A stretch of DNA of 64,000 bases, from NCBI GenBank assembly GCA_030612705.1, contig JAUWNI010000003.1, positions 1 through 64,000 on the forward strand, written 5' to 3'. Below are positions 1 through 64,000 of the stretch, one piece after another. A program made the translations under genes and the position numbers. The stretch is from Phycisphaerae bacterium. GTDB taxonomy: Bacteria; Planctomycetota; Phycisphaerae; UBA1845; Fen-1342. The notes beneath the pieces were generated by a model. It had not been told where the DNA came from, did not search any database, and was given only the letters and a program-made list of their open reading frames with translations. Position 1 is the first letter of the stretch. Each line of letters opens with the position of its first letter.

Positions 1-78
1 TAGCGTCGGGTCTCCGTGCCCGACGTAGCAAACGAACGGCTTTCGACGACCTACGTCGGGCACGGAGACCCGACGCTA
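1..78. repeat. Perfect 28-bp inverted repeat (palindromic element)
   Basis: The first 28 bases, starting TAGCGTCGGGTCTCC, return as an exact reverse complement at positions 51-78, with a 22-base loop between. The arms begin and end in TA, like the other palindromic elements of this window. It lies just after the gatD stop on that gene's strand and could fold in the transcript, but there is no T-run, so terminator function is not shown. The left edge is the window edge. Confidence 0.85.
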
Positions 79-108
79 CAACCCCGCAATACGATGTATG
101 ACAATGCA

Positions 109-1494
109 TTAGCGGTGCGTGCTGCGCAGAAAGTCCTGCACTTCCGGAATCCCGCCCTGGTAGATCAGATACCCGTTGTACGGCTCGCGATCCGTAATCT
201 CGTCGCTGATAGGCGTTTGCATGATCCGCTGAACCTCTTCGTGATCGTCACTCTGTCCCAGCGCCCAGCACAGCTTCATGTACGCGACCTCGGGCAACAT
301 GTTGGCGATCGGGACCACGCCCAATCCCATGATCTCCCGCCCGGTCTCGTAAACGTACATCTGCGTATAGCCCCACAGCGTCTGCACTGTCATGTAAATA
401 TGTACGTTCTTCTCGGCCGCGCGCGCCAACGCCGGGTACAGCGGCTTGTTAACGTGGCCCAGGCCGGTGCCGGCGATGACGATCCCCCGGTAGCCGGTGT
501 CGACAATCGCGTCGACCAGGTCCGCCCGCATCCCCGGGTAATAATAAAGAATCGTAACCTTGTCATTATAAACCGCGTTGATCTTGACACCGCGGTCATC
601 GCGGCGATGCGGGTAATCATCGTGCAGTGGGATGATCCGCTCGCGGTCGATCGTCGCCAGCGGAATGTCGCCCACCGTGCGGAACGTCGAGCGGTAGCTC
701 GAGTGCATCTTGCGCACCCGGCAGCCGCTATGCAGCAGCCCGTACTCGTCCGAGGTCGGGCCGAACATGCACACCATCACCCCCGCGATGTCGCCCTCCG
801 CCGCCGCCTTGACCGCATACATCAGGTTCAGGGCGGCGTCGGATGAAGGCCGGTCGGACGAGCGCTGCGACCCGACCATCACGATCGGGATCGGCGAGTT
901 CTGCACCATGAAAGTTAGCACGGCAGCAGTGTGGTGCATCGTGTCGGTTCCGTGACCGATCACGATCCCGTCGACGCCGGTCTCGATTTCCTCCCCGATT
1001 CGCTCGGCCAAGCGGATGTACTGCTCGCGGGCCATGTTTTCGCTGAAGACGCCGTAGAGCTTCTCGGTCTTAAGGTTGCAAATCTCGGCCAACTCGGGCA
1101 CCGAGCCGTACAGCTCGCCGGGCGAAAACGCCGGTATCACCGCCCCCGTGCGGTAATCCAGCCGACTGGCGATCGTGCCGCCCGTCCCGATCAGCTTGAC
1201 GTTCGGCTTGCCCGGATCGAACGGGAACTCCTTTTCCGGAATCTTGTAGTGCGCTTCGCGGCGACCGTGCTCGGTGATTCCGGTAATCGTCTCGGCCGCG
1301 ACGCCGATGTTGTACCCGCTGGCGAGCTTGAGCACGATGTGCCGGTCGTCGGCGGTCTCCGAGCGCGGCAGGATCAATCCCTTGAAGCCCCCGGTCGTCG
1401 ACTCGACCTCGACGTCGCTCCAGACGCCCACGCCGTGCTTTTTCAGCACCTTCGCTCCGGGGCCGCGATATCCCTTTAATGCTTCATCTGCCAT
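109..1494 (-). CDS. gatD: Archaeal-type Glu-tRNA(Gln) amidotransferase subunit D
   Basis: GatD is the asparaginase-like subunit of GatDE. It frees ammonia from glutamine, which GatE uses to convert Glu-tRNA(Gln) to Gln-tRNA(Gln) in the cytoplasm. The 461 residues match the archaeal family length. An N-terminal beta-barrel-like part (about 1-95) precedes a type I/II asparaginase domain. The first catalytic Thr lies in GTGGTIAS (103-110), the Thr-Asp pair in GHGTDT (180-185), and a conserved Lys near 229. The long N-terminal domain separates it from plain asparaginases. Start: ATG with AAGGA 7 nt upstream. It is the last gene of gatE, nucleotidyltransferase, gatD on the minus strand. Bacteria normally use GatCAB, so the family assignment is firm but its presence here is unusual. 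Confidence 0.93.
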   Translation of the reverse strand: MADEALKGYRGPGAKVLKKHGVGVWSDVEVESTTGGFKGLILPRSETADDRHIVLKLASGYNIGVAAETITGITEHGRREAHYKIPEKEFPFDPGKPNVKLIGTGGTIASRLDYRTGAVIPAFSPGELYGSVPELAEICNLKTEKLYGVFSENMAREQYIRLAERIGEEIETGVDGIVIGHGTDTMHHTAAVLTFMVQNSPIPIVMVGSQRSSDRPSSDAALNLMYAVKAAAEGDIAGVMVCMFGPTSDEYGLLHSGCRVRKMHSSYRSTFRTVGDIPLATIDRERIIPLHDDYPHRRDDRGVKINAVYNDKVTILYYYPGMRADLVDAIVDTGYRGIVIAGTGLGHVNKPLYPALARAAEKNVHIYMTVQTLWGYTQMYVYETGREIMGLGVVPIANMLPEVAYMKLCWALGQSDDHEEVQRIMQTPISDEITDREPYNGYLIYQGGIPEVQDFLRSTHR

Positions 1495-1542
1495 GTTTGA
1501 TCCTTACAGCAACTCTCCATCATAGTAGGGTGGCCGTCCAGG

Positions 1543-1851
1543 TCACGCGGCATAAACAGGAATCCGGCTCTGGTTTACTCGTCGGATGAAATAAGGGTTT
1601 CGCATGGCATTGATTGAGACGAGATCAACCCGGCGTTGAAATAATTCCTCTAACGCTTCGAGTAAGCCGAAATAGGCGTCAAAGTGTTCGCCGGGCTTCA
1701 GCGGCAGGAACTCGACCAGGAAATCCAGGTCGCTGGTCTCGGGATCGAAGCTCCCGTCCGCCGCCGAGCCGAAGAACTCGAGGCGCCGGACGCGGAACTT
1801 GCGGCAAAGCTCGTCCAACTCCGTTCGTTTGTCCTCAACCAGACGATCCAT
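1543..1851 (-). CDS. MntA-like minimal nucleotidyltransferase, orphan
   Basis: A 102-residue protein of the DNA polymerase beta superfamily. The signature GSAADGS followed by SDLDF (residues 28-43) gives the Gly-Ser and two metal-binding Asp residues (D41, D43) expected for transfer of NMP to a target. Family members are usually the antitoxin half of HepT-MntA pairs, in which MntA AMPylates the HEPN toxin. No HEPN gene lies on either side: the neighbours are gatD 48 bp downstream and gatE upstream. It is therefore an orphan, or its partner is elsewhere. Its position between the two subunits of one enzyme is odd. The fold is clear; the target is unknown. Confidence 0.8.
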   Translation of the reverse strand: MDRLVEDKRTELDELCRKFRVRRLEFFGSAADGSFDPETSDLDFLVEFLPLKPGEHFDAYFGLLEALEELFQRRVDLVSINAMRNPYFIRRVNQSRIPVYAA

Positions 1852-1904
1852 GATGCCGCTCCCGGCGCCATCTTAGCCCTACTCGGTTATTCAGTCACGC
1901 TTGC

Positions 1905-2036
1905 CGCGGGGAGTAGCATTTACCCTTCCCGGAGGACCGTGCGGACTGAAGTCCGCGGCTCTTCCGAAAGACCGGGCGGACTGAAGTCCGCGGCGCTTCC
2001 GAAGGACCGCGCGGACTGAAGTCCGCGGCTCTTCGC
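1905..2036. repeat. Tandem copies of the GGACTGAAGTCC palindrome (family A interior)
   Basis: Between gatE and the nucleotidyltransferase gene, the unit GCGGACTGAAGTCCGCGGC occurs three times about 36 bases apart, joined by CTTCCGAAAGACCG-like spacers. The stretch before it (GGGAGTAGCATTTACCC) is the reverse complement of the middle of the family A elements at 18902, 37920 and 39778. This looks like a rearranged family A remnant without terminal repeats. Confidence 0.8.
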
Positions 2037-2078
2037 TGTTTCCCATAGTCGACGTATTTGTGAAACAGAGCGAGGGGG

Positions 2079-4055
2079 CTACGCCCCTTTCGCGACGGCC
2101 GTGCTCTGCCGATCGCTCAGTCGTTCTTCCAATACCTGCGCCAAGCGTTTCCCGTCGATCCGGCCGATCAACGCTCCCATCAACTGCCCCATCAAATAAC
2201 GGTGCTTCTTCTCGGCGGTCGCGAAGGGCCTGGACCCGGCCCGTTCGATCGCGCCGGCGATGGCGGCGTTCAGCTCGTCTTCCGGTATCGGGTGGATCCT
2301 CAATTCATCGAGCAGCCGTGTAACGCGCGATTCGGCACCGGCCCGCGGAGCCGGAGCTTTCAGCAACATCTCGATCAGCTCGGGCACGCCCTCGCGGGCC
2401 AAACGCCCGTCCGCGCGTGCCTTGAAAACTCCGAACAGCTCCTCGTTCGAAAGCCGCTCCGGCCTCAGCCCCTCCCGTCGAAACATCTTGAGCCGTTGAA
2501 ACAGTACCACCGCCGCAAAACGCGGATCCACCCCGAGCTCGCCGACAATGCGGTCGAACAGTCCCGCCAGCGGCGACATGCACATCGGATGAATCAGTTC
2601 CTCGGGCAGACTCATCTCGCGATAACGCGCCTCGCGGTCCCAGACATATTCCGGCAAACCCGGCCGAATCCGCTCGATCCGCTCCGGCGGGATCTCGATC
2701 GGCGGAAGGTCCGTGTCCGGATACATCCGGTCCGCGCCCGGCAAGACCCGCTCGAAGCCGTTCGTGCCGTCCTTGAGCGCCTGCCGCGTGTCGTTCGGGA
2801 CACCCTCGGTCGCCTCGCGAGCGCGCAGCGCGATCTCGTTGCAAGCCATCTCGGTGTCACGCTGGTCGCCCCAGACGAGCATCAGGGCGTCATTCGCGTT
2901 CGACTCGGTTTTTTTACGAAGCTGCTTCCAGTCCCGCGCCGGAATCGACTCCGCCGCCGTGTCCGAATGCACGATATTCGGCAGTTTCGTCAGGCAAGCG
3001 ACGACGCGAACGCGGTCGGAAAACTCGCTCGCGAAGTTGGTGTGCTCCTGCGTCGGATGGCTCAGCAGCCCCGCGAAGCCCTTGAGCACCACGCACTTGA
3101 CGCACAGCCCTTCGGCCAAGGCCGCCCGGATCGGCCCGTACGTCGCCTTGGACACCAGTCGGGAAACATCGTGCGCCGTGTGTGCAAACGTCTCCGGCGT
3201 TACCCCCCGCCGCTTCAGTTCCCGCCGAATCTCGAGCAACGCGCACTGCCGCATCGCTTCGTTGTAAACCAAGTGCGGAATTCGCCAGATTTGCGGAACC
3301 CCTTTGATCTCCACCCGCGTGCCCCCGCGAACACTGACGTTGACATCCTCGCGACCCGCCCCGTAACCGGTCCGAACCTTCCCCATGCTCCGGCACAGCA
3401 TCCGAATAATCTGGCAAACGTCCGCCGTCTCCTGGGGCGTATGCATGTCCGGCTCGGTTACCGCCTCGATCAACGGCATCCCAAGCCGGTCGGTTAGAAA
3501 GACCCGATCGTGTCCGATGTCGGAGACCTCGCGGCAGGCGTCTTCCTCGATGCTGAGCTGCCTGATGCCGATCCGGCGGTCTTTATAGGGAATCCAGCCG
3601 TCCACCCCGAGGATTGCCGATCGCTGGAACCCGGTCGGGATCGACCCGTCCAGGTATTGCTTCCGCGCGATGTGCAACTCGCCGACCATGTTCAGCCGCA
3701 GCAGCAGCGACAACTCGATCGCGATGTCGAGCGACTCCTCGTCGAGCATAAACGGCGGCGTGTCGTCGAATTCGTACGTGCAGACCGTTTCGTGATGGAT
3801 CCGGTAGTAAATGTTCTTCCGCGTTTTTTTCTCCATCAACGCCGTGCCGTCGTATTCACCCAGTTCCGACAGCGTCGGCCGCATGTGACGCAGGATCTCC
3901 GAGTCGTACTCGTTGCTATAACGGCCCGCCGGGCAGCGGCAAAACAGTTTCCGCTTGGTCAGCAACTGCTGATGAACTTCGAGCCCGCACTTTAGACCAA
4001 TGTTGGCATAGTCCTCGGGGGTCATCTCATCGAATGGTTTAAAGCTTGCCAGCAT
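2079..4055 (-). CDS. gatE: Archaeal-type Glu-tRNA(Gln) amidotransferase subunit E
   Basis: GatE binds Glu-tRNA(Gln), phosphorylates the glutamyl group and amidates it with ammonia from GatD. The 658-residue protein opens with the GatB/GatE cradle (GLEVHQQL, then Cys-rich FCRCP, a likely zinc site). It carries a central block of about 130 residues (near 265-395) resembling the GAD domain shared with bacterial AspRS, and ends in a helical YqeY-like tail for tRNA binding. The GAD insertion and the length above 600 distinguish GatE from GatB (about 480). The start chosen is ATG 4055, preceded by GAGGA; an upstream in-frame start would add 17 unlikely residues. The gene is first in a minus-strand set with the nucleotidyltransferase and gatD. 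Confidence 0.93.
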   Translation of the reverse strand: MLASFKPFDEMTPEDYANIGLKCGLEVHQQLLTKRKLFCRCPAGRYSNEYDSEILRHMRPTLSELGEYDGTALMEKKTRKNIYYRIHHETVCTYEFDDTPPFMLDEESLDIAIELSLLLRLNMVGELHIARKQYLDGSIPTGFQRSAILGVDGWIPYKDRRIGIRQLSIEEDACREVSDIGHDRVFLTDRLGMPLIEAVTEPDMHTPQETADVCQIIRMLCRSMGKVRTGYGAGREDVNVSVRGGTRVEIKGVPQIWRIPHLVYNEAMRQCALLEIRRELKRRGVTPETFAHTAHDVSRLVSKATYGPIRAALAEGLCVKCVVLKGFAGLLSHPTQEHTNFASEFSDRVRVVACLTKLPNIVHSDTAAESIPARDWKQLRKKTESNANDALMLVWGDQRDTEMACNEIALRAREATEGVPNDTRQALKDGTNGFERVLPGADRMYPDTDLPPIEIPPERIERIRPGLPEYVWDREARYREMSLPEELIHPMCMSPLAGLFDRIVGELGVDPRFAAVVLFQRLKMFRREGLRPERLSNEELFGVFKARADGRLAREGVPELIEMLLKAPAPRAGAESRVTRLLDELRIHPIPEDELNAAIAGAIERAGSRPFATAEKKHRYLMGQLMGALIGRIDGKRLAQVLEERLSDRQSTAVAKGA

Positions 4056-4106
4056 ATTCCTCGTCCATCCCCTGGGGATGTCCCTCCAAGAACACAGGAA
4101 ACACAC

Positions 4107-4600
4107 ATTCTAGGAAACCGCATTCCCGGAAGCAAATCCATCAAGGGTGCGTGACCGTCAGGGCGGGCCGGAAGCCGGTTTGGGAAAACAGGGAACCATC
4201 GATGAGGGGGGAGGATGAGGAGGCCGCATAGCCCCGCGGGGGCGGCAGTTAATAGCCGGGGGCGTCAGCCCCCGGAACGTATGCACACGACAAACGCAGC
4301 CCCGGAGGGGCGGCAGGAAGGCTCGATCGCCACGGATATCTGTCGCCCCTCCGGGGCTTATCCCCTCGCGCCAACGCTTCCGGGGGCTTACGCCCCCGGC
4401 TATTGACTTTCGCCCTTTCAGGGCTGCGACCCGCGTATTCCGGAACGGGGTTTGGCCGGTTGGAGCTATCGTTTCTCGATGTGTTGGCGCCGGCCAACTC
4501 GGAAACTTAACGCCGCCCCGTCATCCGACGCGCCTGCATTCCGCCAGCGAATTTCAACCCGCCGATCCTGTCATGCACCCACCCATCAACTCGCTCGCCG
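4107..4600. repeat. Nested GC-rich inverted repeats with planctomycete-like units
   Basis: This gene-free stretch holds an outer inverted repeat (TAATAGCCGGGGGCGTCAGC at 4250 against GGGGGCTTACGCCCCCGGC near 4382-4400). Nested inside it are AGCCCCGGAGGGGCGGCAG (4298-4315) and TGTCGCCCCTCCGGGGCTTA (4341-4360). CGCCCTTTCAGGGCTGCG follows at about 4412. Units of this kind are abundant in planctomycete genomes. The short ORFs here just read through the repeats. Confidence 0.75.
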
Positions 4601-4812
4601 CCGTTTGGGTGAGCGTCAGGAAAGGAGGCAACGCCTGAATGTCATTCCGACCGCGTCCGCCAGGGGCGGCGCGCGGAGGAATCTTACCCAGACCTGAGTC
4701 CCGGCTTGCGATCTTACTCCACGGGCGTCTCGCCTGTGTGTTCGTTGGGCGCGGCTCTCTCACAGGCGAGACGCCTGTGCCACCCTGGGTTTTGGTTGCG
4801 GCCAACGGCCGC
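4590..4812. repeat. GTCATTCCGA repeat fragment plus GGCGAGACGCC hairpin
   Basis: Positions 4641-4683 carry GTCATTCCGACCGCGTCC and GAGGAATCTTACCC, one half of a dispersed element also seen near 16525, 22362, 43400 and 60804. A separate hairpin follows: GGCGTCTCGCCTGTG (4724-4738) pairs with CACAGGCGAGACGCC (4761-4775), and the tail ACGCCTGTGCCACCC recurs at 43689. It lies directly after the stop of the M16 gene on that gene's strand. Confidence 0.7.
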
Positions 4813-4822
4813 GCTGTGCAAC

Positions 4823-6805
4823 CTATGGTCTCATGCTCTCGTCGCGCGGATCCCAGGGGTTTGAGACGCTCCGCCCGAGCAGATCGGCGATGGCGGCGGC
4901 ACTGTCCAGCGACAGGAGGCGGTTGATCCGGGCCTGTTGCCGGGTGCCGTCTTTCTCGCGACCCGGAGGGGTTTCGGTCGTTGAAGTCATCCGACCCGGG
5001 GGAACTTGCCAATCGGCCCAGACCGCTTCGACGGCTTCGATAACCTCGGCGGGCTTGACGTTGCCCACCACCAGGACCTCGACGGCACGAATCATCCCGA
5101 GGTGCCGTCTTGCTTCACGGGCGGGGTGCCGGACGAGTTCGGCCTGTAACTCGATCATCTGGGCGACGCGCGTTGCCGGTCCGCGCGATTCCAGGCCCGG
5201 TCGCGGTTCTTGTAACAGCGGAAACAGGTCGAGCCCGTGATACGATAGGTAGTCGCGAAGCTGATCCGCCGAGTGCAGCGTCGATCCGACGGCCGTCAGT
5301 ACCCCCAATGATTCCCGCGGCGATTCGGTGGACGTCAACAGTGTGCGAACATTCGTCGGCTCCAAGGCGGGCACGGCACAAACCGTGATCTTCACACCGT
5401 TGCCGAGTTCGTGCGTTGAGATAGTCGCGTGTGACTCAGGCGATTCGACTGCCGGCACGTTCGCGGCGTGCGCTTTAAGCAAATCCGGAGCCGCGGCGTT
5501 GTCGAGTTGCTTCGACGGTTCGTGGGGCTTGATCGGTTTCTTTTCAACCGGAACCTGTCGCGGCAGATGCACCGTTCGCACGTTGCGTAAACCGGCGGCC
5601 GCCTGTTGTAGATCGGGCACGCCGACTCGCGCGGCCCGTGAAAGCCCGAATTGCGCCAGCAGCAGATCGCCGGCGATCACTTCATGCGCGGCCAGGACCT
5701 TGGCCCGGTCGCCGAAGCGAGCCCGGCGGAGAAGCGCGTCACGTCCGGCCAGCGCTCGGGCGCGGTTGTGCTCGATCTCGGATGGAATGCCTTGCGCTGC
5801 TTTCGCCAGTTCTTCATCGACGGTCGTGGTGAGTTCGTACAAGTGGGATCGACTCACGCCATCGTCGGCGTCGATCGACAGCACCAGCAGTCCGTCGTCA
5901 CGCCACGCGTAACGCTTCCACCGCGGCGGTTCGCAATTCATCTCCGCAAGTCGGCGATAGAGCGGCCCGTCCACCGGGTTGCACAGCCGCTGCATCAAAA
6001 CGTCTATCGCCGCGTTTGCGAAGTACCCCAGCGGCGGCGTTCTCCAGGCGATCGTCATGCCGATGCGATCCGCGTCCGAAACAGAAACACGGATCGTTTC
6101 CGTCTTCAGCCGCGGCGGCTCGGTTCGCGGCGGCGGCTCGGTCGATTGCAACTTGCCGAATCGTTGCCGAACCTGATCCAGTACACGGACCGTCGAGACA
6201 TCGCCGATTACAAACAGCGTGGCATTGGCTGCCACGAACCAACGTCGCAAAAAATCATTCGCCTCATCAGGCGACAAATCTTTCACTGATTGCGCCACCA
6301 ACTCCGGCGGGTGTTCGTATGGGTGATCGGGAAACATCGCCGATAGCACGTGCCGCGTCACGACGCGGTTCGGATCGTCCGCCTCGGCGGCGTATTCGCG
6401 GGCGGCGAGTGCCCGTGCCTGTTCGAGCATCTCGGCTGAAAGCGTCAGCGGTTGCACGCGCGCCGCTTCGATATCCAACACATATTCGAGGAAGTTCGGC
6501 GGCAGGACGGACGAGAAGTAGCACGCGTCGCGCTCGGTTCGGCTTTCAAAACGCAGGCCGGCCGAGCGCAGCTTCAACGCCGCCGAGTCCCGATGTTCGA
6601 GAATCGATCGAACGACGTGGCACATCCCCGGCTGGTTCGGCGGATCGCCGGCCGACCCCACGCGATACCAGAGCTGCACGCTCACCAGCGGCAGCGTGTG
6701 GTCTTCGACGATTACGACCCGCGGCCCGTTATCCAGTCGTTCGAAACGTGGTAAAACCTGGTCCGTCTGCAATAATGCGATTATGACGACAGGCCAAAGC
6801 GACAC
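4823..6805 (-). CDS. Secreted M16 family (insulinase-like) protein, zinc motif degenerate
   Basis: The 660-residue protein begins with a short signal sequence (about residues 1-15), followed by two M16-like halves joined by a linker of low complexity. M16 proteases bind zinc through HxxEH near the N-terminus. Here the aligned position reads GMCHVVRSILEH (residues 60-71): the first His is kept but the Glu-His pair is replaced by Arg-Ser, so hydrolytic activity is unlikely. In many M16 pairs one member is an inactive partner; no active partner gene is nearby. The C-terminal half seems short and ends in a Pro/Arg-rich tail. It is divergent from pilB, with a 193-bp spacer. Confidence 0.78.
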   Translation of the reverse strand: MSLWPVVIIALLQTDQVLPRFERLDNGPRVVIVEDHTLPLVSVQLWYRVGSAGDPPNQPGMCHVVRSILEHRDSAALKLRSAGLRFESRTERDACYFSSVLPPNFLEYVLDIEAARVQPLTLSAEMLEQARALAAREYAAEADDPNRVVTRHVLSAMFPDHPYEHPPELVAQSVKDLSPDEANDFLRRWFVAANATLFVIGDVSTVRVLDQVRQRFGKLQSTEPPPRTEPPRLKTETIRVSVSDADRIGMTIAWRTPPLGYFANAAIDVLMQRLCNPVDGPLYRRLAEMNCEPPRWKRYAWRDDGLLVLSIDADDGVSRSHLYELTTTVDEELAKAAQGIPSEIEHNRARALAGRDALLRRARFGDRAKVLAAHEVIAGDLLLAQFGLSRAARVGVPDLQQAAAGLRNVRTVHLPRQVPVEKKPIKPHEPSKQLDNAAAPDLLKAHAANVPAVESPESHATISTHELGNGVKITVCAVPALEPTNVRTLLTSTESPRESLGVLTAVGSTLHSADQLRDYLSYHGLDLFPLLQEPRPGLESRGPATRVAQMIELQAELVRHPAREARRHLGMIRAVEVLVVGNVKPAEVIEAVEAVWADWQVPPGRMTSTTETPPGREKDGTRQQARINRLLSLDSAAAIADLLGRSVSNPWDPRDESMRP

Positions 6806-6998
6806 GGCGACCTCCGGAGCGAGTGGCGGGCTTGACGGCTCGGATTGTCGCGGACAACGCGGGTGTTATCCACCGGGTTCAAAAACTTCACCGCCGACGT
6901 GCAATCGCTGGGGGTCCGGTGCATATAAAGGACAGGGAGCGAAGCGCGCGGAGTATGATGTGTATTCGTAAGTCTTGTCCCATCAAGAGGTTGACGAA

Positions 6999-8675
6999 AT
7001 GCCGCTCGGGGAAATACTTGTAACCAAGGGCCTGATCACCGACGAACAACTCGAAGAGGCCACCAATCAGCAGTCGTCCAGCGAGCGGCTGGACCAGGTG
7101 TTGGTCCGCACCGGACTGGTCAAAGAACGTGAAATGCTCAAGGTCTACAGCGAGCGTTTCTCTATGCCGGTCGTCGAGCTCTCCGAAAGCGAGATCGACC
7201 GCTTGCTGATCAGACAGGTGCCCAGTCGGCTTGTCCACAAGTACGGGCTAATGCCGATCAAACGTAACGGCAAGGAGATCCGTGTCGCGACCTCCGACCC
7301 ATTCAACATGTACGCCATCGACGACCTCCGCGCCTCGGTCAACATGCCGGTCGAGACCGTTCTGGCCACGCGAACCGAAATTCACAAGATGATCAAGGCG
7401 TTCTACGGCGTGGCGGGTGACGTGCTGACGGAGATGGTCGCGGACGCCGGCGAAATCGAGGTGATCGACGAGCAGCGGATCGAGTCCGAGGACCTCGACG
7501 TGCAGATGGCCCAGGAGGCCTCGGTCATCAAGCTCGTCAACGAGATTCTGATCGAGGCCATCGACCAGCGGGCCAGCGATATCCATTTCGAGCCGTTCGA
7601 GCACGACTTCACCGTCCGCTACCGGGTCGACGGCGTATTGCACTACGCCAACGTCCCGCCCGAGATCCGCCGGTTTCAGAACGCCGTCATCAGCCGAATC
7701 AAAATCCTCTCCGGCTTGAACATTGCTGAAAAGCGTCTGCCCCAGGACGGCGGCATCAAGCTGCGGGCCCACGGCCGCGAGATCGACCTGCGTGTCAGCA
7801 TCATCCCGATGGCGTTCGGCGAGGGGGTCGTGCTGCGTATCCTGGACCGCACCGCCGTCAATCTGGATCTGCACGATCTGGGTATGGGTGGCGACGTCTT
7901 CGAACGCTTCGACGAGATGATTCACTGCCCGCACGGGATCATCCTGGTCACCGGACCGACCGGCTCGGGCAAGACGACCACGCTTTACGCGGCCCTCAGC
8001 TCGATCGTCAGCAGCGAATTGAAGATCCTGACGATCGAGGACCCGATCGAGTATTACCTCGAAGGCATCAACCAGATTCAGGTGCTGCAAAAGGTCGGGC
8101 TCACCTTCGCCCGGGCGATGCGGTCGTTCCTGCGGCACGACCCGGACGTGATTCTGGTCGGCGAGATTCGCGACCTGGAGACCGCCGAGACCGCCGTCAA
8201 CGCCTCGTTGACCGGCCACCTGGTCTTCAGCACGCTGCACACGAACGATTCGGTGTCGGCGATGACGCGTCTGCTGGACATGGGCGTCGAGCCGTTTTTG
8301 ATTTCCAGCGCGGTCGAGGGCGTGCTGGCCCAGCGTCTGGTCCGGACGATCTGCCCGAACTGCCGCGAGCAGTGGATACCGGAAGACCCCGACACGTTGC
8401 CGAAAGACTTCGGCTACAAGAAGAGCGATGTACTGTACTATGGTGCCGGCTGCCGCGATTGCCGTAACACCGGCTTCTCCGGCCGCCGGGCGGTCTACGA
8501 GCTGCTCGCCTTCAACGACGAACTGCGTGAGATGATTTTGCAACGCCGATCGGTGGCCGAGATGATTCCCGTCGGTCAAAAGAACGGCATGCGCCTGCTG
8601 CGTGACGAGGGTTGGCGAGTAGTCCGCGCCGGCCACACGACGGCACGGGAGGTCCTCCGTTCGACGAAGGCATAG
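6999..8675 (+). CDS. pilB: Type IV pilus assembly / type II secretion ATPase (PilB/GspE)
   Basis: This is the hexameric cytoplasmic ATPase that powers pilin polymerisation. The 558 residues contain an N-terminal MshEN-like region (GEILVTKGLITDEQL), a second N-terminal domain and the secretion ATPase core. Walker A is GPTGSGKT (319-326), Walker B is in DPDVILVGEIRD (near 381), and an Asp box and His box lie between. A four-cysteine zinc site (CPNC near 452 and CRDC near 485) is typical of PilB. The ATG at 6999 is preferred over TTG 6975 because AAGAGG lies 9 nt upstream. Pilin, PilC and PilM genes are not in the window. PilT and a degenerate homologue follow on the same strand. Confidence 0.92.
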   Translation: MPLGEILVTKGLITDEQLEEATNQQSSSERLDQVLVRTGLVKEREMLKVYSERFSMPVVELSESEIDRLLIRQVPSRLVHKYGLMPIKRNGKEIRVATSDPFNMYAIDDLRASVNMPVETVLATRTEIHKMIKAFYGVAGDVLTEMVADAGEIEVIDEQRIESEDLDVQMAQEASVIKLVNEILIEAIDQRASDIHFEPFEHDFTVRYRVDGVLHYANVPPEIRRFQNAVISRIKILSGLNIAEKRLPQDGGIKLRAHGREIDLRVSIIPMAFGEGVVLRILDRTAVNLDLHDLGMGGDVFERFDEMIHCPHGIILVTGPTGSGKTTTLYAALSSIVSSELKILTIEDPIEYYLEGINQIQVLQKVGLTFARAMRSFLRHDPDVILVGEIRDLETAETAVNASLTGHLVFSTLHTNDSVSAMTRLLDMGVEPFLISSAVEGVLAQRLVRTICPNCREQWIPEDPDTLPKDFGYKKSDVLYYGAGCRDCRNTGFSGRRAVYELLAFNDELREMILQRRSVAEMIPVGQKNGMRLLRDEGWRVVRAGHTTAREVLRSTKA

Positions 8676-8689
8676 CGGCGGGGGATGTC

Positions 8690-8870
8690 GAATTGCGGAT
8701 TGCGGATTGCGGAATTCGGATTGGAAATTTGAGATTTGAGATTTGAGATTTGAGATCCGCAATCAGCATTCCCTATCCCGCAACCTGTATGCCCCATCAA
8801 CAATCCGCAATCGTCAATCGGCAATCCGCAATCCCCAATCCGCAATCGGCAACGGGTAGCTAGGTCGCTT
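8690..8870. repeat. Low-complexity short tandem repeats between pilB and pilT
   Basis: The 332-bp gap between pilB and pilT holds direct repeats of GCGGATT and ATTTGAG (four to five consecutive copies near 8725-8755). Reversed units AATCCGCAATC and CAATCGGCAATC follow up to about 8860, so the two halves form an inverted, microsatellite-like block. No gene is seen. The remaining 140 bases run to the pilT ribosome site GGAAGGG. Confidence 0.8.
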
Positions 8871-9007
8871 GGGAGGTGTTAAACTTATGCGTTCGGGCGC
8901 GCTTGGGGTAGCCGGTCTTCGGTTGTCTCGGCGTGGGAGTTGGTCCCTGCCGGCGCGACGCGGGTCCGTCGGGGTTTGAGCCGTAGGATTGGAAGGGATT
9001 TGCAACC

Positions 9008-10171
9008 ATGGCAGACGAAGTGTTGCTGGAGGTAACGGACGACGAATCCGGCCTAGAGTCCGGTCAGAAAGAGCCCATCCTGAACAAGTACTTCAAGTTC
9101 GTCATCAAGATGAAGCTCTCGGACCTGCACCTCAAAGCCGACCGCCCAGCCATCGTTCGGATGAAAGGCGACTTGCGGCCGCTGAAGGGCGGGCCGCTGA
9201 GCGACGAGTACATCCGCAAGGGGATCTTCGAGCTACTGAGCGAGGACCAGAAGCAGCTTTACAAGAACAACGGGGCGGTCGACTTCGCGCACGACGTGGG
9301 GCCCCCGGGAGACGCCGACCGGTTTCGGGTCAACGCCTTCGAGCAACGCGGGAAGATGTCGGTAGCGGCCCGTCGGGTAGACCGTAGCGTCTTCAAGTTC
9401 GAGGATTTGCACCTGCCGCCGGTGATGGCGGAGATTGCCGAGTTCAACCAGGGGATGGTTCTGCTGGCGGGGATCACGGGTTCGGGCAAGAGCACGACGA
9501 TCGCGTCGATGATCAACTACATCAATGCCCGTTGGCCCGTACACGTCGTGACGATCGAGGACCCGATCGAGTATCTGTTCACGGACGACAAGGCGCTGAT
9601 CAACCAGCGCGAGGTCGGAATCGACGTCGCAGACTTCCACATAGCCCTGAAGTACCTGATGCGTGAAGACCCGGACGTGGTGCTGGTCGGCGAGATGCGC
9701 GACGTCGAGACGTTCAGTGCGGCGGTGCACGCGGCCGAGACCGGTCACCTGGTTTTCGGCACGATCCACGCCTCGGGGGCGGCCCAGACGATCTCACGTA
9801 TTCTGGACCTGTTTCCGGAGAGCGAGCGGCGGGCGATCCGGCAGGCGCTGGAGTTTAACCTTCAGTCGATCATCTGCCAGAAGCTGATCCCGAGCGTCAA
9901 GGAAGGCGTGCCGTTGGTACCGACGGTCGAGATCCTGATCGTCAACGCGTCGATCCGCAAGCTGATCAAGGAGGAGCGCGACAACGAGATCATCAACGTG
10001 ATTCGCTCTTCGTACGAGACCGGCATGGTCGATTTCACCGAGCACCTGCGGCAGTTGGTGGAGACCGGGTATATCGATCACGAGACGGCTTACGACGCGG
10101 CTCCGAACCCCGACGAATTGAAGATGGCGCTCAAGGGGATCAGGCAGGCAACCACGGCGATTCTCGGCTAG
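9008..10171 (+). CDS. pilT: Pilus retraction ATPase (PilT family)
   Basis: PilT depolymerises type IV pili and so drives twitching or DNA uptake. The 387-residue protein has the PAS-like N-terminal domain, then Walker A GITGSGKS (about 156-163), Walker B in DPDVVLVGEMRD (near 221), a His box (HLVFGTIHASGA) and the PilT-specific stretch IRQALEFNLQSIICQKL. It lacks the four-cysteine zinc site of PilB. The N-terminal 20 residues before KYFKFVIK are acidic and longer than in typical PilT. The ATG is preceded by GGAAGGG. The next gene begins 43 bp downstream, so co-transcription is likely. Confidence 0.92.
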   Translation: MADEVLLEVTDDESGLESGQKEPILNKYFKFVIKMKLSDLHLKADRPAIVRMKGDLRPLKGGPLSDEYIRKGIFELLSEDQKQLYKNNGAVDFAHDVGPPGDADRFRVNAFEQRGKMSVAARRVDRSVFKFEDLHLPPVMAEIAEFNQGMVLLAGITGSGKSTTIASMINYINARWPVHVVTIEDPIEYLFTDDKALINQREVGIDVADFHIALKYLMREDPDVVLVGEMRDVETFSAAVHAAETGHLVFGTIHASGAAQTISRILDLFPESERRAIRQALEFNLQSIICQKLIPSVKEGVPLVPTVEILIVNASIRKLIKEERDNEIINVIRSSYETGMVDFTEHLRQLVETGYIDHETAYDAAPNPDELKMALKGIRQATTAILG

Positions 10172-10214
10172 GATACGCGCGGCCGCGCGACGCCGACCGG
10201 TCATAGGAGAAAGC

Positions 10215-11909
10215 ATGGCGACACTTGCTCTGCTTGAGTTGCTGGCTCAGCTTCCGGAAAGCAACATTTACGTCAATCCGTGGAAACTGGTCACGGCGGC
10301 GGTTCTGTTCACGCTGTGGGTCTTTATCGCCCAATGGATCGACCGGGACACGGTGGTGGTCAACACGTTCCGGACGATCTGGAACGTGGCGTCGATTATT
10401 TGCGGAACGGTGGCGCTGTTATTGCTATTGCTGTTGCCGAATTTCTGGGCGGCGATCGGCGCGTTCGCCTTGATCCATATCACTTTTACACTGATCTATG
10501 TCGTACACCGCAACGGTTTGGTCATCGAGGATGACAAAGTCTGCACGGCGGCGCACCTCAAACGGGTGATGACCGAGGGCTTCAGCGGCGGAAAGAAAAA
10601 AGAGCAGCGCGATGTGAAGGAACGCGTCCGAATCACCGGAGCCGACCGCGAGGTCGTCAAGATTCCCGAAGAGGAAACCGAACGCGAGCAGTTCGCCCTG
10701 GCGCAGGATTTGCTCTTCGACACCCTATGGCGACGGGCGCATCAGGTGGAAGTAGTACCGGCGGGGCAGGCTTCGAAGATCCGAGTGGAGATCGACGGGG
10801 CGACCAGCGAGCGCGAGCCGGTGACGCGACCGGAGGGCGACGCGATCCTGTTGTTCTTCAAGAAGGTTGCCGGTCTGAACCTCGAGGAGCGCCGCAAGCC
10901 GCAGAAGGGTCAGGTGATGGCGGCGCTCGGCGACGATCATCGCTATGACGTGGTGGTGCGAACGGACGGTTCGACCGCGGGTGAGAAGTTGACCCTGCGG
11001 GTGATTGGAGAGGAGAAGGATTACAAGGTCGATGATCTCGGCTTTACCGACAAGCAACTGGAGACGATGCGCGAGGCGATGAACGCCGAGCACGGGACGA
11101 TCCTGCTCTCGGCGCCGCCGGGCGGAGGATTGTCGACGTCGATCTACAGTTTTGCGCGGAGTCACGACGCGTTTTTACAGAACATCCAGATGATCGAGTA
11201 CGAGCGTGAGCTTGTAATCAACAACATCACGCAACATATATACAAGCCTTCGGAAGAAAAGACGTTCCTGGCGGAATTGCAGCGCGTGGTGCGGACCGAC
11301 CCGGATGTGATCGTACTGCCGGAGATTCGGGAGCGGGCGGCGGCACCACTGGCGGCCAAGGCGGCTACGGGCAAGCAGATCATGTACGTGGCGTTGAAGT
11401 CGCTGGACTTGTTCGACGCGCTGAGGCGCTGGGCGGGGATGGTCGGCAATGCGAAAAGTCTGGCCGGGAGCTTGCTGATCGTGACGCACCAGCGGCTGGT
11501 GCGCAGGTTGTGCCCCTCGTGTAAGACCCCTTACAAACCCGACCCGGCGACGTTGCAGAAGATCAACATGTCGGCGGACAAGGTCCTGTACCGGCCGCCG
11601 GAGCCGCAGTACGACAAGCACGGGAATCCGATTCTATGCCAGAACTGTCATGGGACGGGTTACGTGGGCCGGACGGGTGTGTTCAACATGCTGGTGGTTG
11701 ACGACGATCTGCGGAAGGTGATCGCCGGCGGGGGGTCGCTGGTGGATATCAAGCGGGCGGCGATGAAGAGGGGGGGCTTGGGGCTCCAGCAGCAGGCGTT
11801 GCAGAAGGTCTTCGACGGGACGACGAGTATCGAAGAGGTGGTCCGCGCGACGCGTCCGCCCAAAACGGGGGCACCGAAGGCGAGCAAGGATAGACCGAGC
11901 GCTGCTTAG
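10215..11909 (+). CDS. Membrane-anchored PilB/GspE homologue with broken Walker A
   Basis: The protein has 564 residues. Three predicted membrane helices occupy about residues 22-100, an arrangement not found in ordinary PilB or GspE. A cytoplasmic charged linker and a secretion-ATPase-like domain follow. The Walker A position reads APPGGGLST (about 299-307): the invariant Lys is replaced by Leu, so ATP hydrolysis is improbable. The Walker B region (DPDVIVLPEIRE, near 362) and both zinc cysteine pairs (CPSC near 433, CQNCHGTGYVGR near 475) are kept, which shows descent from PilB rather than PilT. The C-terminus is Lys/Pro-rich. Placed 43 bp after pilT and 15 bp before a CvpA-like gene, it may be a membrane docking or regulatory subunit; this is inference. 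Confidence 0.85.
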   Translation: MATLALLELLAQLPESNIYVNPWKLVTAAVLFTLWVFIAQWIDRDTVVVNTFRTIWNVASIICGTVALLLLLLLPNFWAAIGAFALIHITFTLIYVVHRNGLVIEDDKVCTAAHLKRVMTEGFSGGKKKEQRDVKERVRITGADREVVKIPEEETEREQFALAQDLLFDTLWRRAHQVEVVPAGQASKIRVEIDGATSEREPVTRPEGDAILLFFKKVAGLNLEERRKPQKGQVMAALGDDHRYDVVVRTDGSTAGEKLTLRVIGEEKDYKVDDLGFTDKQLETMREAMNAEHGTILLSAPPGGGLSTSIYSFARSHDAFLQNIQMIEYERELVINNITQHIYKPSEEKTFLAELQRVVRTDPDVIVLPEIRERAAAPLAAKAATGKQIMYVALKSLDLFDALRRWAGMVGNAKSLAGSLLIVTHQRLVRRLCPSCKTPYKPDPATLQKINMSADKVLYRPPEPQYDKHGNPILCQNCHGTGYVGRTGVFNMLVVDDDLRKVIAGGGSLVDIKRAAMKRGGLGLQQQALQKVFDGTTSIEEVVRATRPPKTGAPKASKDRPSAA

Positions 11910-11924
11910 CGATCGAGGTGCGAT

Positions 11925-13709
11925 ATGGCATTCAATCTGGTTTCACTCGTGCTGGTGCTCGCGGTTACCTTCATGCACTCGATCTTCGGGTTCTTCAGCG
12001 GGCTGATCAATGTGTTCTGCTCGGTGGCCGCGATAGCGATCACGTTTGGTTTCTACGAGGCGCTGAACGATTTTATCACCAAGAGCTTCGGATTGCACCC
12101 GGGCTATACCGAACCGATCTGCTTTATCGCGCTCTTCGTTATCAGCATGGCCGTGCTGCGGGCGTTGGCGGATAATTACATTCGCGGGAACGTGAAGTTG
12201 CCGATGGCGGTCGATTTAGCCGGGGCCGGGGTTTGTGGGTTCATCAACGCGCAGCTTTTCGTGGGTATGCTGGTGCTGGGCGTGCTGATGTTGCCGATCG
12301 GGGGGCGCGTGCTGGGGTTCTCGGCCTGGGAGAGGAATGAGTACAACGAGCAGGATCCCGATCATCCACAATTGACCAAGTTTGATCGTAACCATCTCTG
12401 GCTGCGCTCGGACGAGTTCGCCGCCGGGCTGTTCAAGCTGATCAGCGGCGGCAGCATGCGCGGGACAACGGCGTTTGCCAGCGTTTATCCTAATTTTTCG
12501 GAGGCGGTGTTCTTTTCGACAAACACGGTGCAGCCCGAATCGACCCCGTCGCCGTTCCGCAAGGATAAGGGACGCGACGCGGACGGCTTTGAGAAGGGGC
12601 TGCGCGTGGAAGGCTGGTGGGAGGAGAGCGATCCGATCGAGGGTCGCTACCGGAAGGAAGTGCCGACAAAGCGGTATCCCCAGCCGGACTATGAGCGGGT
12701 GGAGTTCAAACCGGCACCGGGGATGAAGCTGATTGTAACCCGGCTGCATCTGGATCGCACCGCGGCCGACCGCGATAAGCGTACATCAATGCACTTGTTC
12801 CGGCCAACGATGATACGTTTGGTGGGTGAGACCGGTAGTGGGGTTCCGCAGCAATATGTGCCGCGGATTCTCGCGAATGCGGATCGACAGCTAACGGGCG
12901 GGCACCGGATTGTCGACTACGACAACAATTTCAGCCTGCCGGCCGACGGGGAGGATCGGATCTACGCCTATTTCGAAGTGGATCAGGATTTCAAGCCGGC
13001 GTTCGTGGAGTATCGGCGGCACGCCCGGGCGGCAGTGCCGGCGCAGCCGGAAGAGGACCCCGAGGTGGTCTTGACGCTGGCCGGTGAAACGCGCGGAAGG
13101 CGTACGGGGCGAGGTGGATCCCGGACGTTCGGGAGGATTTTGGAAGGCGGGAGCGGTGACAGCCAGAGGTTGCCGTTCGTGATGATGCGGCGGGCGTTCC
13201 AGGGGTCGGGAGAGGTGACGCTGGACGGCCGCGAATTCGTTTCGGGTCGGATTTTCGGGTCGCGTTCGCGCCTGGAACATTCCGGCGAGGAACCGCGAGT
13301 TAGTGACTTCAAGGTGCCCGAGGGGATGCGTCTGATGCAAATACGCTACAAGCCCAAGCGGGTGCGGAGCGTCGTCGGGCAGGTGTTTAATTTTGTCGGC
13401 CAGCTTAACCAGTACTCCATCATTGACAAGAACGCCAACCCATACCCGCTGGTGGGTTACTACGCGATCGTGAATCGGGGCCGCGGCGGCGAATACATCG
13501 AGTTGTTCTACGCCGGCGGACCCGACGATCCGCTAAATGTGAGCTATAATAGAATGCTCGACTTCAAGGAGTTCAAGCGGAACGAGATTAACGACCTGGA
13601 TGACACGATTGTCGGCCTGTTGTTCCTGGTGCCGCCGGACATGGAATTCAGGCGGGTCGAGAACCAGACGGGCGAGGGCGGCGATATTCGGCTGAATTCG
13701 AGTGGTTAG
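11925..13709 (+). CDS. CvpA-like membrane protein with large soluble C-terminal domain
   Basis: The 594-residue protein starts with four hydrophobic helices (about 4-28, 30-50, 62-85, 95-125) arranged as in the CvpA/colicin V production family. About 450 residues of mainly beta-rich soluble sequence without a recognised domain follow. A Gly/Arg-rich patch (near 385-405) interrupts it. CvpA proteins are usually about 160-250 residues, so the tail is the unusual part. The start ATG follows GAGGTGCGAT and lies 15 bp after the membrane ATPase homologue, so the two are very probably translated from one message. Function unknown; context suggests a partner of the pilus apparatus or envelope. Confidence 0.7.
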   Translation: MAFNLVSLVLVLAVTFMHSIFGFFSGLINVFCSVAAIAITFGFYEALNDFITKSFGLHPGYTEPICFIALFVISMAVLRALADNYIRGNVKLPMAVDLAGAGVCGFINAQLFVGMLVLGVLMLPIGGRVLGFSAWERNEYNEQDPDHPQLTKFDRNHLWLRSDEFAAGLFKLISGGSMRGTTAFASVYPNFSEAVFFSTNTVQPESTPSPFRKDKGRDADGFEKGLRVEGWWEESDPIEGRYRKEVPTKRYPQPDYERVEFKPAPGMKLIVTRLHLDRTAADRDKRTSMHLFRPTMIRLVGETGSGVPQQYVPRILANADRQLTGGHRIVDYDNNFSLPADGEDRIYAYFEVDQDFKPAFVEYRRHARAAVPAQPEEDPEVVLTLAGETRGRRTGRGGSRTFGRILEGGSGDSQRLPFVMMRRAFQGSGEVTLDGREFVSGRIFGSRSRLEHSGEEPRVSDFKVPEGMRLMQIRYKPKRVRSVVGQVFNFVGQLNQYSIIDKNANPYPLVGYYAIVNRGRGGEYIELFYAGGPDDPLNVSYNRMLDFKEFKRNEINDLDDTIVGLLFLVPPDMEFRRVENQTGEGGDIRLNSSG

Positions 13710-13720
13710 TACACAACGCT

Positions 13721-13914
13721 AGAAACCGCCAAGACTCCAAGAGCGCCAAGAGGCTGAGAGCGAAGTGCTTCAGCGGCCCGGGACGGGGGCCGCACGTATG
13801 GCGGTTGCGCAACGGAAGCACAAACCCGGGGCAGCACTCCGAAGTCTTGCTGGTACAGCGGCTTACAGGGTTGTAGACAGGTTTTCTTTGCGTGCTTGGC
13901 GCTCTTGGCGGTTG
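13721..13914. repeat. Inverted repeat with ACCGCCAAG ends
   Basis: GAAACCGCCAAGACTCC and GAGCGCCAAG (13722-13750) face CTTGGCGCTCTTGGCGGTT (13895-13913) about 145 bases away. The 387-bp gap after the CvpA-like gene consists of this element and the adjacent family B element. No convincing gene lies inside. Confidence 0.65.
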
Positions 13915-13934
13915 GCATTAGTAGCGTTGCAGGA

Positions 13935-14088
13935 CTAGTGCTCCGCCACACCTCAATTGATGCATGGGTGGCCCATGGTTTCAGCCGTGGGGGACACGAA
14001 TCGGCCGAACATTCGCGTCCCCCACCTCTAAAGAGATGGGCCACCCAATCAACGATGATCCATTGGATCAACTGTGGCAGAGGACTAG
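13935..14088. repeat. Family B palindromic element (MITE-like) flanked by CTAG
   Basis: Left end CTAGTGCTCCGCCACA pairs with the right end TGTGGCAGAGGACTAG, so the element is bounded by CTAG at both sides. Subterminal GGGTGGCCCAT and ATGGGCCACCC form a second inverted pair. A second copy is at 60648-60797, and parts occur in the mosaics at 18160 and 43147. CTAG boundaries fit IS630/Tc1-mariner targeting with duplication of TA. Confidence 0.85.
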
Positions 14089-14096
14089 CACCCTCC

Positions 14097-14906
14097 GTGA
14101 AAACCAGCGTGACGAATTTGTCAGATACGAACACCGAGCGGCAGGAAACGCCCGAATCTCGCGATATGCGCCCGGTGTTACGTCTTTCCCTGGCCCTGGA
14201 TCTGTTCGCCCGGCTGTCGATCTGGAGCACGGCGCTGGCGCTGAGCCTGGCCGCATTTCATGCCCTCGATGCGTGGCCCGAAACAAGTCCGACACAGGCC
14301 GACCTGCCGCTTGCGATTCGCTGGGCCGGACGCCTGGCGTGGTTCGTTCTGCTGTTCAATGTCATCTATGTTGCCGAGCTGGTGGTACTGCGCCTGCTGA
14401 TTCCAACGCCGCGGGAGGGCCGCTATCCCAAAGTTGCGGGATCGTTCAACCGTCAACTGGTCTGGGCGACGCTGTTGATGGTGCTTAACAAGGCGCGGTA
14501 CTTTCCCCCCTTCCCCGGTTTTCTCGTGTTTCACGTGACAAATTTGCCGCCGATGTGCTGGCTGATGGGGCCGATTTACGGTCCGAAGTCGCGCTCGTGT
14601 TATGCGGTTGAACCCGCCATCCTCGACCCGCATCTGGTCGAGCTGGGTCGCAACGTAGTGATCGGGTTCAACGCCACCGTCGCCGGCCATTACCAGGAGC
14701 GTGACGCCTGGGTTCTCAAACGCACGGTCATCGAGGACAACGTCGTCATCGGCGGGCACGCGGTGATCTACGGCGGCGTCCATATCGGCGCCGGCGCCGC
14801 GATCGGGGCCGGTGCGATCGTGCTGCCGAACACGGTAATCGGCCCGAACGAATTCTGGGGCGGCGTCCCCGCCAAAATAATCCGCGATCTTCCCGAAATG
14901 AATTGA
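14097..14906 (+). CDS. Membrane-anchored hexapeptide-repeat acyltransferase
   Basis: Two or three hydrophobic helices (about residues 30-50, 72-95 and a weaker one near 115) precede a left-handed beta-helix made of hexapeptide repeats. Examples are VVIGFNATVAG, VIEDNVVIGGHAVI and AAIGAGAIVLPNTVIG, ending in GVPAKIIRD as in O-acetyltransferases. The likely role is transfer of an acyl group to a cell-envelope sugar; the substrate cannot be told. Start is uncertain: GTG 14097 lies 9 bp after the family B element and has AGAGGA further upstream, while ATG 14166 (MRPVLRL) would remove 23 polar residues. In-frame sequence further upstream runs through the repeat and is rejected. Confidence 0.75.
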   Translation: MKTSVTNLSDTNTERQETPESRDMRPVLRLSLALDLFARLSIWSTALALSLAAFHALDAWPETSPTQADLPLAIRWAGRLAWFVLLFNVIYVAELVVLRLLIPTPREGRYPKVAGSFNRQLVWATLLMVLNKARYFPPFPGFLVFHVTNLPPMCWLMGPIYGPKSRSCYAVEPAILDPHLVELGRNVVIGFNATVAGHYQERDAWVLKRTVIEDNVVIGGHAVIYGGVHIGAGAAIGAGAIVLPNTVIGPNEFWGGVPAKIIRDLPEMN

Positions 14907-14949
14907 GCGCAGCGTTGAATCTGCCTACATAGCCTCCTCGGCGTCCGCC

Positions 14950-16416
14950 TTACCCGCCCCCTTGAGCCGTCAATGCCTCCGCTTTGTAACCGCCACCGGC
15001 GCGGTCACGGAAGTAAATCACGCCGAAGACGATGATGATCACGATCGAGAACGGTGCGACATAACGGAACGACATTCGGCCGCCGTAATTGTCCGCCGGA
15101 TTGAGGATGCCCTTGATCTCATCGACGACGGCTCCGGCGGCTTGTGGCGCGTTGCTGACGGCGCCGCGCATGGCGTTCGCGGTCGCCTCAGACAGCGCAC
15201 CATCCCGCGCCTGGTCAAGCACTCGCCTGACATCATCGACGGCAGCAAGAATCTCCGACCTGAACGGTTCCTGGGCGCTTTCAGCCTGGGCCGGGTATGT
15301 GTCGTCAATTTTCTGGAGCACGGCAACGCTCGCATCGTACGGCAATGCCTCGTGCAAATACCGGTCGGCGATCTTGCCCATCTGTGGCGCGGTAACCACG
15401 CCGACGATGAGCATGCCCATGCCGCCCATCAGCGCCAGGCCGAGCGCGCCGCTCTTGGGCACGCGCTCCGACGTGACGCCGAGCATTGTCGGCCAGAAGT
15501 AGCAGACACCGACGGCAAACACCGTTGCCGACAGGAACGCCATTGCGGTGGTTTCCGCATAGCTGAGCCAATAAAGGCCGATTCCGGACAGGATCGCCGA
15601 TGATACGAGGATTCCGGTGGGTGAAAGCCGGTGGATAACCGGGCCGGCGAAGAATCGCAGGATCGCCATCAGCCCGCTGATATAGGCGAGCACCAGAATC
15701 CCGTGTATACCGCCGGCCTCAAGCACCGCGGGAACCCAGCGGTTCGGGCCGAGCTCCAGTGAGGCGGTAATCGCCATGCACACGAGCAAAATGATGAACA
15801 ACGGCCGTAGCAATGCCTCCCGCACCATGCCGCCGAAGGAAACGCCTGACTGCACGCGCTCGGTGACGGGGAACTTCTGCCCGAGCAAGAGCAATCCGTA
15901 AATCACGGTTGGCACGAGGATGAGCGCCAGCTTGAGTTGCCAGTTGACCAGTCCGATCTGATCAAGCAGGAACGAAGCCACGCCGCCGATGACAATGCCG
16001 CCGGGGAACCAGACGTGGAACTGGTTGAGCTTTTTGGTCTTCTGATCGGAGTAGATGGTGGCGACCAGGGGGTTGCACGCCGCCTCGACGGTGCCGTTGC
16101 CCAGCGCCAAAATCAGCGCCCCGAAAAATAGCATCCAGTAACCGGTGGCGAAGATCATCAACAAAGTACCGGCGGCGTGACAAAACACCGCGAAGCGCAG
16201 CAGGTTACGCATCCCCAGCACGTCACATAGCGGCCCCAGCACGAAGATCGAAACTGTAAAGCCCCACAAGGCAGCGCCGCCGATCCAACCGACCTGCTCA
16301 TTACTGAGCACGAATTGCTCTTTCAACGCCCCCATGATCGCGCCGACGACGCCGAAGCAAACCGAGGTGGCGATCAGTGCGAAACAACTACCCACAAACA
16401 AACGTTCCTTGTTCAT
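14950..16416 (-). CDS. MFS transporter (sugar-type), divergent from the next MFS gene
   Basis: This 488-residue major facilitator has about 12 membrane helices. The N-terminal half has GWIGGAALWGF and a loop GPLCDVLGMRN resembling the MFS motif A. The best resemblance is to the FucP/NarK-like sugar and anion transporters; the substrate is unknown. Between the eleventh and twelfth helices lies a polar segment of about 95 residues (near 350-445) rich in Ala, Gln and Asp. This is longer than usual and probably faces one side as a small helical domain. The start ATG is followed by a clear first helix. It is transcribed away from the nucleoside transporter 361 bp off. Confidence 0.82.
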   Translation of the reverse strand: MNKERLFVGSCFALIATSVCFGVVGAIMGALKEQFVLSNEQVGWIGGAALWGFTVSIFVLGPLCDVLGMRNLLRFAVFCHAAGTLLMIFATGYWMLFFGALILALGNGTVEAACNPLVATIYSDQKTKKLNQFHVWFPGGIVIGGVASFLLDQIGLVNWQLKLALILVPTVIYGLLLLGQKFPVTERVQSGVSFGGMVREALLRPLFIILLVCMAITASLELGPNRWVPAVLEAGGIHGILVLAYISGLMAILRFFAGPVIHRLSPTGILVSSAILSGIGLYWLSYAETTAMAFLSATVFAVGVCYFWPTMLGVTSERVPKSGALGLALMGGMGMLIVGVVTAPQMGKIADRYLHEALPYDASVAVLQKIDDTYPAQAESAQEPFRSEILAAVDDVRRVLDQARDGALSEATANAMRGAVSNAPQAAGAVVDEIKGILNPADNYGGRMSFRYVAPFSIVIIIVFGVIYFRDRAGGGYKAEALTAQGGG

Positions 16417-16514
16417 CAGCCGATCCTTTCACGCTTGCTGGGAAGTGCTCTCCCGGATTTTTTCCGGTAAAGACCGGATCATACCGACCTCGACGTGCCG
16501 GTCAAAGGGCGACT

Positions 16515-16660
16515 GGTGTGCATCACTTGCGGGGGTAACTTGTCTTTCCGAGAAGCGCAGCGCCGAGGAATCTAGCCGGAGCTCGAGTTTGGACCAGATT
16601 CCTCCGCGCGTCCGTCCCAGGCGGACGCGGTCGGAATGACATTCAGGCGTTACCCACTTT
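16515..16660. repeat. GTCATTCCGA-type inverted element
   Basis: GGGTAACTTGTCTTTCCGAG and GAGGAATC on the left face GATTCCTCC, GGTCGGAATGACATTC and GCGTTACCC on the right, giving an inverted repeat of roughly 145 bases. Related halves occur at 4641, 22362, 43400 and 60804. It fills most of the 361-bp divergent spacer between the two MFS genes. Confidence 0.75.
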
Positions 16661-16777
16661 CCTGATGTTCACCCAGGGCGACGACAGCCGACTCCGGCAC
16701 CGTGACGAGCCGTGCTTCACACGCTACGATGATCGCGATTTCCTGATCGTTGTCGACCTCACGAGGGCACCACGCGA

Positions 16778-18163
16778 ATGAACGACGACACCAACGGAAG
16801 GACGGAGCTTTCGGCTTCCGTCGTGGACGTGTCGCGTCCGGCTTTTCTCACGACGCGTCTCTCGATCATGATGTTCCTGGAGTTTTTCGTCTGGGGTGCG
16901 TGGTACGTCACGGTGGGCAATTATATGGGTGCTCACCACATGGGTGAGTTCATCTTCTGGGCGTATACCGTCGGCCCAATCGCGGCGATCATCAGCCCGT
17001 TCTTCCTGGGAATGGTCGCCGACCGCTTCTTCGCAACTGAGCGTGTTCTCTGCGCGATGCACGTGCTCGGCGGCGTGGCGCTGATCGCCGCTCCCTTCCT
17101 CGCGCCGGCGGAGGGCGGTTCGCACTGGCCGTTCATCGCGGTCTTGCTTCTACACATGCTCTGCTACATGCCGACGCTGGGGCTGACGAACACGTTGGCC
17201 TTCCATAACCTGACCAACCGCGAGAAGCAGTTCCCGATCGTGCGTGTCTTCGGGACGATCGGCTGGATCGTCGCCAACATCGTCGTCAGCAAGGTGCTGG
17301 AAGCCGATAAGGCAGTCGAACAGTTTTACGTGGCGGGCGGCGCGGCCGTGGTGCTCGGTATTTTCTGCATCTTCCTGCCGCACACGCCGCCACCGGCCAA
17401 GGGCAAGGCCTCATCGGTTCGTGACGTGCTCGGGCTCGATGCGCTCGCGCTGATGAAGAAGCGCTCGTTCGCCGTCTTCATCATCAGCTCGTTCCTGATT
17501 TGCATTCCGCTGGCGGCGTACTACAACTACGCGCCCGTTTTCGCGGACGCGGCCGGATTCCACAACGTCGCGTTCAACATGTCGTTCGGACAGATGGCCG
17601 AGGTCGTTTTCATGCTCCTGATGCCGCTGTTCTTCGTCAGGCTGGGCGTGAAGTGGATGCTGCTGATCGGTATGTTTGCCTGGGTGCTGCGCTACGGACT
17701 GTTCGCGGGCGCGGCCGGCAACGGCGTGCTCTGGATGATCATGGGCGGCATTCTGCTGCACGGCATATGCTACGACTTTTTCTTCGTTACGGGCTTCATC
17801 TACGTCGACAAACAGGCCAGCAAGAAGATCCGCGGGCAGGCACAGGGCTTGCTGGTCCTGATCACGCAGGGCCTGGGTATGCTGATCGGGGCACAGCTAA
17901 TCGGGCGTCTCGTCAACGCATTTACCGCCGAAAATGCCGGCGTGCTGCTCGACAAGGCGAAAGCGCTGCGCGATCAGGCTGCCGCGGCTACCGGCGCCGA
18001 TGCACAGTCGCTGTGGTCGCAAGCCGCCGAGGTGCTCCTGTCCGCGCGCGATTGGCAAACCATCTGGCTGATTCCCTGCATCATGGCGGCCGTGGTGGCC
18101 GTCGCGTTCATGGTGCTGTTCCGTGAAGACGGCAAGGCTTCCAAGGAGCAAAACGAGTCCTAG
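16778..18163 (+). CDS. Nucleoside permease-like MFS transporter (NupG/XapB family)
   Basis: The 461 residues carry about 12 membrane helices. The opening RLSIMMFLEFFVWGAWYVT is characteristic of the nucleoside:H+ symporter family, as is the VRVFGTIGWIVAN segment. It is predicted to import nucleosides across the inner membrane. The N-terminal 25 residues are polar. As in the neighbouring MFS protein, an extra helical segment of about 50 residues (near 380-430) is inserted before the final helix. The TAG stop at 18161-18163 is part of the CTAG that opens a mosaic repeat. Confidence 0.88.
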   Translation: MNDDTNGRTELSASVVDVSRPAFLTTRLSIMMFLEFFVWGAWYVTVGNYMGAHHMGEFIFWAYTVGPIAAIISPFFLGMVADRFFATERVLCAMHVLGGVALIAAPFLAPAEGGSHWPFIAVLLLHMLCYMPTLGLTNTLAFHNLTNREKQFPIVRVFGTIGWIVANIVVSKVLEADKAVEQFYVAGGAAVVLGIFCIFLPHTPPPAKGKASSVRDVLGLDALALMKKRSFAVFIISSFLICIPLAAYYNYAPVFADAAGFHNVAFNMSFGQMAEVVFMLLMPLFFVRLGVKWMLLIGMFAWVLRYGLFAGAAGNGVLWMIMGGILLHGICYDFFFVTGFIYVDKQASKKIRGQAQGLLVLITQGLGMLIGAQLIGRLVNAFTAENAGVLLDKAKALRDQAAAATGADAQSLWSQAAEVLLSARDWQTIWLIPCIMAAVVAVAFMVLFREDGKASKEQNES

Positions 18164-18330
18164 CAGTTCGCCGCAAAAGTCACTACGGGCCGTGAATGAC
18201 GTAGCGGCCGGCGCCGCGTGGGCTTCAGGCCCGCGGCTCTTCGGCGGGTGGCCCATCGCTTCAGCGGTGGGGGACGCGAATACGACCACGATTCGTGTTC
18301 TCCGCGGCTAAAGCCACGGGCCACCCACGG
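18160..18330. repeat. Mosaic palindromic element (families E, A and B joined)
   Basis: From CTAG at 18160 the sequence matches the left half of the family E element at 59857 (CAGTTCGCCGCAAAAGTCAC, then GTAGCGGCCGGCGCC). Near 18216 it changes to family A interior (GGCTTCAGGCCCGCGGCTC). From 18245 it becomes family B interior (GGGTGGCCCAT to ACGGGCCACCC). There is no matching right terminal repeat. It contains the stop of the nucleoside transporter gene. Confidence 0.75.
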
Positions 18331-18371
18331 GAAGAGCGAACCGCACCCCGGCACGAAATGGAGTGCAGCGC

Positions 18372-18905
18372 GTGACGTATCTCTGGGCAACGCTCCTGGT
18401 CCTGCTGAATACCGTTTGGCTCGCAACCGTTGTCGCGGGGCTGCCGGGTACGTGGCTGATGGTTGTCTGCGCCGCCCTGCTGGCTTGGTGGAAGTGGGAA
18501 GACCCCGCGACCGGGCAAGTGGGCATGTTCGGCATCGCGACGCTCGTCACGATCGTCGTGCTTGCCGCCGCCGGTGAAATCGCCGAGTTTTTCACCGGCG
18601 TCGTCGGAGCGAAAAAGGCCGGCGGCTCACGCCGCGGGGCCGTCGGCGCCTTACTCGGCGGCTTTGTCGGCGCAATCGCGGCAACGTTCCTGATCCCAAT
18701 TCCCATCCTGGGCTCATTGATCGGAGCGTGCGGCGGCGCGTGCCTGGGAGCGTGGGGATTCGAGCTTGCCGGTGGACGCAAAATGGGTGAATCGGCCAAG
18801 TCGGGCGTCGGTGCCGGCGTCGGCACACTCGCCGGCCGCGTCGTCAAGCTGGCGGTCGGAATCGCGATCTGGTTGATCGTCGCCGTGACGGCTTTCTGGC
18901 CCTAG
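18372..18905 (+). CDS. DUF456 family membrane protein
   Basis: A 177-residue integral membrane protein with the DUF456 pattern. A first helix (about 5-35) ends in GLPGTWLM. A central Gly/Ala-rich region (FTGVVGAKKAGGSRRGAVGALLGGFVGAI, read in short pieces) carries two glycine-zipper-like helices, and a final helix lies near 155-175. The function of the family is unknown. The GTG at 18372 has GGAG 9 nt upstream and is preferred to GTG 18363. The TAG stop (18903-18905) is the CTAG boundary of a family A element. Confidence 0.8.
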   Translation: MTYLWATLLVLLNTVWLATVVAGLPGTWLMVVCAALLAWWKWEDPATGQVGMFGIATLVTIVVLAAAGEIAEFFTGVVGAKKAGGSRRGAVGALLGGFVGAIAATFLIPIPILGSLIGACGGACLGAWGFELAGGRKMGESAKSGVGAGVGTLAGRVVKLAVGIAIWLIVAVTAFWP

Positions 18906-19111
18906 TGCTTTGTCTAGGTTGATTTGATGGGTAGTGTTTCTTTCGAGGCCGTGATAATACTTGAAGAGGACAACAATACCTGAAGAGCCGCGGACTTCAG
19001 TCCGCCCGGTCCTTCGGAAAGAGTAAATTCTACTCCCCGCGGCGCCGCGGGGGCTTCAGGCCCGCGGCTCCTCAGGTTGAACCCATCAAAGCAACACTGA
19101 CAAAGCGCTAG
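18902..19111. repeat. Family A palindromic element, copy 1
   Basis: A 210-base element with imperfect terminal inverted repeats: CTAGTGCTTTGTC, GTTGATTTGATGGGT on the left and ACCCATCAAAGCAAC, GACAAAGCGCTAG on the right. The interior has GCGGACTTCAGTCCGC and GGCTTCAGGCC hairpins. It is bounded by CTAG on both sides, and the left CTAG supplies the stop codon of the DUF456 gene. No ORF is inside, so it is non-autonomous. Confidence 0.9.
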
Positions 19112-19129
19112 CGGCGGAAATACTAACCG

Positions 19130-20035
19130 CTACACCGGCGCGCCCGACGACGAAAACAGACCATCCACAGCCTCGACCAGCTTCGCCAACTGCGGCTTTA
19201 TCAGCACGGCGTCGGCACCAAGGGCGGACATCTTCTCCCGATTCTCGTCGGTGATCAGCGCGCTGAAGATCACGACGCGCATGTCGTTAAAACGCGGTTT
19301 CTCCCGCACCATCTGAACAAGGTGCAAACCGTCCATCCGCGGCATCTCGACGTCAGAGATCATCAGTTCGTACGGCGTGGCGGCGTGCTCCAACTGTTCC
19401 CAGGCATCCTCCCCGTTGCTCGCCAGCGTAGTCTGCGTATAACCCGCCTGGACGAGTACATCGTAAATGTACTGCCGCATCGTCGGCGAGTCCTCGGCCA
19501 ACAGAATCCGATGTTCCCCGCGATTAAGCCCCGGCGGCGCCGAGACTTGTTCCAGTTCGTCAAGGCAAACGTCGCGGAACTCGAGTGCGACTTTATCGAA
19601 GTCAACCATCAGGACGAGTCTCTCGCCAACGTGACAGACCGCGGCGATTACCGAATTGTCCGATCCCTGACTTGCGGGCAGCGGCTCGAGGTCTTTCCAG
19701 GTCAGCCGGTAAATCTGCTCGACACCGTCAACCACAAAACCCATCAGCATGTCGCTGAACTCGGTAACGATGATCTGACGTTCGGCGACCGATGACGGTT
19801 CGCCCGGGTTGAAGTAGAGTTGGAGATCCACCAATGGGATCACCTGCCCCCGCAGGTTGATCACCCCCACCAGCGCGGGATGCGCCTGTGGCACCCTTAT
19901 CGAATGAACCTGCTTGATAACCTCTCGCACCTTGGCAACATTTACGCCGCAGCCAAGTTCACCAACCTTGAATACCAGGACTTCAAGCTCGGTGCTATCG
20001 GATTCCCGTAAAATCCCTTTGTGATTATCGGCCAT
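19130..20035 (-). CDS. cheV: CheV-like chemotaxis coupling protein (CheW plus receiver)
   Basis: A 301-residue fusion of a CheW-like SH3 domain (about 15-155, with VPQAHPALVGVINLRG) and a response-regulator receiver (about 175-295). The receiver has the acidic pair in LLAEDSPTM, a phosphorylatable Asp in ISDVEMPRMDG and the conserved Lys in LIKPQ. CheV couples receptors to CheA and its phosphorylation tunes signalling. The ATG at 20035 has AGGAT upstream at good spacing; the longer frame is not supported. No other che genes are nearby, so it may serve a distant cluster, perhaps pilus-based motility. It lies 100-odd bases after the ASST-like gene on the same strand. Confidence 0.88.
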   Translation of the reverse strand: MADNHKGILRESDSTELEVLVFKVGELGCGVNVAKVREVIKQVHSIRVPQAHPALVGVINLRGQVIPLVDLQLYFNPGEPSSVAERQIIVTEFSDMLMGFVVDGVEQIYRLTWKDLEPLPASQGSDNSVIAAVCHVGERLVLMVDFDKVALEFRDVCLDELEQVSAPPGLNRGEHRILLAEDSPTMRQYIYDVLVQAGYTQTTLASNGEDAWEQLEHAATPYELMISDVEMPRMDGLHLVQMVREKPRFNDMRVVIFSALITDENREKMSALGADAVLIKPQLAKLVEAVDGLFSSSGAPV

Positions 20036-20169
20036 CCCAGCATCCTTTACCGTATCGTAAGCTACGCGAAAACCGCTGAAGATATATCGGCCGAACCTGT
20101 AACCGTGTTCAATGAACTGTATGGGGTTGTCGAGGATCCGGCACGCCGCCGGTAGATTCCCACCCTGGA

Positions 20170-21438
20170 TCATTCCGCGGTCGGCAGCGAATCGATGAAA
20201 CCACGCTCGTAGCGCTTGATCCGAACGATCGTGGCCCGCTGCCCCTCATCGTTCTTGTACGAGCAAATGAATCGCCAAACGATCTCACCCTCTCGTGTCA
20301 CCTCGAAAGCCTCGCCGTTATCGGAGTTGGCGATCAGCGTGTTGCCGTTCGGCAAACGCTGGTTCGAGCCCTTGGTGAGCGAGAAGAATTCGTCCGGCGT
20401 CGTCGCCTGATATTGCCAAACGATTTTTTCGCTAAGCGGATCAAGCTCGAGCACGCGCGAGTACTTCCGTTTCACGCCGTTGTCGTAGACCAAAATGTTA
20501 CCATTTGCCAGATACTGCGCGTCGTGCGGTCCGGAAAGTTCGCCCTCACCCCACGCCCAGAGCACTTTCCGCCCATCCCAATCAAACACCGCGATACGAT
20601 GCTGATGCCGAAAGCAAACCAGCACGCAGCCCGGCCCATAGATCGGATGTCGGCCTTCGAGTTGCTTAAAGTGTGCCCATTCGACCGAATTGCAGTGGAA
20701 CAGATCAAAAGACTTGCCCTCGTTCCCGTCACGCCGCAAGCGTTGCAAACGCACCAATGGAAACACTTCCGGCTGCTTCCGCAGTACGTCAAAGACGGAC
20801 AACGACTGCAAAACGTTTCCATCATGGTCGAGCAGTACGAGACCAACGTCCTTTATGACCGCCCGGGGGTGAATCTCGGGCGCGGGTCGGCGTTGGAAAG
20901 TGAGTGTCAGGATTTGATTGCGGGGCGTAACCTCGACGTCGTGGTGGGCGGCGATCCCGGTTTCCCAAAGCACGTCCCCATCCCAGTCGAAACGAATGAG
21001 GTAGCGCGGACGCCCGCTGCCCGATCCCTCGGCACCTTCGGGCAGCGGATCCTTGCCGACCACCAGCAGATCCCCGTTCGGCAGCAGCTCAACGTTTTCC
21101 CAACTGTAGCCCGACGGCCGGCTCCACGACCGTAGCACGCGCCCCTCGGCATCCATCAACTCGGCCCGACAACGTTCGTGAACGCAGTAGAGGTTGTAAC
21201 CGGGATACGACTTCTCAGCGTCGTACAAGACGACGCCGACGCCCTGCTCGTCATCCTCGTCCACATCCACATAACCCGCATAGGGCAACGCCAGAAGCTT
21301 ATCCACCTCGTCGCGGTTCTGCTCGATCGGCGTCAGCTCATTGACAGGCCGACTTGTGGCGGCTTGCTGCTCTGAATCGCCACAGCCACACGTGCAAACC
21401 AGCAGAGCGAGCGCGATGACTTGAGGAGATTTGAGCAT
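20170..21438 (-). CDS. Arylsulfotransferase-like beta-propeller lipoprotein
   Basis: A 422-residue exported protein. The first 20 residues are a lipoprotein signal ending in a Cys-rich lipobox region (CTCGCGDS). The rest consists of repeated blades such as NVELLPNGDLLVVG, HDAQYLANGNILVYDNG and QRLPNGNTLIANS, each with a Leu-Pro/Ala-Asn-Gly turn followed by beta strands. This is the pattern of the arylsulfotransferase (ASST) type propeller. A His in GPHDAQ could match a conserved blade His, but catalytic residues cannot be confirmed. Probably periplasmic or surface-facing. A structural, non-enzymatic propeller is a fair alternative. Confidence 0.75.
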   Translation of the reverse strand: MLKSPQVIALALLVCTCGCGDSEQQAATSRPVNELTPIEQNRDEVDKLLALPYAGYVDVDEDDEQGVGVVLYDAEKSYPGYNLYCVHERCRAELMDAEGRVLRSWSRPSGYSWENVELLPNGDLLVVGKDPLPEGAEGSGSGRPRYLIRFDWDGDVLWETGIAAHHDVEVTPRNQILTLTFQRRPAPEIHPRAVIKDVGLVLLDHDGNVLQSLSVFDVLRKQPEVFPLVRLQRLRRDGNEGKSFDLFHCNSVEWAHFKQLEGRHPIYGPGCVLVCFRHQHRIAVFDWDGRKVLWAWGEGELSGPHDAQYLANGNILVYDNGVKRKYSRVLELDPLSEKIVWQYQATTPDEFFSLTKGSNQRLPNGNTLIANSDNGEAFEVTREGEIVWRFICSYKNDEGQRATIVRIKRYERGFIDSLPTAE

Positions 21439-21538
21439 GTACGGTTTCCAATGTCAGGTCGGTTCTGCCCGAGCCCATTCCCCCGCTGGAACTCAGGAGG
21501 CTAAGTGAGAAATCGCTGCACAGCAAGATCTTTCAACG

Positions 21539-22315
21539 TTATGTTCCCAACCCACCGCCGGGTTCACGCCCTTTGAGCCTGTTCAAACGCCGGCAAACGA
21601 CGAACAACGTCGGCAAAGCCAGGCAGGCTTCTCGTAACGCGTTCACTCGGCTGTCCCGGTCGTTGCTCCAAACCACGCCGACTTCCTTGATGCGATAGCC
21701 GAGCCGATCCGCCAATCCCAGCACCTCGCAATCGAACAACCAGCCGTTGGTTTCCTGGCGCGAGAAGATCTCCCGGGCCGCCTCGCGTCGAAAGCACTTG
21801 AACCCACATTGCGTATCGCGCAACGCCGGCAGCAGCAAATGCCGCCGAATCGCCCGAAAACCCCACGCCAACCAGCGTCTCAGCAACGGCTGCGGCGGGT
21901 CGAGCCGCGAGTCCGGGAGGTCACGCGAACCGATGACCACGTCGTATCCCCGATCAAGCCACGGGCGCAGCTTGTTGACTTCCTCGATCGGTGTCGAAAG
22001 ATCGGCATCACACATCAGCAACACGTCCCCGCGCGCCGCCAGCATGCCTTGCCGCACGCTATGGCCTTTCCCACGGTTTGTCCGGTTTATCAGCAGACGA
22101 ACCGAAAGCGGTGGGGCCTCGAATCCTCGCACGATCTCGGCTGTCCCGTCCCGGCTCCCGTCATCCACGACGATCAGTTCCCAGCGCGACGCGGCCTGTC
22201 CGGCGTACTCGCGTACCGCCGCGAGCGCCCGACCGATCCGGCGAGCTTCGTTGTACGCCGGTATGACGATCGATAACTCAGGCGTGTGTGTTTGTTGGCT
22301 GTTTTCGTCGGTCAT
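21539..22315 (-). CDS. Family 2 glycosyltransferase (polyprenyl-phosphate type)
   Basis: A 258-residue GT-A enzyme without membrane helices. SIVIPAYNEARRIG opens the nucleotide-sugar fold, IVVDDGSRDGT follows, and the metal-binding DXD lies in LMCDADLSTP. The sequence RDTQCGFKCFRRE and the length fit the Alg5/DPM-like group that moves glucose or mannose to a polyprenyl phosphate at the inner membrane. The ATG at 22315 (MTDENS) is preferred; a TTG six codons upstream is possible. A polyprenyl-linked sugar would suit the GT39/Agl23-like membrane enzymes at 27.4 and 51 kb, but that link is inference. Confidence 0.88.
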   Translation of the reverse strand: MTDENSQQTHTPELSIVIPAYNEARRIGRALAAVREYAGQAASRWELIVVDDGSRDGTAEIVRGFEAPPLSVRLLINRTNRGKGHSVRQGMLAARGDVLLMCDADLSTPIEEVNKLRPWLDRGYDVVIGSRDLPDSRLDPPQPLLRRWLAWGFRAIRRHLLLPALRDTQCGFKCFRREAAREIFSRQETNGWLFDCEVLGLADRLGYRIKEVGVVWSNDRDSRVNALREACLALPTLFVVCRRLNRLKGREPGGGLGT

Positions 22316-22339
22316 CGCATTTGGATCGTACAAGCGTCG

Positions 22340-22510
22340 GCACGGGTGTGCATCACTTGCGGGGGTAACTTGTCATTCCGAGAAGCGCGGCGCCGAGGAA
22401 TCACGGGCGGGACGCCCGTGCCACCCATCAATTCAACTGTGGCAGAGCACTAGCAGTCTGCCAGCAGTGGACACGGTCGGAATGACATTCAAACGCCGCC
22501 CGCTTTCGTA
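22340..22510. repeat. Broken GTCATTCC element containing a family B-like right end
   Basis: A left half (GGGTAACTTGTCATTCCGAG, GAGGAATC, 22354-22400) and a right half (GACACGGTCGGAATGACATTC, 22463-22484) of the GTCATTCC element are separated. Between them is a segment that ends GTGGCAGAGCACTAG (22439-22453), matching the CTAG terminus of family B. It looks like one element inserted into another, with loss of one end. This fills the 320-bp gap before the oxidoreductase gene. Confidence 0.65.
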
Positions 22511-22635
22511 ACGCTCACCCGTCGGAATCTTCCAGCCCCGTCAGTTTGACGCCGCCCCACGCGATTCGCTAGATTGTCCCCAAGGAAACGCAATCCACAA
22601 CCGGCTTGGACAGACAAACACATACGAGGCCATCG

Positions 22636-23982
22636 ATGAGCGCTGACAACAAACCGTCACGGCAAACCGGGATTACTCGGCGGAAATTCGTACAGACGGC
22701 AACCGCCGCCGGGCTAATGATGACCGTACCCGCCTGGGCCCAGGAGTCCACGGAAAACAAAGACGATCTGAAGGTGGCGATCATCGGGCCGGGCAGCCAG
22801 GGCCGCCTGTTGATGACGATGTCGCTGAAGATTCCGGGCATCCGCTACGCGGCCATCTGCGACGTTTGGCATTACCACCAGAAATACGCCCGCAACATTC
22901 TGAAGAAATACGGTCATCAGGTAAACGTCTACGAAGACTACCGCGAGATGCTGGACAAGGAGCGCGACCTCGACGCGGTGATCGTTGCGACGCCCGACTG
23001 GATGCACGCCGAGCATGCAATCGCCTGTCTCGAGGCCGGCAAGCACGTCTACTGCGAAAAGGAACTGTCCAACACGCTCGACGGTGCCCGTAAGATGGTG
23101 CTCGCCGCCCGTGAAACCGGTAAATTGCTCCAGATCGGCCACCAACGCCGCAGCCAGCCGCGCTACTGGCACGCCCGCAAGATGATCGAAAAAGATAAAA
23201 TCCTCGGTCGAGTTACACACACCTATGCCCAGTGGAACCGCGCCCGACTGCTCGAGCTCGGCTGGCCCAAGGGCAAGGAGGTCCCGCCCGAGACGCTCAA
23301 ACGCTTCGGCTACGGCTCGATGGACGAGTTCCGCAACTGGCGCTGGTACCGCAAGTACTCCGGCGGACCGATGGCCGACCTCGGCTCGCACCAGATCGAC
23401 ATCTTCAACTGGTTCCTGAAAACACCGCCGAAGTCGGTCCTCGCCGGCGGCGGGCTCGACTACTACACCGAGCAAGCCGACCGCAACTGGTACGACAACG
23501 TGATGGCGATCTACGAATACCATACCGATCCCGGGACCGTCCGCGGCTTTTACCAGGTGCTCAACACCACCAGCCAGGGCGGCTTCTACGAGCAGTTCAT
23601 GGGTGACGAGGGCTCGCTGACCATCTCCGATGACGGCAAGACCGGACACATCTTCCGCGAAGTCCACGCCAAGCGGCGTGAGTGGGAAGACGAAGCTGAA
23701 AAAGTCGAGACAATGGGGCGCGAGGCGATCGAGCTCAAGATCGGCGAAACGCTCAGCCCCGAAGGCAAGAAGGATCCGCAAGCCGAGGCGTTGGCCGCCC
23801 AGGGCCAGAAGGACTCACGCCTGCTGCACCTGGAAAACTTCTTCGACGCGATCCGCAACGGAACCCCGCTGACCTGCCCGGCCGAGGTCGCCTTCGACAC
23901 CTGTGTTTCCGTGCTGCGGGCCAACGAAGCGGTCGAGGCCGGCTGCCGTTACGACTTTAAGCCCGATGAGTTTACGGTCTGA
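22636..23982 (+). CDS. Tat-exported Gfo/Idh/MocA family oxidoreductase
   Basis: A 448-residue NAD(P)-dependent sugar or cyclitol dehydrogenase. A twin-arginine signal (ITRRKFVQTATAAG, about 12-25, then PAWA) directs it to the periplasm. The Rossmann part has VAIIGPGSQGR where GxGxxG is usual, and CEKELSN in place of the common EKP motif: the Lys is kept and the Pro is replaced. The C-terminal domain is of Gfo type. The start at ATG 22636 has GAGG upstream. Such Tat-exported members are numerous in planctomycetes and usually handle unusual sugars; the substrate is unknown. The cytochrome gene follows 23 bp later on the same strand. Confidence 0.87.
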   Translation: MSADNKPSRQTGITRRKFVQTATAAGLMMTVPAWAQESTENKDDLKVAIIGPGSQGRLLMTMSLKIPGIRYAAICDVWHYHQKYARNILKKYGHQVNVYEDYREMLDKERDLDAVIVATPDWMHAEHAIACLEAGKHVYCEKELSNTLDGARKMVLAARETGKLLQIGHQRRSQPRYWHARKMIEKDKILGRVTHTYAQWNRARLLELGWPKGKEVPPETLKRFGYGSMDEFRNWRWYRKYSGGPMADLGSHQIDIFNWFLKTPPKSVLAGGGLDYYTEQADRNWYDNVMAIYEYHTDPGTVRGFYQVLNTTSQGGFYEQFMGDEGSLTISDDGKTGHIFREVHAKRREWEDEAEKVETMGREAIELKIGETLSPEGKKDPQAEALAAQGQKDSRLLHLENFFDAIRNGTPLTCPAEVAFDTCVSVLRANEAVEAGCRYDFKPDEFTV

Positions 23983-24005
23983 CCCGGACAAAGGAGCGCG
24001 GCGTC

Positions 24006-25859
24006 TTGCAAAAACCCGCTGCTGCATTACTGATCGTCATACTCGGGCTCGGCTCATTACCACGGTCAATCCTCGCGTCCGATGGCGACGTCAAATTACT
24101 GCGCTCCGACAGCGCGGCCCCCTACGTTCATCGCATCACGCTTTACGACCACGACGGCACCGCGATCGATCCCGACGACGAATTCGCCGGACCTTACTCG
24201 CCGCGGATGACGTGCAGTAAATGCCACCCGTACGCCACCATCGCCGCCGGCTGGCACTTCAATGCCTGGAACGAAACCGTCTCGGCCGGGCGGCCGGGCG
24301 AGCCCTGGCTGCTGGTCGATCCGCAAACCGGGACACAATTACCGATCTCGGGAAGAAATTGGCCGGGAACATACCCGCCGGAAGAGATCGGCCTCACGAA
24401 CTGGCGGTTCGTCAAGATGTTCGGCCGCCACATTCCGGGCGGCGGCTTCGGTGAACCCGGCGATGAACAACTGCGAAACGCACCCGAAATGCTCCGCTGG
24501 GGCATTTCCGGCAAGCTCGAAATCGACTGCATGTTCTGCCACGCCGCCGACCAGCAGCACGACCCCGCCGAAGCCGCGCGACAAATCGAGAAAGAGAATT
24601 TCAAGTGGGCCCCCACCGCCGCCCTCGGATTGGCGGTGATTCGCGGCGAGGCCCGCAAGGCCCCGGACGATTGGGACCCGCTGATGCCGCCCGATCCGGA
24701 TTTCCCCGAGCGGGCCGGCCCGCAACTAATCTGGGACCAGAGTCGCTTCGACCCCGACAACCGCGTGCTGCTAAACATCACTCGCCGACCGCCCGCGGAG
24801 CGCTGCTACTTCTGTCATTCGTTTCGGCAGGTTGGAGTGAAAGCGAATCACGGCATCGCCGCGGGCCGGGACGTACACCTGGCGGCCGGCCTGATCTGCG
24901 TCGATTGTCATCGCAACGGTCTCGATCACATGATCGTGCGCGGCTACCGCGGCGAAGCGCGGGAGCGTGGCAAGCCCGACATCGCGGCTTTTTCTTGCGA
25001 AGGCTGCCACCTCGGCACTGATGATCCCGACAATCCCGGCACTTCACTCGGCGGCCGATACGGCGCGCCGCACCCGCAACATCGCGGCCTACCGCCGCTG
25101 CACTTCGAAAAGCTGACCTGCACCGCCTGCCACTCGGGTCCCTGGCCCAAAATGAACGCCAAGCGCTTCCAGACCGCGTTGGCCCACGGCCTGGGCCTGG
25201 CCACGCGCGAGCGCGAGGACGACGACCCGCCGCACATCGTCGGCCCGGTCTTCGCCCGCCAGCACGACGGCAGGATCGCGCCGCAAAGAATGATCTTTCC
25301 GACTTACTTTGCGCGCGTCGAGGGCCAATCCTTCGTCCCCGTCTCTCCCACGGAAATGCGGGAAGTAGCGGAGGAGATCGTGGCTGAGGCCAAGCGCGAC
25401 CACCTCATCGAGCGGGACACGGATGTAAACGAGCAGATCACGCAGGTTCTCGTTTCGCTCGCCTCTCGGCAGAACGAGTCCGTGTTCTATCCCTATTTCC
25501 GCGATCGCGAGCTTCACTTCGGACCGTGGATACCCTACCGCTGGTCGATCGCCCACAACGTGCGACCTGCTTCGCAGTCGCTGGGCATCCGCGACTGCAC
25601 CGACTGTCACGCCGACGACGGACCAATCTTCTTCGGCAGCTTCATGCCGACAGAACACGCGACGCTTGCGGAAACGCCGAGCTTTACGATGGTATCCCTG
25701 CGCGGCGACGACGCTACTTTCACAAAGGTGTGGAATCTCGGGTTCGTCTGCCGACCCGCGTTCAAATGGTTTGGATTCATCTGTGCCGGCATCATCGCAC
25801 TGATTATCTTGCACTACGCCTTGGCTGGCATCGGGGCAGTCACGAGGAGGTTCCGCTAG
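24006..25859 (+). CDS. Seven-haem c-type cytochrome with C-terminal membrane anchor
   Basis: The 617-residue protein has a signal peptide (1-24) and seven CXXCH sites: CSKCH (70), CMFCH (175), CYFCH (267), CVDCH (298), CEGCH (331), CTACH (372) and CTDCH (531). It ends in one membrane helix (about 590-612). Most of the chain therefore sits in the periplasm, tethered to the inner membrane. Its wide haem spacing does not match NapC, NrfA or HAO, so the substrate is unknown. TTG start with AAGGAG 10 nt upstream. The next gene starts immediately after the stop, so the protein is expected to form a complex with the b-type subunit and exchange electrons with quinone. Confidence 0.88.
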   Translation: MQKPAAALLIVILGLGSLPRSILASDGDVKLLRSDSAAPYVHRITLYDHDGTAIDPDDEFAGPYSPRMTCSKCHPYATIAAGWHFNAWNETVSAGRPGEPWLLVDPQTGTQLPISGRNWPGTYPPEEIGLTNWRFVKMFGRHIPGGGFGEPGDEQLRNAPEMLRWGISGKLEIDCMFCHAADQQHDPAEAARQIEKENFKWAPTAALGLAVIRGEARKAPDDWDPLMPPDPDFPERAGPQLIWDQSRFDPDNRVLLNITRRPPAERCYFCHSFRQVGVKANHGIAAGRDVHLAAGLICVDCHRNGLDHMIVRGYRGEARERGKPDIAAFSCEGCHLGTDDPDNPGTSLGGRYGAPHPQHRGLPPLHFEKLTCTACHSGPWPKMNAKRFQTALAHGLGLATREREDDDPPHIVGPVFARQHDGRIAPQRMIFPTYFARVEGQSFVPVSPTEMREVAEEIVAEAKRDHLIERDTDVNEQITQVLVSLASRQNESVFYPYFRDRELHFGPWIPYRWSIAHNVRPASQSLGIRDCTDCHADDGPIFFGSFMPTEHATLAETPSFTMVSLRGDDATFTKVWNLGFVCRPAFKWFGFICAGIIALIILHYALAGIGAVTRRFR

Positions 25860-26354
25860 ATGACGGAAGGCGGTGCCATCGCGCGGAGCAACAACGCAAA
25901 CGCCGACACCACGCCGGCGCGCGGCCTCACCCGCGTCGAAATGCTCGCCCACACCGTCGCCGGCGGCGGCTTTGTGATAGCGGCCCTGACCGGCTTCGGC
26001 GCGGAACTCTTTCTGGATGAACTCGAAGGCTGGCTGCTGCTTATCCACATGTTCGGGGCGGCTGTGTTCCTCCTCGGCATGACCGCGGTCGCGATTATCT
26101 GGGCCGACCGTTGCCGCTTCGGCGATGCGACGGGATTAAACGTGGGCCGGAAGCTCGTGTTCTGGATCGCGCTGCTGCTGGGGTTTGTCGTCATGTTGTC
26201 GATGCTGGCGGCGATGCTGCCCGTGTTCGGATATTTCGGGCAGCATGTCCTGTACGAAATCCACGAAATCTGCGGATTATTGTTCCTGGTTGTTATGATT
26301 GTTCATACGATTGTCTCGCTCGCCGCCCGGCAGGCGCGGAGGTTGGCAAAATGA
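25860..26354 (+). CDS. Four-helix b-type cytochrome-like membrane subunit
   Basis: A 164-residue protein with four hydrophobic helices (about 28-50, 58-80, 96-120, 135-158). Histidines sit in or beside them: LAHTVAGGG, LLIHMFGA, GQHVLYEIHEICG and MIVHTIVSL. This suits a di-haem cytochrome b of the b561 / formate dehydrogenase gamma type. The first 23 residues are polar. Its ATG directly abuts the stop of the seven-haem cytochrome, and its own TGA overlaps the ATG of the next gene (ATGA), so three proteins are translationally coupled. Predicted role: quinone oxidation or reduction linked to the periplasmic haems. Confidence 0.8.
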   Translation: MTEGGAIARSNNANADTTPARGLTRVEMLAHTVAGGGFVIAALTGFGAELFLDELEGWLLLIHMFGAAVFLLGMTAVAIIWADRCRFGDATGLNVGRKLVFWIALLLGFVVMLSMLAAMLPVFGYFGQHVLYEIHEICGLLFLVVMIVHTIVSLAARQARRLAK

Positions 26355-27091
26355 ACCGGAACCGTACGTGTACTTCCCAAGTAATGATTCTCGCCGCCGT
26401 CCTGGCATTCAGCGTTGTTCAAATCGGCCAGGCTCAAACGCCGAGCGATAAAACCAAACTCAAGCCGGACAAAGCGAAAAAGGACGGTGCCAAGCTCGTC
26501 CCGCTCGAATTGAAGCTACCCAAGCCCGCCTTCAAGGGCACGCCCAAGCACGTGCCCCCGGGAACCAATCTCGAAAAGCCCCGCAAGGGCCCTCGTCCGC
26601 TCTTCCTCGCGCCCAAAGGTTGCAAGAACATCGCACTCGGCAAAAAGGTCACCGCCAGCGACACGGACCCGATCATCGGCGAGATCGAGCTGGTCACCGA
26701 CGGCGACAAGGAAGCCAACGAAGGCTGCTACGTCGAATTCGGCCCCGGTCTGCAATGGGTGCAGATCGACTTGAAAAAGAAGCACCGAATCCACGCGATG
26801 CTGGTCTGGCACTTCCACGCCAACGCCCAAGTCTACCACGACGTGGTTATCCAGGTCGCCGACGACGCCGACTTCATCACCAACGTCCGCGCCGTCTTCA
26901 ACAATGACCACGACAACTCGTCCGGCCTCGGGCTGGGCGGCGACAAGGAATATTGGGAAACCTACGAGGGCAAGCTCATCGATGCCAAGGGAGTCACCGC
27001 CCGCTACATCCGCCTCTACAGCAAGGGCAGCACCGCCGACGACCAGAACCACTACACCGAGGTGGAGGTTTTCGGCCTGCCGGCGAAATAG
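26351..27091 (+). CDS. Exported discoidin-like (F5/8 type C) domain protein
   Basis: A 246-residue protein with a signal peptide (about 1-28), a Lys/Pro-rich linker (30-85) and a single beta-sandwich resembling F5/8 type C domains. Evidence for the domain is NIALGKKVTASD, LVTDGDKEANEG, WVQIDLKKKHRI, and the closing YIRLYSKGS and YTEVEVFG. Such domains bind sugars or other ligands on the cell surface. The ATGA overlap with the cytochrome b gene makes it the third member of the operon, which suggests a periplasmic accessory subunit. A binding target is not evident. Confidence 0.78.
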   Translation: MNRNRTCTSQVMILAAVLAFSVVQIGQAQTPSDKTKLKPDKAKKDGAKLVPLELKLPKPAFKGTPKHVPPGTNLEKPRKGPRPLFLAPKGCKNIALGKKVTASDTDPIIGEIELVTDGDKEANEGCYVEFGPGLQWVQIDLKKKHRIHAMLVWHFHANAQVYHDVVIQVADDADFITNVRAVFNNDHDNSSGLGLGGDKEYWETYEGKLIDAKGVTARYIRLYSKGSTADDQNHYTEVEVFGLPAK

Positions 27092-27096
27092 CTGAG

Positions 27097-27150
27097 AAGG
27101 GGTCAAGGGGCCGAGGGGCCAAGGGGCCAAGGGGTCGAGGGGCCAAGTAG
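27097..27150. repeat. Short tandem repeat of AGGGGCCAAGGGG units
   Basis: After the discoidin-like gene, units such as GGGGCCAAGG and GGGGTCGAGG repeat about five times in 50 bases. The stretch has no coding signal. Confidence 0.75.
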
Positions 27151-27169
27151 TCCGCCACTCGGGTGCCAA

Positions 27170-27368
27170 GGTCTCGGGTGCCACGGGCAAGGACCGCACC
27201 GATTCAACCTCAATTGGAGAAAAACGTCGCCGCGGTCCTTGCCCGTGCTTTTGCGATGAAACAGAGAACATGGGCAAGCTGGATTACTTGCAACTCGACG
27301 CTCTTGTAGACCTCGGGCCCAACCGATACCTTGAGCTTGCTGTATCCGACGCTTGCCCATGCCACCCG
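27170..27368. repeat. Family D inverted element, copy 1
   Basis: CGGGTGCCACGGGCAAGG on the left faces GACGCTTGCCCATGCCACCC on the right. An internal arm pair is GGCAAGGACCGC / GCGGTCCTTGCCCGTGC. A second copy lies at 33468-33652. The right end overlaps the region just before the Agl23-like gene, and the longer in-frame start of that gene (27353) would fall inside the repeat. Confidence 0.8.
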
Positions 27369-27373
27369 GTAAA

Positions 27374-28957
27374 ATGAAAAAGAACTGGGCATTCCTTACA
27401 CTGATTCTCCTTACGGCGTTTGTGACGCTGACATCCCGGCTGCCGAAGCTCGACTACCGCCCGATGCACTGCGACGAAGCGGTCCACGCCGTCAAGTGCA
27501 ACGATCTATGGCAGACCGGCAAGTACAAGTACGACCTGCACGAGTACCACGGGCCGACGCTCTACTACTGCACGTTGCCGAGCATCCTGCTCAGCGGCGC
27601 CAAAGACTTCGGCGAAACAACCGAGACAACTTACCGCATCGTGCCCGTGCTGTTCGGCGTCGGACTGATCCTGCTCTTGCTACTGATCGGCGACGGGTTG
27701 GGACGCCGGGCGGCAGTCTGCGCCGGCGTGCTGACCGCTTTGTCGCCGGCGATGTCGTTCTATGGACGGTACTACATTCAGGAAACGCTGCTCGTCTTCT
27801 TCACGTTCGCGGCGCTTGTCGCCGGCTGGCGCTATGTGCGCTCGCGAAACGCCGGCTGGGCAATCCTGGCGGGAGCGGCGATCGGACTAATGCACGCCAC
27901 CAAGGAGACCTGCATCATCGCCCTCGGCACACTGCTGCTCGCGCTCGTGATCAACACGATCTGGCATTGGCGGTTCAGCGGCCCGCGTGTGGTTTGGCGT
28001 GGATACTATCGAGGCAAGGCGCTGGCCGGGGCCGTGCTGGCCGGTGCCGCGCTATCCATTTTGCTCTACTCCGGATTCCTCACGAACGCGAGCGGGCCGC
28101 TCGACTCGTTAAAAACCTTCACAACCTACTTCGGCCGCGCCGGCGGCCACGGCCTGCACGACCACCCCTGGTATTACTACCTTCATATGCTGGCCTACAC
28201 GCACTACGTACCCGGACCGTGGTGGAGCGAGGGGCTGATCCTGCTGCTCGCCGGGATCGGCGCCGTCGCGGCGATTGTCGGCAAAGGCGTCCGCGACGGT
28301 TATGTCCCACTGTTGCGGCTGTTGACGATCTACACGCTGCTGCTAATCGTGATTTACTCGGCGATCCCCTACAAGACGCCGTGGTGTATGCTGGGATTTC
28401 TCCACGGCATGATTCTGCTGGCCGGCGTGGGTGTGGTCGCATTGATTCAATGGCTGCGTTTCACGCCCTTGCGCGTTATCGCGGGCGTATTGCTGTTGGT
28501 CGGCGGTTACCATCTCGGTTGGCAGGCGTATCGAGTGAATACGCGCTTCTGCGCCGACTACCGCAATCCGTATGTCTACTCACATCCGCGATTTGAAGTG
28601 GTCGACCTGGCCCGCCGGGTCGAGGACATCGCCACCGTCCATCCCGACGGCAACGCGATGCTCGTCAAGGTCATGGCAGACGACTATTGGCCGCTGCCGT
28701 GGTATCTCCGTCGGCTATCAAGCGTGGGTTACTGGGAGCACGTGCCCGAGCACCCGGACGCCCCCGTGATTATCGTGGGAGCGGAGCTACAGCCACAACT
28801 CGACGAGCAATTGCAAGATGAGTATCAGGTCAATTCCTATGGATTACGCGCCCCGTCGGTCGTGCTGTGGGCGTACATCGAGCGCGACTTGTGGGATAAG
28901 TACGTGGATAAGCGGCTTCGATCGCAAAGTGCCGCGGCCGAGGCGACGCCGCCATGA
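27374..28957 (+). CDS. Agl23/TIGR03663-like multi-pass membrane glycosyltransferase
   Basis: A 527-residue integral membrane protein with about 10-11 helices and a GT-C type fold. The first periplasmic loop contains HCDEAVHAVKCNDL, giving the acidic residues expected at the GT39 active site. Aromatic-rich GRYYIQETLLVFF and the late TPWCMLGF region match the Agl23/TIGR03663 group. It likely transfers a sugar from a polyprenyl phosphate donor. ATG 27374 is chosen because earlier in-frame codons lie in a family D repeat; no clear ribosome site is seen. The stop overlaps the apbE start (ATGA). Confidence 0.82.
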   Translation: MKKNWAFLTLILLTAFVTLTSRLPKLDYRPMHCDEAVHAVKCNDLWQTGKYKYDLHEYHGPTLYYCTLPSILLSGAKDFGETTETTYRIVPVLFGVGLILLLLLIGDGLGRRAAVCAGVLTALSPAMSFYGRYYIQETLLVFFTFAALVAGWRYVRSRNAGWAILAGAAIGLMHATKETCIIALGTLLLALVINTIWHWRFSGPRVVWRGYYRGKALAGAVLAGAALSILLYSGFLTNASGPLDSLKTFTTYFGRAGGHGLHDHPWYYYLHMLAYTHYVPGPWWSEGLILLLAGIGAVAAIVGKGVRDGYVPLLRLLTIYTLLLIVIYSAIPYKTPWCMLGFLHGMILLAGVGVVALIQWLRFTPLRVIAGVLLLVGGYHLGWQAYRVNTRFCADYRNPYVYSHPRFEVVDLARRVEDIATVHPDGNAMLVKVMADDYWPLPWYLRRLSSVGYWEHVPEHPDAPVIIVGAELQPQLDEQLQDEYQVNSYGLRAPSVVLWAYIERDLWDKYVDKRLRSQSAAAEATPP

Positions 28958-29931
28958 TCGATCCGCCGAAGAAAAGCGAGCATGGTCACGCTTTCCCGCT
29001 GTATCGCTTCAAACACAACGCGATGGCTTGCACCTTCGAGTTGGCATTAGTGAGCGAGGACGCCGACTATGCCGAACAGGCGGCACGCGCTGCCTTCGCG
29101 GAGATCGACCGTCTTGAATGCGAGTTGAGCCGCTTCATCCCGACCAGCGACATTGCCCGCATCAATGCCATCAAGCCCGGCGAAACAGTGCGCGTCGATA
29201 TCGAGGCGGTGGAATGTCTCCAGTTAGCGGCACGAGTGTGCGCGGAAACAAACGGCGCGTTCGACGTCACCTATTCCAGTCGAACACACCAGCGGGACGC
29301 CGGTGCCACCCATGTAGCGGCCGCCCCCCGTGGCGGCCGTTCCATGGAACGGTCAACCGCAACTTCGGCACCACTCGAACTCGACCCGAAAGGCCGCTAC
29401 GTACGCGTGCGGGCCGAAGGCGTGCGTGTCGATCTCGGCGCAGTCGGCAAGGGCTACGCGATCGATCAAGTCCTGACCATTCTGCGCGATTGGAGCATCA
29501 CGGCGGGGCTGATCCATTCCGGTCAAAGCTCCGTCCTCGCGTTCGGCTCTCCGCCCGGAGCCGAAGCCTGGACGATCGCGCTGCGCGACCCGGTCAATGA
29601 CAACGAGACCCTCGAACGCGTCACGCTGAAGGATGCCGCGCTGAGCGGCTCCGGACACAAGCTGCACGGCGACCACATCATCGACCCGCGCGGCGGCCGC
29701 CCCGCCGACGATAAGCTCGGCACGTGGGCGCTTGCCCCGTCGGCGGCGCTCTCCGACGCGCTCGCCACCGCGTTCATGGTCATGTCGCGGGACGAGGTGG
29801 CGGAGTACTGTCGGCGACACCCGGATGTTTCGGCCTTGCTTTACACGAACACGCCCCGCGGTCCGGCCCTCACGCGTTTGGGGAAAGCCCGCGTAGTGAG
29901 TAAACTGTTACGCTTTACCCGTAACGAGTAA
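28954..29931 (+). CDS. apbE: FAD:protein FMN transferase (ApbE family)
   Basis: ApbE attaches FMN covalently to Thr or Ser of exported flavoproteins using FAD. The 325-residue protein shows ELSRFIPTSDIARIN, NGAFDVTYS, VDLGAVGKGYAID (the Gly-Lys-Gly stretch of the FAD site) and a C-terminal SDALATAFMVM. No signal peptide or lipobox is visible, so it may act in the cytoplasm or use an unusual export route. Between GAFDVTY and LELDPKGR about 35 residues (near 114-135) are encoded by a dispersed palindromic repeat read in frame. Translation is coupled to the preceding gene by ATGA. No flavinylation target is found next to it. Confidence 0.87.
   Translation: MIDPPKKSEHGHAFPLYRFKHNAMACTFELALVSEDADYAEQAARAAFAEIDRLECELSRFIPTSDIARINAIKPGETVRVDIEAVECLQLAARVCAETNGAFDVTYSSRTHQRDAGATHVAAAPRGGRSMERSTATSAPLELDPKGRYVRVRAEGVRVDLGAVGKGYAIDQVLTILRDWSITAGLIHSGQSSVLAFGSPPGAEAWTIALRDPVNDNETLERVTLKDAALSGSGHKLHGDHIIDPRGGRPADDKLGTWALAPSAALSDALATAFMVMSRDEVAEYCRRHPDVSALLYTNTPRGPALTRLGKARVVSKLLRFTRNE
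29294..29341. repeat. Dispersed repeat inside apbE, read in frame
   Basis: GGGACGCCGGTGCCACCCAT, then GTAGCGGCCGCCCCCCGTGG and CGGCCGTTC. The same segment in reverse complement lies inside the GT9 gene at 57431-57482, and its first part (GACGCC-GTGCCACCC) recurs in intergenic repeats at 4769, 22410 and 43689. It encodes Asp-Ala-Gly-Ala-Thr-His-Val-Ala-Ala-Ala-Pro-Arg-Gly-Gly-Arg here. Confidence 0.8.
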
Positions 29932-29983
29932 CGCCGCGCGCGGCTATGCCCGCAAATGTGTCGCTCCACCTGAAAGGCAGGAC

Positions 29984-30499
29984 ATGATTAACACGTTTGA
30001 AGGAAAAACGCCGGAAATTGGCGATGGAACCTACATCCATCCCTCCGCCGACGTATTCGGGAATATCAAGATCGGCTCCGATTGCTGGATCGGACCGGGA
30101 GCGCGAATTCGAGGAGATTACGGACGAATCGTGATCGGCGACAACACCGCCGTCGAGGAAAACGCCGTCATCCACGCCCGTCCGGACGAGCAGACGACGA
30201 TCGGTAACTGGGTCACGCTCGGGCACGGGTGTATCGTCCACAATGCGACGATCCACGATTGGGCCGTGATCGGCATGGGGTCGATCGTCTCCGACTGGTC
30301 CGACGTGGGCGAGTGGGCGGTGATCGGCGAAGGCGCGGTCGTCCGCCAGCGACAGGAGATAGCGGCGGGTCACATCGCGGTCGGCGTGCCCGCCAAGGTG
30401 CTCGGCAAGACCGTGGCCGACGACTACAAAGCCGAGTGGAAACATTGGAAGAAAGTGTACGTGGACCTTGCCCGGAGGTATCAGAAAGGGTTGACCTGA
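29984..30499 (+). CDS. Gamma-class carbonic anhydrase-like hexapeptide protein
   Basis: A 171-residue left-handed beta-helix protein. Hexapeptide repeats run from IGDGTYIHPSADVFG to WAVIGEGAVV, followed by a C-terminal helix. Three metal-ligand histidines of gamma carbonic anhydrases are present in order: AVIHARPD, TLGHGCIVH (two). The YrdA/PaaY subgroup has the same ligands but variable activity. The likely function is reversible CO2 hydration, or a related metal-dependent role. The ATG has AGGCAGGA just upstream. It is transcribed convergently with the O-antigen-ligase-like gene. Confidence 0.85.
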   Translation: MINTFEGKTPEIGDGTYIHPSADVFGNIKIGSDCWIGPGARIRGDYGRIVIGDNTAVEENAVIHARPDEQTTIGNWVTLGHGCIVHNATIHDWAVIGMGSIVSDWSDVGEWAVIGEGAVVRQRQEIAAGHIAVGVPAKVLGKTVADDYKAEWKHWKKVYVDLARRYQKGLT

Positions 30500-30540
30500 T
30501 ATAAGTATTCGGGCAGTCACGCCGGCCGGCTTTGCACACG

Positions 30541-33312
30541 CTAATCCGCGTCGGGCGTTTCGAGCAAGTCCGGCATTTTTTGTCGCACGATTTGTCGCAG
30601 TATCTCCATGTCCGCCTCGCGCACGCCGGCGGCCTCGGCGTCGTGCAGAGCCGCTTGTACCGATTCCGTATCGCCCAGCTCGGCAACCGACGCGATGATC
30701 AACGCCCAGGCCGGGCCGTGGTTTGGCCGGTAGCGCAGCACGGCCTGGAGCATTTTGGCCGCCTCGCGTTCGTCACCGGCGGCGAGCAGATAACGCGCCA
30801 GACGCAGCCGATAGGGTATGACCATTTCCTCATACTTATGCGTCTGAATCCCGGGCAGGGCGTCAATGGCTTCCCGCAGAAGCGCAACAGCTTTTTCCGG
30901 CCGGTCGCGCCAGGCTTGGAGTGAGTATTCGGCCTGTTCCGCCAGCGCGACCGAGTAAAGTTCCGGGAAGCGCGGGCGCATCGGCTGGTAAAGCTGCGCC
31001 GCCTGGTCGGCGTCGGCCGCGGCGCCTTCGTAGTCACCTTGCAGGGCTTTCCACGCCGCACTGAGCCGGTACATCTCGGGAGCACCTGAAAGGATCAGCG
31101 CGTCGAGGTCGGTTTGGGGATCGTATGGTCCGACGGATTGGCGCAGGGCGTAAAGGATTTCCTCGAAATCCCGCAGCTTGCGTCCCTTTTGCAGCGCGGC
31201 ATACCACTCGGCGGGCGGGAAACCGTTGCGCAGGGCGTTGCGCAACAACCCGATGTAGTCGTCGACCAGAACGGGGTAGTGCGTGAGGGCAAGTAGCGTT
31301 TGGAGATCAAATGGTCGCAGTCTGCGCTGGATGACCCAGGCCTGAAGAGCGCGTTCGTGCCAGTCGCGAGCCTGCTCATCATCGCCGATGCGCGCAAAAA
31401 GTATCGTCAACATTTCGGCGCACCGGGCGCCAAGGGCGGGCATGCGACCGAAATTCGGAGCATGCCAGCTTAGCTCCAAGGCCACGTCTGAAGCGGATCG
31501 GCAGCGGTCGGCGGCGAACTGCACCAGTTCACGCAATTCAGCCGGAGCGGGGTAGGAATCCTGGCCGTCCGCGAGATCGGCTTGATATCGCTCAGCCGCC
31601 TCAATCGCCTGGGCATAGGCTATGTGGGCGCGGGCGAACTCACAATCAACCGCGCGCTTGTTCGCGATCAACTTACGGACCGGATCGAGCAGGTGTTCCC
31701 GGGCCTCGCGCGTGTGGAACAGGGCCGCTTCGTATTGACCCGAACGGTAGGTGACGGATGCCGCGTATTCGGAGCATACGCCGCTCCAGTTCCGCAGCGA
31801 CAACCAAGCGGCGAGGATCGCCAGTGCCAGGGATACGCCGGCAAGTCCGTAGCGTCGGAGCAACATGCTGCGCAGCCAGGTGTCGGTGACGGCGTGTTCG
31901 TCGAGTCGCTGCTTGGAGATCGAGCGACAGGCCGCCCACAGCGCGCCGAGCAGCGTGTAGAAGATCGCCGGTGTTCCAGGCAGGCGCGGACCGACGCCGA
32001 ACATGGCATCCGTGAGCAGCGCGATGACGGCGGCAACCAATCCGAGGAGCAACCAGCGTCGTTCGGGCGAGAGGTTGGTGCGCAGCAGCGCGGAGGCGGC
32101 AACGATGGTGGCGAGTAAGCCGGCGACGTAGGTCACGCCGCCGACGAGCCCGATCTCGGCGAAGACCTCGAAGAGTTCGTTGTGAGCGTGCTCGACCATT
32201 TCGGCCATGAACGCCGCCGGGTCGAGCACGCGATCGTTGACGGCAAGGGCGCCCGCCAGCCGCGGGTAGCTGCCGGCACCGGTGCCGCTGATGGGTCGCT
32301 GGCTCCACAAGGCGGCGGCGTATTGCCAGGCGTAGACCCGAAAGCGGATCGTCGCGCCGCGGGCCATGGTGAAATCCTGCTTGGCGGATGAGAGATACCA
32401 CGTGCCGAACGAGGCCATAAACAACAGTACTACGACGATGATCCAGCGAATCCGCCGCCGGGCGCGCAGGAACAGCACGCCCGCGATGCCGACCAGCAGT
32501 CCGATCCACGCCCCGCGTGAGCCGGCCAGACTAAAGCACCAGCACAACGGAACCAGCACAATGCCGGCGGCGACGAGACGTTGCCACGCAATGGCGCCGC
32601 GCTGTTGCCGGGATGTCCAAATCGACCCGAGTAAAACAGCACCCGCAATCAAGATCGCCGGCAGCATACACGCGGCCAGCGCGCTGGGATTGCCGATCGG
32701 GAAGCCGGGACGGTGAAACGGGTTTCTGACGTGGAAATACCACACGCACAGCGCCGCCCCAACGGCGGCAATGATGACGTAGCCCCACAAGAGCCGAGGC
32801 AGATCACGGCTCTCCAGACTCCACGACAGCGCGATCGCCCACGCCAGCGCCAGCCCGTACAGAGCAGCCTGGCCGCGCGCGAGATCGGCATCGCCGGACC
32901 ATCGACTGCTGGCCAACGAAATCAGCACCCAGCCGGCCAGAAAGGCCTGGCCGACGAACCAGGCGCGTTTGGCGGTTCGCCGCTCGGGTGGAAAAAGCCC
33001 GGAGACGAGCGCGCGACCGGCCAGCAGCACGAGGGCCGCGACGGTCACGAGGTGAAACGCGAGGTCTTTGATCTCCACGCCGCGGATCGTTGCGACGGCG
33101 CCGCCGAGCGACATCAGGTCGGTGACGCGTTTGAGGATGGAACCCTCGCGCCAAAGGATCGCGCCGGGATAGCTTCCCCCGGTCGGCGGGCTCATCAGGA
33201 AAAACGTTGCGACAAGCAACACGAGCGCCAGGACGAGGCTCAGGAGCGAAAGCAGGCTGCGCAGCCGGTGCCCCGGCGGTGCGGGTGTCGCGATGTTGGG
33301 TGCCTCGAGCAT
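30541..33312 (-). CDS. O-antigen ligase/polymerase-like membrane protein with helical repeat tail
   Basis: A 923-residue protein. About 12 membrane helices occupy the first 480 residues and carry the Wzy/WaaL family pattern. A Ser-Arg-Gly stretch (AGSRGAWIGLL) and the large periplasmic loop with RPISGTGAGSYP and EHAHNELFEVFAEIG (His, Asn and Glu near 372-385) are typical of the PF04932 domain. The last 400 residues are Ala/Leu-rich helix pairs of the TPR kind, continuing to the C-terminus. It probably moves or polymerises surface glycans, with the tail as a binding platform. ATG 33312 has GAGGTG upstream; GTG 33327 is an alternative. Confidence 0.8.
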   Translation of the reverse strand: MLEAPNIATPAPPGHRLRSLLSLLSLVLALVLLVATFFLMSPPTGGSYPGAILWREGSILKRVTDLMSLGGAVATIRGVEIKDLAFHLVTVAALVLLAGRALVSGLFPPERRTAKRAWFVGQAFLAGWVLISLASSRWSGDADLARGQAALYGLALAWAIALSWSLESRDLPRLLWGYVIIAAVGAALCVWYFHVRNPFHRPGFPIGNPSALAACMLPAILIAGAVLLGSIWTSRQQRGAIAWQRLVAAGIVLVPLCWCFSLAGSRGAWIGLLVGIAGVLFLRARRRIRWIIVVVLLFMASFGTWYLSSAKQDFTMARGATIRFRVYAWQYAAALWSQRPISGTGAGSYPRLAGALAVNDRVLDPAAFMAEMVEHAHNELFEVFAEIGLVGGVTYVAGLLATIVAASALLRTNLSPERRWLLLGLVAAVIALLTDAMFGVGPRLPGTPAIFYTLLGALWAACRSISKQRLDEHAVTDTWLRSMLLRRYGLAGVSLALAILAAWLSLRNWSGVCSEYAASVTYRSGQYEAALFHTREAREHLLDPVRKLIANKRAVDCEFARAHIAYAQAIEAAERYQADLADGQDSYPAPAELRELVQFAADRCRSASDVALELSWHAPNFGRMPALGARCAEMLTILFARIGDDEQARDWHERALQAWVIQRRLRPFDLQTLLALTHYPVLVDDYIGLLRNALRNGFPPAEWYAALQKGRKLRDFEEILYALRQSVGPYDPQTDLDALILSGAPEMYRLSAAWKALQGDYEGAAADADQAAQLYQPMRPRFPELYSVALAEQAEYSLQAWRDRPEKAVALLREAIDALPGIQTHKYEEMVIPYRLRLARYLLAAGDEREAAKMLQAVLRYRPNHGPAWALIIASVAELGDTESVQAALHDAEAAGVREADMEILRQIVRQKMPDLLETPDAD

Positions 33313-33467
33313 AAGGTTCGGAGTCACCTCTGTGGTGAAGTCGATCCAGCGTCCGACGCGCGGGGCAAACGCTACGTTTGTCTACCACGCGTGGGCGGAA
33401 ACCGCAAAGGCGGGTCGAAAATTTTCAAAAACAAGTACGAGCGACGCGGACCGCCGGTTCGTACGGG

Positions 33468-33652
33468 GGTGCCACGGGCAAGGGCCGCGCTGCGTTGCTC
33501 GCATTGATAAGAGAAGCTCGCCGCGGCCCTTGCCCGTGCGAACTCGAAAAGCACGGGCAAGCTGCCAGTTTGCACCGGTTGCCGTCTTCGCGATACGCGA
33601 GCCTCCTCTGCCTCGGAACCGGCGCCGGTTGCGACGCTTGCCCGTGGCACCC
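33468..33652. repeat. Family D inverted element, copy 2
   Basis: GGGTGCCACGGGCAAGGGCC on the left faces GCTTGCCCGTGGCACCC on the right, with an internal pair GGGCAAGGGCCGCG / CGCGGCCCTTGCCCGTGC. It shares ends and layout with the element at 27170. It occupies the middle of the 497-bp gap between the O-antigen-ligase-like gene and murC; no gene is seen in the rest. Confidence 0.8.
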
Positions 33653-33809
33653 TCGATGACCGGGGTATCATCGCAGCCTCCGATACTCCAACAAGTTAGC
33701 TTCGCCATGATAAATGGTTACACCCGGTTCGTGGTTACACGCGGGAAAGCATTTACCTTCGGCGCGAAACGTGATATCTTCCGGTGTCCGAGTCAAGGAA
33801 GCCGCGACA

Positions 33810-35240
33810 GTGTCAGACTCCGCCGGCGCGCCAGGATGGCAAGCGCCCCTTCATTTCCGTGAGGCGTGCATCCACATGGTTGGGATCGGTGGTAGCGGTA
33901 TGGCCGGACTGGCCGCGGTGCTACAGAGACGAGGAGCACGCGTCAGCGGGAGCGATCGGCTCGAATCAGCCGCACTTACGCGTTTGGCCGAGAGCGGGGC
34001 ACACGTCACTACGCAACAAACCGCTGATGCGGTCCCGCCCGAGACGGAGTTGCTGGTCATGTCGGCCGCCATCCCCGAACGGCATCCGGAACTCGTCGAA
34101 GCCCGACGGCGCGGGATCACGGTAATCAAGTACGCTCAACTACTCGGGGCTTTAATGGCCCAGAACCACGGCATCGCCGTCAGCGGCACGCACGGCAAGA
34201 GCACATCGACAGCCTGGCTGGCGTTCGTGTTGCGGAAAGCCGGGCTCGATCCGAGCTTCGTGGTCGGGGCCGAATCTCAGCAACTCGGCGGCGGCAGCGG
34301 CGTCGGTGACGGGCCGCACTTCGTCGCCGAGGCCTGCGAATACGATCGCTCATTTCTCAATCTGCGGCCACGGGCGGCGGCGATCCTCAACATCGAGGAG
34401 GATCATCTCGATTGCTACGAAAACCTGGCGGCGATAAACGAGGCGTTTCAGCAGTTCGCGAACCTGGTCCCGCCCGACGGGCTGGTTGTCGTAAACGGAC
34501 AGGACCCGAACTGTCTCGCAATCGCCAACAAGCTCGACATCAATGTCGAGACCTTTGGCTTCGACGCGCAAGACACCTGGCAAGCCGTCGATTTGAGCCT
34601 GCGCGACGGATGTTACGAATTCACCATGCGACACAATGGTGAATCGCTGGGCCGGGTGTGCCTGAGTATCCCCGGCGAACACAATGTTTCCAACGCTCTG
34701 GCCGTCGCCGCGCTGGCGTCGCACGCGGGTGTGTCGTGGACGCATATCAGCGAGGCCCTGCGCGAATTCCACGGGGCCCAACGACGCTTACAGATGATCG
34801 GCGAGGTCGACGGCGTAACCGTCGTCGATGATTACGCGCATCATCCGACCGAGATTCGGGTCACGCTCAAGGCCGCTCGGCAGCGTTTCGGGCCGCGGCG
34901 GGTGTGGTGTGTTTTTCAGCCGCACCAGCATTCGCGGACGCGTTTTCTGCTGAGCGATTTCGCACGCAGCTTCGAGTTGGCCGACTACGTGGTTGTCCCG
35001 CGGATTTACTTTGTGCGCGACAGCGAGCGCGAACGCCAGGCCGTCTGCGCTGCCGACCTGGTCGAGCAGGTCCGGGCAACCGGCGGGCACGCGGTGCACA
35101 TCCCCGAATTCAACACGATTATCCAAACGCTGGTAAGCGACCTCAAGCCCGGCGACCTAGTAATCACGATGGGCGCCGGCGATATCTGGAAGGTGGCCGA
35201 TGAGCTGGTTCAGCGGCTTCGAAAAAATCGTCCGCACTGA
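33810..35240 (+). CDS. murC: UDP-N-acetylmuramate-L-alanine ligase
   Basis: MurC adds L-Ala to UDP-MurNAc, the first peptide step of peptidoglycan synthesis. The 476 residues have an N-terminal Rossmann domain (HMVGIGGSGMAGLA), the ATP loop GTHGKSTST (about 126-134), EACEYDRSFL, IPGEHNVSNALA and the C-terminal VVDDYAHHPTEI and FQPHQHSRT. These are all Mur ligase hallmarks, and the last two are typical of MurC. GTG 33810 with AAGGA 10 nt upstream gives a normal length; the longer frame adds 32 residues not found in the family. It overlaps murB by 41 bp, starting a tightly coupled cell-wall operon. Confidence 0.95.
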   Translation: MSDSAGAPGWQAPLHFREACIHMVGIGGSGMAGLAAVLQRRGARVSGSDRLESAALTRLAESGAHVTTQQTADAVPPETELLVMSAAIPERHPELVEARRRGITVIKYAQLLGALMAQNHGIAVSGTHGKSTSTAWLAFVLRKAGLDPSFVVGAESQQLGGGSGVGDGPHFVAEACEYDRSFLNLRPRAAAILNIEEDHLDCYENLAAINEAFQQFANLVPPDGLVVVNGQDPNCLAIANKLDINVETFGFDAQDTWQAVDLSLRDGCYEFTMRHNGESLGRVCLSIPGEHNVSNALAVAALASHAGVSWTHISEALREFHGAQRRLQMIGEVDGVTVVDDYAHHPTEIRVTLKAARQRFGPRRVWCVFQPHQHSRTRFLLSDFARSFELADYVVVPRIYFVRDSERERQAVCAADLVEQVRATGGHAVHIPEFNTIIQTLVSDLKPGDLVITMGAGDIWKVADELVQRLRKNRPH

Positions 35241-36081
35241 CGTCCCGCTGCGCGAGTACACCTGGTACAAGCTCGGCGGGCCGGCCCGCTGGTTCTGCGA
35301 GCCGCGTGACGAGGACGAGCTGGCCGCCCTGCTTACGCGCTTTCGCGCAGACAATATCCCCTGGCGAATCCTCGGCGGCGGCGCGAATGTCATCGTGCGC
35401 GACGCGGGCTTCGACGGCGCCGTAATCCATCCGCGCGGACCGGTTTTCGAACGGGTCGAATTCGACGCTGAGATCGTCAACGCCGGCGCGGGCGCCGATT
35501 TTCCCAAGCTGATCGGCGCAGCGCTCAAACACGACCTGGTCGGGCTCGAAGTTCTCGCCGGCATCCCCGGCACCGTCGGCGGTGCCGTACGAATGAACGC
35601 GGGCGGGCGTTACGGCGAAATCGGCCGGTTCGTCCAGACGGTGCGTTTGCTCGATGTAAATAGTCAATTCGTGACGCGCGCCGCGGACGAAGTTGGTTTT
35701 GCCTATCGTCACACGAATCTCGATAACTGCATCGTGCTCGGCGTGACCCTGAAGCTACAGCGCGGCGACGGCGAGCGAGCATTGCAGCGCTATCGCGAAA
35801 TCGTGACGGAAAAGCAGCGCGATCAGCCGGCGCTGGCCGCTCGCTCGGCCGGGAGCATTTTCAAAAATCCGCCCGCCCAACCCGCCGGGCGCTTGCTCGA
35901 CGAGGCCGGGCTAAAAGGTGTGCGGATTGGCGGAGCGGAAATCAGCACACGGCATGCAAACTTCATCATCGCGTACGATGACGTAACCGCCGACGATGTG
36001 TTAAACTTGATCTCACTCGCGAAGGAACGCGTGCGCCAAGCCACGGGAATCGAGCTCGAACCCGAGGTAGAGATATGGTGA
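35200..36081 (+). CDS. murB: UDP-N-acetylenolpyruvoylglucosamine reductase
   Basis: MurB reduces the enolpyruvyl group of UDP-GlcNAc-enolpyruvate with NADPH and FAD to give UDP-MurNAc. The 293-residue protein has the FAD signature (RILGGGANVIV), GLEVLAGIPGTVGGAVRMNAGG read in two parts, the catalytic Ser in RSAGSIFKNP and the C-terminal Glu in ELEPEVEIW. Length and the missing extra domain point to type II MurB. The ATG lies inside the 3' end of murC, so translation is coupled. Confidence 0.95.
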   Translation: MSWFSGFEKIVRTDVPLREYTWYKLGGPARWFCEPRDEDELAALLTRFRADNIPWRILGGGANVIVRDAGFDGAVIHPRGPVFERVEFDAEIVNAGAGADFPKLIGAALKHDLVGLEVLAGIPGTVGGAVRMNAGGRYGEIGRFVQTVRLLDVNSQFVTRAADEVGFAYRHTNLDNCIVLGVTLKLQRGDGERALQRYREIVTEKQRDQPALAARSAGSIFKNPPAQPAGRLLDEAGLKGVRIGGAEISTRHANFIIAYDDVTADDVLNLISLAKERVRQATGIELEPEVEIW

Positions 36082-36085
36082 AAGG

Positions 36086-37024
36086 ATGCCCGCAACCCAC
36101 ACAACCTCCGCCATGACCACCGATACATCGAAAAAACTGCGTGTAACGGTTCTGGCCGGGGGGCCGAGCGCGGAACGCGAAATCAGCCTGGCCTCGGGCG
36201 GAGCGGTTGCCGAGGCGCTGCGCCGGCGGGGGCACGACGTTTTCGTCGCCGACGTGGGGCCGAACCTGCTGGATGCGCTGGACCATGAGGCGGACGTGGT
36301 TTTCCCGGCTCTGCACGGCACGTTCGGCGAAGACGGGACGATCCAGCGAATCATGGAGCAGCGCGGGATTTGTTTCGTCGGGTCGGGCTCGCGCGCGTCG
36401 GCGACCGCGATGAACAAGGTCGCCGCGAAAAAAATCGCGATTAAAATCGGCGTTCCGACGCCGGCGTTCGAGGTCGTGACCCCGCCGGAGCGGCCCAAGC
36501 TGTCGGTGCCCGTGGTGGTCAAGCCGATCGCCGAGGGCAGCAGCGTGGCGACGACGATCGTTCATGACGCGGCATTGCTGGATGAAACAATCACGGGCGT
36601 AGCGGGTACGTACGGCCAGGCGTTGGTCGAGCAGTTCATGCCCGGCGATGAGTTGACGGTCGGGTTTTTGGGTGATCAGACGCTGCCGCCGATCCGTATC
36701 CGCCCCAATCGCGAGTTCTACGATTACCAGGCGAAATATCACGACGATCGGACGGAATACCTGTTTGAGACGGGCTTTTCGCAACCGTTGCTCGCGCGGG
36801 CGGCGACGCTGAGCCGGCATGTATTTGCCGCGCTCGAATGTCGCCACCTGGCTCGAATCGATTGGATCGTAGGTGACGACGAGGAGCTTTGGTTTCTGGA
36901 AGTAAATACACTGCCAGGGTTTACGAGCCACTCGCTGGTTCCCAAAGCTGCCGCTAAGATCGGTATCCCGTTCGACGAGTTGGTCGAGCGGCTGGTGAGA
37001 ATGGCCATGGAGGACCATTCGTGA
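36086..37024 (+). CDS. ddl: D-alanine-D-alanine ligase
   Basis: Ddl joins two D-Ala molecules for the peptidoglycan pentapeptide using ATP. The 312-residue ATP-grasp protein shows GGPSAEREISLASG, FPALHGTFGEDGTIQ, the Lys-Pro of the grasp loop (VVVKPIAEGSS) and the metal-binding EVNTLPGFTSHSLVPKAA. ATG 36086 follows the murB stop by 4 bp; ATG 36113 would remove nine non-conserved residues and cannot be excluded. The stop overlaps the GTG of the next gene (GTGA). Confidence 0.94.
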   Translation: MPATHTTSAMTTDTSKKLRVTVLAGGPSAEREISLASGGAVAEALRRRGHDVFVADVGPNLLDALDHEADVVFPALHGTFGEDGTIQRIMEQRGICFVGSGSRASATAMNKVAAKKIAIKIGVPTPAFEVVTPPERPKLSVPVVVKPIAEGSSVATTIVHDAALLDETITGVAGTYGQALVEQFMPGDELTVGFLGDQTLPPIRIRPNREFYDYQAKYHDDRTEYLFETGFSQPLLARAATLSRHVFAALECRHLARIDWIVGDDEELWFLEVNTLPGFTSHSLVPKAAAKIGIPFDELVERLVRMAMEDHS

Positions 37025-37923
37025 GCAAAAGCAAAGGCAAACGAAAGCCAAGCCGACACTCTACAAAGCCGCGCTTGCCCTGGCTGCGCTCGCTGCGAAC
37101 CTGGATCGCCGTCGCGTGGGTCGGCACCTTTGCCGTGATCGCGTACGGCCTGCGCCAGTTGGAGCCGTACGCACAGCGGATCAACTTCGGCGATACGGCG
37201 GTCGAATGGGTGGGAGTCCCCGACTGGCTCAACGACGAGGATTGGCAACACGTGCTGCCCGAACTCGAAACCCGGATCAACCTCCACCCCGACACCGATC
37301 CGTACGATGATCGCGTCTGCTCGTACGTGGCGGAGCGTCTGGTCGGCTCGTCCTGGATCGCCGCGGTGCGACGGGTCAGCAAGCAGAGCGACGGCCGGGT
37401 CAAGGTCCACGCCGACTTCCGCAAGCCGTTCGCGATGGTTGAGCGGAACGGGGTTGCATATCTGGTAGACAACGAGGGCGTGCGCCTGCCGCGGCAATGG
37501 GCCAGCAGCGGGTTTAACCGCGGCGGCTGGCTGGCGATCCGCGGCATCATGGCCCGAGTGCCGGAAACGGGGCAGCGCTGGGCCGGCGACGACGTGGCGG
37601 CGGGGCTGAAGCTGGCTCGGTTTCTATACCGGGCCGAGGCGGCGAATCGAACGCCGTTCCGTAACGGGATCAAAGCGATCGACGTCGGCAATTTTGAAGG
37701 CCGAAAGCACCCGCGCGCCGGTCGGCTGCAACTGGTTACGATAAATCCGCAAAGTTATATACACTGGGGACTTCCGCCTGGTGAAGAATACGGTATTGAG
37801 AGTAGTGCCGAACTCAAGCTGGCAATGCTGTGTAAACTATATGCGGCAGAGGGTCACCTCCCGGACAAGGGACCGATCGACCTCCGAGCGGAGGACGGCA
37901 TCGGACTGGGTGATCCCGACTAG
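37021..37923 (+). CDS. ftsQ: FtsQ-like bitopic cell-division protein
   Basis: A 300-residue protein with a basic cytoplasmic head (SKSKGKRKPSRH), one membrane helix (about 26-45) and a periplasmic part. The periplasmic part starts with a POTRA-like region and includes KPFAMVERNGVAYLVDNEGVRLP, which matches the beta domain of FtsQ/DivIB. Sequence similarity is modest, but position directly after ddl in a mur cluster is classic for ftsQ. No ftsA or ftsZ follows; instead the TAG stop is the CTAG of a family A element. FtsQ would link the envelope to the divisome; its partners here are unknown. Confidence 0.8.
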   Translation: MSKSKGKRKPSRHSTKPRLPWLRSLRTWIAVAWVGTFAVIAYGLRQLEPYAQRINFGDTAVEWVGVPDWLNDEDWQHVLPELETRINLHPDTDPYDDRVCSYVAERLVGSSWIAAVRRVSKQSDGRVKVHADFRKPFAMVERNGVAYLVDNEGVRLPRQWASSGFNRGGWLAIRGIMARVPETGQRWAGDDVAAGLKLARFLYRAEAANRTPFRNGIKAIDVGNFEGRKHPRAGRLQLVTINPQSYIHWGLPPGEEYGIESSAELKLAMLCKLYAAEGHLPDKGPIDLRAEDGIGLGDPD

Positions 37924-38110
37924 TGCTACGTCTAGGTTGATTTGATGGGTAGTGTTTCTTTCGAGGCCGTGATAATGCTTGAAGAGCCGCGGACTTCAGT
38001 CCGCCCGGTCCTTCGGGAAGGGGTAAATTCTACTCCGCGCGGCGCCGGGCGGACTGAAGTCCGCGGCGCCTCAGGTTGAATCCTTCAAAGCAACACTGAC
38101 ATCACACTAG
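37920..38110. repeat. Family A palindromic element, copy 2
   Basis: CTAGTGCTACGTC, GTTGATTTGATGGGT on the left and CTTCAAAGCAAC, GACATCACACTAG on the right, 191 bases in all. Interior hairpin GCGGACTTCAGTCCGC. The left CTAG holds the ftsQ stop codon, so the element begins at the last codon of the cell-wall operon. Confidence 0.9.
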
Positions 38111-38151
38111 CCGATGAGCACGGCCGATGTTGAAAGAGTGGAGATGCCGGT

Positions 38152-38991
38152 ATGACACCTGAAGAAGTAATTATCGCGCTGTTCAAAACCCTGACCGAGC
38201 ACCTGAAAATGCCGGAAGGCTTCGAATGGGCCCCTCTTGCGGGGTTCGGTCTCGCAACCGCTTTCGGACTTATGCTCCTCCTGCGCGGAGCGAAATGGGC
38301 ACCCGCGTTGGCCGCGGTCACGTTTCTCGGGATCGGCGGCTGCGTCGGTTCGTTCCTGACCCAGGCTATCGGTACGCCGCTGTGGCCATCGGTCGCCATC
38401 GTCGGCGCGCTCGGTTTCGTGCTGGGGCTGGTGATGTTTCGCTTCTGGCAGGCGATCCTGCTGGCAACCTGTTTCATGATCGCGGGGCTTTCGGTTTATT
38501 ACGTGCGCGTGCTCACGCCCGAGGTGCAAAACTGGGTCTCCGCCGGACCCCAAGCCGGAATGATCACGCTCAGGGAGGCCGGCACCGTCGTCGGCGAGAA
38601 CCAATCAACCGCACTGGCGGAATTCAAGAACCTCTGGTCGCACTTGGACCGGAACGTGCCTGACTTCTCGACCACAACCTGGATACTCCTCCTGACGACC
38701 GGCCTGGCGGGACTGATCTTCGGCCTGCTCCTGCCCGGAGTCTCGCGGGCCTTGTGGGCGGCATCGCTCGGAACGTTGTTCTTCGGGATCGGCGTCACCG
38801 CCGGCCTGTCACATTTCGCGCCGAGTACGCTGGATTGGCTGAAAAGCAACCATGGATGGGCCTGGGGAATCGTCGGCGTCATCTGGCTGTTCTCATTGGG
38901 GCTGAATCTGGCCAACTGTCGGCGTAAGAAGCCCGACAAGGACGCCGAGGAGGCCTCGACGGAAACGAAGCGCAAGCCGGCGACGGCATGA
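38152..38991 (+). CDS. Multi-pass membrane protein of unknown function
   Basis: A 279-residue protein with about seven hydrophobic helices (near 30-46, 50-70, 77-95, 98-122, 175-195, 198-222, 240-260) and a charged C-terminal tail (RRKKPDKDAEEAS). A soluble loop of about 50 residues sits between helices four and five. The Gly-rich helices (AGFGLATAFGLMLL, TTGLAGLIFGLLLPG) resemble DUF4203-type proteins; this is a weak match. GGAG precedes the ATG. A shorter, similarly built protein follows 136 bp later. Confidence 0.65.
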   Translation: MTPEEVIIALFKTLTEHLKMPEGFEWAPLAGFGLATAFGLMLLLRGAKWAPALAAVTFLGIGGCVGSFLTQAIGTPLWPSVAIVGALGFVLGLVMFRFWQAILLATCFMIAGLSVYYVRVLTPEVQNWVSAGPQAGMITLREAGTVVGENQSTALAEFKNLWSHLDRNVPDFSTTTWILLLTTGLAGLIFGLLLPGVSRALWAASLGTLFFGIGVTAGLSHFAPSTLDWLKSNHGWAWGIVGVIWLFSLGLNLANCRRKKPDKDAEEASTETKRKPATA

Positions 38992-39127
38992 CACAATTAT
39001 CGGTCTTGCGATTTCCCCGCGGCGAACATCTCTAAAATTACGAAATCCGCTTGGCATCTCCGCGCAACGATATTGACGATGATTATATATGCGCCCGCTC
39101 AATTGGCGCGCGCAAGGGAGACCGGCG

Positions 39128-39775
39128 GTGTACGACTTCCAAAGTCTGATATTTAATTCGGCGACGAGGTGGTCCGAAGCGACCTCGCTGGTCGTGCTCG
39201 GCGTGGGTCTGCTATACCTGTTGCAGGGGTTTCGCTTCGCGCGCTTCCTAATGGCGCTGACGTGTGCCGGGAGCGGGCTGGTGATGGGTATAATCGCGGT
39301 CAAGCTGCTGGAATTGCCGTTTTTGGTGGCGATCATCGCCCCCGCCGCCCTGGGAGTGGCCGCTCTGTTTTTCTTCCGCAAGGCGTTGATGTTTTCGTCG
39401 ATGTTCACGTTCGGCGCTTTGGCACAATATCTTGCGATACAACTTGGTGTTCGGCCCAACATATCGATGCTTGCTATTGTGGCAGGTGCCGCATTCGGGT
39501 TCTCGTTGGTCTACGTCTGCCGGCGTATGCTCCCGATCGTGATAACGATCTTGCAGGGCGCGGGCCTGCTCGTGGTCGGTTTCGTCGGGCTCTCGACTGC
39601 TCTGGCACCCTCGCTGGGCTATACGTTCGTCGACTGGTCGGTTCGCCTGCCGCTGATGGTACCCGGTCTGATGACGATGCTGTTCGTTCTGGGTTATTCG
39701 GTCCAGGCCAACGCCTTCCAGGGTGATATTGAATCGGGCGGCTGCCCGGGCCTGAAGGATCTCGAAGCCTCATAA
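39128..39775 (+). CDS. Multi-pass membrane protein, similar in layout to its neighbour
   Basis: A 215-residue protein with about six hydrophobic helices (near 20-37, 42-62, 65-85, 90-108, 118-150, 175-195) and a short polar C-terminus. Like the preceding gene it is made of Gly/Ala-rich helices with few charged residues, so the two may be distant relatives acting together; function unknown. GTG 39128 has AAGGGAG 9 nt upstream and is preferred over ATG 39089. A family A element begins just after the stop. Confidence 0.62.
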   Translation: MYDFQSLIFNSATRWSEATSLVVLGVGLLYLLQGFRFARFLMALTCAGSGLVMGIIAVKLLELPFLVAIIAPAALGVAALFFFRKALMFSSMFTFGALAQYLAIQLGVRPNISMLAIVAGAAFGFSLVYVCRRMLPIVITILQGAGLLVVGFVGLSTALAPSLGYTFVDWSVRLPLMVPGLMTMLFVLGYSVQANAFQGDIESGGCPGLKDLEAS

Positions 39776-39777
39776 CG

Positions 39778-39985
39778 CTAGTATTTTGTCTAGGTTGATT
39801 TGATGGATGGTGTTTCTTTCGAGGCCGTGATAATACTTGAAGAGGGCAACAATACTCGAAGAGCCGCGGACTTCAGTCCGCCCGGTCTTTCGAGATGTAT
39901 AACTTCTCCGCCCCGCGCCGCCGCGGGGACTGATGGCCGCGGCTCCTCGGGTTGAACCCATCAAAGCAACACTGACAGAGCACGA
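39778..39985. repeat. Family A palindromic element, copy 3
   Basis: CTAGTATTTTGTC, GTTGATTTGATGGAT on the left and ACCCATCAAAGCAAC, GACAGAGCACGAG on the right. The right end reads CGAG instead of CTAG, so one boundary has mutated. It lies 2 bp after the stop of the preceding membrane protein. The rest of the 540-bp gap up to thrS holds a likely promoter and a leader without a gene. Confidence 0.88.
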
Positions 39986-40073
39986 GAAGTACAGCAGGCC
40001 GCGGGTCTTGGGGGTGCTTCATTCCAAAGATCACTTTCGCCGATACATCCAAAAGAGAAGCTGTAGTCCGGGG

Positions 40074-40101
40074 TTGACTTCCGGGCCACAACCGATAGAT
40101 T
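40074..40101 (+). promoter_or_regulatory. Candidate sigma-70-type promoter for thrS-infC
   Basis: TTGACT (40074-40079) and TAGATT (40096-40101) are separated by 16 bases, close to the -35 and -10 consensus. Transcription from here would give a leader of about 210 bases before thrS. No T-box or other known riboswitch fold was recognised in that leader. Confidence 0.4.
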
Positions 40102-40315
40102 ACAGGTAGAGGATGGGGCCGGGGTCGTGTTCCATCACCGGCGAGACAGGATGATGTTGCGAACACAGACATTGTAACCTGGGGAAGCGGCGTGTGGTAA
40201 CGTCGCGCTCGGGTGGCATCGTCCTGGTGCTTTAATCGCAAAGGTTTGCAGCCCTATATGCACCCACATCCCGAGTCGGCAAACGGCGCGTTGCACCCAT
40301 GAGGAACAAACTCCC

Positions 40316-42484
40316 ATGGTGAAGGTCCGGTTGCCCGACGGCAAAGCGATAGAACATGAAGACGGCGTTTCCGTCGCCGAAATCATCGAAGGAATTGGTC
40401 CGCAACTGCTGCGCGCCGCTCTGGCGGCAAAAGTCAACGGCGAGATCGTCGACCTGAACACGCGGCTCAGCGATCGCGAGGTCGATTTCGCGGCGTTGAC
40501 CTTCAAAGACGACGAAGGCCTGCAAGTGGCCCGGCACAGTTGCGCGCACGTGATGGCCGAGGCAATATGTACGCTCTGGCCGCGGACCAAGCTGGTTTAC
40601 GGGCCGCCGGTCAACGGCGGGTTCTACTACGACATTGATCTTGATCACACACTCACGCCCGACGACTTCGTGAAGATCGAAGCAAAGATGGCAGAGATTG
40701 TGAAGGCGGATCGACCCTTCACCCGGTACGAAATCACTCGCGACGAGGCAATGGCCAAGCTCCGCGAAGAAGGAAACGAGTACAAGATCGACAACGCCGA
40801 GCGGGCCGACGGCGACACGCTGAGTTTTTACGCCACCGGCGCCGAGCCCGGACCGTGTTGTTTTAACGATCTCTGCCGCGGGCCGCACGTGCCGAGCACC
40901 GCGAAGGTCGGGGTGTTTAAGATCATGCAGGTCGCCGGGGCGTATCACCACGGCGACGCGTCGAAGAAGATGCTGCAACGGGTGTACGGCACGACTTGGC
41001 CGGACAAGCGGGCCCTGAAGCAACACCTGCAACTGCTGGAAGAAGCGAAGAAGCGCGACCACCGTCGAATCGGCCAGGAGTTGGGGCTGTTCACGGTCAG
41101 TTCGCTGGTCGGGGCGGGGCTGGTGCTGTGGAAGCCGCGCGGGGCGATCATTCGCTACACGCTGGAACAGACGCTCTTGCAGGAGTTGCTCAAGCACGGG
41201 TATCAGCCCGTGTACTCGCCGCACATCGGCAAACTCGACCTGTATCGCACGAGCGGGCATTTTCCGTATTACAAGGACGCGCAGTACCCGCCGTTGTACG
41301 AATCGGACCGGGCGCGCGAGCTGAACAACCTATGGGAGCTGGCCTGCACCGGGAGGAGTGACACCGCGAGCGACGCCGAGTTGAGCCTGTTTCACCGTTT
41401 GGCCGAGCAGTATCCCAATCTTAAGAAGGCCGGCTATCCGTCCGACGCGCCGGCCGAGCAGCGCATGAGACGGATTCGCTCGTGGCTGTCGCAGGAAGAC
41501 GGCTATTTGCTCAAGCCGATGAACTGCCCGCACCATATCCTGATGTTTGCCTCCGATCAGCGCAGCTACCGCGATTTGCCCGTGCGGTTGGCGGAATTCG
41601 GCATGGTGTATCGTTACGAACAGTCCGGCGAGGTGAGCGGGATGACGCGGGTGCGCGGGTTCACGCAGGACGACGCGCACGTCTTCTGCACGCCGGAGCA
41701 ATTGCCGGCGGAGATCAAGGACTGTTGCGAGTTGTCGCAATTTGTTCTGAAAATGGTCGGGCTGAAGGAGTTCCGCGTACGGATCGGTCTGCGCGACGCG
41801 GACAGTGACAAGTACATCGGCTCGCCGGAAAACTGGGATATGGCCGAGCGGGCCCTGCGCGAGGTCGTGCGCGACTCGGGCATAGAGTATTCCGAAGAAC
41901 AGGGCGAGGCGGCGTTCTACGGACCAAAGATCGATTTCATCGTCAAGGACGCGATCGGCCGCGAGTGGCAACTCGGGACGGTCCAGGTCGATTACAATCT
42001 CCCGGAGCGGTTCGAGCTGGAGTACGTCGGCACCGACAATAACTTACATCGGCCGGTGATGGTGCACCGCACTCTGTTCGGGAGCATGGAGCGTTTCGTC
42101 GGGATTTTGATCGAGCACTATGCCGGGGCGTTTCCGTTGTGGCTTTCGCCGATCCAGGCGACGGTTTGCACGGTGAGCGAGAAGTCGTCCGACTATGCGC
42201 GCGAGGTGTTTAGGCTTTGCAGGTTGGCTAATCTGCGCGTCGAGTTGGACGACGGCGACGATAGGATCGGGGCAAAAATTCGTAGAGCCACGCTGATGAA
42301 GGTGCCTTACATCCTGGTCATCGGTGAACAGGAGATGGATAACAAGACGGTCAACGTCCGCACGCGTGAGGGCAAGCAGTTGGGAAGCTGGGGGCTGCCC
42401 GATTTTCTGGCAGCGTGTGCGCGGGAAATCATCGATCGCGGCGCTACGGCGCCCGGCGAGGCCGGCCAGGCTTCGTCCACTTAA
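40316..42484 (+). CDS. thrS: Threonyl-tRNA synthetase with an internal insertion
   Basis: ThrRS charges tRNA(Thr). The 722-residue protein has a TGS domain (1-60), the editing domain with HSCAHVMAE (near 73) and the metal-binding SAD part. The class II core includes motif 2 in YRYEQSGEVSGMTRVRGF, motif 3 in HRTLFGSMERFVGI, and Cys/His zinc ligands in MNCPHH. The C-terminal anticodon-binding domain follows. About 65 residues (near 328-393) are inserted between the conserved FPYYKDAQYPPLY and DGYLLKPMNCPHH blocks, where most bacterial ThrRS run directly from one to the other. This explains the length above the usual 640. infC starts 3 bp after the stop. Confidence 0.95.
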   Translation: MVKVRLPDGKAIEHEDGVSVAEIIEGIGPQLLRAALAAKVNGEIVDLNTRLSDREVDFAALTFKDDEGLQVARHSCAHVMAEAICTLWPRTKLVYGPPVNGGFYYDIDLDHTLTPDDFVKIEAKMAEIVKADRPFTRYEITRDEAMAKLREEGNEYKIDNAERADGDTLSFYATGAEPGPCCFNDLCRGPHVPSTAKVGVFKIMQVAGAYHHGDASKKMLQRVYGTTWPDKRALKQHLQLLEEAKKRDHRRIGQELGLFTVSSLVGAGLVLWKPRGAIIRYTLEQTLLQELLKHGYQPVYSPHIGKLDLYRTSGHFPYYKDAQYPPLYESDRARELNNLWELACTGRSDTASDAELSLFHRLAEQYPNLKKAGYPSDAPAEQRMRRIRSWLSQEDGYLLKPMNCPHHILMFASDQRSYRDLPVRLAEFGMVYRYEQSGEVSGMTRVRGFTQDDAHVFCTPEQLPAEIKDCCELSQFVLKMVGLKEFRVRIGLRDADSDKYIGSPENWDMAERALREVVRDSGIEYSEEQGEAAFYGPKIDFIVKDAIGREWQLGTVQVDYNLPERFELEYVGTDNNLHRPVMVHRTLFGSMERFVGILIEHYAGAFPLWLSPIQATVCTVSEKSSDYAREVFRLCRLANLRVELDDGDDRIGAKIRRATLMKVPYILVIGEQEMDNKTVNVRTREGKQLGSWGLPDFLAACAREIIDRGATAPGEAGQASST

Positions 42485-42487
42485 AGA

Positions 42488-43150
42488 ATGGAGTACATGG
42501 CTAAAGGAACGACATCAACTTTTCGCGCGAACGAGCAAATCCGCATTCCGCAGGTTCGCCTGATCGACGAGAACAACAACCAGCTTGGGATCGTCGAGAC
42601 GTTTGAGGCGATGCGCTATGCGCGTGAAGCCGGCATGGATCTGGTGGAGGTCGCCCGTAACGAGCGTCCGCCCGTTTGCCGAATCATGGATTACGGCAAA
42701 TTCAAGTACCACATGAAGAAGAAGGGTCGCAAGCACCACGAGCAACAGCTCAAGGAAGTGCGGATGCGGCCGAAGACCGACGATAACGATCGCATGATCA
42801 AGATGAATCGCGCGCTCAAATTCCTGAGCAAGGGGGACAAGGTCCAATTCACCATGCAGTTTCGCGGACGCGAGCGAGCCCACCGCGAGGTGGCCGTCAG
42901 GATCTTTCGCGGCGTGGTTGAAGAACTCGGCGAGCTGGTCAAGGTCGAGCGGCCTCCGAGCATGGACGGCCGGCATATGATCATGATCCTGGCGCCGAAT
43001 AAAACGGTGTTCGAGAAGTACGCCGCCGCGGGAAAGAAAGTTACCCTGGAAGAACTAGCCGACGCACAGCAACCGCCGGCGGAGAAAAGCCCGGCGTCGA
43101 CCACTGTCGAACAGGCCGCGGCCGAAAAGCAACCGGCCGGGGAAAGCTAG
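42488..43150 (+). CDS. infC: Translation initiation factor IF-3
   Basis: IF-3 binds the 30S subunit, keeps subunits apart and checks the start codon. The 220-residue protein has the N-terminal domain (RANEQIRIPQVRLI, GIVETFEAM), a basic linker helix (MKKKGRKHHEQQ) and the C-terminal domain (KEVRMRPKTDDND, MQFRGRERAHRE). An extra Ala/Pro/Glu-rich tail of about 40 residues follows. ATG 42488 or ATG 42497 (MAKGTTS) are possible. The usual rpmI-rplT do not follow. The TAG stop is the CTAG opening a mosaic palindrome. Confidence 0.95.
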   Translation: MEYMAKGTTSTFRANEQIRIPQVRLIDENNNQLGIVETFEAMRYAREAGMDLVEVARNERPPVCRIMDYGKFKYHMKKKGRKHHEQQLKEVRMRPKTDDNDRMIKMNRALKFLSKGDKVQFTMQFRGRERAHREVAVRIFRGVVEELGELVKVERPPSMDGRHMIMILAPNKTVFEKYAAAGKKVTLEELADAQQPPAEKSPASTTVEQAAAEKQPAGES

Positions 43151-43396
43151 TACTCCGCCAATACTGTTCCGATGGATCATTGTTAATTGGGTGGCCCATC
43201 TCTTTAGAGGTGGGGAACGCGAATGTTCGGCCGATTCGTGTCCCCCACGGCTGAAGCCATAATACTCGAAGAGCCGCGGACTTCAGTCCGCGCGGTCCTT
43301 CGGGAAGGGGTAAATTCTACTCCCCGCGGCGCCGCGCGGGCTGAAGCCCGCGGCTCCTCAGGTTGAACCCTTCAAAGCAACACTGACAGAGCACTA
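43147..43396. repeat. Mosaic palindromic element: reversed family B joined to family A
   Basis: From CTAG at 43147 the sequence follows family B in reverse orientation (TGGATCATTGTTAATTGGGT, then GGCCGATTCGTGTCCCCCAC) up to GGCTGAAGCC at 43257. It then continues as family A interior (ATAATACTCGAAGAGCC) to the family A right end GACAGAGCACTAA at 43396. Each half has lost its own partner terminus. The left CTAG contains the infC stop codon. Confidence 0.85.
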
Positions 43397-43480
43397 AATT
43401 CCTCCGCGTGTCCACCGTCGGCGGACACGGTCGGAATGACATTTAGACGCCACCCACTTTCGTAACGCTCACTCCCGGCA
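43397..43480. repeat. GTCATTCC element, right half
   Basis: ATTCCTCCGCGTGTCC, GGACACGGTCGGAATGACAT and ACGCCACCCACTTTCGTAAC match the right half at 22463-22510 and 16600-16655. The left half is missing, apparently replaced by the mosaic before it. Confidence 0.75.
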
Positions 43481-43620
43481 ATCCGCGTCGACCGCATTGA
43501 CCTGCCGGCACGATTTGAGTTAGCTACACTTAGCTGTCGCCGAGGTCGTAGCGCAGGACTTGCGCGACGCGTTGCCGGAGACGGCTCTGTCGCAACATTT
43601 GTTCGACAGAAGTAACGGCA

Positions 43621-43741
43621 CTAGTGTATTGTCACACGGCATTTGATGGGTGGCTCGGGCGTCCCGCCCGAGCTTTCCACAGGCGAGACGCCTGTGCCAC
43701 CCTTGATGTTGTCCATCATTCCACGTGTGACAGAGCACTAG
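43621..43741. repeat. Family C palindromic element flanked by CTAG
   Basis: CTAGTGTATTGTCACACGG on the left pairs with CCACGTGTGACAGAGCACTAG on the right (read in parts), 121 bases. The interior has GGCGTCCCGCC and GGCGAGACGCCTGTGCCACC. Its right CTAG is shared with the next element. Confidence 0.85.
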
Positions 43742-43854
43742 AGCGTGTTTCGACAAAGTGTAGCGGCCCGCGCCCCACGTGGCCGGAGACGGCTGTGGGC
43801 AAGTGCCGGCCGCGCGGGGCGCGGGCTGCTACAGACTCGTGAAACCCGCTCTAG
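43738..43854. repeat. Family F palindromic element, sharing a CTAG with its neighbour
   Basis: CTAGAGCGTGTTTCGACA on the left pairs with CTCGTGAAACCCGCTCTAG on the right, 117 bases, with a GC-rich interior (GTAGCGGCCCGCGCCCC against GGGGCGCGGGCTGCTAC). It abuts the previous element at a single CTAG, so one appears to have inserted at the end of the other. With its neighbours it fills the 756-bp gap between infC and larC. Confidence 0.85.
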
Positions 43855-43906
43855 CGATCGAAGAATCGGTGGATGCGCCGCCGATTGATGAATCTGGGAC
43901 ACAACC

Positions 43907-45097
43907 ATGCGTTACGGATATTTTGACTGTTTCAACGGCGTGGCCGGCGACATGATTCTGGGAGCGCTGATCGATGCGGGCTGTCCGCTTGACACGCTGC
44001 GAGCAATCGTCGCCAAGCTCTCGCTGCCGGGTGTGAAGCTGACCGCGGAGAGGGTGCAGCGGCATGGGCTCGCGGCCACGCACGTACGCGTTGATGTGGA
44101 GGCGAGCTCGCAAAAGGCACATCGCCATCTGCCCGAGATCGTGCGGATCATCGACCAAGCGAAGCTGGAACCAAAAGTGGCGCAAAACGCGAAAGCCGTC
44201 TTTCAGCGTTTGGCGGGGGCTGAAGCACACGCACACGGCATCGCGATTGAAGAGGTGCACTTCCATGAAGTTGGCGCAGACGACGCGATTGTGGACATTG
44301 TCTGCACCTGTGCGGGATTGGCGGTGCTGGGCATCGAACGGATAACGTCCTCGCCGATTCCGACCGGCAGCGGCACGGTCACGTGCGCGCACGGGGTACT
44401 GCCGGTGCCCGCGCCGGCGACGGCCCGGCTGCTGCGGGGCATCCCCGTAACGGGCGGTGATGAGGTCGGCGAGCTGACGACGCCGACCGGGGCGGCGTTG
44501 CTGACGACGCTGTCCGACGATTTCGGTCCCATGCCGGCGATGACGATCGAGGCCGTCGGCAGCGGGGCGGGGATACGTGAGGGTCAAACGCGGGCCAACA
44601 TTCTGCGACTGTTCATCGGCGAAGGCACGTCGCCCGACGCCGGCGAGCTGGACACGGTTACGGTCCTGGAAACTCAGGTGGATGACGCCACCGGGCAGTC
44701 GCTCGCTTACGCTTGCGAACGTCTGCTCGAAGCGGGTGCACTCGACGCCTACATCGTGCCGATAATCATGAAAAAGGGCCGGCCCGGCCAATTGCTGACG
44801 ACGGTATGCCGACCGCGTGACGTCCACCTGCTCGTATCGCTCATCTTTGCCGAAACGAGTACGTTCGGCGTGCGGCAGTACGAGACTCGGCGGACGAAGC
44901 TGACACGGCGACACGTTACCGTCGAAACGAGCTACGGACCCATCCGCGTCAAGCTCGGCGAGCACGGTGGCAAGATCGCACGGGCTTGGCCGGAATACGA
45001 AGACTGTGCGGCGGCGGCGCGTAAGGCCGGCGTGCCGCTTCAGGATATCCAGCAGGAAGCCCTGCGAGCCTGGTCGCGGAAGCGTGATGATCCTTAG
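43907..45097 (+). CDS. larC: Nickel-pincer cofactor biosynthesis protein LarC
   Basis: LarC inserts nickel into the pyridinium dithiocarboxylate precursor using CTP, completing the cofactor of lactate racemase and related enzymes. The 396-residue protein begins FDCFNGVAGDMILGALID and has HLPEIVRIID, the His cluster HAHAHGIAIEEVHFHEVGAD read in parts, TPTGAALLTTL and IIMKKGRPG. It is one continuous frame, unlike lactobacilli where larC is split by a programmed frameshift. No larA, larB or larE is in the window. The stop overlaps the start of the next gene by 11 bp. Confidence 0.92.
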   Translation: MRYGYFDCFNGVAGDMILGALIDAGCPLDTLRAIVAKLSLPGVKLTAERVQRHGLAATHVRVDVEASSQKAHRHLPEIVRIIDQAKLEPKVAQNAKAVFQRLAGAEAHAHGIAIEEVHFHEVGADDAIVDIVCTCAGLAVLGIERITSSPIPTGSGTVTCAHGVLPVPAPATARLLRGIPVTGGDEVGELTTPTGAALLTTLSDDFGPMPAMTIEAVGSGAGIREGQTRANILRLFIGEGTSPDAGELDTVTVLETQVDDATGQSLAYACERLLEAGALDAYIVPIIMKKGRPGQLLTTVCRPRDVHLLVSLIFAETSTFGVRQYETRRTKLTRRHVTVETSYGPIRVKLGEHGGKIARAWPEYEDCAAAARKAGVPLQDIQQEALRAWSRKRDDP

Positions 45098-45584
45098 CCT
45101 GTCTGAAAACGCCGACAACGGCATGATGATGGTCCTGCTGGTGTTGTGCGCGATCGTCATCATGGTCGTGCTGCTGCGCCGGCACCAATTCCGGTCGACC
45201 AGCGGGCGTGACATGGCACGCGAGCAGATCGCCCGCATCCGCGACCAACACAAGCTGCGGCATTCGATGGACGAACTGTTGGTTCAACTGGAGGAGGTAT
45301 CACGCCGCGTCGGCGCGCAGGTGGATACCAAGTTCGCGAAGCTTGAAAAAGTGATCCGCGACGCCGACGACCGTATCGCCCGGCTGGAGCACGTGCTGGG
45401 TCGGGCCGGCGGCGAGCCTACCCAGCAGCCGGCAAAGCCCCCCCCTGTCGAGCCCGTCGATACACGTTTTCAGCAGGTTTACGATTTGGTTGACGCCGGC
45501 GCGTCGCCCATCAAGGCGGCGGAGCAACTCGACCTACCGCTGGGCGAGGTTGAGCTGATTATGAATTTGCGAAAGCTACGGTAG
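45087..45584 (+). CDS. Membrane-anchored coiled-coil protein, DUF2802-like
   Basis: A 165-residue protein with one membrane helix (about 13-31), a long helical coiled coil (35-115) and a Pro-rich hinge. A C-terminal helix-turn-helix-like segment (QQVYDLVDAGASPIKAAEQL, then PLGEVELIMNLRKL) is the DUF2802 signature. That last part resembles a small DNA-binding motif but sits on a membrane protein; function unknown. The ATG lies within the end of larC, so the two are translationally coupled. It is convergent with the coiled-coil gene downstream. Confidence 0.75.
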   Translation: MILSLSENADNGMMMVLLVLCAIVIMVVLLRRHQFRSTSGRDMAREQIARIRDQHKLRHSMDELLVQLEEVSRRVGAQVDTKFAKLEKVIRDADDRIARLEHVLGRAGGEPTQQPAKPPPVEPVDTRFQQVYDLVDAGASPIKAAEQLDLPLGEVELIMNLRKLR

Positions 45585-45611
45585 CGCGGTTTCTATCTGA
45601 GCGGTTTTTCT

Positions 45612-45632
45612 GTAGCGGCCGCTACATTTTCC
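45612..45632. terminator. Possible bidirectional terminator between convergent genes
   Basis: A perfect 14-base palindrome GTAGCGGCCGCTAC is followed by ATTTTCC, within the 75-bp gap between two convergent genes. The palindrome has no natural loop and the T-run is short. The core GTAGCGGCC also belongs to the dispersed repeats, so terminator function is uncertain. Confidence 0.35.
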
Positions 45633-45659
45633 TGCAATGTTATCTTCCCCCGTTTATCG

Positions 45660-47489
45660 CTATGGCTTTTCGGCCTCGCCGTCGTCTGAGGACGTGTCGT
45701 CCGAGTCGGACTCGGATTCGGATGTTTCCTCTTGTTCTTCCGGCTTCGGATTATTACTCATCAGACCCGCCAAGCGTTCGAAGTAGAGTTGCACGACGCG
45801 CTGGTATTGTCGGGGGATTTCCTCGCGCTCGACGGCGTCTTCCGCATCGCGGACGGCGGAATTAACCGCCTCGGTAACCTCGGCCGTCGCCTCACCCTTG
45901 ACTTGCGGACCGTCGATCAGCATCTGGCCGATGATCTGACCGCCCTGGGTGCGGGTCTTGGCCTTGACCGCTTTGTATTGGTGCGCGCCGCGTTTTTTGC
46001 CGATGCGCGAGCCGTAGCCGTACCCCGCCCGTGGTCCCTGTTGGCCGATATTGTTCGGATCACCCTCTCCCGGCACCATCCCGTCACCTTGGCAAACGCC
46101 GGCCTTCAGGTCTTCGAGTTCGGCGAGCTGGGCTTCGAGTTCATTCATCATCTGCTCGGCCATCTCCAGGTCGGAGAGCTGTCCCATCGCGCCCTGCATG
46201 GCCGCGGCGGCGGCGGCCGCGGCACCCTCGCCACCCTGCTGACATTGCTTACATGCCTGGGCGGCCTGGGCCATGGCCATGGCCATGCTCTGAAGCTGCT
46301 GGAGAGCCTTCTGGTTCTGGGCAATCTTCTTGGCCATCTCTTCGATCTGCTTGGGCGTCATGCTGGAATTCGCCAGACGTTTTTGCAACTCCTCGGCTAG
46401 CTTCTGCGGGTCTTGCTTGGCCAGTTCCTCGAGCAGCTTTTTAGCCTGTTCCTCGGACAGGCCGGCCTTATTTTCGAGGTCTTTCACCAGCTTTTGCCGG
46501 TCGCCCAACTTGGCGAGCTGTTTGGCCAAATCGTCTAGCTTCTGCTGCATCTGGGTGAGTTTCTGCTTGGCCTCGGCGTCGCCGGTCTTGGCCGCCTCCT
46601 CGAGCATCTTCTTCAGATCGGACAAGGCTTTTTTGGCGGCTTCCATGTCGCCCGCGGCCAGCGCCTGGGTCAGCTTTGAGCCGGGGTCGTCGCCTTTGGG
46701 TGTTTCGAGCTTGGCGAGCTCGCGTTTGAGTTGGTCAAGCGATTTCATATCTTCGGCTTCGAGCCGCTGCTTCCACTTGTCCGCGACCTTTTCGATCTTT
46801 TTAACGGCCTCGCGGCGAACGTCTTCGGGCGTTTTCGTAGGCTCGTTCGGGAGTTCGAGTTTTTCGATCTCTTCCCGAAGGCTCGCCAGTGCCGGCTTGT
46901 CTTGCAAACGCTGCTTGACCCGTTGCATCTGAGCTTGCAAAGCGACCTCGACGTTGTGACGCTCCTCGATCGCGGCGGCCAGAGCCTCATCATCCTCGGG
47001 CTGCTCGCCGGCGAGCAGGTTCAATTGCGGCATGAACTCGAAGAAGATCAGCGCGATGATCACAGTCGCCAGGGACCACGGCCACATGTCGGGCGCGCGA
47101 TACCCGACGTGGCTCGGCACGTGTACGCCGGCGGCGGTCTTTTCGGCATCGTGAACGGTGGCTTGCGCGAATGGGTCGGAACTACGCCGACACGTCAGGG
47201 CGGTGCTAAGACGTTCCTTCAAACCGGCGGACTCATCGAGCACGACGGCGGCCGCCAAACGCTCGATCCGGGCGCGGTGTGCCCCCACCGCCGCCACGAT
47301 CAACCCAACCGCCGCGGCTAATCCCGCACTGGGCCAAAGCGGGATGCCCAGCACCAGCGCTCGCTCGATCAGAATGACGATAAGCCACGCGACGGCGGCG
47401 ATTATCACGCCGAGGGCGACGTGCCGCAGGATCACATTCATGGTCAAACGAAAACGGACGTGATGGACCTGCTGGTCAATAATCGACAT
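45660..47489 (-). CDS. Large membrane-anchored coiled-coil protein (DUF4175-like)
   Basis: A 609-residue protein. Two membrane helices lie near 20-45 and 50-70 and a third near 135-155. A very long charged coiled coil follows (about 165-420), with Lys/Glu/Leu heptads such as KKLLEELAKQDPQKLAEELQ. A Gln/Ala/Met-rich stretch with a poly-Ala run and a CKQCQQGG motif comes next, then a Gly-rich segment and a closing acidic Ser/Glu/Asp tail. The overall layout resembles DUF4175-type proteins next to MoxR/VWA systems, none of which is present here. ATG 47489 has AAGGGAGC upstream; earlier in-frame codons are not supported. Likely a structural envelope protein. Confidence 0.75.
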   Translation of the reverse strand: MSIIDQQVHHVRFRLTMNVILRHVALGVIIAAVAWLIVILIERALVLGIPLWPSAGLAAAVGLIVAAVGAHRARIERLAAAVVLDESAGLKERLSTALTCRRSSDPFAQATVHDAEKTAAGVHVPSHVGYRAPDMWPWSLATVIIALIFFEFMPQLNLLAGEQPEDDEALAAAIEERHNVEVALQAQMQRVKQRLQDKPALASLREEIEKLELPNEPTKTPEDVRREAVKKIEKVADKWKQRLEAEDMKSLDQLKRELAKLETPKGDDPGSKLTQALAAGDMEAAKKALSDLKKMLEEAAKTGDAEAKQKLTQMQQKLDDLAKQLAKLGDRQKLVKDLENKAGLSEEQAKKLLEELAKQDPQKLAEELQKRLANSSMTPKQIEEMAKKIAQNQKALQQLQSMAMAMAQAAQACKQCQQGGEGAAAAAAAAMQGAMGQLSDLEMAEQMMNELEAQLAELEDLKAGVCQGDGMVPGEGDPNNIGQQGPRAGYGYGSRIGKKRGAHQYKAVKAKTRTQGGQIIGQMLIDGPQVKGEATAEVTEAVNSAVRDAEDAVEREEIPRQYQRVVQLYFERLAGLMSNNPKPEEQEETSESESDSDDTSSDDGEAEKP

Positions 47490-47623
47490 CGCAGCTCCCT
47501 TCGCGGCGAGTGTAAGGTTCTCTATCTGAATAATAGATCGGAGCGTGGCGTGTGCCAATCAAATTCCGCCTGGACAGCGCGAATTGAGTACTTGGCACTT
47601 TTTCGCGGCCCGCCGCGATCCGA

Positions 47624-48592
47624 TCAGTCCTTCAGCTCCAATTCCACAATGAACGGCAGATGGTCGGAGACCAATGCGCTGCCGTGGTTGAGTGTGCGAG
47701 CCCGGACGCGTTTGCAGCGTTGCTCGATCGATTCCGAAAGCAGGATGTGGTCGATCTGGTTGCGCGTGCCCCGGAAATTATACGTCCAACGCGTGTCCAA
47801 CTCGTCCCGGCCGAAGTAGTAGTGCCGCCCGGTCTGGATCAGGTCGGGCTGAATGTCGTCGCGGCCGCGAATCCGACGGATGGCCGGATCATTGCGGCGA
47901 TCGTTCAGGTCACCCATCACAATCACGTGTTTTCCACTGGTGAGCAGCGGCAGGTAATTCCGGCGGACGATCGACGCCTCGGCGATTCGCCGGGCGTCCG
48001 CGTCGTGCCCGCCGCGCTCGGAAGTCATGTGCAGTACGTACATATGAAACGTCTGCCCATGGGCGGTGAATGTTAGGCGCAAGCCTTTGCGCACGCCGGT
48101 CCAGGCCTCGGCTTCGGGATCGTCTAGCTCGGTGTCGTACGCCTCGCGACCGGGGATCGGGCTGACCAAGTCTTTCAGCTCGAACTTGGAAAAGACGGCG
48201 TTGTTCTGATAGGTGTGTTTTTCCACGGGACCCCCGGCCACGCAATACGGGTAGTCCAGGCCGAGCTTGCGTACCTCCTCGAGCAACTCGATCACGTCGG
48301 CTTTGGTGCCGACCTCCTCCAAACCGATCACGTCGGCATTGATTTCCACGATCGTCTTCGCGACGGCCTGGGCCGCTTCGCTGAATTTCCGGTCGCGGTA
48401 GCCGGGTTGGTCCCAGATTTCCCGGCGTGCGGGCGATAAATCAAACGATTCGCCGAACTTCATGTGTACCTTCGGACGCGTCAGGAATTCGCAGTTAAAT
48501 GTGGCGATTGTTAGCGCGTGTTCCGCATACGCCGCCGCGTTGAGAAGCAGGGCGACGGCAATGGTGAAAAACGTCGAATGTCGCTTGCTCAT
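47624..48592 (-). CDS. Secreted endonuclease/exonuclease/phosphatase family protein
   Basis: A 322-residue protein with a signal peptide (about 1-23, ending AAAYA). It belongs to the DNase I/EEP fold: ATFNCEFL supplies the first metal ligand Asn, VIGLEEVG the catalytic Glu, MGDLNDRR the Asp-x-Asn pair, and SDHLPFIVEL the final Asp-His. All key residues are kept, so it should be an active phosphodiesterase or nuclease outside the cytoplasm. ATG 48592 follows AAGGGAG at good distance. It lies 134 bp upstream of the coiled-coil gene on the same strand. Confidence 0.88.
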   Translation of the reverse strand: MSKRHSTFFTIAVALLLNAAAYAEHALTIATFNCEFLTRPKVHMKFGESFDLSPARREIWDQPGYRDRKFSEAAQAVAKTIVEINADVIGLEEVGTKADVIELLEEVRKLGLDYPYCVAGGPVEKHTYQNNAVFSKFELKDLVSPIPGREAYDTELDDPEAEAWTGVRKGLRLTFTAHGQTFHMYVLHMTSERGGHDADARRIAEASIVRRNYLPLLTSGKHVIVMGDLNDRRNDPAIRRIRGRDDIQPDLIQTGRHYYFGRDELDTRWTYNFRGTRNQIDHILLSESIEQRCKRVRARTLNHGSALVSDHLPFIVELELKD

Positions 48593-48825
48593 TATTCTTA
48601 CTCCCTTTGGACAGTGACCAATGGTGTTCGTTTCAGACTCAACCGCACTCACGGTACAGCGGGGACACCCGGTCTTTCAAGGGCGATGGAGCAGGTTTGC
48701 CGCGCGGTGCCAACCCCGTATAATCGCGGCAGGCGAATTATGACTCGTTAACGATAGCACGCGCCGCGCGGCGTGAATGTCTCACAAACGATACCTGCGG
48801 CGGAAAGCCGTTTCGGAGGAACGTG

Positions 48826-50106
48826 ATGGATTTGAACGCCCTAGCCCTCGAGTACCATTCCAAACCCACACCCGGCAAGGTTGAAATGACGTGCACCAAG
48901 CCGTGTGCCACTCAACTCGATTTGTCCCTGGCGTACACCCCGGGCGTAGCCGCCCCTTGCCTGGAAATCGAGAAGAACCCCGACGACTGCTTCAAATACA
49001 CGGCCCGCGGCAACCTGGTGGCGGTGATCTCGAACGGCACCGCCGTCCTCGGGTTGGGTAACATCGGCGCCCTGGCCGGCAAGCCGGTCATGGAGGGCAA
49101 GGGTGTTCTGTTCAAGCGCTTCGCGGGCGTCGACGTGTGGGACCTCGAAATCGACACGCTGGATCCCGACGAGTTGATCAACATCGTCCAGAAACTGGAG
49201 CCGACCTTCGGGGGAATCAACCTCGAGGACATCAAGGCGCCCGAGTGCTTCAAGATCGAGACCGTGCTCCAGGATACGATGGACATCCCCATCTTCCACG
49301 ACGACCAGCACGGGACCGCGATCATATCAGGCGCGGCCTTAATCAACGCCTGTGTCCTGACCGGGAGGAAGATCGAGGATGTTCGCATGGTGATCAGTGG
49401 GGCCGGTGCCGCCGGCATCGCCTGCGCGAAGTTCTACCACTCCTTGGGAGTCAAGAAGGAGAACTTGGTCCTGGTTGATTCCAAGGGCGTGATCTACAAG
49501 GGTCGCAAGGAGGGTATGAACCCCTACAAGGCGGAATTCGCGATCGACACTCCAGCCCGCACGCTGGCTGATGCCTTCAAGGGCGCCGACTGCTTTTTAG
49601 GCCTGTCGCAGCCCGGCATCGTCACGCCGGAGATGGTCAAGACCATGGCGGACAAGCCGATCATCTTCGCGATGTCCAACCCCATTCCGGAGATCATGCC
49701 GGACCTGGTCAAGGAAGTGCGGCCCGACGCGATCATGGCTACCGGGCGCAGCGACTTCCCGAACCAGGTGAACAACGTGCTCGGCTTCCCGTTCATCTTC
49801 CGCGGGGCGCTGGACGTACACGCTCGGAAGGTCAACGAGGAGATGAAGGTGGCGGCCTGCCACGCGTTGGCCGACCTCACCCGCGAGCCGGTACTCGACA
49901 GCGTGCTGAAGGTCTACGATCTCGACCACCTCGAGTTCGGCCAGGATTATGTCGTGCCCAAGCCGTTCGATCCGCGTGTGCTCGTTTGGGAGGCGTCCGC
50001 GGTCGCCGAGGCGGCGGTCAAGTCGGGCGTGGCCCGCGTACAAATGACCGACTTCGACGCCTACCGCAAGGACCTCGAGGTTCTGGTCGAGAAGTTGCAG
50101 AAGTAG
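48826..50106 (+). CDS. NAD(P)-dependent malic enzyme (short form)
   Basis: Oxidative decarboxylation of malate to pyruvate in central metabolism. The 426 residues show [31 protein letters not shown] read in parts, [11 protein letters not shown], the metal site in [10 protein letters not shown] (near 160), the nucleotide fold [11 protein letters not shown] (near 190) and [13 protein letters not shown]. The phosphotransacetylase-like C-terminal domain of MaeB is absent, so this is the short bacterial type. Cofactor preference cannot be read with confidence. ATG 48826 has GGAGGA upstream. It is convergent with rsmE. Confidence 0.93.
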
Positions 50107-50147
50107 TGCCGATGCCTGATCGGCGACGGCCGGGACGGCATGGTTCG

Positions 50148-50912
50148 TTACGCTGGTTGGTGTGCCGCCCAATTGGCGGCGATGCTGATCGCGGCGGTTT
50201 CGACCCGCAGGATATTCAGCGCGAGGCGGACGAGTTCTCCGTCGGCCTCGCGCAACATTTCGATTTCCGCGTCGGTCAGACCGCCTTCGGGGCCGACGAC
50301 CGCCGTTAAGTGCTGCTCGGTCAGGTCGTGCGCATGCAGCCGACTGCCCAGCGAGGGGATGTCATCAGCCGGATGAGCAACGATTGTAACACCGGCGTCC
50401 CGCCGATTGTGTGCGGCACCGGTACTTTCCGACAGCGCTTCGGCGAGTGTTACGCCGCACGTGATCTCCGGCAGCCAGACGCGTTGTGACTGTTTGGCGG
50501 CTTCGAGTGCCGTGCGGCGCAGCTTGTCGCCGTGCGCCACGCCGACGCGCACGACCGAGCGCTCGAAGTCGGCGATGACGATGCGTGTTGTACCGAGCTC
50601 GGTCAGCTTTTCAATCATCCACGTTAGCCGCGGGCCCTTGCAGCCGGCGACGATCAGCGTCAGCGTTCTGGTCGGAGGCGTCTCGCAGAGTACACGCTCG
50701 ACGGCGAATCGGGCTCGCAGGCGCGTTTTCCGCCCGCCGGCGTCGTCGCTCGGCTGGAGAATGCCGTGTGCCAATCGCCCGTGCCCATCGAAGACAATCA
50801 CCTCGTCGCCCGGACGCAGCCGCAGGCTTTGTAGTGCGTGCCTGGACTCCGCCTCATCGAGTGTGATCACACCCGGCGTAAGATCGGTACAATAGAAACG
50901 TGGCTGCGACAT
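50148..50912 (-). CDS. rsmE: 16S rRNA (uracil1498-N3)-methyltransferase
   Basis: RsmE methylates U1498 of 16S rRNA with S-adenosylmethionine in the cytoplasm. The 254-residue protein has an N-terminal PUA-like domain (AESRHALQSLRLRPGDEV) and a SPOUT knot: KGPRLTWMIEKLTELG, AAKQSQRVWLPEI, the SAM loop VVGPEGGLTDAEI and the closing LNILRVETAA. Length is as expected. The ATG lies 36 bp after the stop of the GT39-TPR gene on the same strand. Confidence 0.93.
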   Translation of the reverse strand: MSQPRFYCTDLTPGVITLDEAESRHALQSLRLRPGDEVIVFDGHGRLAHGILQPSDDAGGRKTRLRARFAVERVLCETPPTRTLTLIVAGCKGPRLTWMIEKLTELGTTRIVIADFERSVVRVGVAHGDKLRRTALEAAKQSQRVWLPEITCGVTLAEALSESTGAAHNRRDAGVTIVAHPADDIPSLGSRLHAHDLTEQHLTAVVGPEGGLTDAEIEMLREADGELVRLALNILRVETAAISIAANWAAHQPA

Positions 50913-50948
50913 CGACGCGTAGTATACGCCGAAATGTCGACGTGTTCG

Positions 50949-53303
50949 TCACGGGGCCGTTGGCGTGATGGATTCGACATAAGGCTTCCGGGCTTTGTAG
51001 AGTTCGAGCCGTTGCCGATATTGCTCAGCCTGTTGCCGGGCGCCCCGCTGCTCGGCCAGCGAAATCGCGCGGCCGAGCGTACGCACCGCTTCGTCGAAAC
51101 GCCCGTTGGCGGCCAGGGCGGCGGCGAACGTGTCGAGCCGGCCGTGATCGGGGTGGGGGGCTTGCGTGACGGCTTGCCTGGCAAGCTCGACGGACCGGGC
51201 GCGGTCGGCCCTCGAGAGTCCGGGCGTTGTTGCCAGATACCAGGCCAGGTCGTTCGCCACCGAGTCGTTTTGCGGTGCGAGCGCGTAGGCTCTTCGCAGG
51301 GCCGCGATGCCGTCGTGAATGCGGCCCTGGGACAGCAGAATCCGCGCCGTCCACTCGTGTGCCTCGCTCAGCTTAGGATTGAAACGCGCGGCTTGGGTCA
51401 TGTGTTGCAACGCGACCTCGGCGTCACCCTCGACAGCCAACACGCGACCCAGGTTGAAATGCGCCTCGGCGTACGCGGGCTCGATCTCCAGCGCCGCCGT
51501 GTACTGTTCGATCGCGGCGGCCGGCTCGTCGATCAGCAGCAGGGCATTGCCCAGGTTGTTTCGCAGACGGGCGTGATTCGGATTGAGCCGCACCGCCGTC
51601 CGAAAGTGTTGAACCGCTTCGTCGATTCGTTGTTGCCGCACCAGCACGCGGCCAAGCTGATCGTGGAAGACGGCGTTTTTCGGGTTGGCGCGCACGGCCA
51701 ATTGCAGGTGCTGGAGAGCTTCGACCGATCTTCCCAAACGAGCGAGCACGTTGCCCAGATTGGCGTGCGCCTCGGGAAACCGTGGGTTGGCTTCCAGCGC
51801 TTTGCGATACCACGTGGCCGCTTCCGCCAGTTCGGCCGAGCTGCCGGGAGCCTCGCCGGATCCCAGCGACGTATCGGTGTTGAGCCGATGGAGCGCGAGA
51901 CCGACCGCGTTGCGAAACTCGGCCCGGAACGGCTCCAGCCGATCGAACCCAATCGCCCGATTCACAAAGCCCAGACCCACGCCGACAGCCAGAGCCAACC
52001 CCGCCGCAACCGACCACCAGCGCCGACCGCGCCAATGCAACCCCTGCCACAATACCCACGCACCGGCGACAACCAGCACCGGTATCGCCGGCAGTCGATA
52101 CCGCGGCGAAAACCAAAAGACCACTACCACCAATAGCGGCACACCGAAAAGCATCAGCTCCGGCAGATACTTGACGAAACGGCGTAGCCAGACCGCGACG
52201 GCTACCAATGCCAACGGAATCAGCCACGCGGTATGCAGCGGCATCAATCGAAATCGCGTGGTCAGGCCTTCGTCGATCTCCATCGTCGGTTGATAGATGT
52301 CGCCGTAGTTGCGTCCGGTCAGGAACCAATACGCTTTGCGTGCGAACAGTCTGGCGGTCCGTAGCGGGTCTTCCCGCCAATAGGCCAGCGCCTGATCGCG
52401 GTAGTAGCTATCGATTTCCTTCCAGGACCCGTCGCGGCCGTGTGTGCGGCGGAAGTCGAGTTGAGCGGTGCGGAAGAGCTCCTCACGATCACCCGACGTG
52501 TCCGCAATCATGGTGATGATGCCGGTCGCTCCGGGACCGTTGCCCTGGCGGAAGTTTATGCCGAGCACGGACTGGATCGGGAAGAATTCGCCGCTGACGC
52601 GATAGTTGTGAATCGTGGCGGGCGAGATCACCGCCAACCCGGCCACGACGCAAATCGCCGCCCGGACCGCGTCGGCGGGCTTGCGACCGGCGATCCACCA
52701 CCACCAAAGGCCGAAGATGGGTAAACAGAGCATCGCGGGCGGATACGACAACGCCAGCAACCCGAGCGCGGCACCCGCTAAAATACCTCGCGGCAACGAC
52801 GTTCGGCGTTGGGCGGCGAGCAGCGCGAGCCAGGCGAGGCAGATCAATGCTAATTGCAGCGTTGAGGCCAGCACGCGCAGGCAGAACGATGCCGGCTCGA
52901 GCATCAATAAAAAAATTGCCGCGGCGAGTAGTCCCACACTCGGCCCGAAGCGCAGGCGCGCGATCCACGCGAGCAGGCCCGCGGTGACCAGGTCGATCAG
53001 AATCTGGATCGTGTAAACCGTGGAAAGCTCACCCCCGCCAGCACGCAGCAACCCCAGGAGATAGGGGTAAAGCGGAGCCGAGAAGAACGGCACGCCGTCG
53101 CTCAACTGTCCGGCGGCAATGCGTCCGGCCCAGTTCCAGTAGGTCAGCGCGTCCACCAGCGGATGCGCCGCCAGCGGATTGTGTGCCAGATAGTCGGTAC
53201 GCAGCAGGAACCGCAACACAGCGCCGACCAGACAAATACCGAGCAGCGCCGGCCAAAACCAGCGCGGGCACGACGGCTGCTCTACACTCGCGGACGATGA
53301 CAT
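50949..53303 (-). CDS. GT39-like membrane glycosyltransferase with TPR tail
   Basis: A 784-residue protein. About 10-11 membrane helices (20-480) include a first loop with HPLVDALTYWNWAGRI, where Asp is the likely catalytic residue of GT-C enzymes, and later a periplasmic loop and SPRYRLPAIPVLVV. At least seven tetratricopeptide units (about 500-780) follow, for example AEAHANLGNVLARLGRSVEA and AEAHFNLGRVLAVEGDAEVA. The end (LAWYLATTP ... RLELYKARKPY) matches the end of the sulfatase-superfamily protein upstream. The likely task is glycan transfer in the periplasm with TPR-based protein binding. Confidence 0.83.
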   Translation of the reverse strand: MSSSASVEQPSCPRWFWPALLGICLVGAVLRFLLRTDYLAHNPLAAHPLVDALTYWNWAGRIAAGQLSDGVPFFSAPLYPYLLGLLRAGGGELSTVYTIQILIDLVTAGLLAWIARLRFGPSVGLLAAAIFLLMLEPASFCLRVLASTLQLALICLAWLALLAAQRRTSLPRGILAGAALGLLALSYPPAMLCLPIFGLWWWWIAGRKPADAVRAAICVVAGLAVISPATIHNYRVSGEFFPIQSVLGINFRQGNGPGATGIITMIADTSGDREELFRTAQLDFRRTHGRDGSWKEIDSYYRDQALAYWREDPLRTARLFARKAYWFLTGRNYGDIYQPTMEIDEGLTTRFRLMPLHTAWLIPLALVAVAVWLRRFVKYLPELMLFGVPLLVVVVFWFSPRYRLPAIPVLVVAGAWVLWQGLHWRGRRWWSVAAGLALAVGVGLGFVNRAIGFDRLEPFRAEFRNAVGLALHRLNTDTSLGSGEAPGSSAELAEAATWYRKALEANPRFPEAHANLGNVLARLGRSVEALQHLQLAVRANPKNAVFHDQLGRVLVRQQRIDEAVQHFRTAVRLNPNHARLRNNLGNALLLIDEPAAAIEQYTAALEIEPAYAEAHFNLGRVLAVEGDAEVALQHMTQAARFNPKLSEAHEWTARILLSQGRIHDGIAALRRAYALAPQNDSVANDLAWYLATTPGLSRADRARSVELARQAVTQAPHPDHGRLDTFAAALAANGRFDEAVRTLGRAISLAEQRGARQQAEQYRQRLELYKARKPYVESITPTAP

Positions 53304-53386
53304 GCGGACATTATAGCCCTACGTACGAACACGGCACGGCCCGGTTGCCCGGAACGCGTTCGACCGGGCCGTCGCTGGTCTTTGGT

Positions 53387-55561
53387 CTATGGCGGCGAGC
53401 GGTAGGGATGTTTGGCTTCGTATAACTTGAGCCGTCGTGCAATCACCGCGTTGAGCGTGTGCTGACCGGCTTGCTTCGCCAAGTGGCTTGCACGCCGCGC
53501 GACTTCCGCGGCTTCGTCGAACCGTTCCGCTTCGGCCAGGGCCGCGCCGAGCGTGTCGAGGAAATCCGGTATCGATTCGTTGTCGCCGCGGCAGGCCATG
53601 CGCGCCAGCCGGACGGCCTCCGTGCCGTTGCGCAACTCGTCTTCGGGGCTCGTGGCCAACTGCCACGCGAGCTCGTTTGCCAATCGGGTGTCGTTGTGAT
53701 TCTCGCCGAGGCCGTCGCGCAGCACGCCGAAGGCTTCGGCCGCCTGGTCGGCACTGAGCAGCGCGAGGGCGAGTGACAAGCAGACGTCCACCGATTCCGG
53801 CTGCTGCTGAAACCGCCGGCGCAGCTCGGCCAGCTTGGTCTTTTGTCTATCGAGCGCTTGCTGCAACGCGGGTAACAGGTGCTTGGCCTCTTCGTGATTC
53901 GGCTGGCTTTCGAGCGCCCGGCCGCACGCTTCGATTGCCCGCGCCGTGGCCCCGCGCGCGTGACACACTCGCGCGAGTAGGATCCATGTGTTTGATGATT
54001 TGGGCTGAAGGGCCAGTGCCTCCAGCAGCAGGCCGTGCGCGCATTCGAGCGCGCCCGCGCCGGCATACGCCTTCGCCAACAGCTCGACAATCACGAACGA
54101 TTCCGGGCTGCGCTCGATCAGCGGCTCGAGCGTCTCGATCGCTTCGATCGCGCGATGCTCCCCGTACAGTGCCTCGGCGCGGCGAAAAGCGTGCACCACG
54201 TCCCCCATTCCCTTGGGATTCTTCCGTTGCGACACGTCGCCGACATCGGTGGGCCGCGCGGAACCGACATAACCCAGGGCACTCAATTCCCGCAGCTCCT
54301 CGGCCGAGAGGGAGACCTCGGCGGCATCGTGTGGCTTCATGTCCCGTTCAATCTCGGACAGGGCGGATTCCATCCGTGCAATCCGGTCCGAATTCGTGTC
54401 GGCCAGGTTATTCATTTCTCCCGGATCGCTCGTCAGATCGTAGAGTTCGGGCTCCGGAGCACGGATGTATTTCCAGTTTTCGTTAATGAGGAAGCGCAAG
54501 TTGCTCCAGCCGAAGCTGTCGAGCGGGTACTCGGTCTCGCCGTAGCAAAGTTGCGGCACAAGAGTCCCGCCGGCGAACACCGGGCTCAGCGACCGGCCGC
54601 CGACTTGATCGGGTGATTCCCACCCCATCAGGTCCAGCATCGTCGGCATGACATCCACCATCCGTGTAACGCCGGCAACCCGCTGGTTTTCCGGCAGCCG
54701 TTCGGGCAGAGAAATCAGTAGCGGGATTCGAACGATTGAGTGATAGACCAGGAGCGAGTGCCATTCATAGCCGTGTTCGCCGAGTGATTCGCCGTGGTCC
54801 GCAACGACGACCAGCAGGGTTTTTTCGAGCAAGGAACGGGCTTTGAGCCAGTCGATCAGACGTCCGATCTGCGCGTCCATATAGGCCACTTCCGCATCGT
54901 AAGGATCGCCCATCTTGTCGACGAACTCTTGCGGCGCGGTATAAGGCGTATGCGCATCATAGAAATGGACAAAGCACATGAGGGGTGTTTCGCGGGCCGC
55001 GTTGGTGTCCAGCCATTGCAGTACGCGATTGCACACTTCGCCCGCCGGTCGCTGCCCCATCGGCTGGCTTTCGTGCGATCCGATCTCATCGTCGTATATG
55101 TCGAACCCGCGGTCGAGACCGTAGCGGGCGTCGAGCACGGCTGATGCTATAAACGCCGCCGTCTTGTAGCCGTGCTGTTTGTAAATTTCGGCCAGTGTTT
55201 GCAGTGTCGGGCCGAGCGCCTGCTTGCCGTTGACCCGCACGCCGTGCTCCGGCGGGTAGGTTCCGGTTAGCAGGCAGATATGTGAGGGGAGCGTGATCGG
55301 AACGTGCGCGAATGTGTGATCGAACTGAACGCCGCGCTGAGCGATGGCGTCAAGGTTGGGCGTTGCGTCTCGATCGTAGCCGTAACAACCGAGCCGGTCG
55401 GCCCGCGTGGTATCGAGCGAGATGAGCATGACGTTGCAACCGTTCGCGACGCCATGGAATTTGCGTGACGCGTCTCGTCCCGTCGTTGCGTGTTGATCGC
55501 AACTGGGGCAAGTTATTATCAGGAATAAGGTTATGACGATTGTCGTCGCGCGTTGGATCAT
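53387..55561 (-). CDS. Alkaline phosphatase/sulfatase superfamily protein with TPR tail
   Basis: A 724-residue exported protein with a hydrophobic leader (1-20) and possible lipid attachment near Cys18/Cys21. The catalytic domain has LISLDTTRADRLGCYG (first metal Asp), ITLPSHICLLTG and ADHGESLGEHG (second metal site). Sulfatases need CxPxR for formylglycine, but the position here is Thr90 in TLPSH, as in phospho-transferases of the LtaS/EptA kind, so sulfatase activity is doubtful. About 250 residues of TPR repeats follow, with the same closing module as the next gene. ATG 55561 is the first Met before the leader; no ribosome site is clear. Confidence 0.82.
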   Translation of the reverse strand: MIQRATTIVITLFLIITCPSCDQHATTGRDASRKFHGVANGCNVMLISLDTTRADRLGCYGYDRDATPNLDAIAQRGVQFDHTFAHVPITLPSHICLLTGTYPPEHGVRVNGKQALGPTLQTLAEIYKQHGYKTAAFIASAVLDARYGLDRGFDIYDDEIGSHESQPMGQRPAGEVCNRVLQWLDTNAARETPLMCFVHFYDAHTPYTAPQEFVDKMGDPYDAEVAYMDAQIGRLIDWLKARSLLEKTLLVVVADHGESLGEHGYEWHSLLVYHSIVRIPLLISLPERLPENQRVAGVTRMVDVMPTMLDLMGWESPDQVGGRSLSPVFAGGTLVPQLCYGETEYPLDSFGWSNLRFLINENWKYIRAPEPELYDLTSDPGEMNNLADTNSDRIARMESALSEIERDMKPHDAAEVSLSAEELRELSALGYVGSARPTDVGDVSQRKNPKGMGDVVHAFRRAEALYGEHRAIEAIETLEPLIERSPESFVIVELLAKAYAGAGALECAHGLLLEALALQPKSSNTWILLARVCHARGATARAIEACGRALESQPNHEEAKHLLPALQQALDRQKTKLAELRRRFQQQPESVDVCLSLALALLSADQAAEAFGVLRDGLGENHNDTRLANELAWQLATSPEDELRNGTEAVRLARMACRGDNESIPDFLDTLGAALAEAERFDEAAEVARRASHLAKQAGQHTLNAVIARRLKLYEAKHPYRSPP

Positions 55562-55697
55562 GCCGCGATGATATCCGTCCGCGCGCGCCGGTGTCAATAA
55601 CGAGGTCCGTGACCAAAACGCGCGCCGCCGCGTCTATCCAACCACGAACGTAAGTATGATTTGACCAAGGGAGGCGATTCGTAATACAACTTATGCC

Positions 55698-56846
55698 ATG
55701 TCACGCAACGGCAAGGTTATCGTGGCGATGTCCGGGGGTGTTGATTCGTCCGTCGCCGCCTGCCTGCTCAAGGAGCAAGGCTACGAGTGCGTCGGTGTTT
55801 TCATGCGCGTGGGCGTCCACCAGCCCGAACCCGACGAGGTCCGCGCTCTGGGGGCTGACGGGCGGTCGGTGCGCCGACTCAAGCACGGCTGCTGCTCGGC
55901 GGAAGACGCGCTCGACGCTCGCATGATTGCCGACAAGCTCGGCATCCCGTTTCATGTGTTGGATTGCGAGCTGGACTTCGAGCGTATCATCGATTACTTC
56001 GTCGATGAATACAGCCGAGCCCGGACGCCCAACCCGTGTGTGATGTGCAACATCCAGCTCAAGTTCGGCAAGCTGCTACGCTTCGCCGACACGCTGGACG
56101 CCGAGTTCGTCGCGACCGGGCATTACGCCCGCGTATTGCGGGCCGGCGACCAAACGCGATTGGCGCGGTCATTGAACCGGGTCAAAGACCAGTCCTACGT
56201 TCTGTTCGGCATCGCCCGCGAGGACTTGCCGCGCTGCCTCTTTCCACTAGGCGACATGAAGGATAAGGGCGTGGTGCGAAAGATCGCGTCGGAGTTGGGC
56301 CTGCGCGTGCACGACAAGCCCGAGAGTCAGGAAATTTGCTTCGTTCTCAACAACGATTACAAGCAGCTCGTCCATGAGCGCCGGCCGGAAACCATAAAAC
56401 CCGGCGAGGTGCACGACTCGGTCGGCAACGTGCTCGGCACGCACGAAGGCATCGCGTCGTACACGATCGGCCAACGACGCGGCCTCGGCATCGCGGCCGG
56501 CGTCCCAATCTATGTAACGAAGCTCGATGCGGGCACGAACACGGTCACCGTCGGCCCGCGCGAAAAGCTGCTCAGCAACGGCCTGATCGCCGAGAAGATC
56601 AACTGGCTGACCGACCCGCCGAAAGATAGTGAATCACGACCGGTCGAGATCAAGATCCGCTACAGGCATACGCCGGCGCCGGGCTCGATTCAGATGCTGG
56701 ATGATGGCAACGTCAAGGCAACGTTTGACAAACTCCAGCCGGCGGTAACACCCGGCCAGGCGGCGGTATTCTACGATGATGAAGGCGTCGTGCTCGGCGG
56801 CGGATGGATTCGCGAGGCTATCCAATATGATGATATGAACACGTAG
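55698..56846 (+). CDS. mnmA: tRNA-specific 2-thiouridylase
   Basis: MnmA thiolates U34 of Lys, Glu and Gln tRNAs, which ties it functionally to the glutamine-tRNA route of gatDE. The 382 residues have the PP-loop SGGVDSS (12-18), catalytic Cys pair in NPCVMCN (near 112) and QEICFV (near 213), NRVKDQSYVLFGI, YTIGQRRGLGIA and the closing GVVLGGGWI. A segment near 40-60 (ALGADGRSVRRLKHGCCSAEDA, read in parts) matches the normal GCC region. The TAG stop is the first part of a shared hairpin. Confidence 0.95.
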   Translation: MSRNGKVIVAMSGGVDSSVAACLLKEQGYECVGVFMRVGVHQPEPDEVRALGADGRSVRRLKHGCCSAEDALDARMIADKLGIPFHVLDCELDFERIIDYFVDEYSRARTPNPCVMCNIQLKFGKLLRFADTLDAEFVATGHYARVLRAGDQTRLARSLNRVKDQSYVLFGIAREDLPRCLFPLGDMKDKGVVRKIASELGLRVHDKPESQEICFVLNNDYKQLVHERRPETIKPGEVHDSVGNVLGTHEGIASYTIGQRRGLGIAAGVPIYVTKLDAGTNTVTVGPREKLLSNGLIAEKINWLTDPPKDSESRPVEIKIRYRHTPAPGSIQMLDDGNVKATFDKLQPAVTPGQAAVFYDDEGVVLGGGWIREAIQYDDMNT

Positions 56847-56878
56847 CGGCCGGGCCCCGTACCGGCCGTCGATTCGGC
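56844..56878 (+). repeat. Stop-codon hairpin TAGCGGCCGGGCCCC-type
   Basis: TAGCGGCCGGGCCCCGTACC followed by GGCCGTCGATTCG. CGGCCGG and CCGGCCG form a hairpin. The same sequence, with few changes, begins at the stop codon of the beta-CASP gene (59454). The mnmA stop TAG is its first three bases. Confidence 0.75.
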
Positions 56879-56903
56879 AAGGCCACGTATCGGCAAGATT
56901 GCT

Positions 56904-57926
56904 GTGACTGATTTGACCATCTTCCACGGCGGCGCACTCGGTGATTTGGCGTTGACGCTGCAACTCGCGCTGCGCCTGCCGGGCGTGAGTGTGGGCGGCA
57001 CACTGTACGTTATCTCACGCACCGATCCCGGCGATTTGTCTGGTTGCCGGCCGAGCATTCGGCGTGTCTCGTCCGAGGGGATCGGGTTGCACTGGCTTTT
57101 TGCGGAGGGTGACGATCCGCCGCCGCGGCGGTTGCACGAGTGCGTCGCCGGTTCCCGGGTCTTAAACGCGCTGGGTGGCGTCGATTCGGATGTACATCGG
57201 CGGCTCGGGCAACTGGACGCACGAACTGTGTACAGCTTCGATTCGCGACCCGGACCCGATTCTTCCGCGCATATCACATTACAATGGCAGAACCGGCTTG
57301 AAGAACAGGGGCTGCTGATTCCCAAGTGCATCCACCAACACCGCGGCGGACCGCGGCTGTTCGTGCCGGACGAGTTGCGGCAACGCGGGCGGGTGGGCCG
57401 CCTGCCGCAAACGGAAAACACTTTGCGACCGACGGCCGCCCCGGGGGGCGGCCGCTACATGTGTGGCACCGGAGTCTCGCCGGTGGATGCAGCGCTGATC
57501 CTCATTCACCCCGGCAGCGGCGGGCGCGCGAAGTGCTGGCCTTTGCGATGTTTTATCAATGTGGCGCGGCGACTGCGCGAATCGGGCGAGGAGGTCTGCT
57601 TCATCGTCGGGCCGGCTGAAATCGAGCGCTGGTCGGCGGAGAAGCTCAGCGGCATTCGTGCCGAGTTTACGTTGATCGAGTCGCCCGCTCCGGACGAATT
57701 GTTGACCTTGCTCGCCGGGGCACGGGTGTTGATCGGCAACGACGCCGGTCCGGCGCATTTGGCAGCGCTGCTTGGCACGCCGACGGTAACGATCTTCGGC
57801 TCAACATCACCGACAATCTGGCGACCGCTGGGGGCAAAGGCGCGTTTCATTCGCGGCAAGCCGGAATCGCATCCCGACGATTGGAGCATCAGTCCGGCAC
57901 GTGTGGTTGAAATAGCAAGGAGATAG
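56904..57926 (+). CDS. Family 9 glycosyltransferase (heptosyltransferase-like)
   Basis: A 340-residue GT-B enzyme. The N-terminal half opens with IFHGGALGDLALTLQ, as in ADP-heptose:LPS heptosyltransferases. The C-terminal half has LILIHPGSGGRAKCWPLRCF (read in parts), FIVGPAEIERW, and the donor site GNDAGPAHLAALLGTPTVTIFGST. It probably adds a heptose or similar sugar to the LPS core. About 17 residues (176-192) come from a dispersed repeat read in frame. Start: GTG 56904 or nearby; the spacer to mnmA is 57 bp, so co-transcription is likely. Confidence 0.87.
   Translation: MTDLTIFHGGALGDLALTLQLALRLPGVSVGGTLYVISRTDPGDLSGCRPSIRRVSSEGIGLHWLFAEGDDPPPRRLHECVAGSRVLNALGGVDSDVHRRLGQLDARTVYSFDSRPGPDSSAHITLQWQNRLEEQGLLIPKCIHQHRGGPRLFVPDELRQRGRVGRLPQTENTLRPTAAPGGGRYMCGTGVSPVDAALILIHPGSGGRAKCWPLRCFINVARRLRESGEEVCFIVGPAEIERWSAEKLSGIRAEFTLIESPAPDELLTLLAGARVLIGNDAGPAHLAALLGTPTVTIFGSTSPTIWRPLGAKARFIRGKPESHPDDWSISPARVVEIARR
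57431..57482. repeat. Dispersed repeat inside the GT9 gene, read in frame
   Basis: GACGGCCGCCCCGGGGGGCG, then GCCGCTACATGTGTGGCACC and GGAGTCTCGCC. This is the reverse complement of the segment inside apbE (29294-29341), with a few differences. Here it encodes Thr-Ala-Ala-Pro-Gly-Gly-Gly-Arg-Tyr-Met-Cys-Gly-Thr-Gly-Val-Ser-Pro. Confidence 0.8.
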
Positions 57927-57965
57927 GGTTCAAGGTTCAAAGATTGGGCAGACGCAACCACTCCG

Positions 57966-57999
57966 ATCCTGAACCCTGAACCCCGAACCCTGAATCCTC
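57966..57999. repeat. Short tandem CCTGAACC repeat
   Basis: CCTGAACCCTGAACCCCGAA and CCCTGAATCC repeat an 8-base unit about four times between the GT9 gene and the beta-CASP gene; GGTTCAAGGTTCAAAG just before it is a related reversed unit. No promoter can be recognised. Confidence 0.6.
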
Positions 58000-58058
58000 A
58001 TTTGCGGCCTCCCCTCTGACCTCATACCATGACCGAAACCACAAACGGAGCCCCATAC

Positions 58059-59456
58059 ATGGCCGAACTCATGTTCTATGGTGCCGTCGGCGAGGTGACC
58101 GGCTCGATGCACATGATCCGCATCGACGACCACTGGGTCGCGCTCGATTGCGGATTGTATCAGGGCCGTCGCGAGGAGTCCGAAAACAAGAACCGCCAGT
58201 GGCCGATGCCGCCGAAGGACATCAGCGCGGTGGTCCTCTCGCACGCACACATCGATCATTCGGGTCGGCTGCCGCGCCTGGTACGCGACGGGTTCGAGGG
58301 GCCGATCTACTGCACGCCGGCGACACGCGACCTGTGCGCGATCATGCTGCCCGACTCGGCCCACATACAAGAGGAAGATATCGTCTACATCAACAAAAAA
58401 CGCTCGCGCAAGGGGCTGCCACCGGTCGAGCCGCTCTACGACTACAGCAACGCGCTGGCGGCGATCCGGCAGATCCAGAGCACCTCCTACGGGCGCTGGT
58501 TCCAGGTCGTGCCCGGATTGCTGGCGCGCTTCAACGAAGCGGGACACATGCTCGGCTCGACCGGCATCGAGCTCGCCTTCGCCAAACGCAACGGACACAC
58601 GCCTTCGCTCTATTTCACCGGCGACGTCGGCCGACCCGATAAACCAATCCTCCGCGACCCGCGCGCCTTCCCCGAGTGCGATGCCATCATCTGTGAAAGT
58701 ACCTACGGCGGTCGGGTCAACGAGCAAGTCAACGACGCCAAGGAGCAATTAATCGACATCGTCAACCGTACGTACGAGCGCGGCGGCAAGGTGATCATCC
58801 CGGCGTTCTCGGTCGGCCGCACGCAGACGATCGTCTATTTCCTGCACGAGCAGATAGTCGCCGGTACGATCCCGCGCCTGCCGGTGTACATCGACAGCCC
58901 GCTGGCGGTCAACGCGACCGAGGTCTTCAAGATGCACCCCGAGTGTTACGACGCCGAGGCCCGCGCGTTTCAGCGCGCCACCGGCGACATCCTCGGCCAC
59001 GGCTGCTGCACCTACATCCGCGACGTTGAGGAGAGCAAGGCCCTGCACCGCCGCCGGCGGCCGTGCGTGATCATCTCCGCCAGCGGCATGTGTGAGGCGG
59101 GCCGCATCCGCCATCACCTCAAGAACAATATCCGTAGCAAGAAGAACACGATCCTGATTCCCGGCTTCCAGGCACGGCACACGCTCGGCCGCAGGCTCGC
59201 CGACGGAGCGGATAAGATCAACCTGTTCCACCAGAAGATGCCGGTGCGGGCCGAGGTGGTGCAGGTCCACGGCTTCAGCGGCCACGCCGACCAGACCGAC
59301 CTGCTACACATGCTCGCGCCGCTGGCGGGCAAGGGAAAACGCGTGTTCCTGGTACACGGCGAGGAGGATCAGAGCGAAGTGCTGGCAAGCAAGCTGCGCG
59401 AAACGGGCGCCGCCAACATCACCGTCGCCACGCACGGACAACGCATAGAGCTGTAG
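58059..59456 (+). CDS. Beta-CASP metallo-beta-lactamase-fold RNase
   Basis: A 465-residue RNA-processing enzyme of the CPSF73/YSH1-like family. The metallo-beta-lactamase half has LSHAHIDHSGRLPRL (zinc motif 2), GHMLGS and FTGDVGRPD. The beta-CASP half has ICESTYGG (motif A), IPAFSVGRTQ, ISASGMCEAGRI, and HGFSGHADQ and LVHGEED near the end (motifs B and C). Such enzymes cut RNA endo- or exonucleolytically. ATG 58059 (MAELMFY) has CGGAG 8 nt upstream; ATG 58029 would add ten residues. The TAG stop begins a hairpin shared with mnmA. Confidence 0.92.
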   Translation: MAELMFYGAVGEVTGSMHMIRIDDHWVALDCGLYQGRREESENKNRQWPMPPKDISAVVLSHAHIDHSGRLPRLVRDGFEGPIYCTPATRDLCAIMLPDSAHIQEEDIVYINKKRSRKGLPPVEPLYDYSNALAAIRQIQSTSYGRWFQVVPGLLARFNEAGHMLGSTGIELAFAKRNGHTPSLYFTGDVGRPDKPILRDPRAFPECDAIICESTYGGRVNEQVNDAKEQLIDIVNRTYERGGKVIIPAFSVGRTQTIVYFLHEQIVAGTIPRLPVYIDSPLAVNATEVFKMHPECYDAEARAFQRATGDILGHGCCTYIRDVEESKALHRRRRPCVIISASGMCEAGRIRHHLKNNIRSKKNTILIPGFQARHTLGRRLADGADKINLFHQKMPVRAEVVQVHGFSGHADQTDLLHMLAPLAGKGKRVFLVHGEEDQSEVLASKLRETGAANITVATHGQRIEL

Positions 59457-59520
59457 CGGCCGGGCCCTGTGCCGGCCGTTGAATCGAGAACCCACGTTCG
59501 GGGAACGTGGGCCACCCAAC
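59454..59520 (+). repeat. Stop-codon hairpin, copy 2, plus short inverted repeat
   Basis: TAGCGGCCGGGCCCTGTGCC, GGCCGTTGAATCG, matching the hairpin at 56844. It is followed by CCCACGTTCGGGGAACGTGGG, itself a stem-loop (read in parts), and CCACCC. The first three bases are the stop codon of the beta-CASP gene. Confidence 0.75.
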
Positions 59521-59850
59521 CCGCTGCTGATCGTAACCGGCGGGGATACGCAACGTAACGTCCTGCGTGTTCCCGTCGTCGATCGGCACGCGAATCCGCC
59601 GGTATCCCGCGTTGTGCGGATTAAAGAGATCGGTAGCGTGTAACCACTCGCTGACTCGCGCACGGTCATACACCGGATCGGATTCAATTCGTCGCGATAT
59701 CTCCTCGCGTTGGTTAGCGTTATCGGTTCCGAAGAACGCCTTGAGCTCGGCCAGGATTGCGGTCTGGTCGGCAACTGCCGCGTGGGACATCATCAGCACC
59801 AGCATCGGAACGCAAGCCGCGGAGTGTCGAAGCATGTGTGCAATCCTCAC
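59520..59850 (-). pseudogene. N-terminal remnant of a secreted hydrolase-like protein
   Basis: About 110 residues are convincing. A signal peptide (to about 28, ending AAVADQ) is followed by a helical region (ELKAFFGTDNANQREEISRR) and a beta segment (RRIRVPIDDGNTQDVTLRIP, then AGYDQQR). In planctomycetes such a start commonly introduces an alpha/beta hydrolase domain, but here the frame runs at once into the hairpin repeat and ends at 59419 inside the beta-CASP gene. No catalytic Ser motif is present. I read it as a truncated gene; a short exported protein cannot be excluded. Confidence 0.6.
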
Positions 59851-59856
59851 GGCTCG

Positions 59857-60001
59857 TTAACAGTCCGCCGCAAAAGCCACTACGGGGCGGGAATGAAGTA
59901 GCGGCCGGCGCCTCGCCGGTCGTAATAGGCCGGAAACGCCGCTTTGGGCGTTCGGCCTGCGAGGCGCAGGCCGCTACATGACTTTTGCGGCGGACTGTTA
60001 A
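59857..60001. repeat. Family E palindromic element with near-perfect terminal repeats
   Basis: TTAACAGTCCGCCGCAAAAG pairs with CTTTTGCGGCGGACTGTTAA, one mismatch in 23 bases counting the next positions, 145 bases overall. Inner arms are GTAGCGGCC and GGCCGCTAC. It is bounded by TTAA, again with TA at the core. The left half recurs in the mosaic at 18160. Confidence 0.9.
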
Positions 60002-60180
60002 GGCGTAGTGTAAACTGGGAGCGTTACCAAAGTCGTCGTTACGCGCATCGATTGCCAAATGACCAAGTCGGTTCGCGGTGTAACGCGCCACTCTGTCCCA
60101 CCTCTTGTGCGATTATTCCATAAATACCTTGCGTGGATAGCGTGCATTATCAAAAGTAAGAGATTATCATGAAGCCAATA

Positions 60181-60205
60181 GCCTGGGAGCACAGGCGGTT
60201 TTTTT
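60181..60205 (+). terminator. Intrinsic-terminator-like hairpin before a small RHH-like gene
   Basis: GCCTGGGAGCACAGGC folds into a 5-bp stem with a 6-base loop and is followed by GGTTTTTTTC. This is the clearest Rho-independent type signal in the window. It ends 25 bp upstream of the start at 60231, within the likely leader of that gene, so it could act as an attenuator; alternatively it ends a short upstream transcript. Confidence 0.6.
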
Positions 60206-60230
60206 CACAATTACAACAGGAGAGTAGTGG

Positions 60231-60503
60231 GTGAAGCGCGAAAAACTAAGACCGGATATCGTCAGTGTACACCTCTCCCCGGAATCGAAGGCGAGGCTCG
60301 ACGAAGTCTGTCTCAAGCGCGGGATGACGATCAAGAGACTTTTGGGTCGTTTGATCGAGTGGTTCGTCGATCTCGACAAGACCGAGCAGTCGATCGTGCT
60401 CGGCCTCGTCGAGGACGACGATATCAAGGGTTTGGCCGAGATGGTCTTGGCGCGCCGCAAAACCGGCAAGACTGCCCGCAAGCCAACCCGCAAAAGCCGC
60501 TAA
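60231..60503 (+). CDS. Small ribbon-helix-helix-like protein
   Basis: A 90-residue basic protein. VSVHLSPESKARLDEVC followed by GMTIKRLLGRLIEWFVDL has the strand-helix-helix pattern of ribbon-helix-helix DNA-binding proteins. A second helical part (55-75) and a Lys/Arg-rich tail (RRKTGKTARKPTRKSR) follow. GTG start with AGGAGAG upstream. It may be a transcription factor or a nucleoid-associated protein. There is no toxin-like neighbour. An intrinsic-terminator-like hairpin lies in its leader. Confidence 0.65.
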   Translation: MKREKLRPDIVSVHLSPESKARLDEVCLKRGMTIKRLLGRLIEWFVDLDKTEQSIVLGLVEDDDIKGLAEMVLARRKTGKTARKPTRKSR

Positions 60504-60647
60504 CGCCTCTGCGCGTGACAACGTAAGCTCGCGAACCTGATTTCGGAGCGAACTCACTTCATACGATGCAAGGCATCGGTGCGGGGTATTTGTGCGGATA
60601 TTCTGCCACAAACACAGACACCGGTTTCCATCGCATCGGAGGTGTGA

Positions 60648-60797
60648 CTAGTGCTCGGCCAACGTTCAGTTGACGGATGGGTGGCCCATGGCTTTAGCCG
60701 TGGGGGACACGAATCGGCCGAGCATTCGTGTCCCTCACTTCTAAAGAGGTGGGCCACCCAAACAATGATTCATCGGATCAACATTGGACGAGCACTA
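60648..60797. repeat. Family B palindromic element, second copy
   Basis: CTAGTGCTCGGCCAACGTT on the left pairs with AACATTGGACGAGCACTAG on the right, 150 bases. The interior (GGGTGGCCCATGGCTTTAGC, GTGGGGGACACGAATCGGCC, GTGGGCCACCC) matches the copy at 13935 although the terminal arms differ. It lies in the 527-bp gap between the RHH-like gene and ftsH; no gene is seen there. Confidence 0.85.
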
Positions 60798-60803
60798 GTC
60801 ATC

Positions 60804-60925
60804 CCGAGCCCTTCGACTCCGCTTAGGACAGGCTCCGCGAGGGATCTTGCTTTAACTCTAAAGAACGTGGGCATCCGCGGCAAGATTCCTCCGTCGCTGC
60901 GCTCTGTCGGAATGACAGGCTGTTG
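60804..60925. repeat. GTCATTCC-type element, variant
   Basis: TCATCCCGAGCCCTTCGACT and GAGGGATCTTGC face CAAGATTCCTCCGTCGCTGC and CTGTCGGAATGACA. This is a variant of the element at 16515 with a different interior. Its GGAATGACA end points toward the 3' end of ftsH. Confidence 0.7.
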
Positions 60926-61030
60926 CAGCCCCAAAGTCCCCAAAGCCATTCTCAGCCACGATTTCCATGATCGACGCTTACACTGGTGAGATAAGCGGGT
61001 TGGAACGTCTAGCAAGGACGCTACTTCCTG

Positions 61031-63073
61031 CTACGCCGGGCTGGGTAGTGGGCCGGTTTCCTCGTCGGGGGGTTGTTCGACCGGACGAGCCACGGGCGGG
61101 GTCTCGGCTTGACGGTGCTCCTGTTCGGCGGCGATGAGGTCCGCCACCGTCGGCCGATCTAGGGTTTCGCCGTTGAGCAGCCGGCGAACTTCGTCGCCGT
61201 CGAGCGTTTCGTATTTCAGCAGGGCCTGGGCCACCGCTTCGAGCTTGTCGCGGTTTTCCTTCAGAAGCTGTTGCGTGTCGGCGTAGGCCTCGTCGATGAT
61301 CCGCTTGACCTCCTGGTCGATCGTTTCCGCCGTCTTGCCGGAGATTTCTTTGTTGAAGTTGAGATCGAACATGCCCTGGTGCGGCGTTTCGTCGCCGTAA
61401 TACACAAACCCGAGCGTGTCGCTCATGCCCCAGTCGGTGATCATGCGGCGGGCCATCTGGGTGGCCTGGCGGATGTCGCCTTCGGCGCCGGAGTTGGTGT
61501 CGTGACCGAGCATTTCCTCGGCGATGCGGCCGGCACAGAGGACGCGCAGCGTAGCCTCGACGAAAGAACGGTTGACCGTCATGCGGTCCTTCTCGGGTAG
61601 CGAGAAAGTCGCCCCGCCGTATGGGCCACGCGGAATGATGCTGACCTTGTGTATGGGGTCGGTGTGTTCGAGGAGGGACTGGACGACGGCGTGACCGGCC
61701 TCGTGGTAGGCGGTCAGCTCGCGATCCTTGTCCTCGACGACGCGGCTGCGTCTGGCCCGGCCCCAGCGGATTTTATCGCGGGCCTCTTCAAGGTCGTCGA
61801 GATCGACGGCGTCCTTGCTGGCCAGCGTAGCCAACAGGGCCGATTCGTTGATGATCGCGGCCAGGTCGGCCCCGCTGAACATCGGCGTCGCGCGGGCCAG
61901 GTGTTGCAGTTTGGGATCCACCGGCTTTTCGAGCTTCACCTTCTTCGCGTGGACTTTGAGAATCTCGAAACGACCCTTGACGTCCGGGAGCGGCACGTAG
62001 ACCTGGCGGTCGAAACGACCGGGGCGGACCAAAGCCGGATCGAGCACGTCGGCACGGTTGGTGGCGGCGATGACGATGACCTGATCGTTGCTTTCGAAAC
62101 CGTCCATCTCGACCAGAATCGCGTTGAGGGTTTGCTCGCGTTCGTCGTGCCCCCCGCCGCCGAAACCTTGCCCGCGTCGTCGTCCGACGGCGTCGATCTC
62201 GTCGAGGAAGATGATGCAGGGCGAGTTTTCCTTGGCCGATCGGAACAGGTCGCGGACGCGCGAGGCTCCGACGCCGACGAACATCTCGACAAAGTCCGAT
62301 CCGCTAATCGAGTAGAAGGGGACATCGGCCTCTCCGGCGATGGCCTTGGCGAGCAGCGTCTTGCCGCAGCCCGGCTCGCCGACCAGCAGTACGCCGCGCG
62401 GAATTCGTCCGCCGAGCCGCTCGAAACGCTTTGGGTTCTTGAGGAACTCGACGATTTCGTAGACTTCTTCCTGGGCCTCGTCGATGCCGGCGACATCGCC
62501 GAAGGTCATATTCGTGTGTTCCTTGGAGGTGATGCGGTGTCGGCTGCGTCCGAAGTTACCGAGCATGCCCGCCCCGCCGCCGGTCTGCCGCAGTTGCCTG
62601 AAGAGCAGGAACCAGATCAGTGCGAGGAGCAGCAGCCAGGGGATGGTCTGGACCAGGATGGCGAATAGGATGCTGGTGTTGTGTTTGTCCCAGATTTCGA
62701 CTTTGTTGGGGGCTTCTTTTTCGATGAGCTTTTCGAACTCATCATAGCGCTCGATGATTCCGGACCGTTTGACCCGAACGGTGTCGGTGTCGGGGTTGGC
62801 CATCGATTTGTTGAGCTGGACGACCAGCGTGCCCTCGTCGCGGATCGTGATCGACTTGACGTCGCCGTTTTTCAGCAGCGTCTTGAATTCGGTGTTTGAG
62901 ATCTCGTGGCCGCTGTTGGCGCTGCGGTTGAACATGACCAGCAGCATCAGTCCGAGGCCGAGGATGATGATCCAACTGAAGGCGCCGCGAGACATGCGCG
63001 GCGGAACCTTGGGTCCCTCGCCGTCGCCGCCATCGCGAGGCGGTTGAGGATTTGGATCTTTCTGTTCCGGCAT
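61031..63073 (-). CDS. ftsH: ATP-dependent zinc metalloprotease FtsH
   Basis: FtsH is the membrane AAA+ protease that degrades damaged membrane proteins and selected regulators. The 680-residue protein has two membrane helices (about 30-50 and 130-157) around a periplasmic domain. The AAA+ module follows with Walker A GEPGCGKT (near 231-238), Walker [16 protein letters not shown] and [23 protein letters not shown] (read in parts). The zinc site is HEAGH (near 456). The C-terminal tail is Pro/Glu-rich. All catalytic residues are kept. It lies 53 bp after lptE on the same strand, and family B and GTCATTCC elements lie beyond its stop. Confidence 0.96.
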
Positions 63074-63126
63074 ACGGTTACGGCCTTTTTGTGGTCAAAG
63101 CGTGGGGTCGGTATTTCCGGCCCCGG

Positions 63127-63624
63127 TTACCATTCATTGTACATTTGAGCGACGATTCTGGCTGCTAAACGGTCGATTCCTTTCTGCTGGGCAAATTTTT
63201 CGGTCTCGCCGGCCGGGGGCAGATAATCGACGCCTTGCAGCAGCAGGGGCCGATTTACCAGTATCCGCCCGGTCCGGACGTCTTTCCATTCCATGCGCAC
63301 TATCAGCGTCATCTGCATGTCGCGGGGCTGGCGTGAGCGAAAATCCGGTGCGAACGCCGCCTGCCGCTCTTCAAGCACCTCCCCCTTAAGGATGGTATCC
63401 GCTTTTTCCTTGGGGGCGATCCGATAAGGCGTGTCGGTGGCGATGCGCTTCTTGACCGCTTCGGTCAGCATGAATTCAAGATCGCGGCGAAATTCGCGCG
63501 TGTCGAACATTTGGACGTAGACGGTCTTCACGTCGGTCCGAAAAAGATCGTCCGAACTGTAGCCGCAACCGGTCAGCCCGACGAGGGCGACAAGCGACGC
63601 GAGTGTCAGGAGTAGACGATTCAC
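63127..63624 (-). CDS. lptE: LPS-assembly lipoprotein LptE-like
   Basis: A 165-residue lipoprotein with signal and lipobox LVGLTGCGYSSD (Cys near 20). The following strands (VKTVYVQMFDTREFRRDLEF, LTEAVKKRIA, ILKGEVLEERQ) match LptE, which plugs the LptD barrel in the outer membrane. Together with the GT9 and O-antigen-ligase-like genes, it supports an LPS-containing outer membrane. Its ATG overlaps the stop of the upstream bamD-like gene by 4 bp, indicating translational coupling. Confidence 0.82.
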   Translation of the reverse strand: MNRLLLTLASLVALVGLTGCGYSSDDLFRTDVKTVYVQMFDTREFRRDLEFMLTEAVKKRIATDTPYRIAPKEKADTILKGEVLEERQAAFAPDFRSRQPRDMQMTLIVRMEWKDVRTGRILVNRPLLLQGVDYLPPAGETEKFAQQKGIDRLAARIVAQMYNEW

Positions 63625-64000
63625 GGTTGCGAATCCTCCTCGGAAACCTCGATGCCCAGAGCGCGGAGGGCACGTTGGGCCTCGCCGCCGGCGAGCGTGT
63701 CGGGCCAGTCCTTCAGGACGAGCCGGTAGTAATATTGCGCCGCCCCGGTCTGCTTCGTGCGTTTGTACCAGTGGGCGATGTCGAGGTCTTTTTCCGCTCG
63801 TTGCTGGCGGATGCCTTCGAGCCGATCGGCGACGCGTTCGCGCTGGGCGTAGGCCGGGAACGCGGAGAGCACCTGCCGATAGCGGACCTGGGCGTTCAAC
63901 AGGGCGCGGTCGTCGAACTTGATTCCGGGAAACGCCGCCGCGGCCGACTCGGCCCCGCGCAGCATGGCTAATTGCACGTAGCGACCGTTGGGGTATTCGC
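63621..64000 (-). CDS. bamD: Outer-membrane assembly lipoprotein BamD/YfiO-like, C-terminal part
   Basis: Only the last 126 or so residues are in the window; the frame is open at the right edge (EYPNGRYVQLAML continues past an internal Met). The sequence has TPR-like helix pairs (LNAQVRYRQVLSAFPAYAQ, IAHWYKRTKQTGAAQYYY, LVLKDWPDT) typical of BamD, which supports beta-barrel insertion in the outer membrane. The coupling to lptE (ATGA overlap) fits a shared envelope-biogenesis role. The N-terminal lipobox is not visible. Confidence 0.75.
   Translation of the reverse strand, partial: EYPNGRYVQLAMLRGAESAAAAFPGIKFDDRALLNAQVRYRQVLSAFPAYAQRERVADRLEGIRQQRAEKDLDIAHWYKRTKQTGAAQYYYRLVLKDWPDTLAGGEAQRALRALGIEVSEEDSQP

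Follow-up and report, generated by a model that had tools for sequence, protein, structure and literature searches.

What is the role of a PilB-type protein that is predicted to be fixed in the membrane and has no lysine in its Walker A motif? In the literature, the motors of pili are catalytic hexamers of the cytoplasm, for which PilC and PilM provide the docking sites (PMC11656802). The gene in question lies at 10215..11909 on the forward strand of the window, by which we mean the whole stretch of 64,000 nucleotides that was analysed. Recognised as an open reading frame, by Pfam and through its homologues, it encodes a membrane-anchored PilB/GspE-type pseudo-ATPase of 564 amino acids, here called TM-PilB. 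A ribosome-binding site, AGGAG, is seen in the sequence ahead of its ATG (10205..10209, +).

Architecture and nucleotide site of TM-PilB

Hydropathy predicts three membrane helices at the N-terminus, spanning residues 24-43 (10284..10343), 52-75 (10368..10439) and 78-98 (10446..10508), all on the forward strand, whereas the PilB and PilT of the window have none. The first two are also helical in a low-confidence model (AlphaFold2 with 4-row and 2-row alignments gave a mean pLDDT of 37 for TM-PilB and its CvpA-family neighbour). Furthermore, W35, W41, D45, W56, P75, Y95 and R99, which lie in or around these helices, are common to the dead and the active TM-PilBs described below. As such, the predicted 3-TM architecture is shown by hydropathy and conservation together, and the window's protein has the combination by which we define TM-PilB, namely a 3-TM N-terminus with these conserved residues, fused to a T2SSE domain. 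The latter matches PF00437 over residues 163-544 with 187 bits (curated cut-off 24.9), and no match to T2SSF, the PilC-type platform, was found in TM-PilB with Pfam. At 210 bits, TM-PilB misses the PilB/GspE equivalogs TIGR02538 and TIGR02533 of NCBIfam (cut-offs 676 and 630), as do the catalytic PilBs of the same genome (478-645 bits).

The degenerate Walker A (residues 300-309, 11112..11141, +) reads APPGGGLST at 300-308 in the alignment, with Leu306 where PilB has its lysine, so that the pattern GxxGxGK[ST] of PilB/GspE is not matched. The initial annotation, made from the letters of this DNA, had described three N-terminal helices joined to a PilB-type domain with leucine for the Walker lysine, and this description holds. 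Its statement that Walker B remains holds only approximately: in VIVLPEIRE (residues 365-373, 11307..11333, +) a proline has taken the place of the glycine ahead of the glutamate, though Glu370 and Arg372 are retained; the catalytic glutamate after Walker B, present here, varies across the family. The first Arg finger and the HIS box are lost, and the position of the second finger is kept (R262). Both zinc cysteine pairs remain, as had been noted: C433/C436 (11511..11522, +) and C475/C478 (11637..11648, +).

With the PilB/GspE extension ATPases (PF00437), TM-PilB thus shares the N2D and the C-terminal ATPase domain with its tetra-Cys zinc motif, and its best matches by sequence among solved structures are PilF (5oiu), PilB (5tsg) and GspE (4ksr). 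It differs from them in that the MshEN/N1 N-terminus is replaced by three membrane helices, the Walker A lysine and the HIS box are lost, and so, for the most part, are the Arg fingers. Judged by its sequence, TM-PilB is a PilB/GspE ATPase in fold and ancestry that fails the catalytic and solubility features of that family, and at most it would act as a motor ring that lacks an engine.

Distribution, losses and selection

An orthologue of TM-PilB is present in 58 of 61 related genomes, with scores of 370-918 bits, where other PilB-type matches reach no more than 172. The Walker lysine is absent from every aligned orthologue of the related genomes, with Leu, Val, Ile or Met in its place, so what is seen in the window is not due to chance. 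A profile search through 248 genomes of the Phycisphaerae, the class of Planctomycetota to which the organism of the window belongs, returned TM-PilB candidates in 206 at E <= 1e-120, and members sampled from about 20 further families of the class all carry the anchor and all lack the lysine (340-630 bits, compared with 240-275 for soluble PilBs). When 112 TM-PilBs were aligned, 21 had the lysine, 20 of these with complete motifs, and 91 did not. The Lys-less proteins come from the Phycisphaerae and two other families (f92 and f101); the residue at the lysine position is Leu in 39, Val in 26, Ile in 9, Arg in 9, Met in 3, Gln in 2, and Ser, Ala or Phe in one each, which makes it hydrophobic (L, V, I, M, F) in 78 of the 91.

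How far this loss extends to the remainder of the protein can be read from a table of 72 columns that are invariant in 27 Lys-bearing relatives, scored in 47 Lys-less rows, with the functional roles of residues taken from the PilB structure paper (PMC5424180) and mapped by alignment. The nucleotide site has largely been dismantled: the lysine and the P-loop threonine are retained in 0% of dead rows, the two Arg fingers in 23% and 38%, the HIS-box histidine in 4-6%, and the Gly-Glu-Arg of Walker B in 17-38%, with 38% for the catalytic glutamate. In the same rows the four zinc cysteines are kept at 96-100%, and retention over the zinc cysteines, the QRLxR-LC motif, Glu541 and Arg544 amounts to 74-100%; Leu428 and Arg430 are also among the residues that dead forms keep. 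The losses are enriched at ATP-site columns (one-sided Fisher p 2.5e-4, for site boundaries that were set after the table was seen). A selective loss of the nucleotide site, with the zinc and C-terminal scaffold retained, is thereby shown.

Two observations on individual positions may be added here. The ASP-box glutamate, Glu328 in the window (11196..11198, +), persists in 100% of the Lys-less rows, although the residues working with it are mostly gone. In three loci of one Phycisphaerae family (L155, L156 and L157, family f10), the zinc cysteines are partly lost and an arginine occupies the position of the Walker lysine.

In six pairs of TM-PilBs dN/dS ranges from 0.06 to 0.21, indicating purifying selection, and therefore the protein is maintained. 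Within the genus it evolves faster than the neighbouring PilT2, at 69% identity versus 86%.

Genomic partners and ancestry

The gene for a CvpA-family (PF02674) membrane protein begins 15 bp downstream of TM-PilB (11925..13709, +), as identified with Pfam and by comparison of neighbourhoods. The initial annotation had missed this gene, which turns out to be the most strictly conserved partner: it lies directly downstream on the same strand in 101 of the 112 TM-PilB loci, and four of the other 11 end at a contig border. The CvpA-family gene is therefore the most constant partner of TM-PilB. PF02674 was found by Pfam (E <= 0.1) in 31 of 38 order-level downstream proteins and in six of seven downstream genes tested from other lineages, several of them below the curated cut-off. 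In the Phycisphaerae, the protein differs from the CvpA / Colicin_V family at large by a long extra sequence, predicted to be beta-rich and without a Pfam match, which in the window takes up about 450 amino acids, whereas the gene of the lineages with an active TM-PilB is short (about 190-250 aa). A profile search of the PDB with the CvpA-family protein of the window returned only matches at E >= 0.6. One apparent fusion of TM-PilB and CvpA, in genome G012, was rejected, as a single TAG separates the two.

On the other side, 43 bp upstream, lies a PilT-family ATPase (9008..10171, +; NCBIfam pilT_fam, 395 bits), referred to as PilT2, whose catalytic site is intact, with K161, E184, E229 and H254 all invariant. 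PilT is directly upstream in 79 of the 112 loci, at three further loci the order is PilT-PilB-TM-PilB-CvpA, and where PilT is not adjacent, another part of the genome usually carries its orthologue. A PilT2-like gene occurs in all 56 genomes with a clear anchor, compared with about 55 of 237 without one (the 55 counted by hand). In 20 anchor-less planctomycete genomes that were sampled (L221-L240), PilT2 occurs without CvpA and, except at L224, without an adjoining PilB. PilT2 must have other roles as well, since some genomes have it and no TM-PilB, and since about 30% of the TM-PilB loci lack it as a neighbour. Open frames of 960-980 aa that suggested a fusion of PilT and TM-PilB (G087, G111) proved to be frame-open overlaps, with the PilT ORF in another frame. 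Over 32 order-level genomes, the evolutionary distances of TM-PilB correlate with those of CvpA after correction for PilT (partial r 0.65), and with those of PilT after correction for CvpA hardly at all (partial r 0.02).

The gene had also been described as lying next to an intact PilB and PilT. Both are intact indeed, the PilB being a soluble PilB/GspE-type ATPase with an MshEN domain (6975..8675, +; Pfam and NCBIfam, whose scores do not separate PilB from GspE), but in relatives this PilB does not stay adjacent to TM-PilB. As to the proposal that TM-PilB replaces a missing PilC, each of the 21 genomes searched has PilC/GspF-type (T2SSF) genes, among them this genome, where two-domain ones lie away from TM-PilB, and therefore nothing needs replacing. 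PilB-PilT or PilB-PilT-PilB sets likewise occur elsewhere in the same genomes, according to PF00437 searches. A two-domain PilC/GspF at G000:C80 was considered as an orphan and rejected, since it lies in a T2SS-like pseudopilin cluster. That cluster (L139, G000:C80:20000-31398) combines GspF-type, pseudopilin-like and GspL/PilM-like genes, with no ATPase gene adjoining.

Where, then, does an anchored PilB without a working ATP site come from? A search across the phylum yielded ten 3-TM members whose ATP site is intact; they belong to f51, f58 and f72, three families that are not part of the class. They carry a GPTGAGKST-type Walker A, GE(I/V)RD and the HIS-box histidine, and a CvpA-family gene is usually their neighbour too. 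When only the membrane part was used for searching (alignment A5), 56 clear anchors were found among 294 planctomycetotal genomes, in sampled Phycisphaerae and in f51, f58, f72, f92, f101 and f108. Two maximum-likelihood trees of the ATPase domain only, under LG+G4 and LG+C20, place all TM-PilBs on one side of a branch from the soluble PilBs (support 97/91 and 89, respectively), with the active anchored forms at the base of the TM-PilB clade in both. The dead forms make up one clade under LG+G4 (95/63), or two, Phycisphaerae and f92+f101, under LG+C20. The sister of the TM-PilB clade is a soluble catalytic PilB that stands beside a PilT orthologue in f7 genomes.

As the dead forms group with the active 3-TM forms and apart from the soluble PilBs, we take the anchored motor to have come first: by the topology of these trees, an anchored catalytic PilB-type protein preceded the Lys-less ones and was later silenced one to two times. 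It appears, then, that a working motor was converted to a role that is structural and no longer catalytic. The initial annotation had asked whether the lysine is lost in all homologues and whether the genes stay together. The lysine is indeed lost in all homologues examined within the class, and PilT is often adjacent, but PilB is not kept there. Relatives that keep the lysine, which had been named as grounds against a dead PilB, exist only outside the class, as sister lineages with a catalytic version; what looked like an odd pseudo-PilB is thereby better described as a silenced membrane-anchored motor. Separately, one member of family f108 (L198, genome G522) is a very divergent anchored PilB that keeps GPPESGKTTT and has lost the ASP box and the Walker B glutamate. 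Its degeneration, as it stands in the alignment, is a second one, of a different kind from that of the Lys-less TM-PilBs; because of its very long branch it was left outside the LG+G4 tree.

A silenced motor as a proposed membrane scaffold

The reading we prefer, to which we give a probability of about one half, is that TM-PilB is the silent descendant of an anchored motor and serves, together with CvpA, as a non-catalytic membrane ring or scaffold on which active PilT docks. Descended from a catalytic, membrane-anchored PilB-type motor, it would be fixed in the inner membrane by the three N-terminal helices with its ATPase fold on the cytoplasmic side, stay with the CvpA-family protein from the next gene, and offer the active PilT paralogue a permanent ring or scaffold to dock on, PilT burning the ATP that TM-PilB does not. 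What we infer from these data is the assembly of TM-PilB into an oligomeric ring, its N-out/C-in topology, its physical contacts with the two partners CvpA and PilT, and its function as a scaffold. A docking platform or a brake had been proposed at the outset; that it docks or scaffolds a pilus-type motor is the best guess because the lysine is lost class-wide, the anchor is kept and PilT is often adjacent. Our confidence is not higher because the distance correlations favour the link with CvpA over that with PilT.

This same pattern of distances would fit an alternative that we regard as a serious though minority possibility, in which TM-PilB joins with CvpA in a separate inner-membrane complex for transport, envelope or sensing, distinct from type IV pili, and the link with PilT is secondary or regulatory. 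CvpA being the most constant neighbour speaks for it, as do the canonical PilB-PilT-PilB clusters that these genomes have at other places. The inspected TM-PilB loci also showed no genes for pilin, PilC, PilM-O or secretin beside them, which is weak evidence because these neighbourhoods were screened by similarity to genes of the window and by eye. Against such a separate machine, PilT2 accompanies every clear anchored TM-PilB, at 79 loci immediately upstream, and the active anchored forms keep a full PilB-type motor site.

The proposed brake, a dominant-negative subunit that would form mixed hexamers with soluble PilB/GspE and thereby lower motor activity, is unlikely. TM-PilB has the fold of those proteins, and over-expressed Walker-dead PilT or PilU does poison the cognate motor (PMC6821130), but TM-PilB is only about 25-30% identical to soluble PilBs, PilB is not conserved as a neighbour, it has mostly lost the Arg fingers with which one subunit completes the site of the next, and even PilT and PilU, a more similar pair, each assemble into homohexamers of their own (PMC6821130). 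We consider it quite improbable that TM-PilB is still an enzyme, binding nucleotide without the Walker lysine by way of, for example, an arginine or the kept ASP-box glutamate. The latter is present in 47 of 47 rows though its neighbours are lost, and nine forms do have an arginine at the lysine position; yet a hydrophobic residue predominates there, and the P-loop residues have mostly disappeared as well, along with the Arg fingers and the HIS box. Lastly, the loss of catalytic residues and an evolution faster than that of PilT2 are what a decaying, functionless duplicate might display, but an ORF intact across the whole class, the low dN/dS and a conserved operon already contradict this idea and leave it scarcely credible.

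The scaffold reading has a parallel in Vibrio cholerae, where PilT with a dead Walker A (K136A) still supports retraction driven by PilU and deletion of PilT does not (PMC6821130), so that a non-hydrolysing protein of motor fold can be needed for a second, active motor. PilT K136A is a soluble laboratory mutant, whereas TM-PilB is natural, PilB-type, presumably fixed in the membrane, and conserved over a class. In Acinetobacter, too, one genome carries two extension-motor homologues that are phylogenetically distinct, TfpB and PilB (PMC8213720). Unlike TM-PilB, TfpB is a motor required for pilus extension and, in the portion of that paper at hand, is not reported to be anchored or dead. In the open literature, which leaves most subscription journals outside, we found no account of a PilB anchored in the membrane, whether active or dead, and none of a link between CvpA and PilB or PilT; nothing specific on a pseudo-ATPase PilB or on a planctomycetal PilB came up there either.

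It is tempting, though doubtful, to extend the scaffold reading to a distinct T4P-like machine of the Planctomycetota, in which an integral-membrane PilB-type motor and a CvpA-family protein would replace the separate PilC-type platform, and which in the Phycisphaerae would have become a non-catalytic membrane ring driven or held by PilT, a dead ring plus a live ring. A motor that was welded to the membrane and whose ATP site was then erased under selection, with the scaffold kept, would separate the structural role of the ring from catalysis. Moreover, the active and dead anchored forms offer a natural pair for asking which functions a PilB ring has other than the burning of ATP, and CvpA, a widespread membrane family, gains a testable candidate partner.

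Elsewhere in the window, 2079-4037 on the reverse strand encodes GatE, the archaeal-type subunit of Glu-tRNA(Gln) amidotransferase, in what is a bacterium. It scores 490 bits against TIGR00134 (cut-off 320) and 541 bits against NF003107 (cut-off 456). GatE was found in 16 of 41 genomes searched, one of which is a single-contig genome, and among 14 controls only in archaea.
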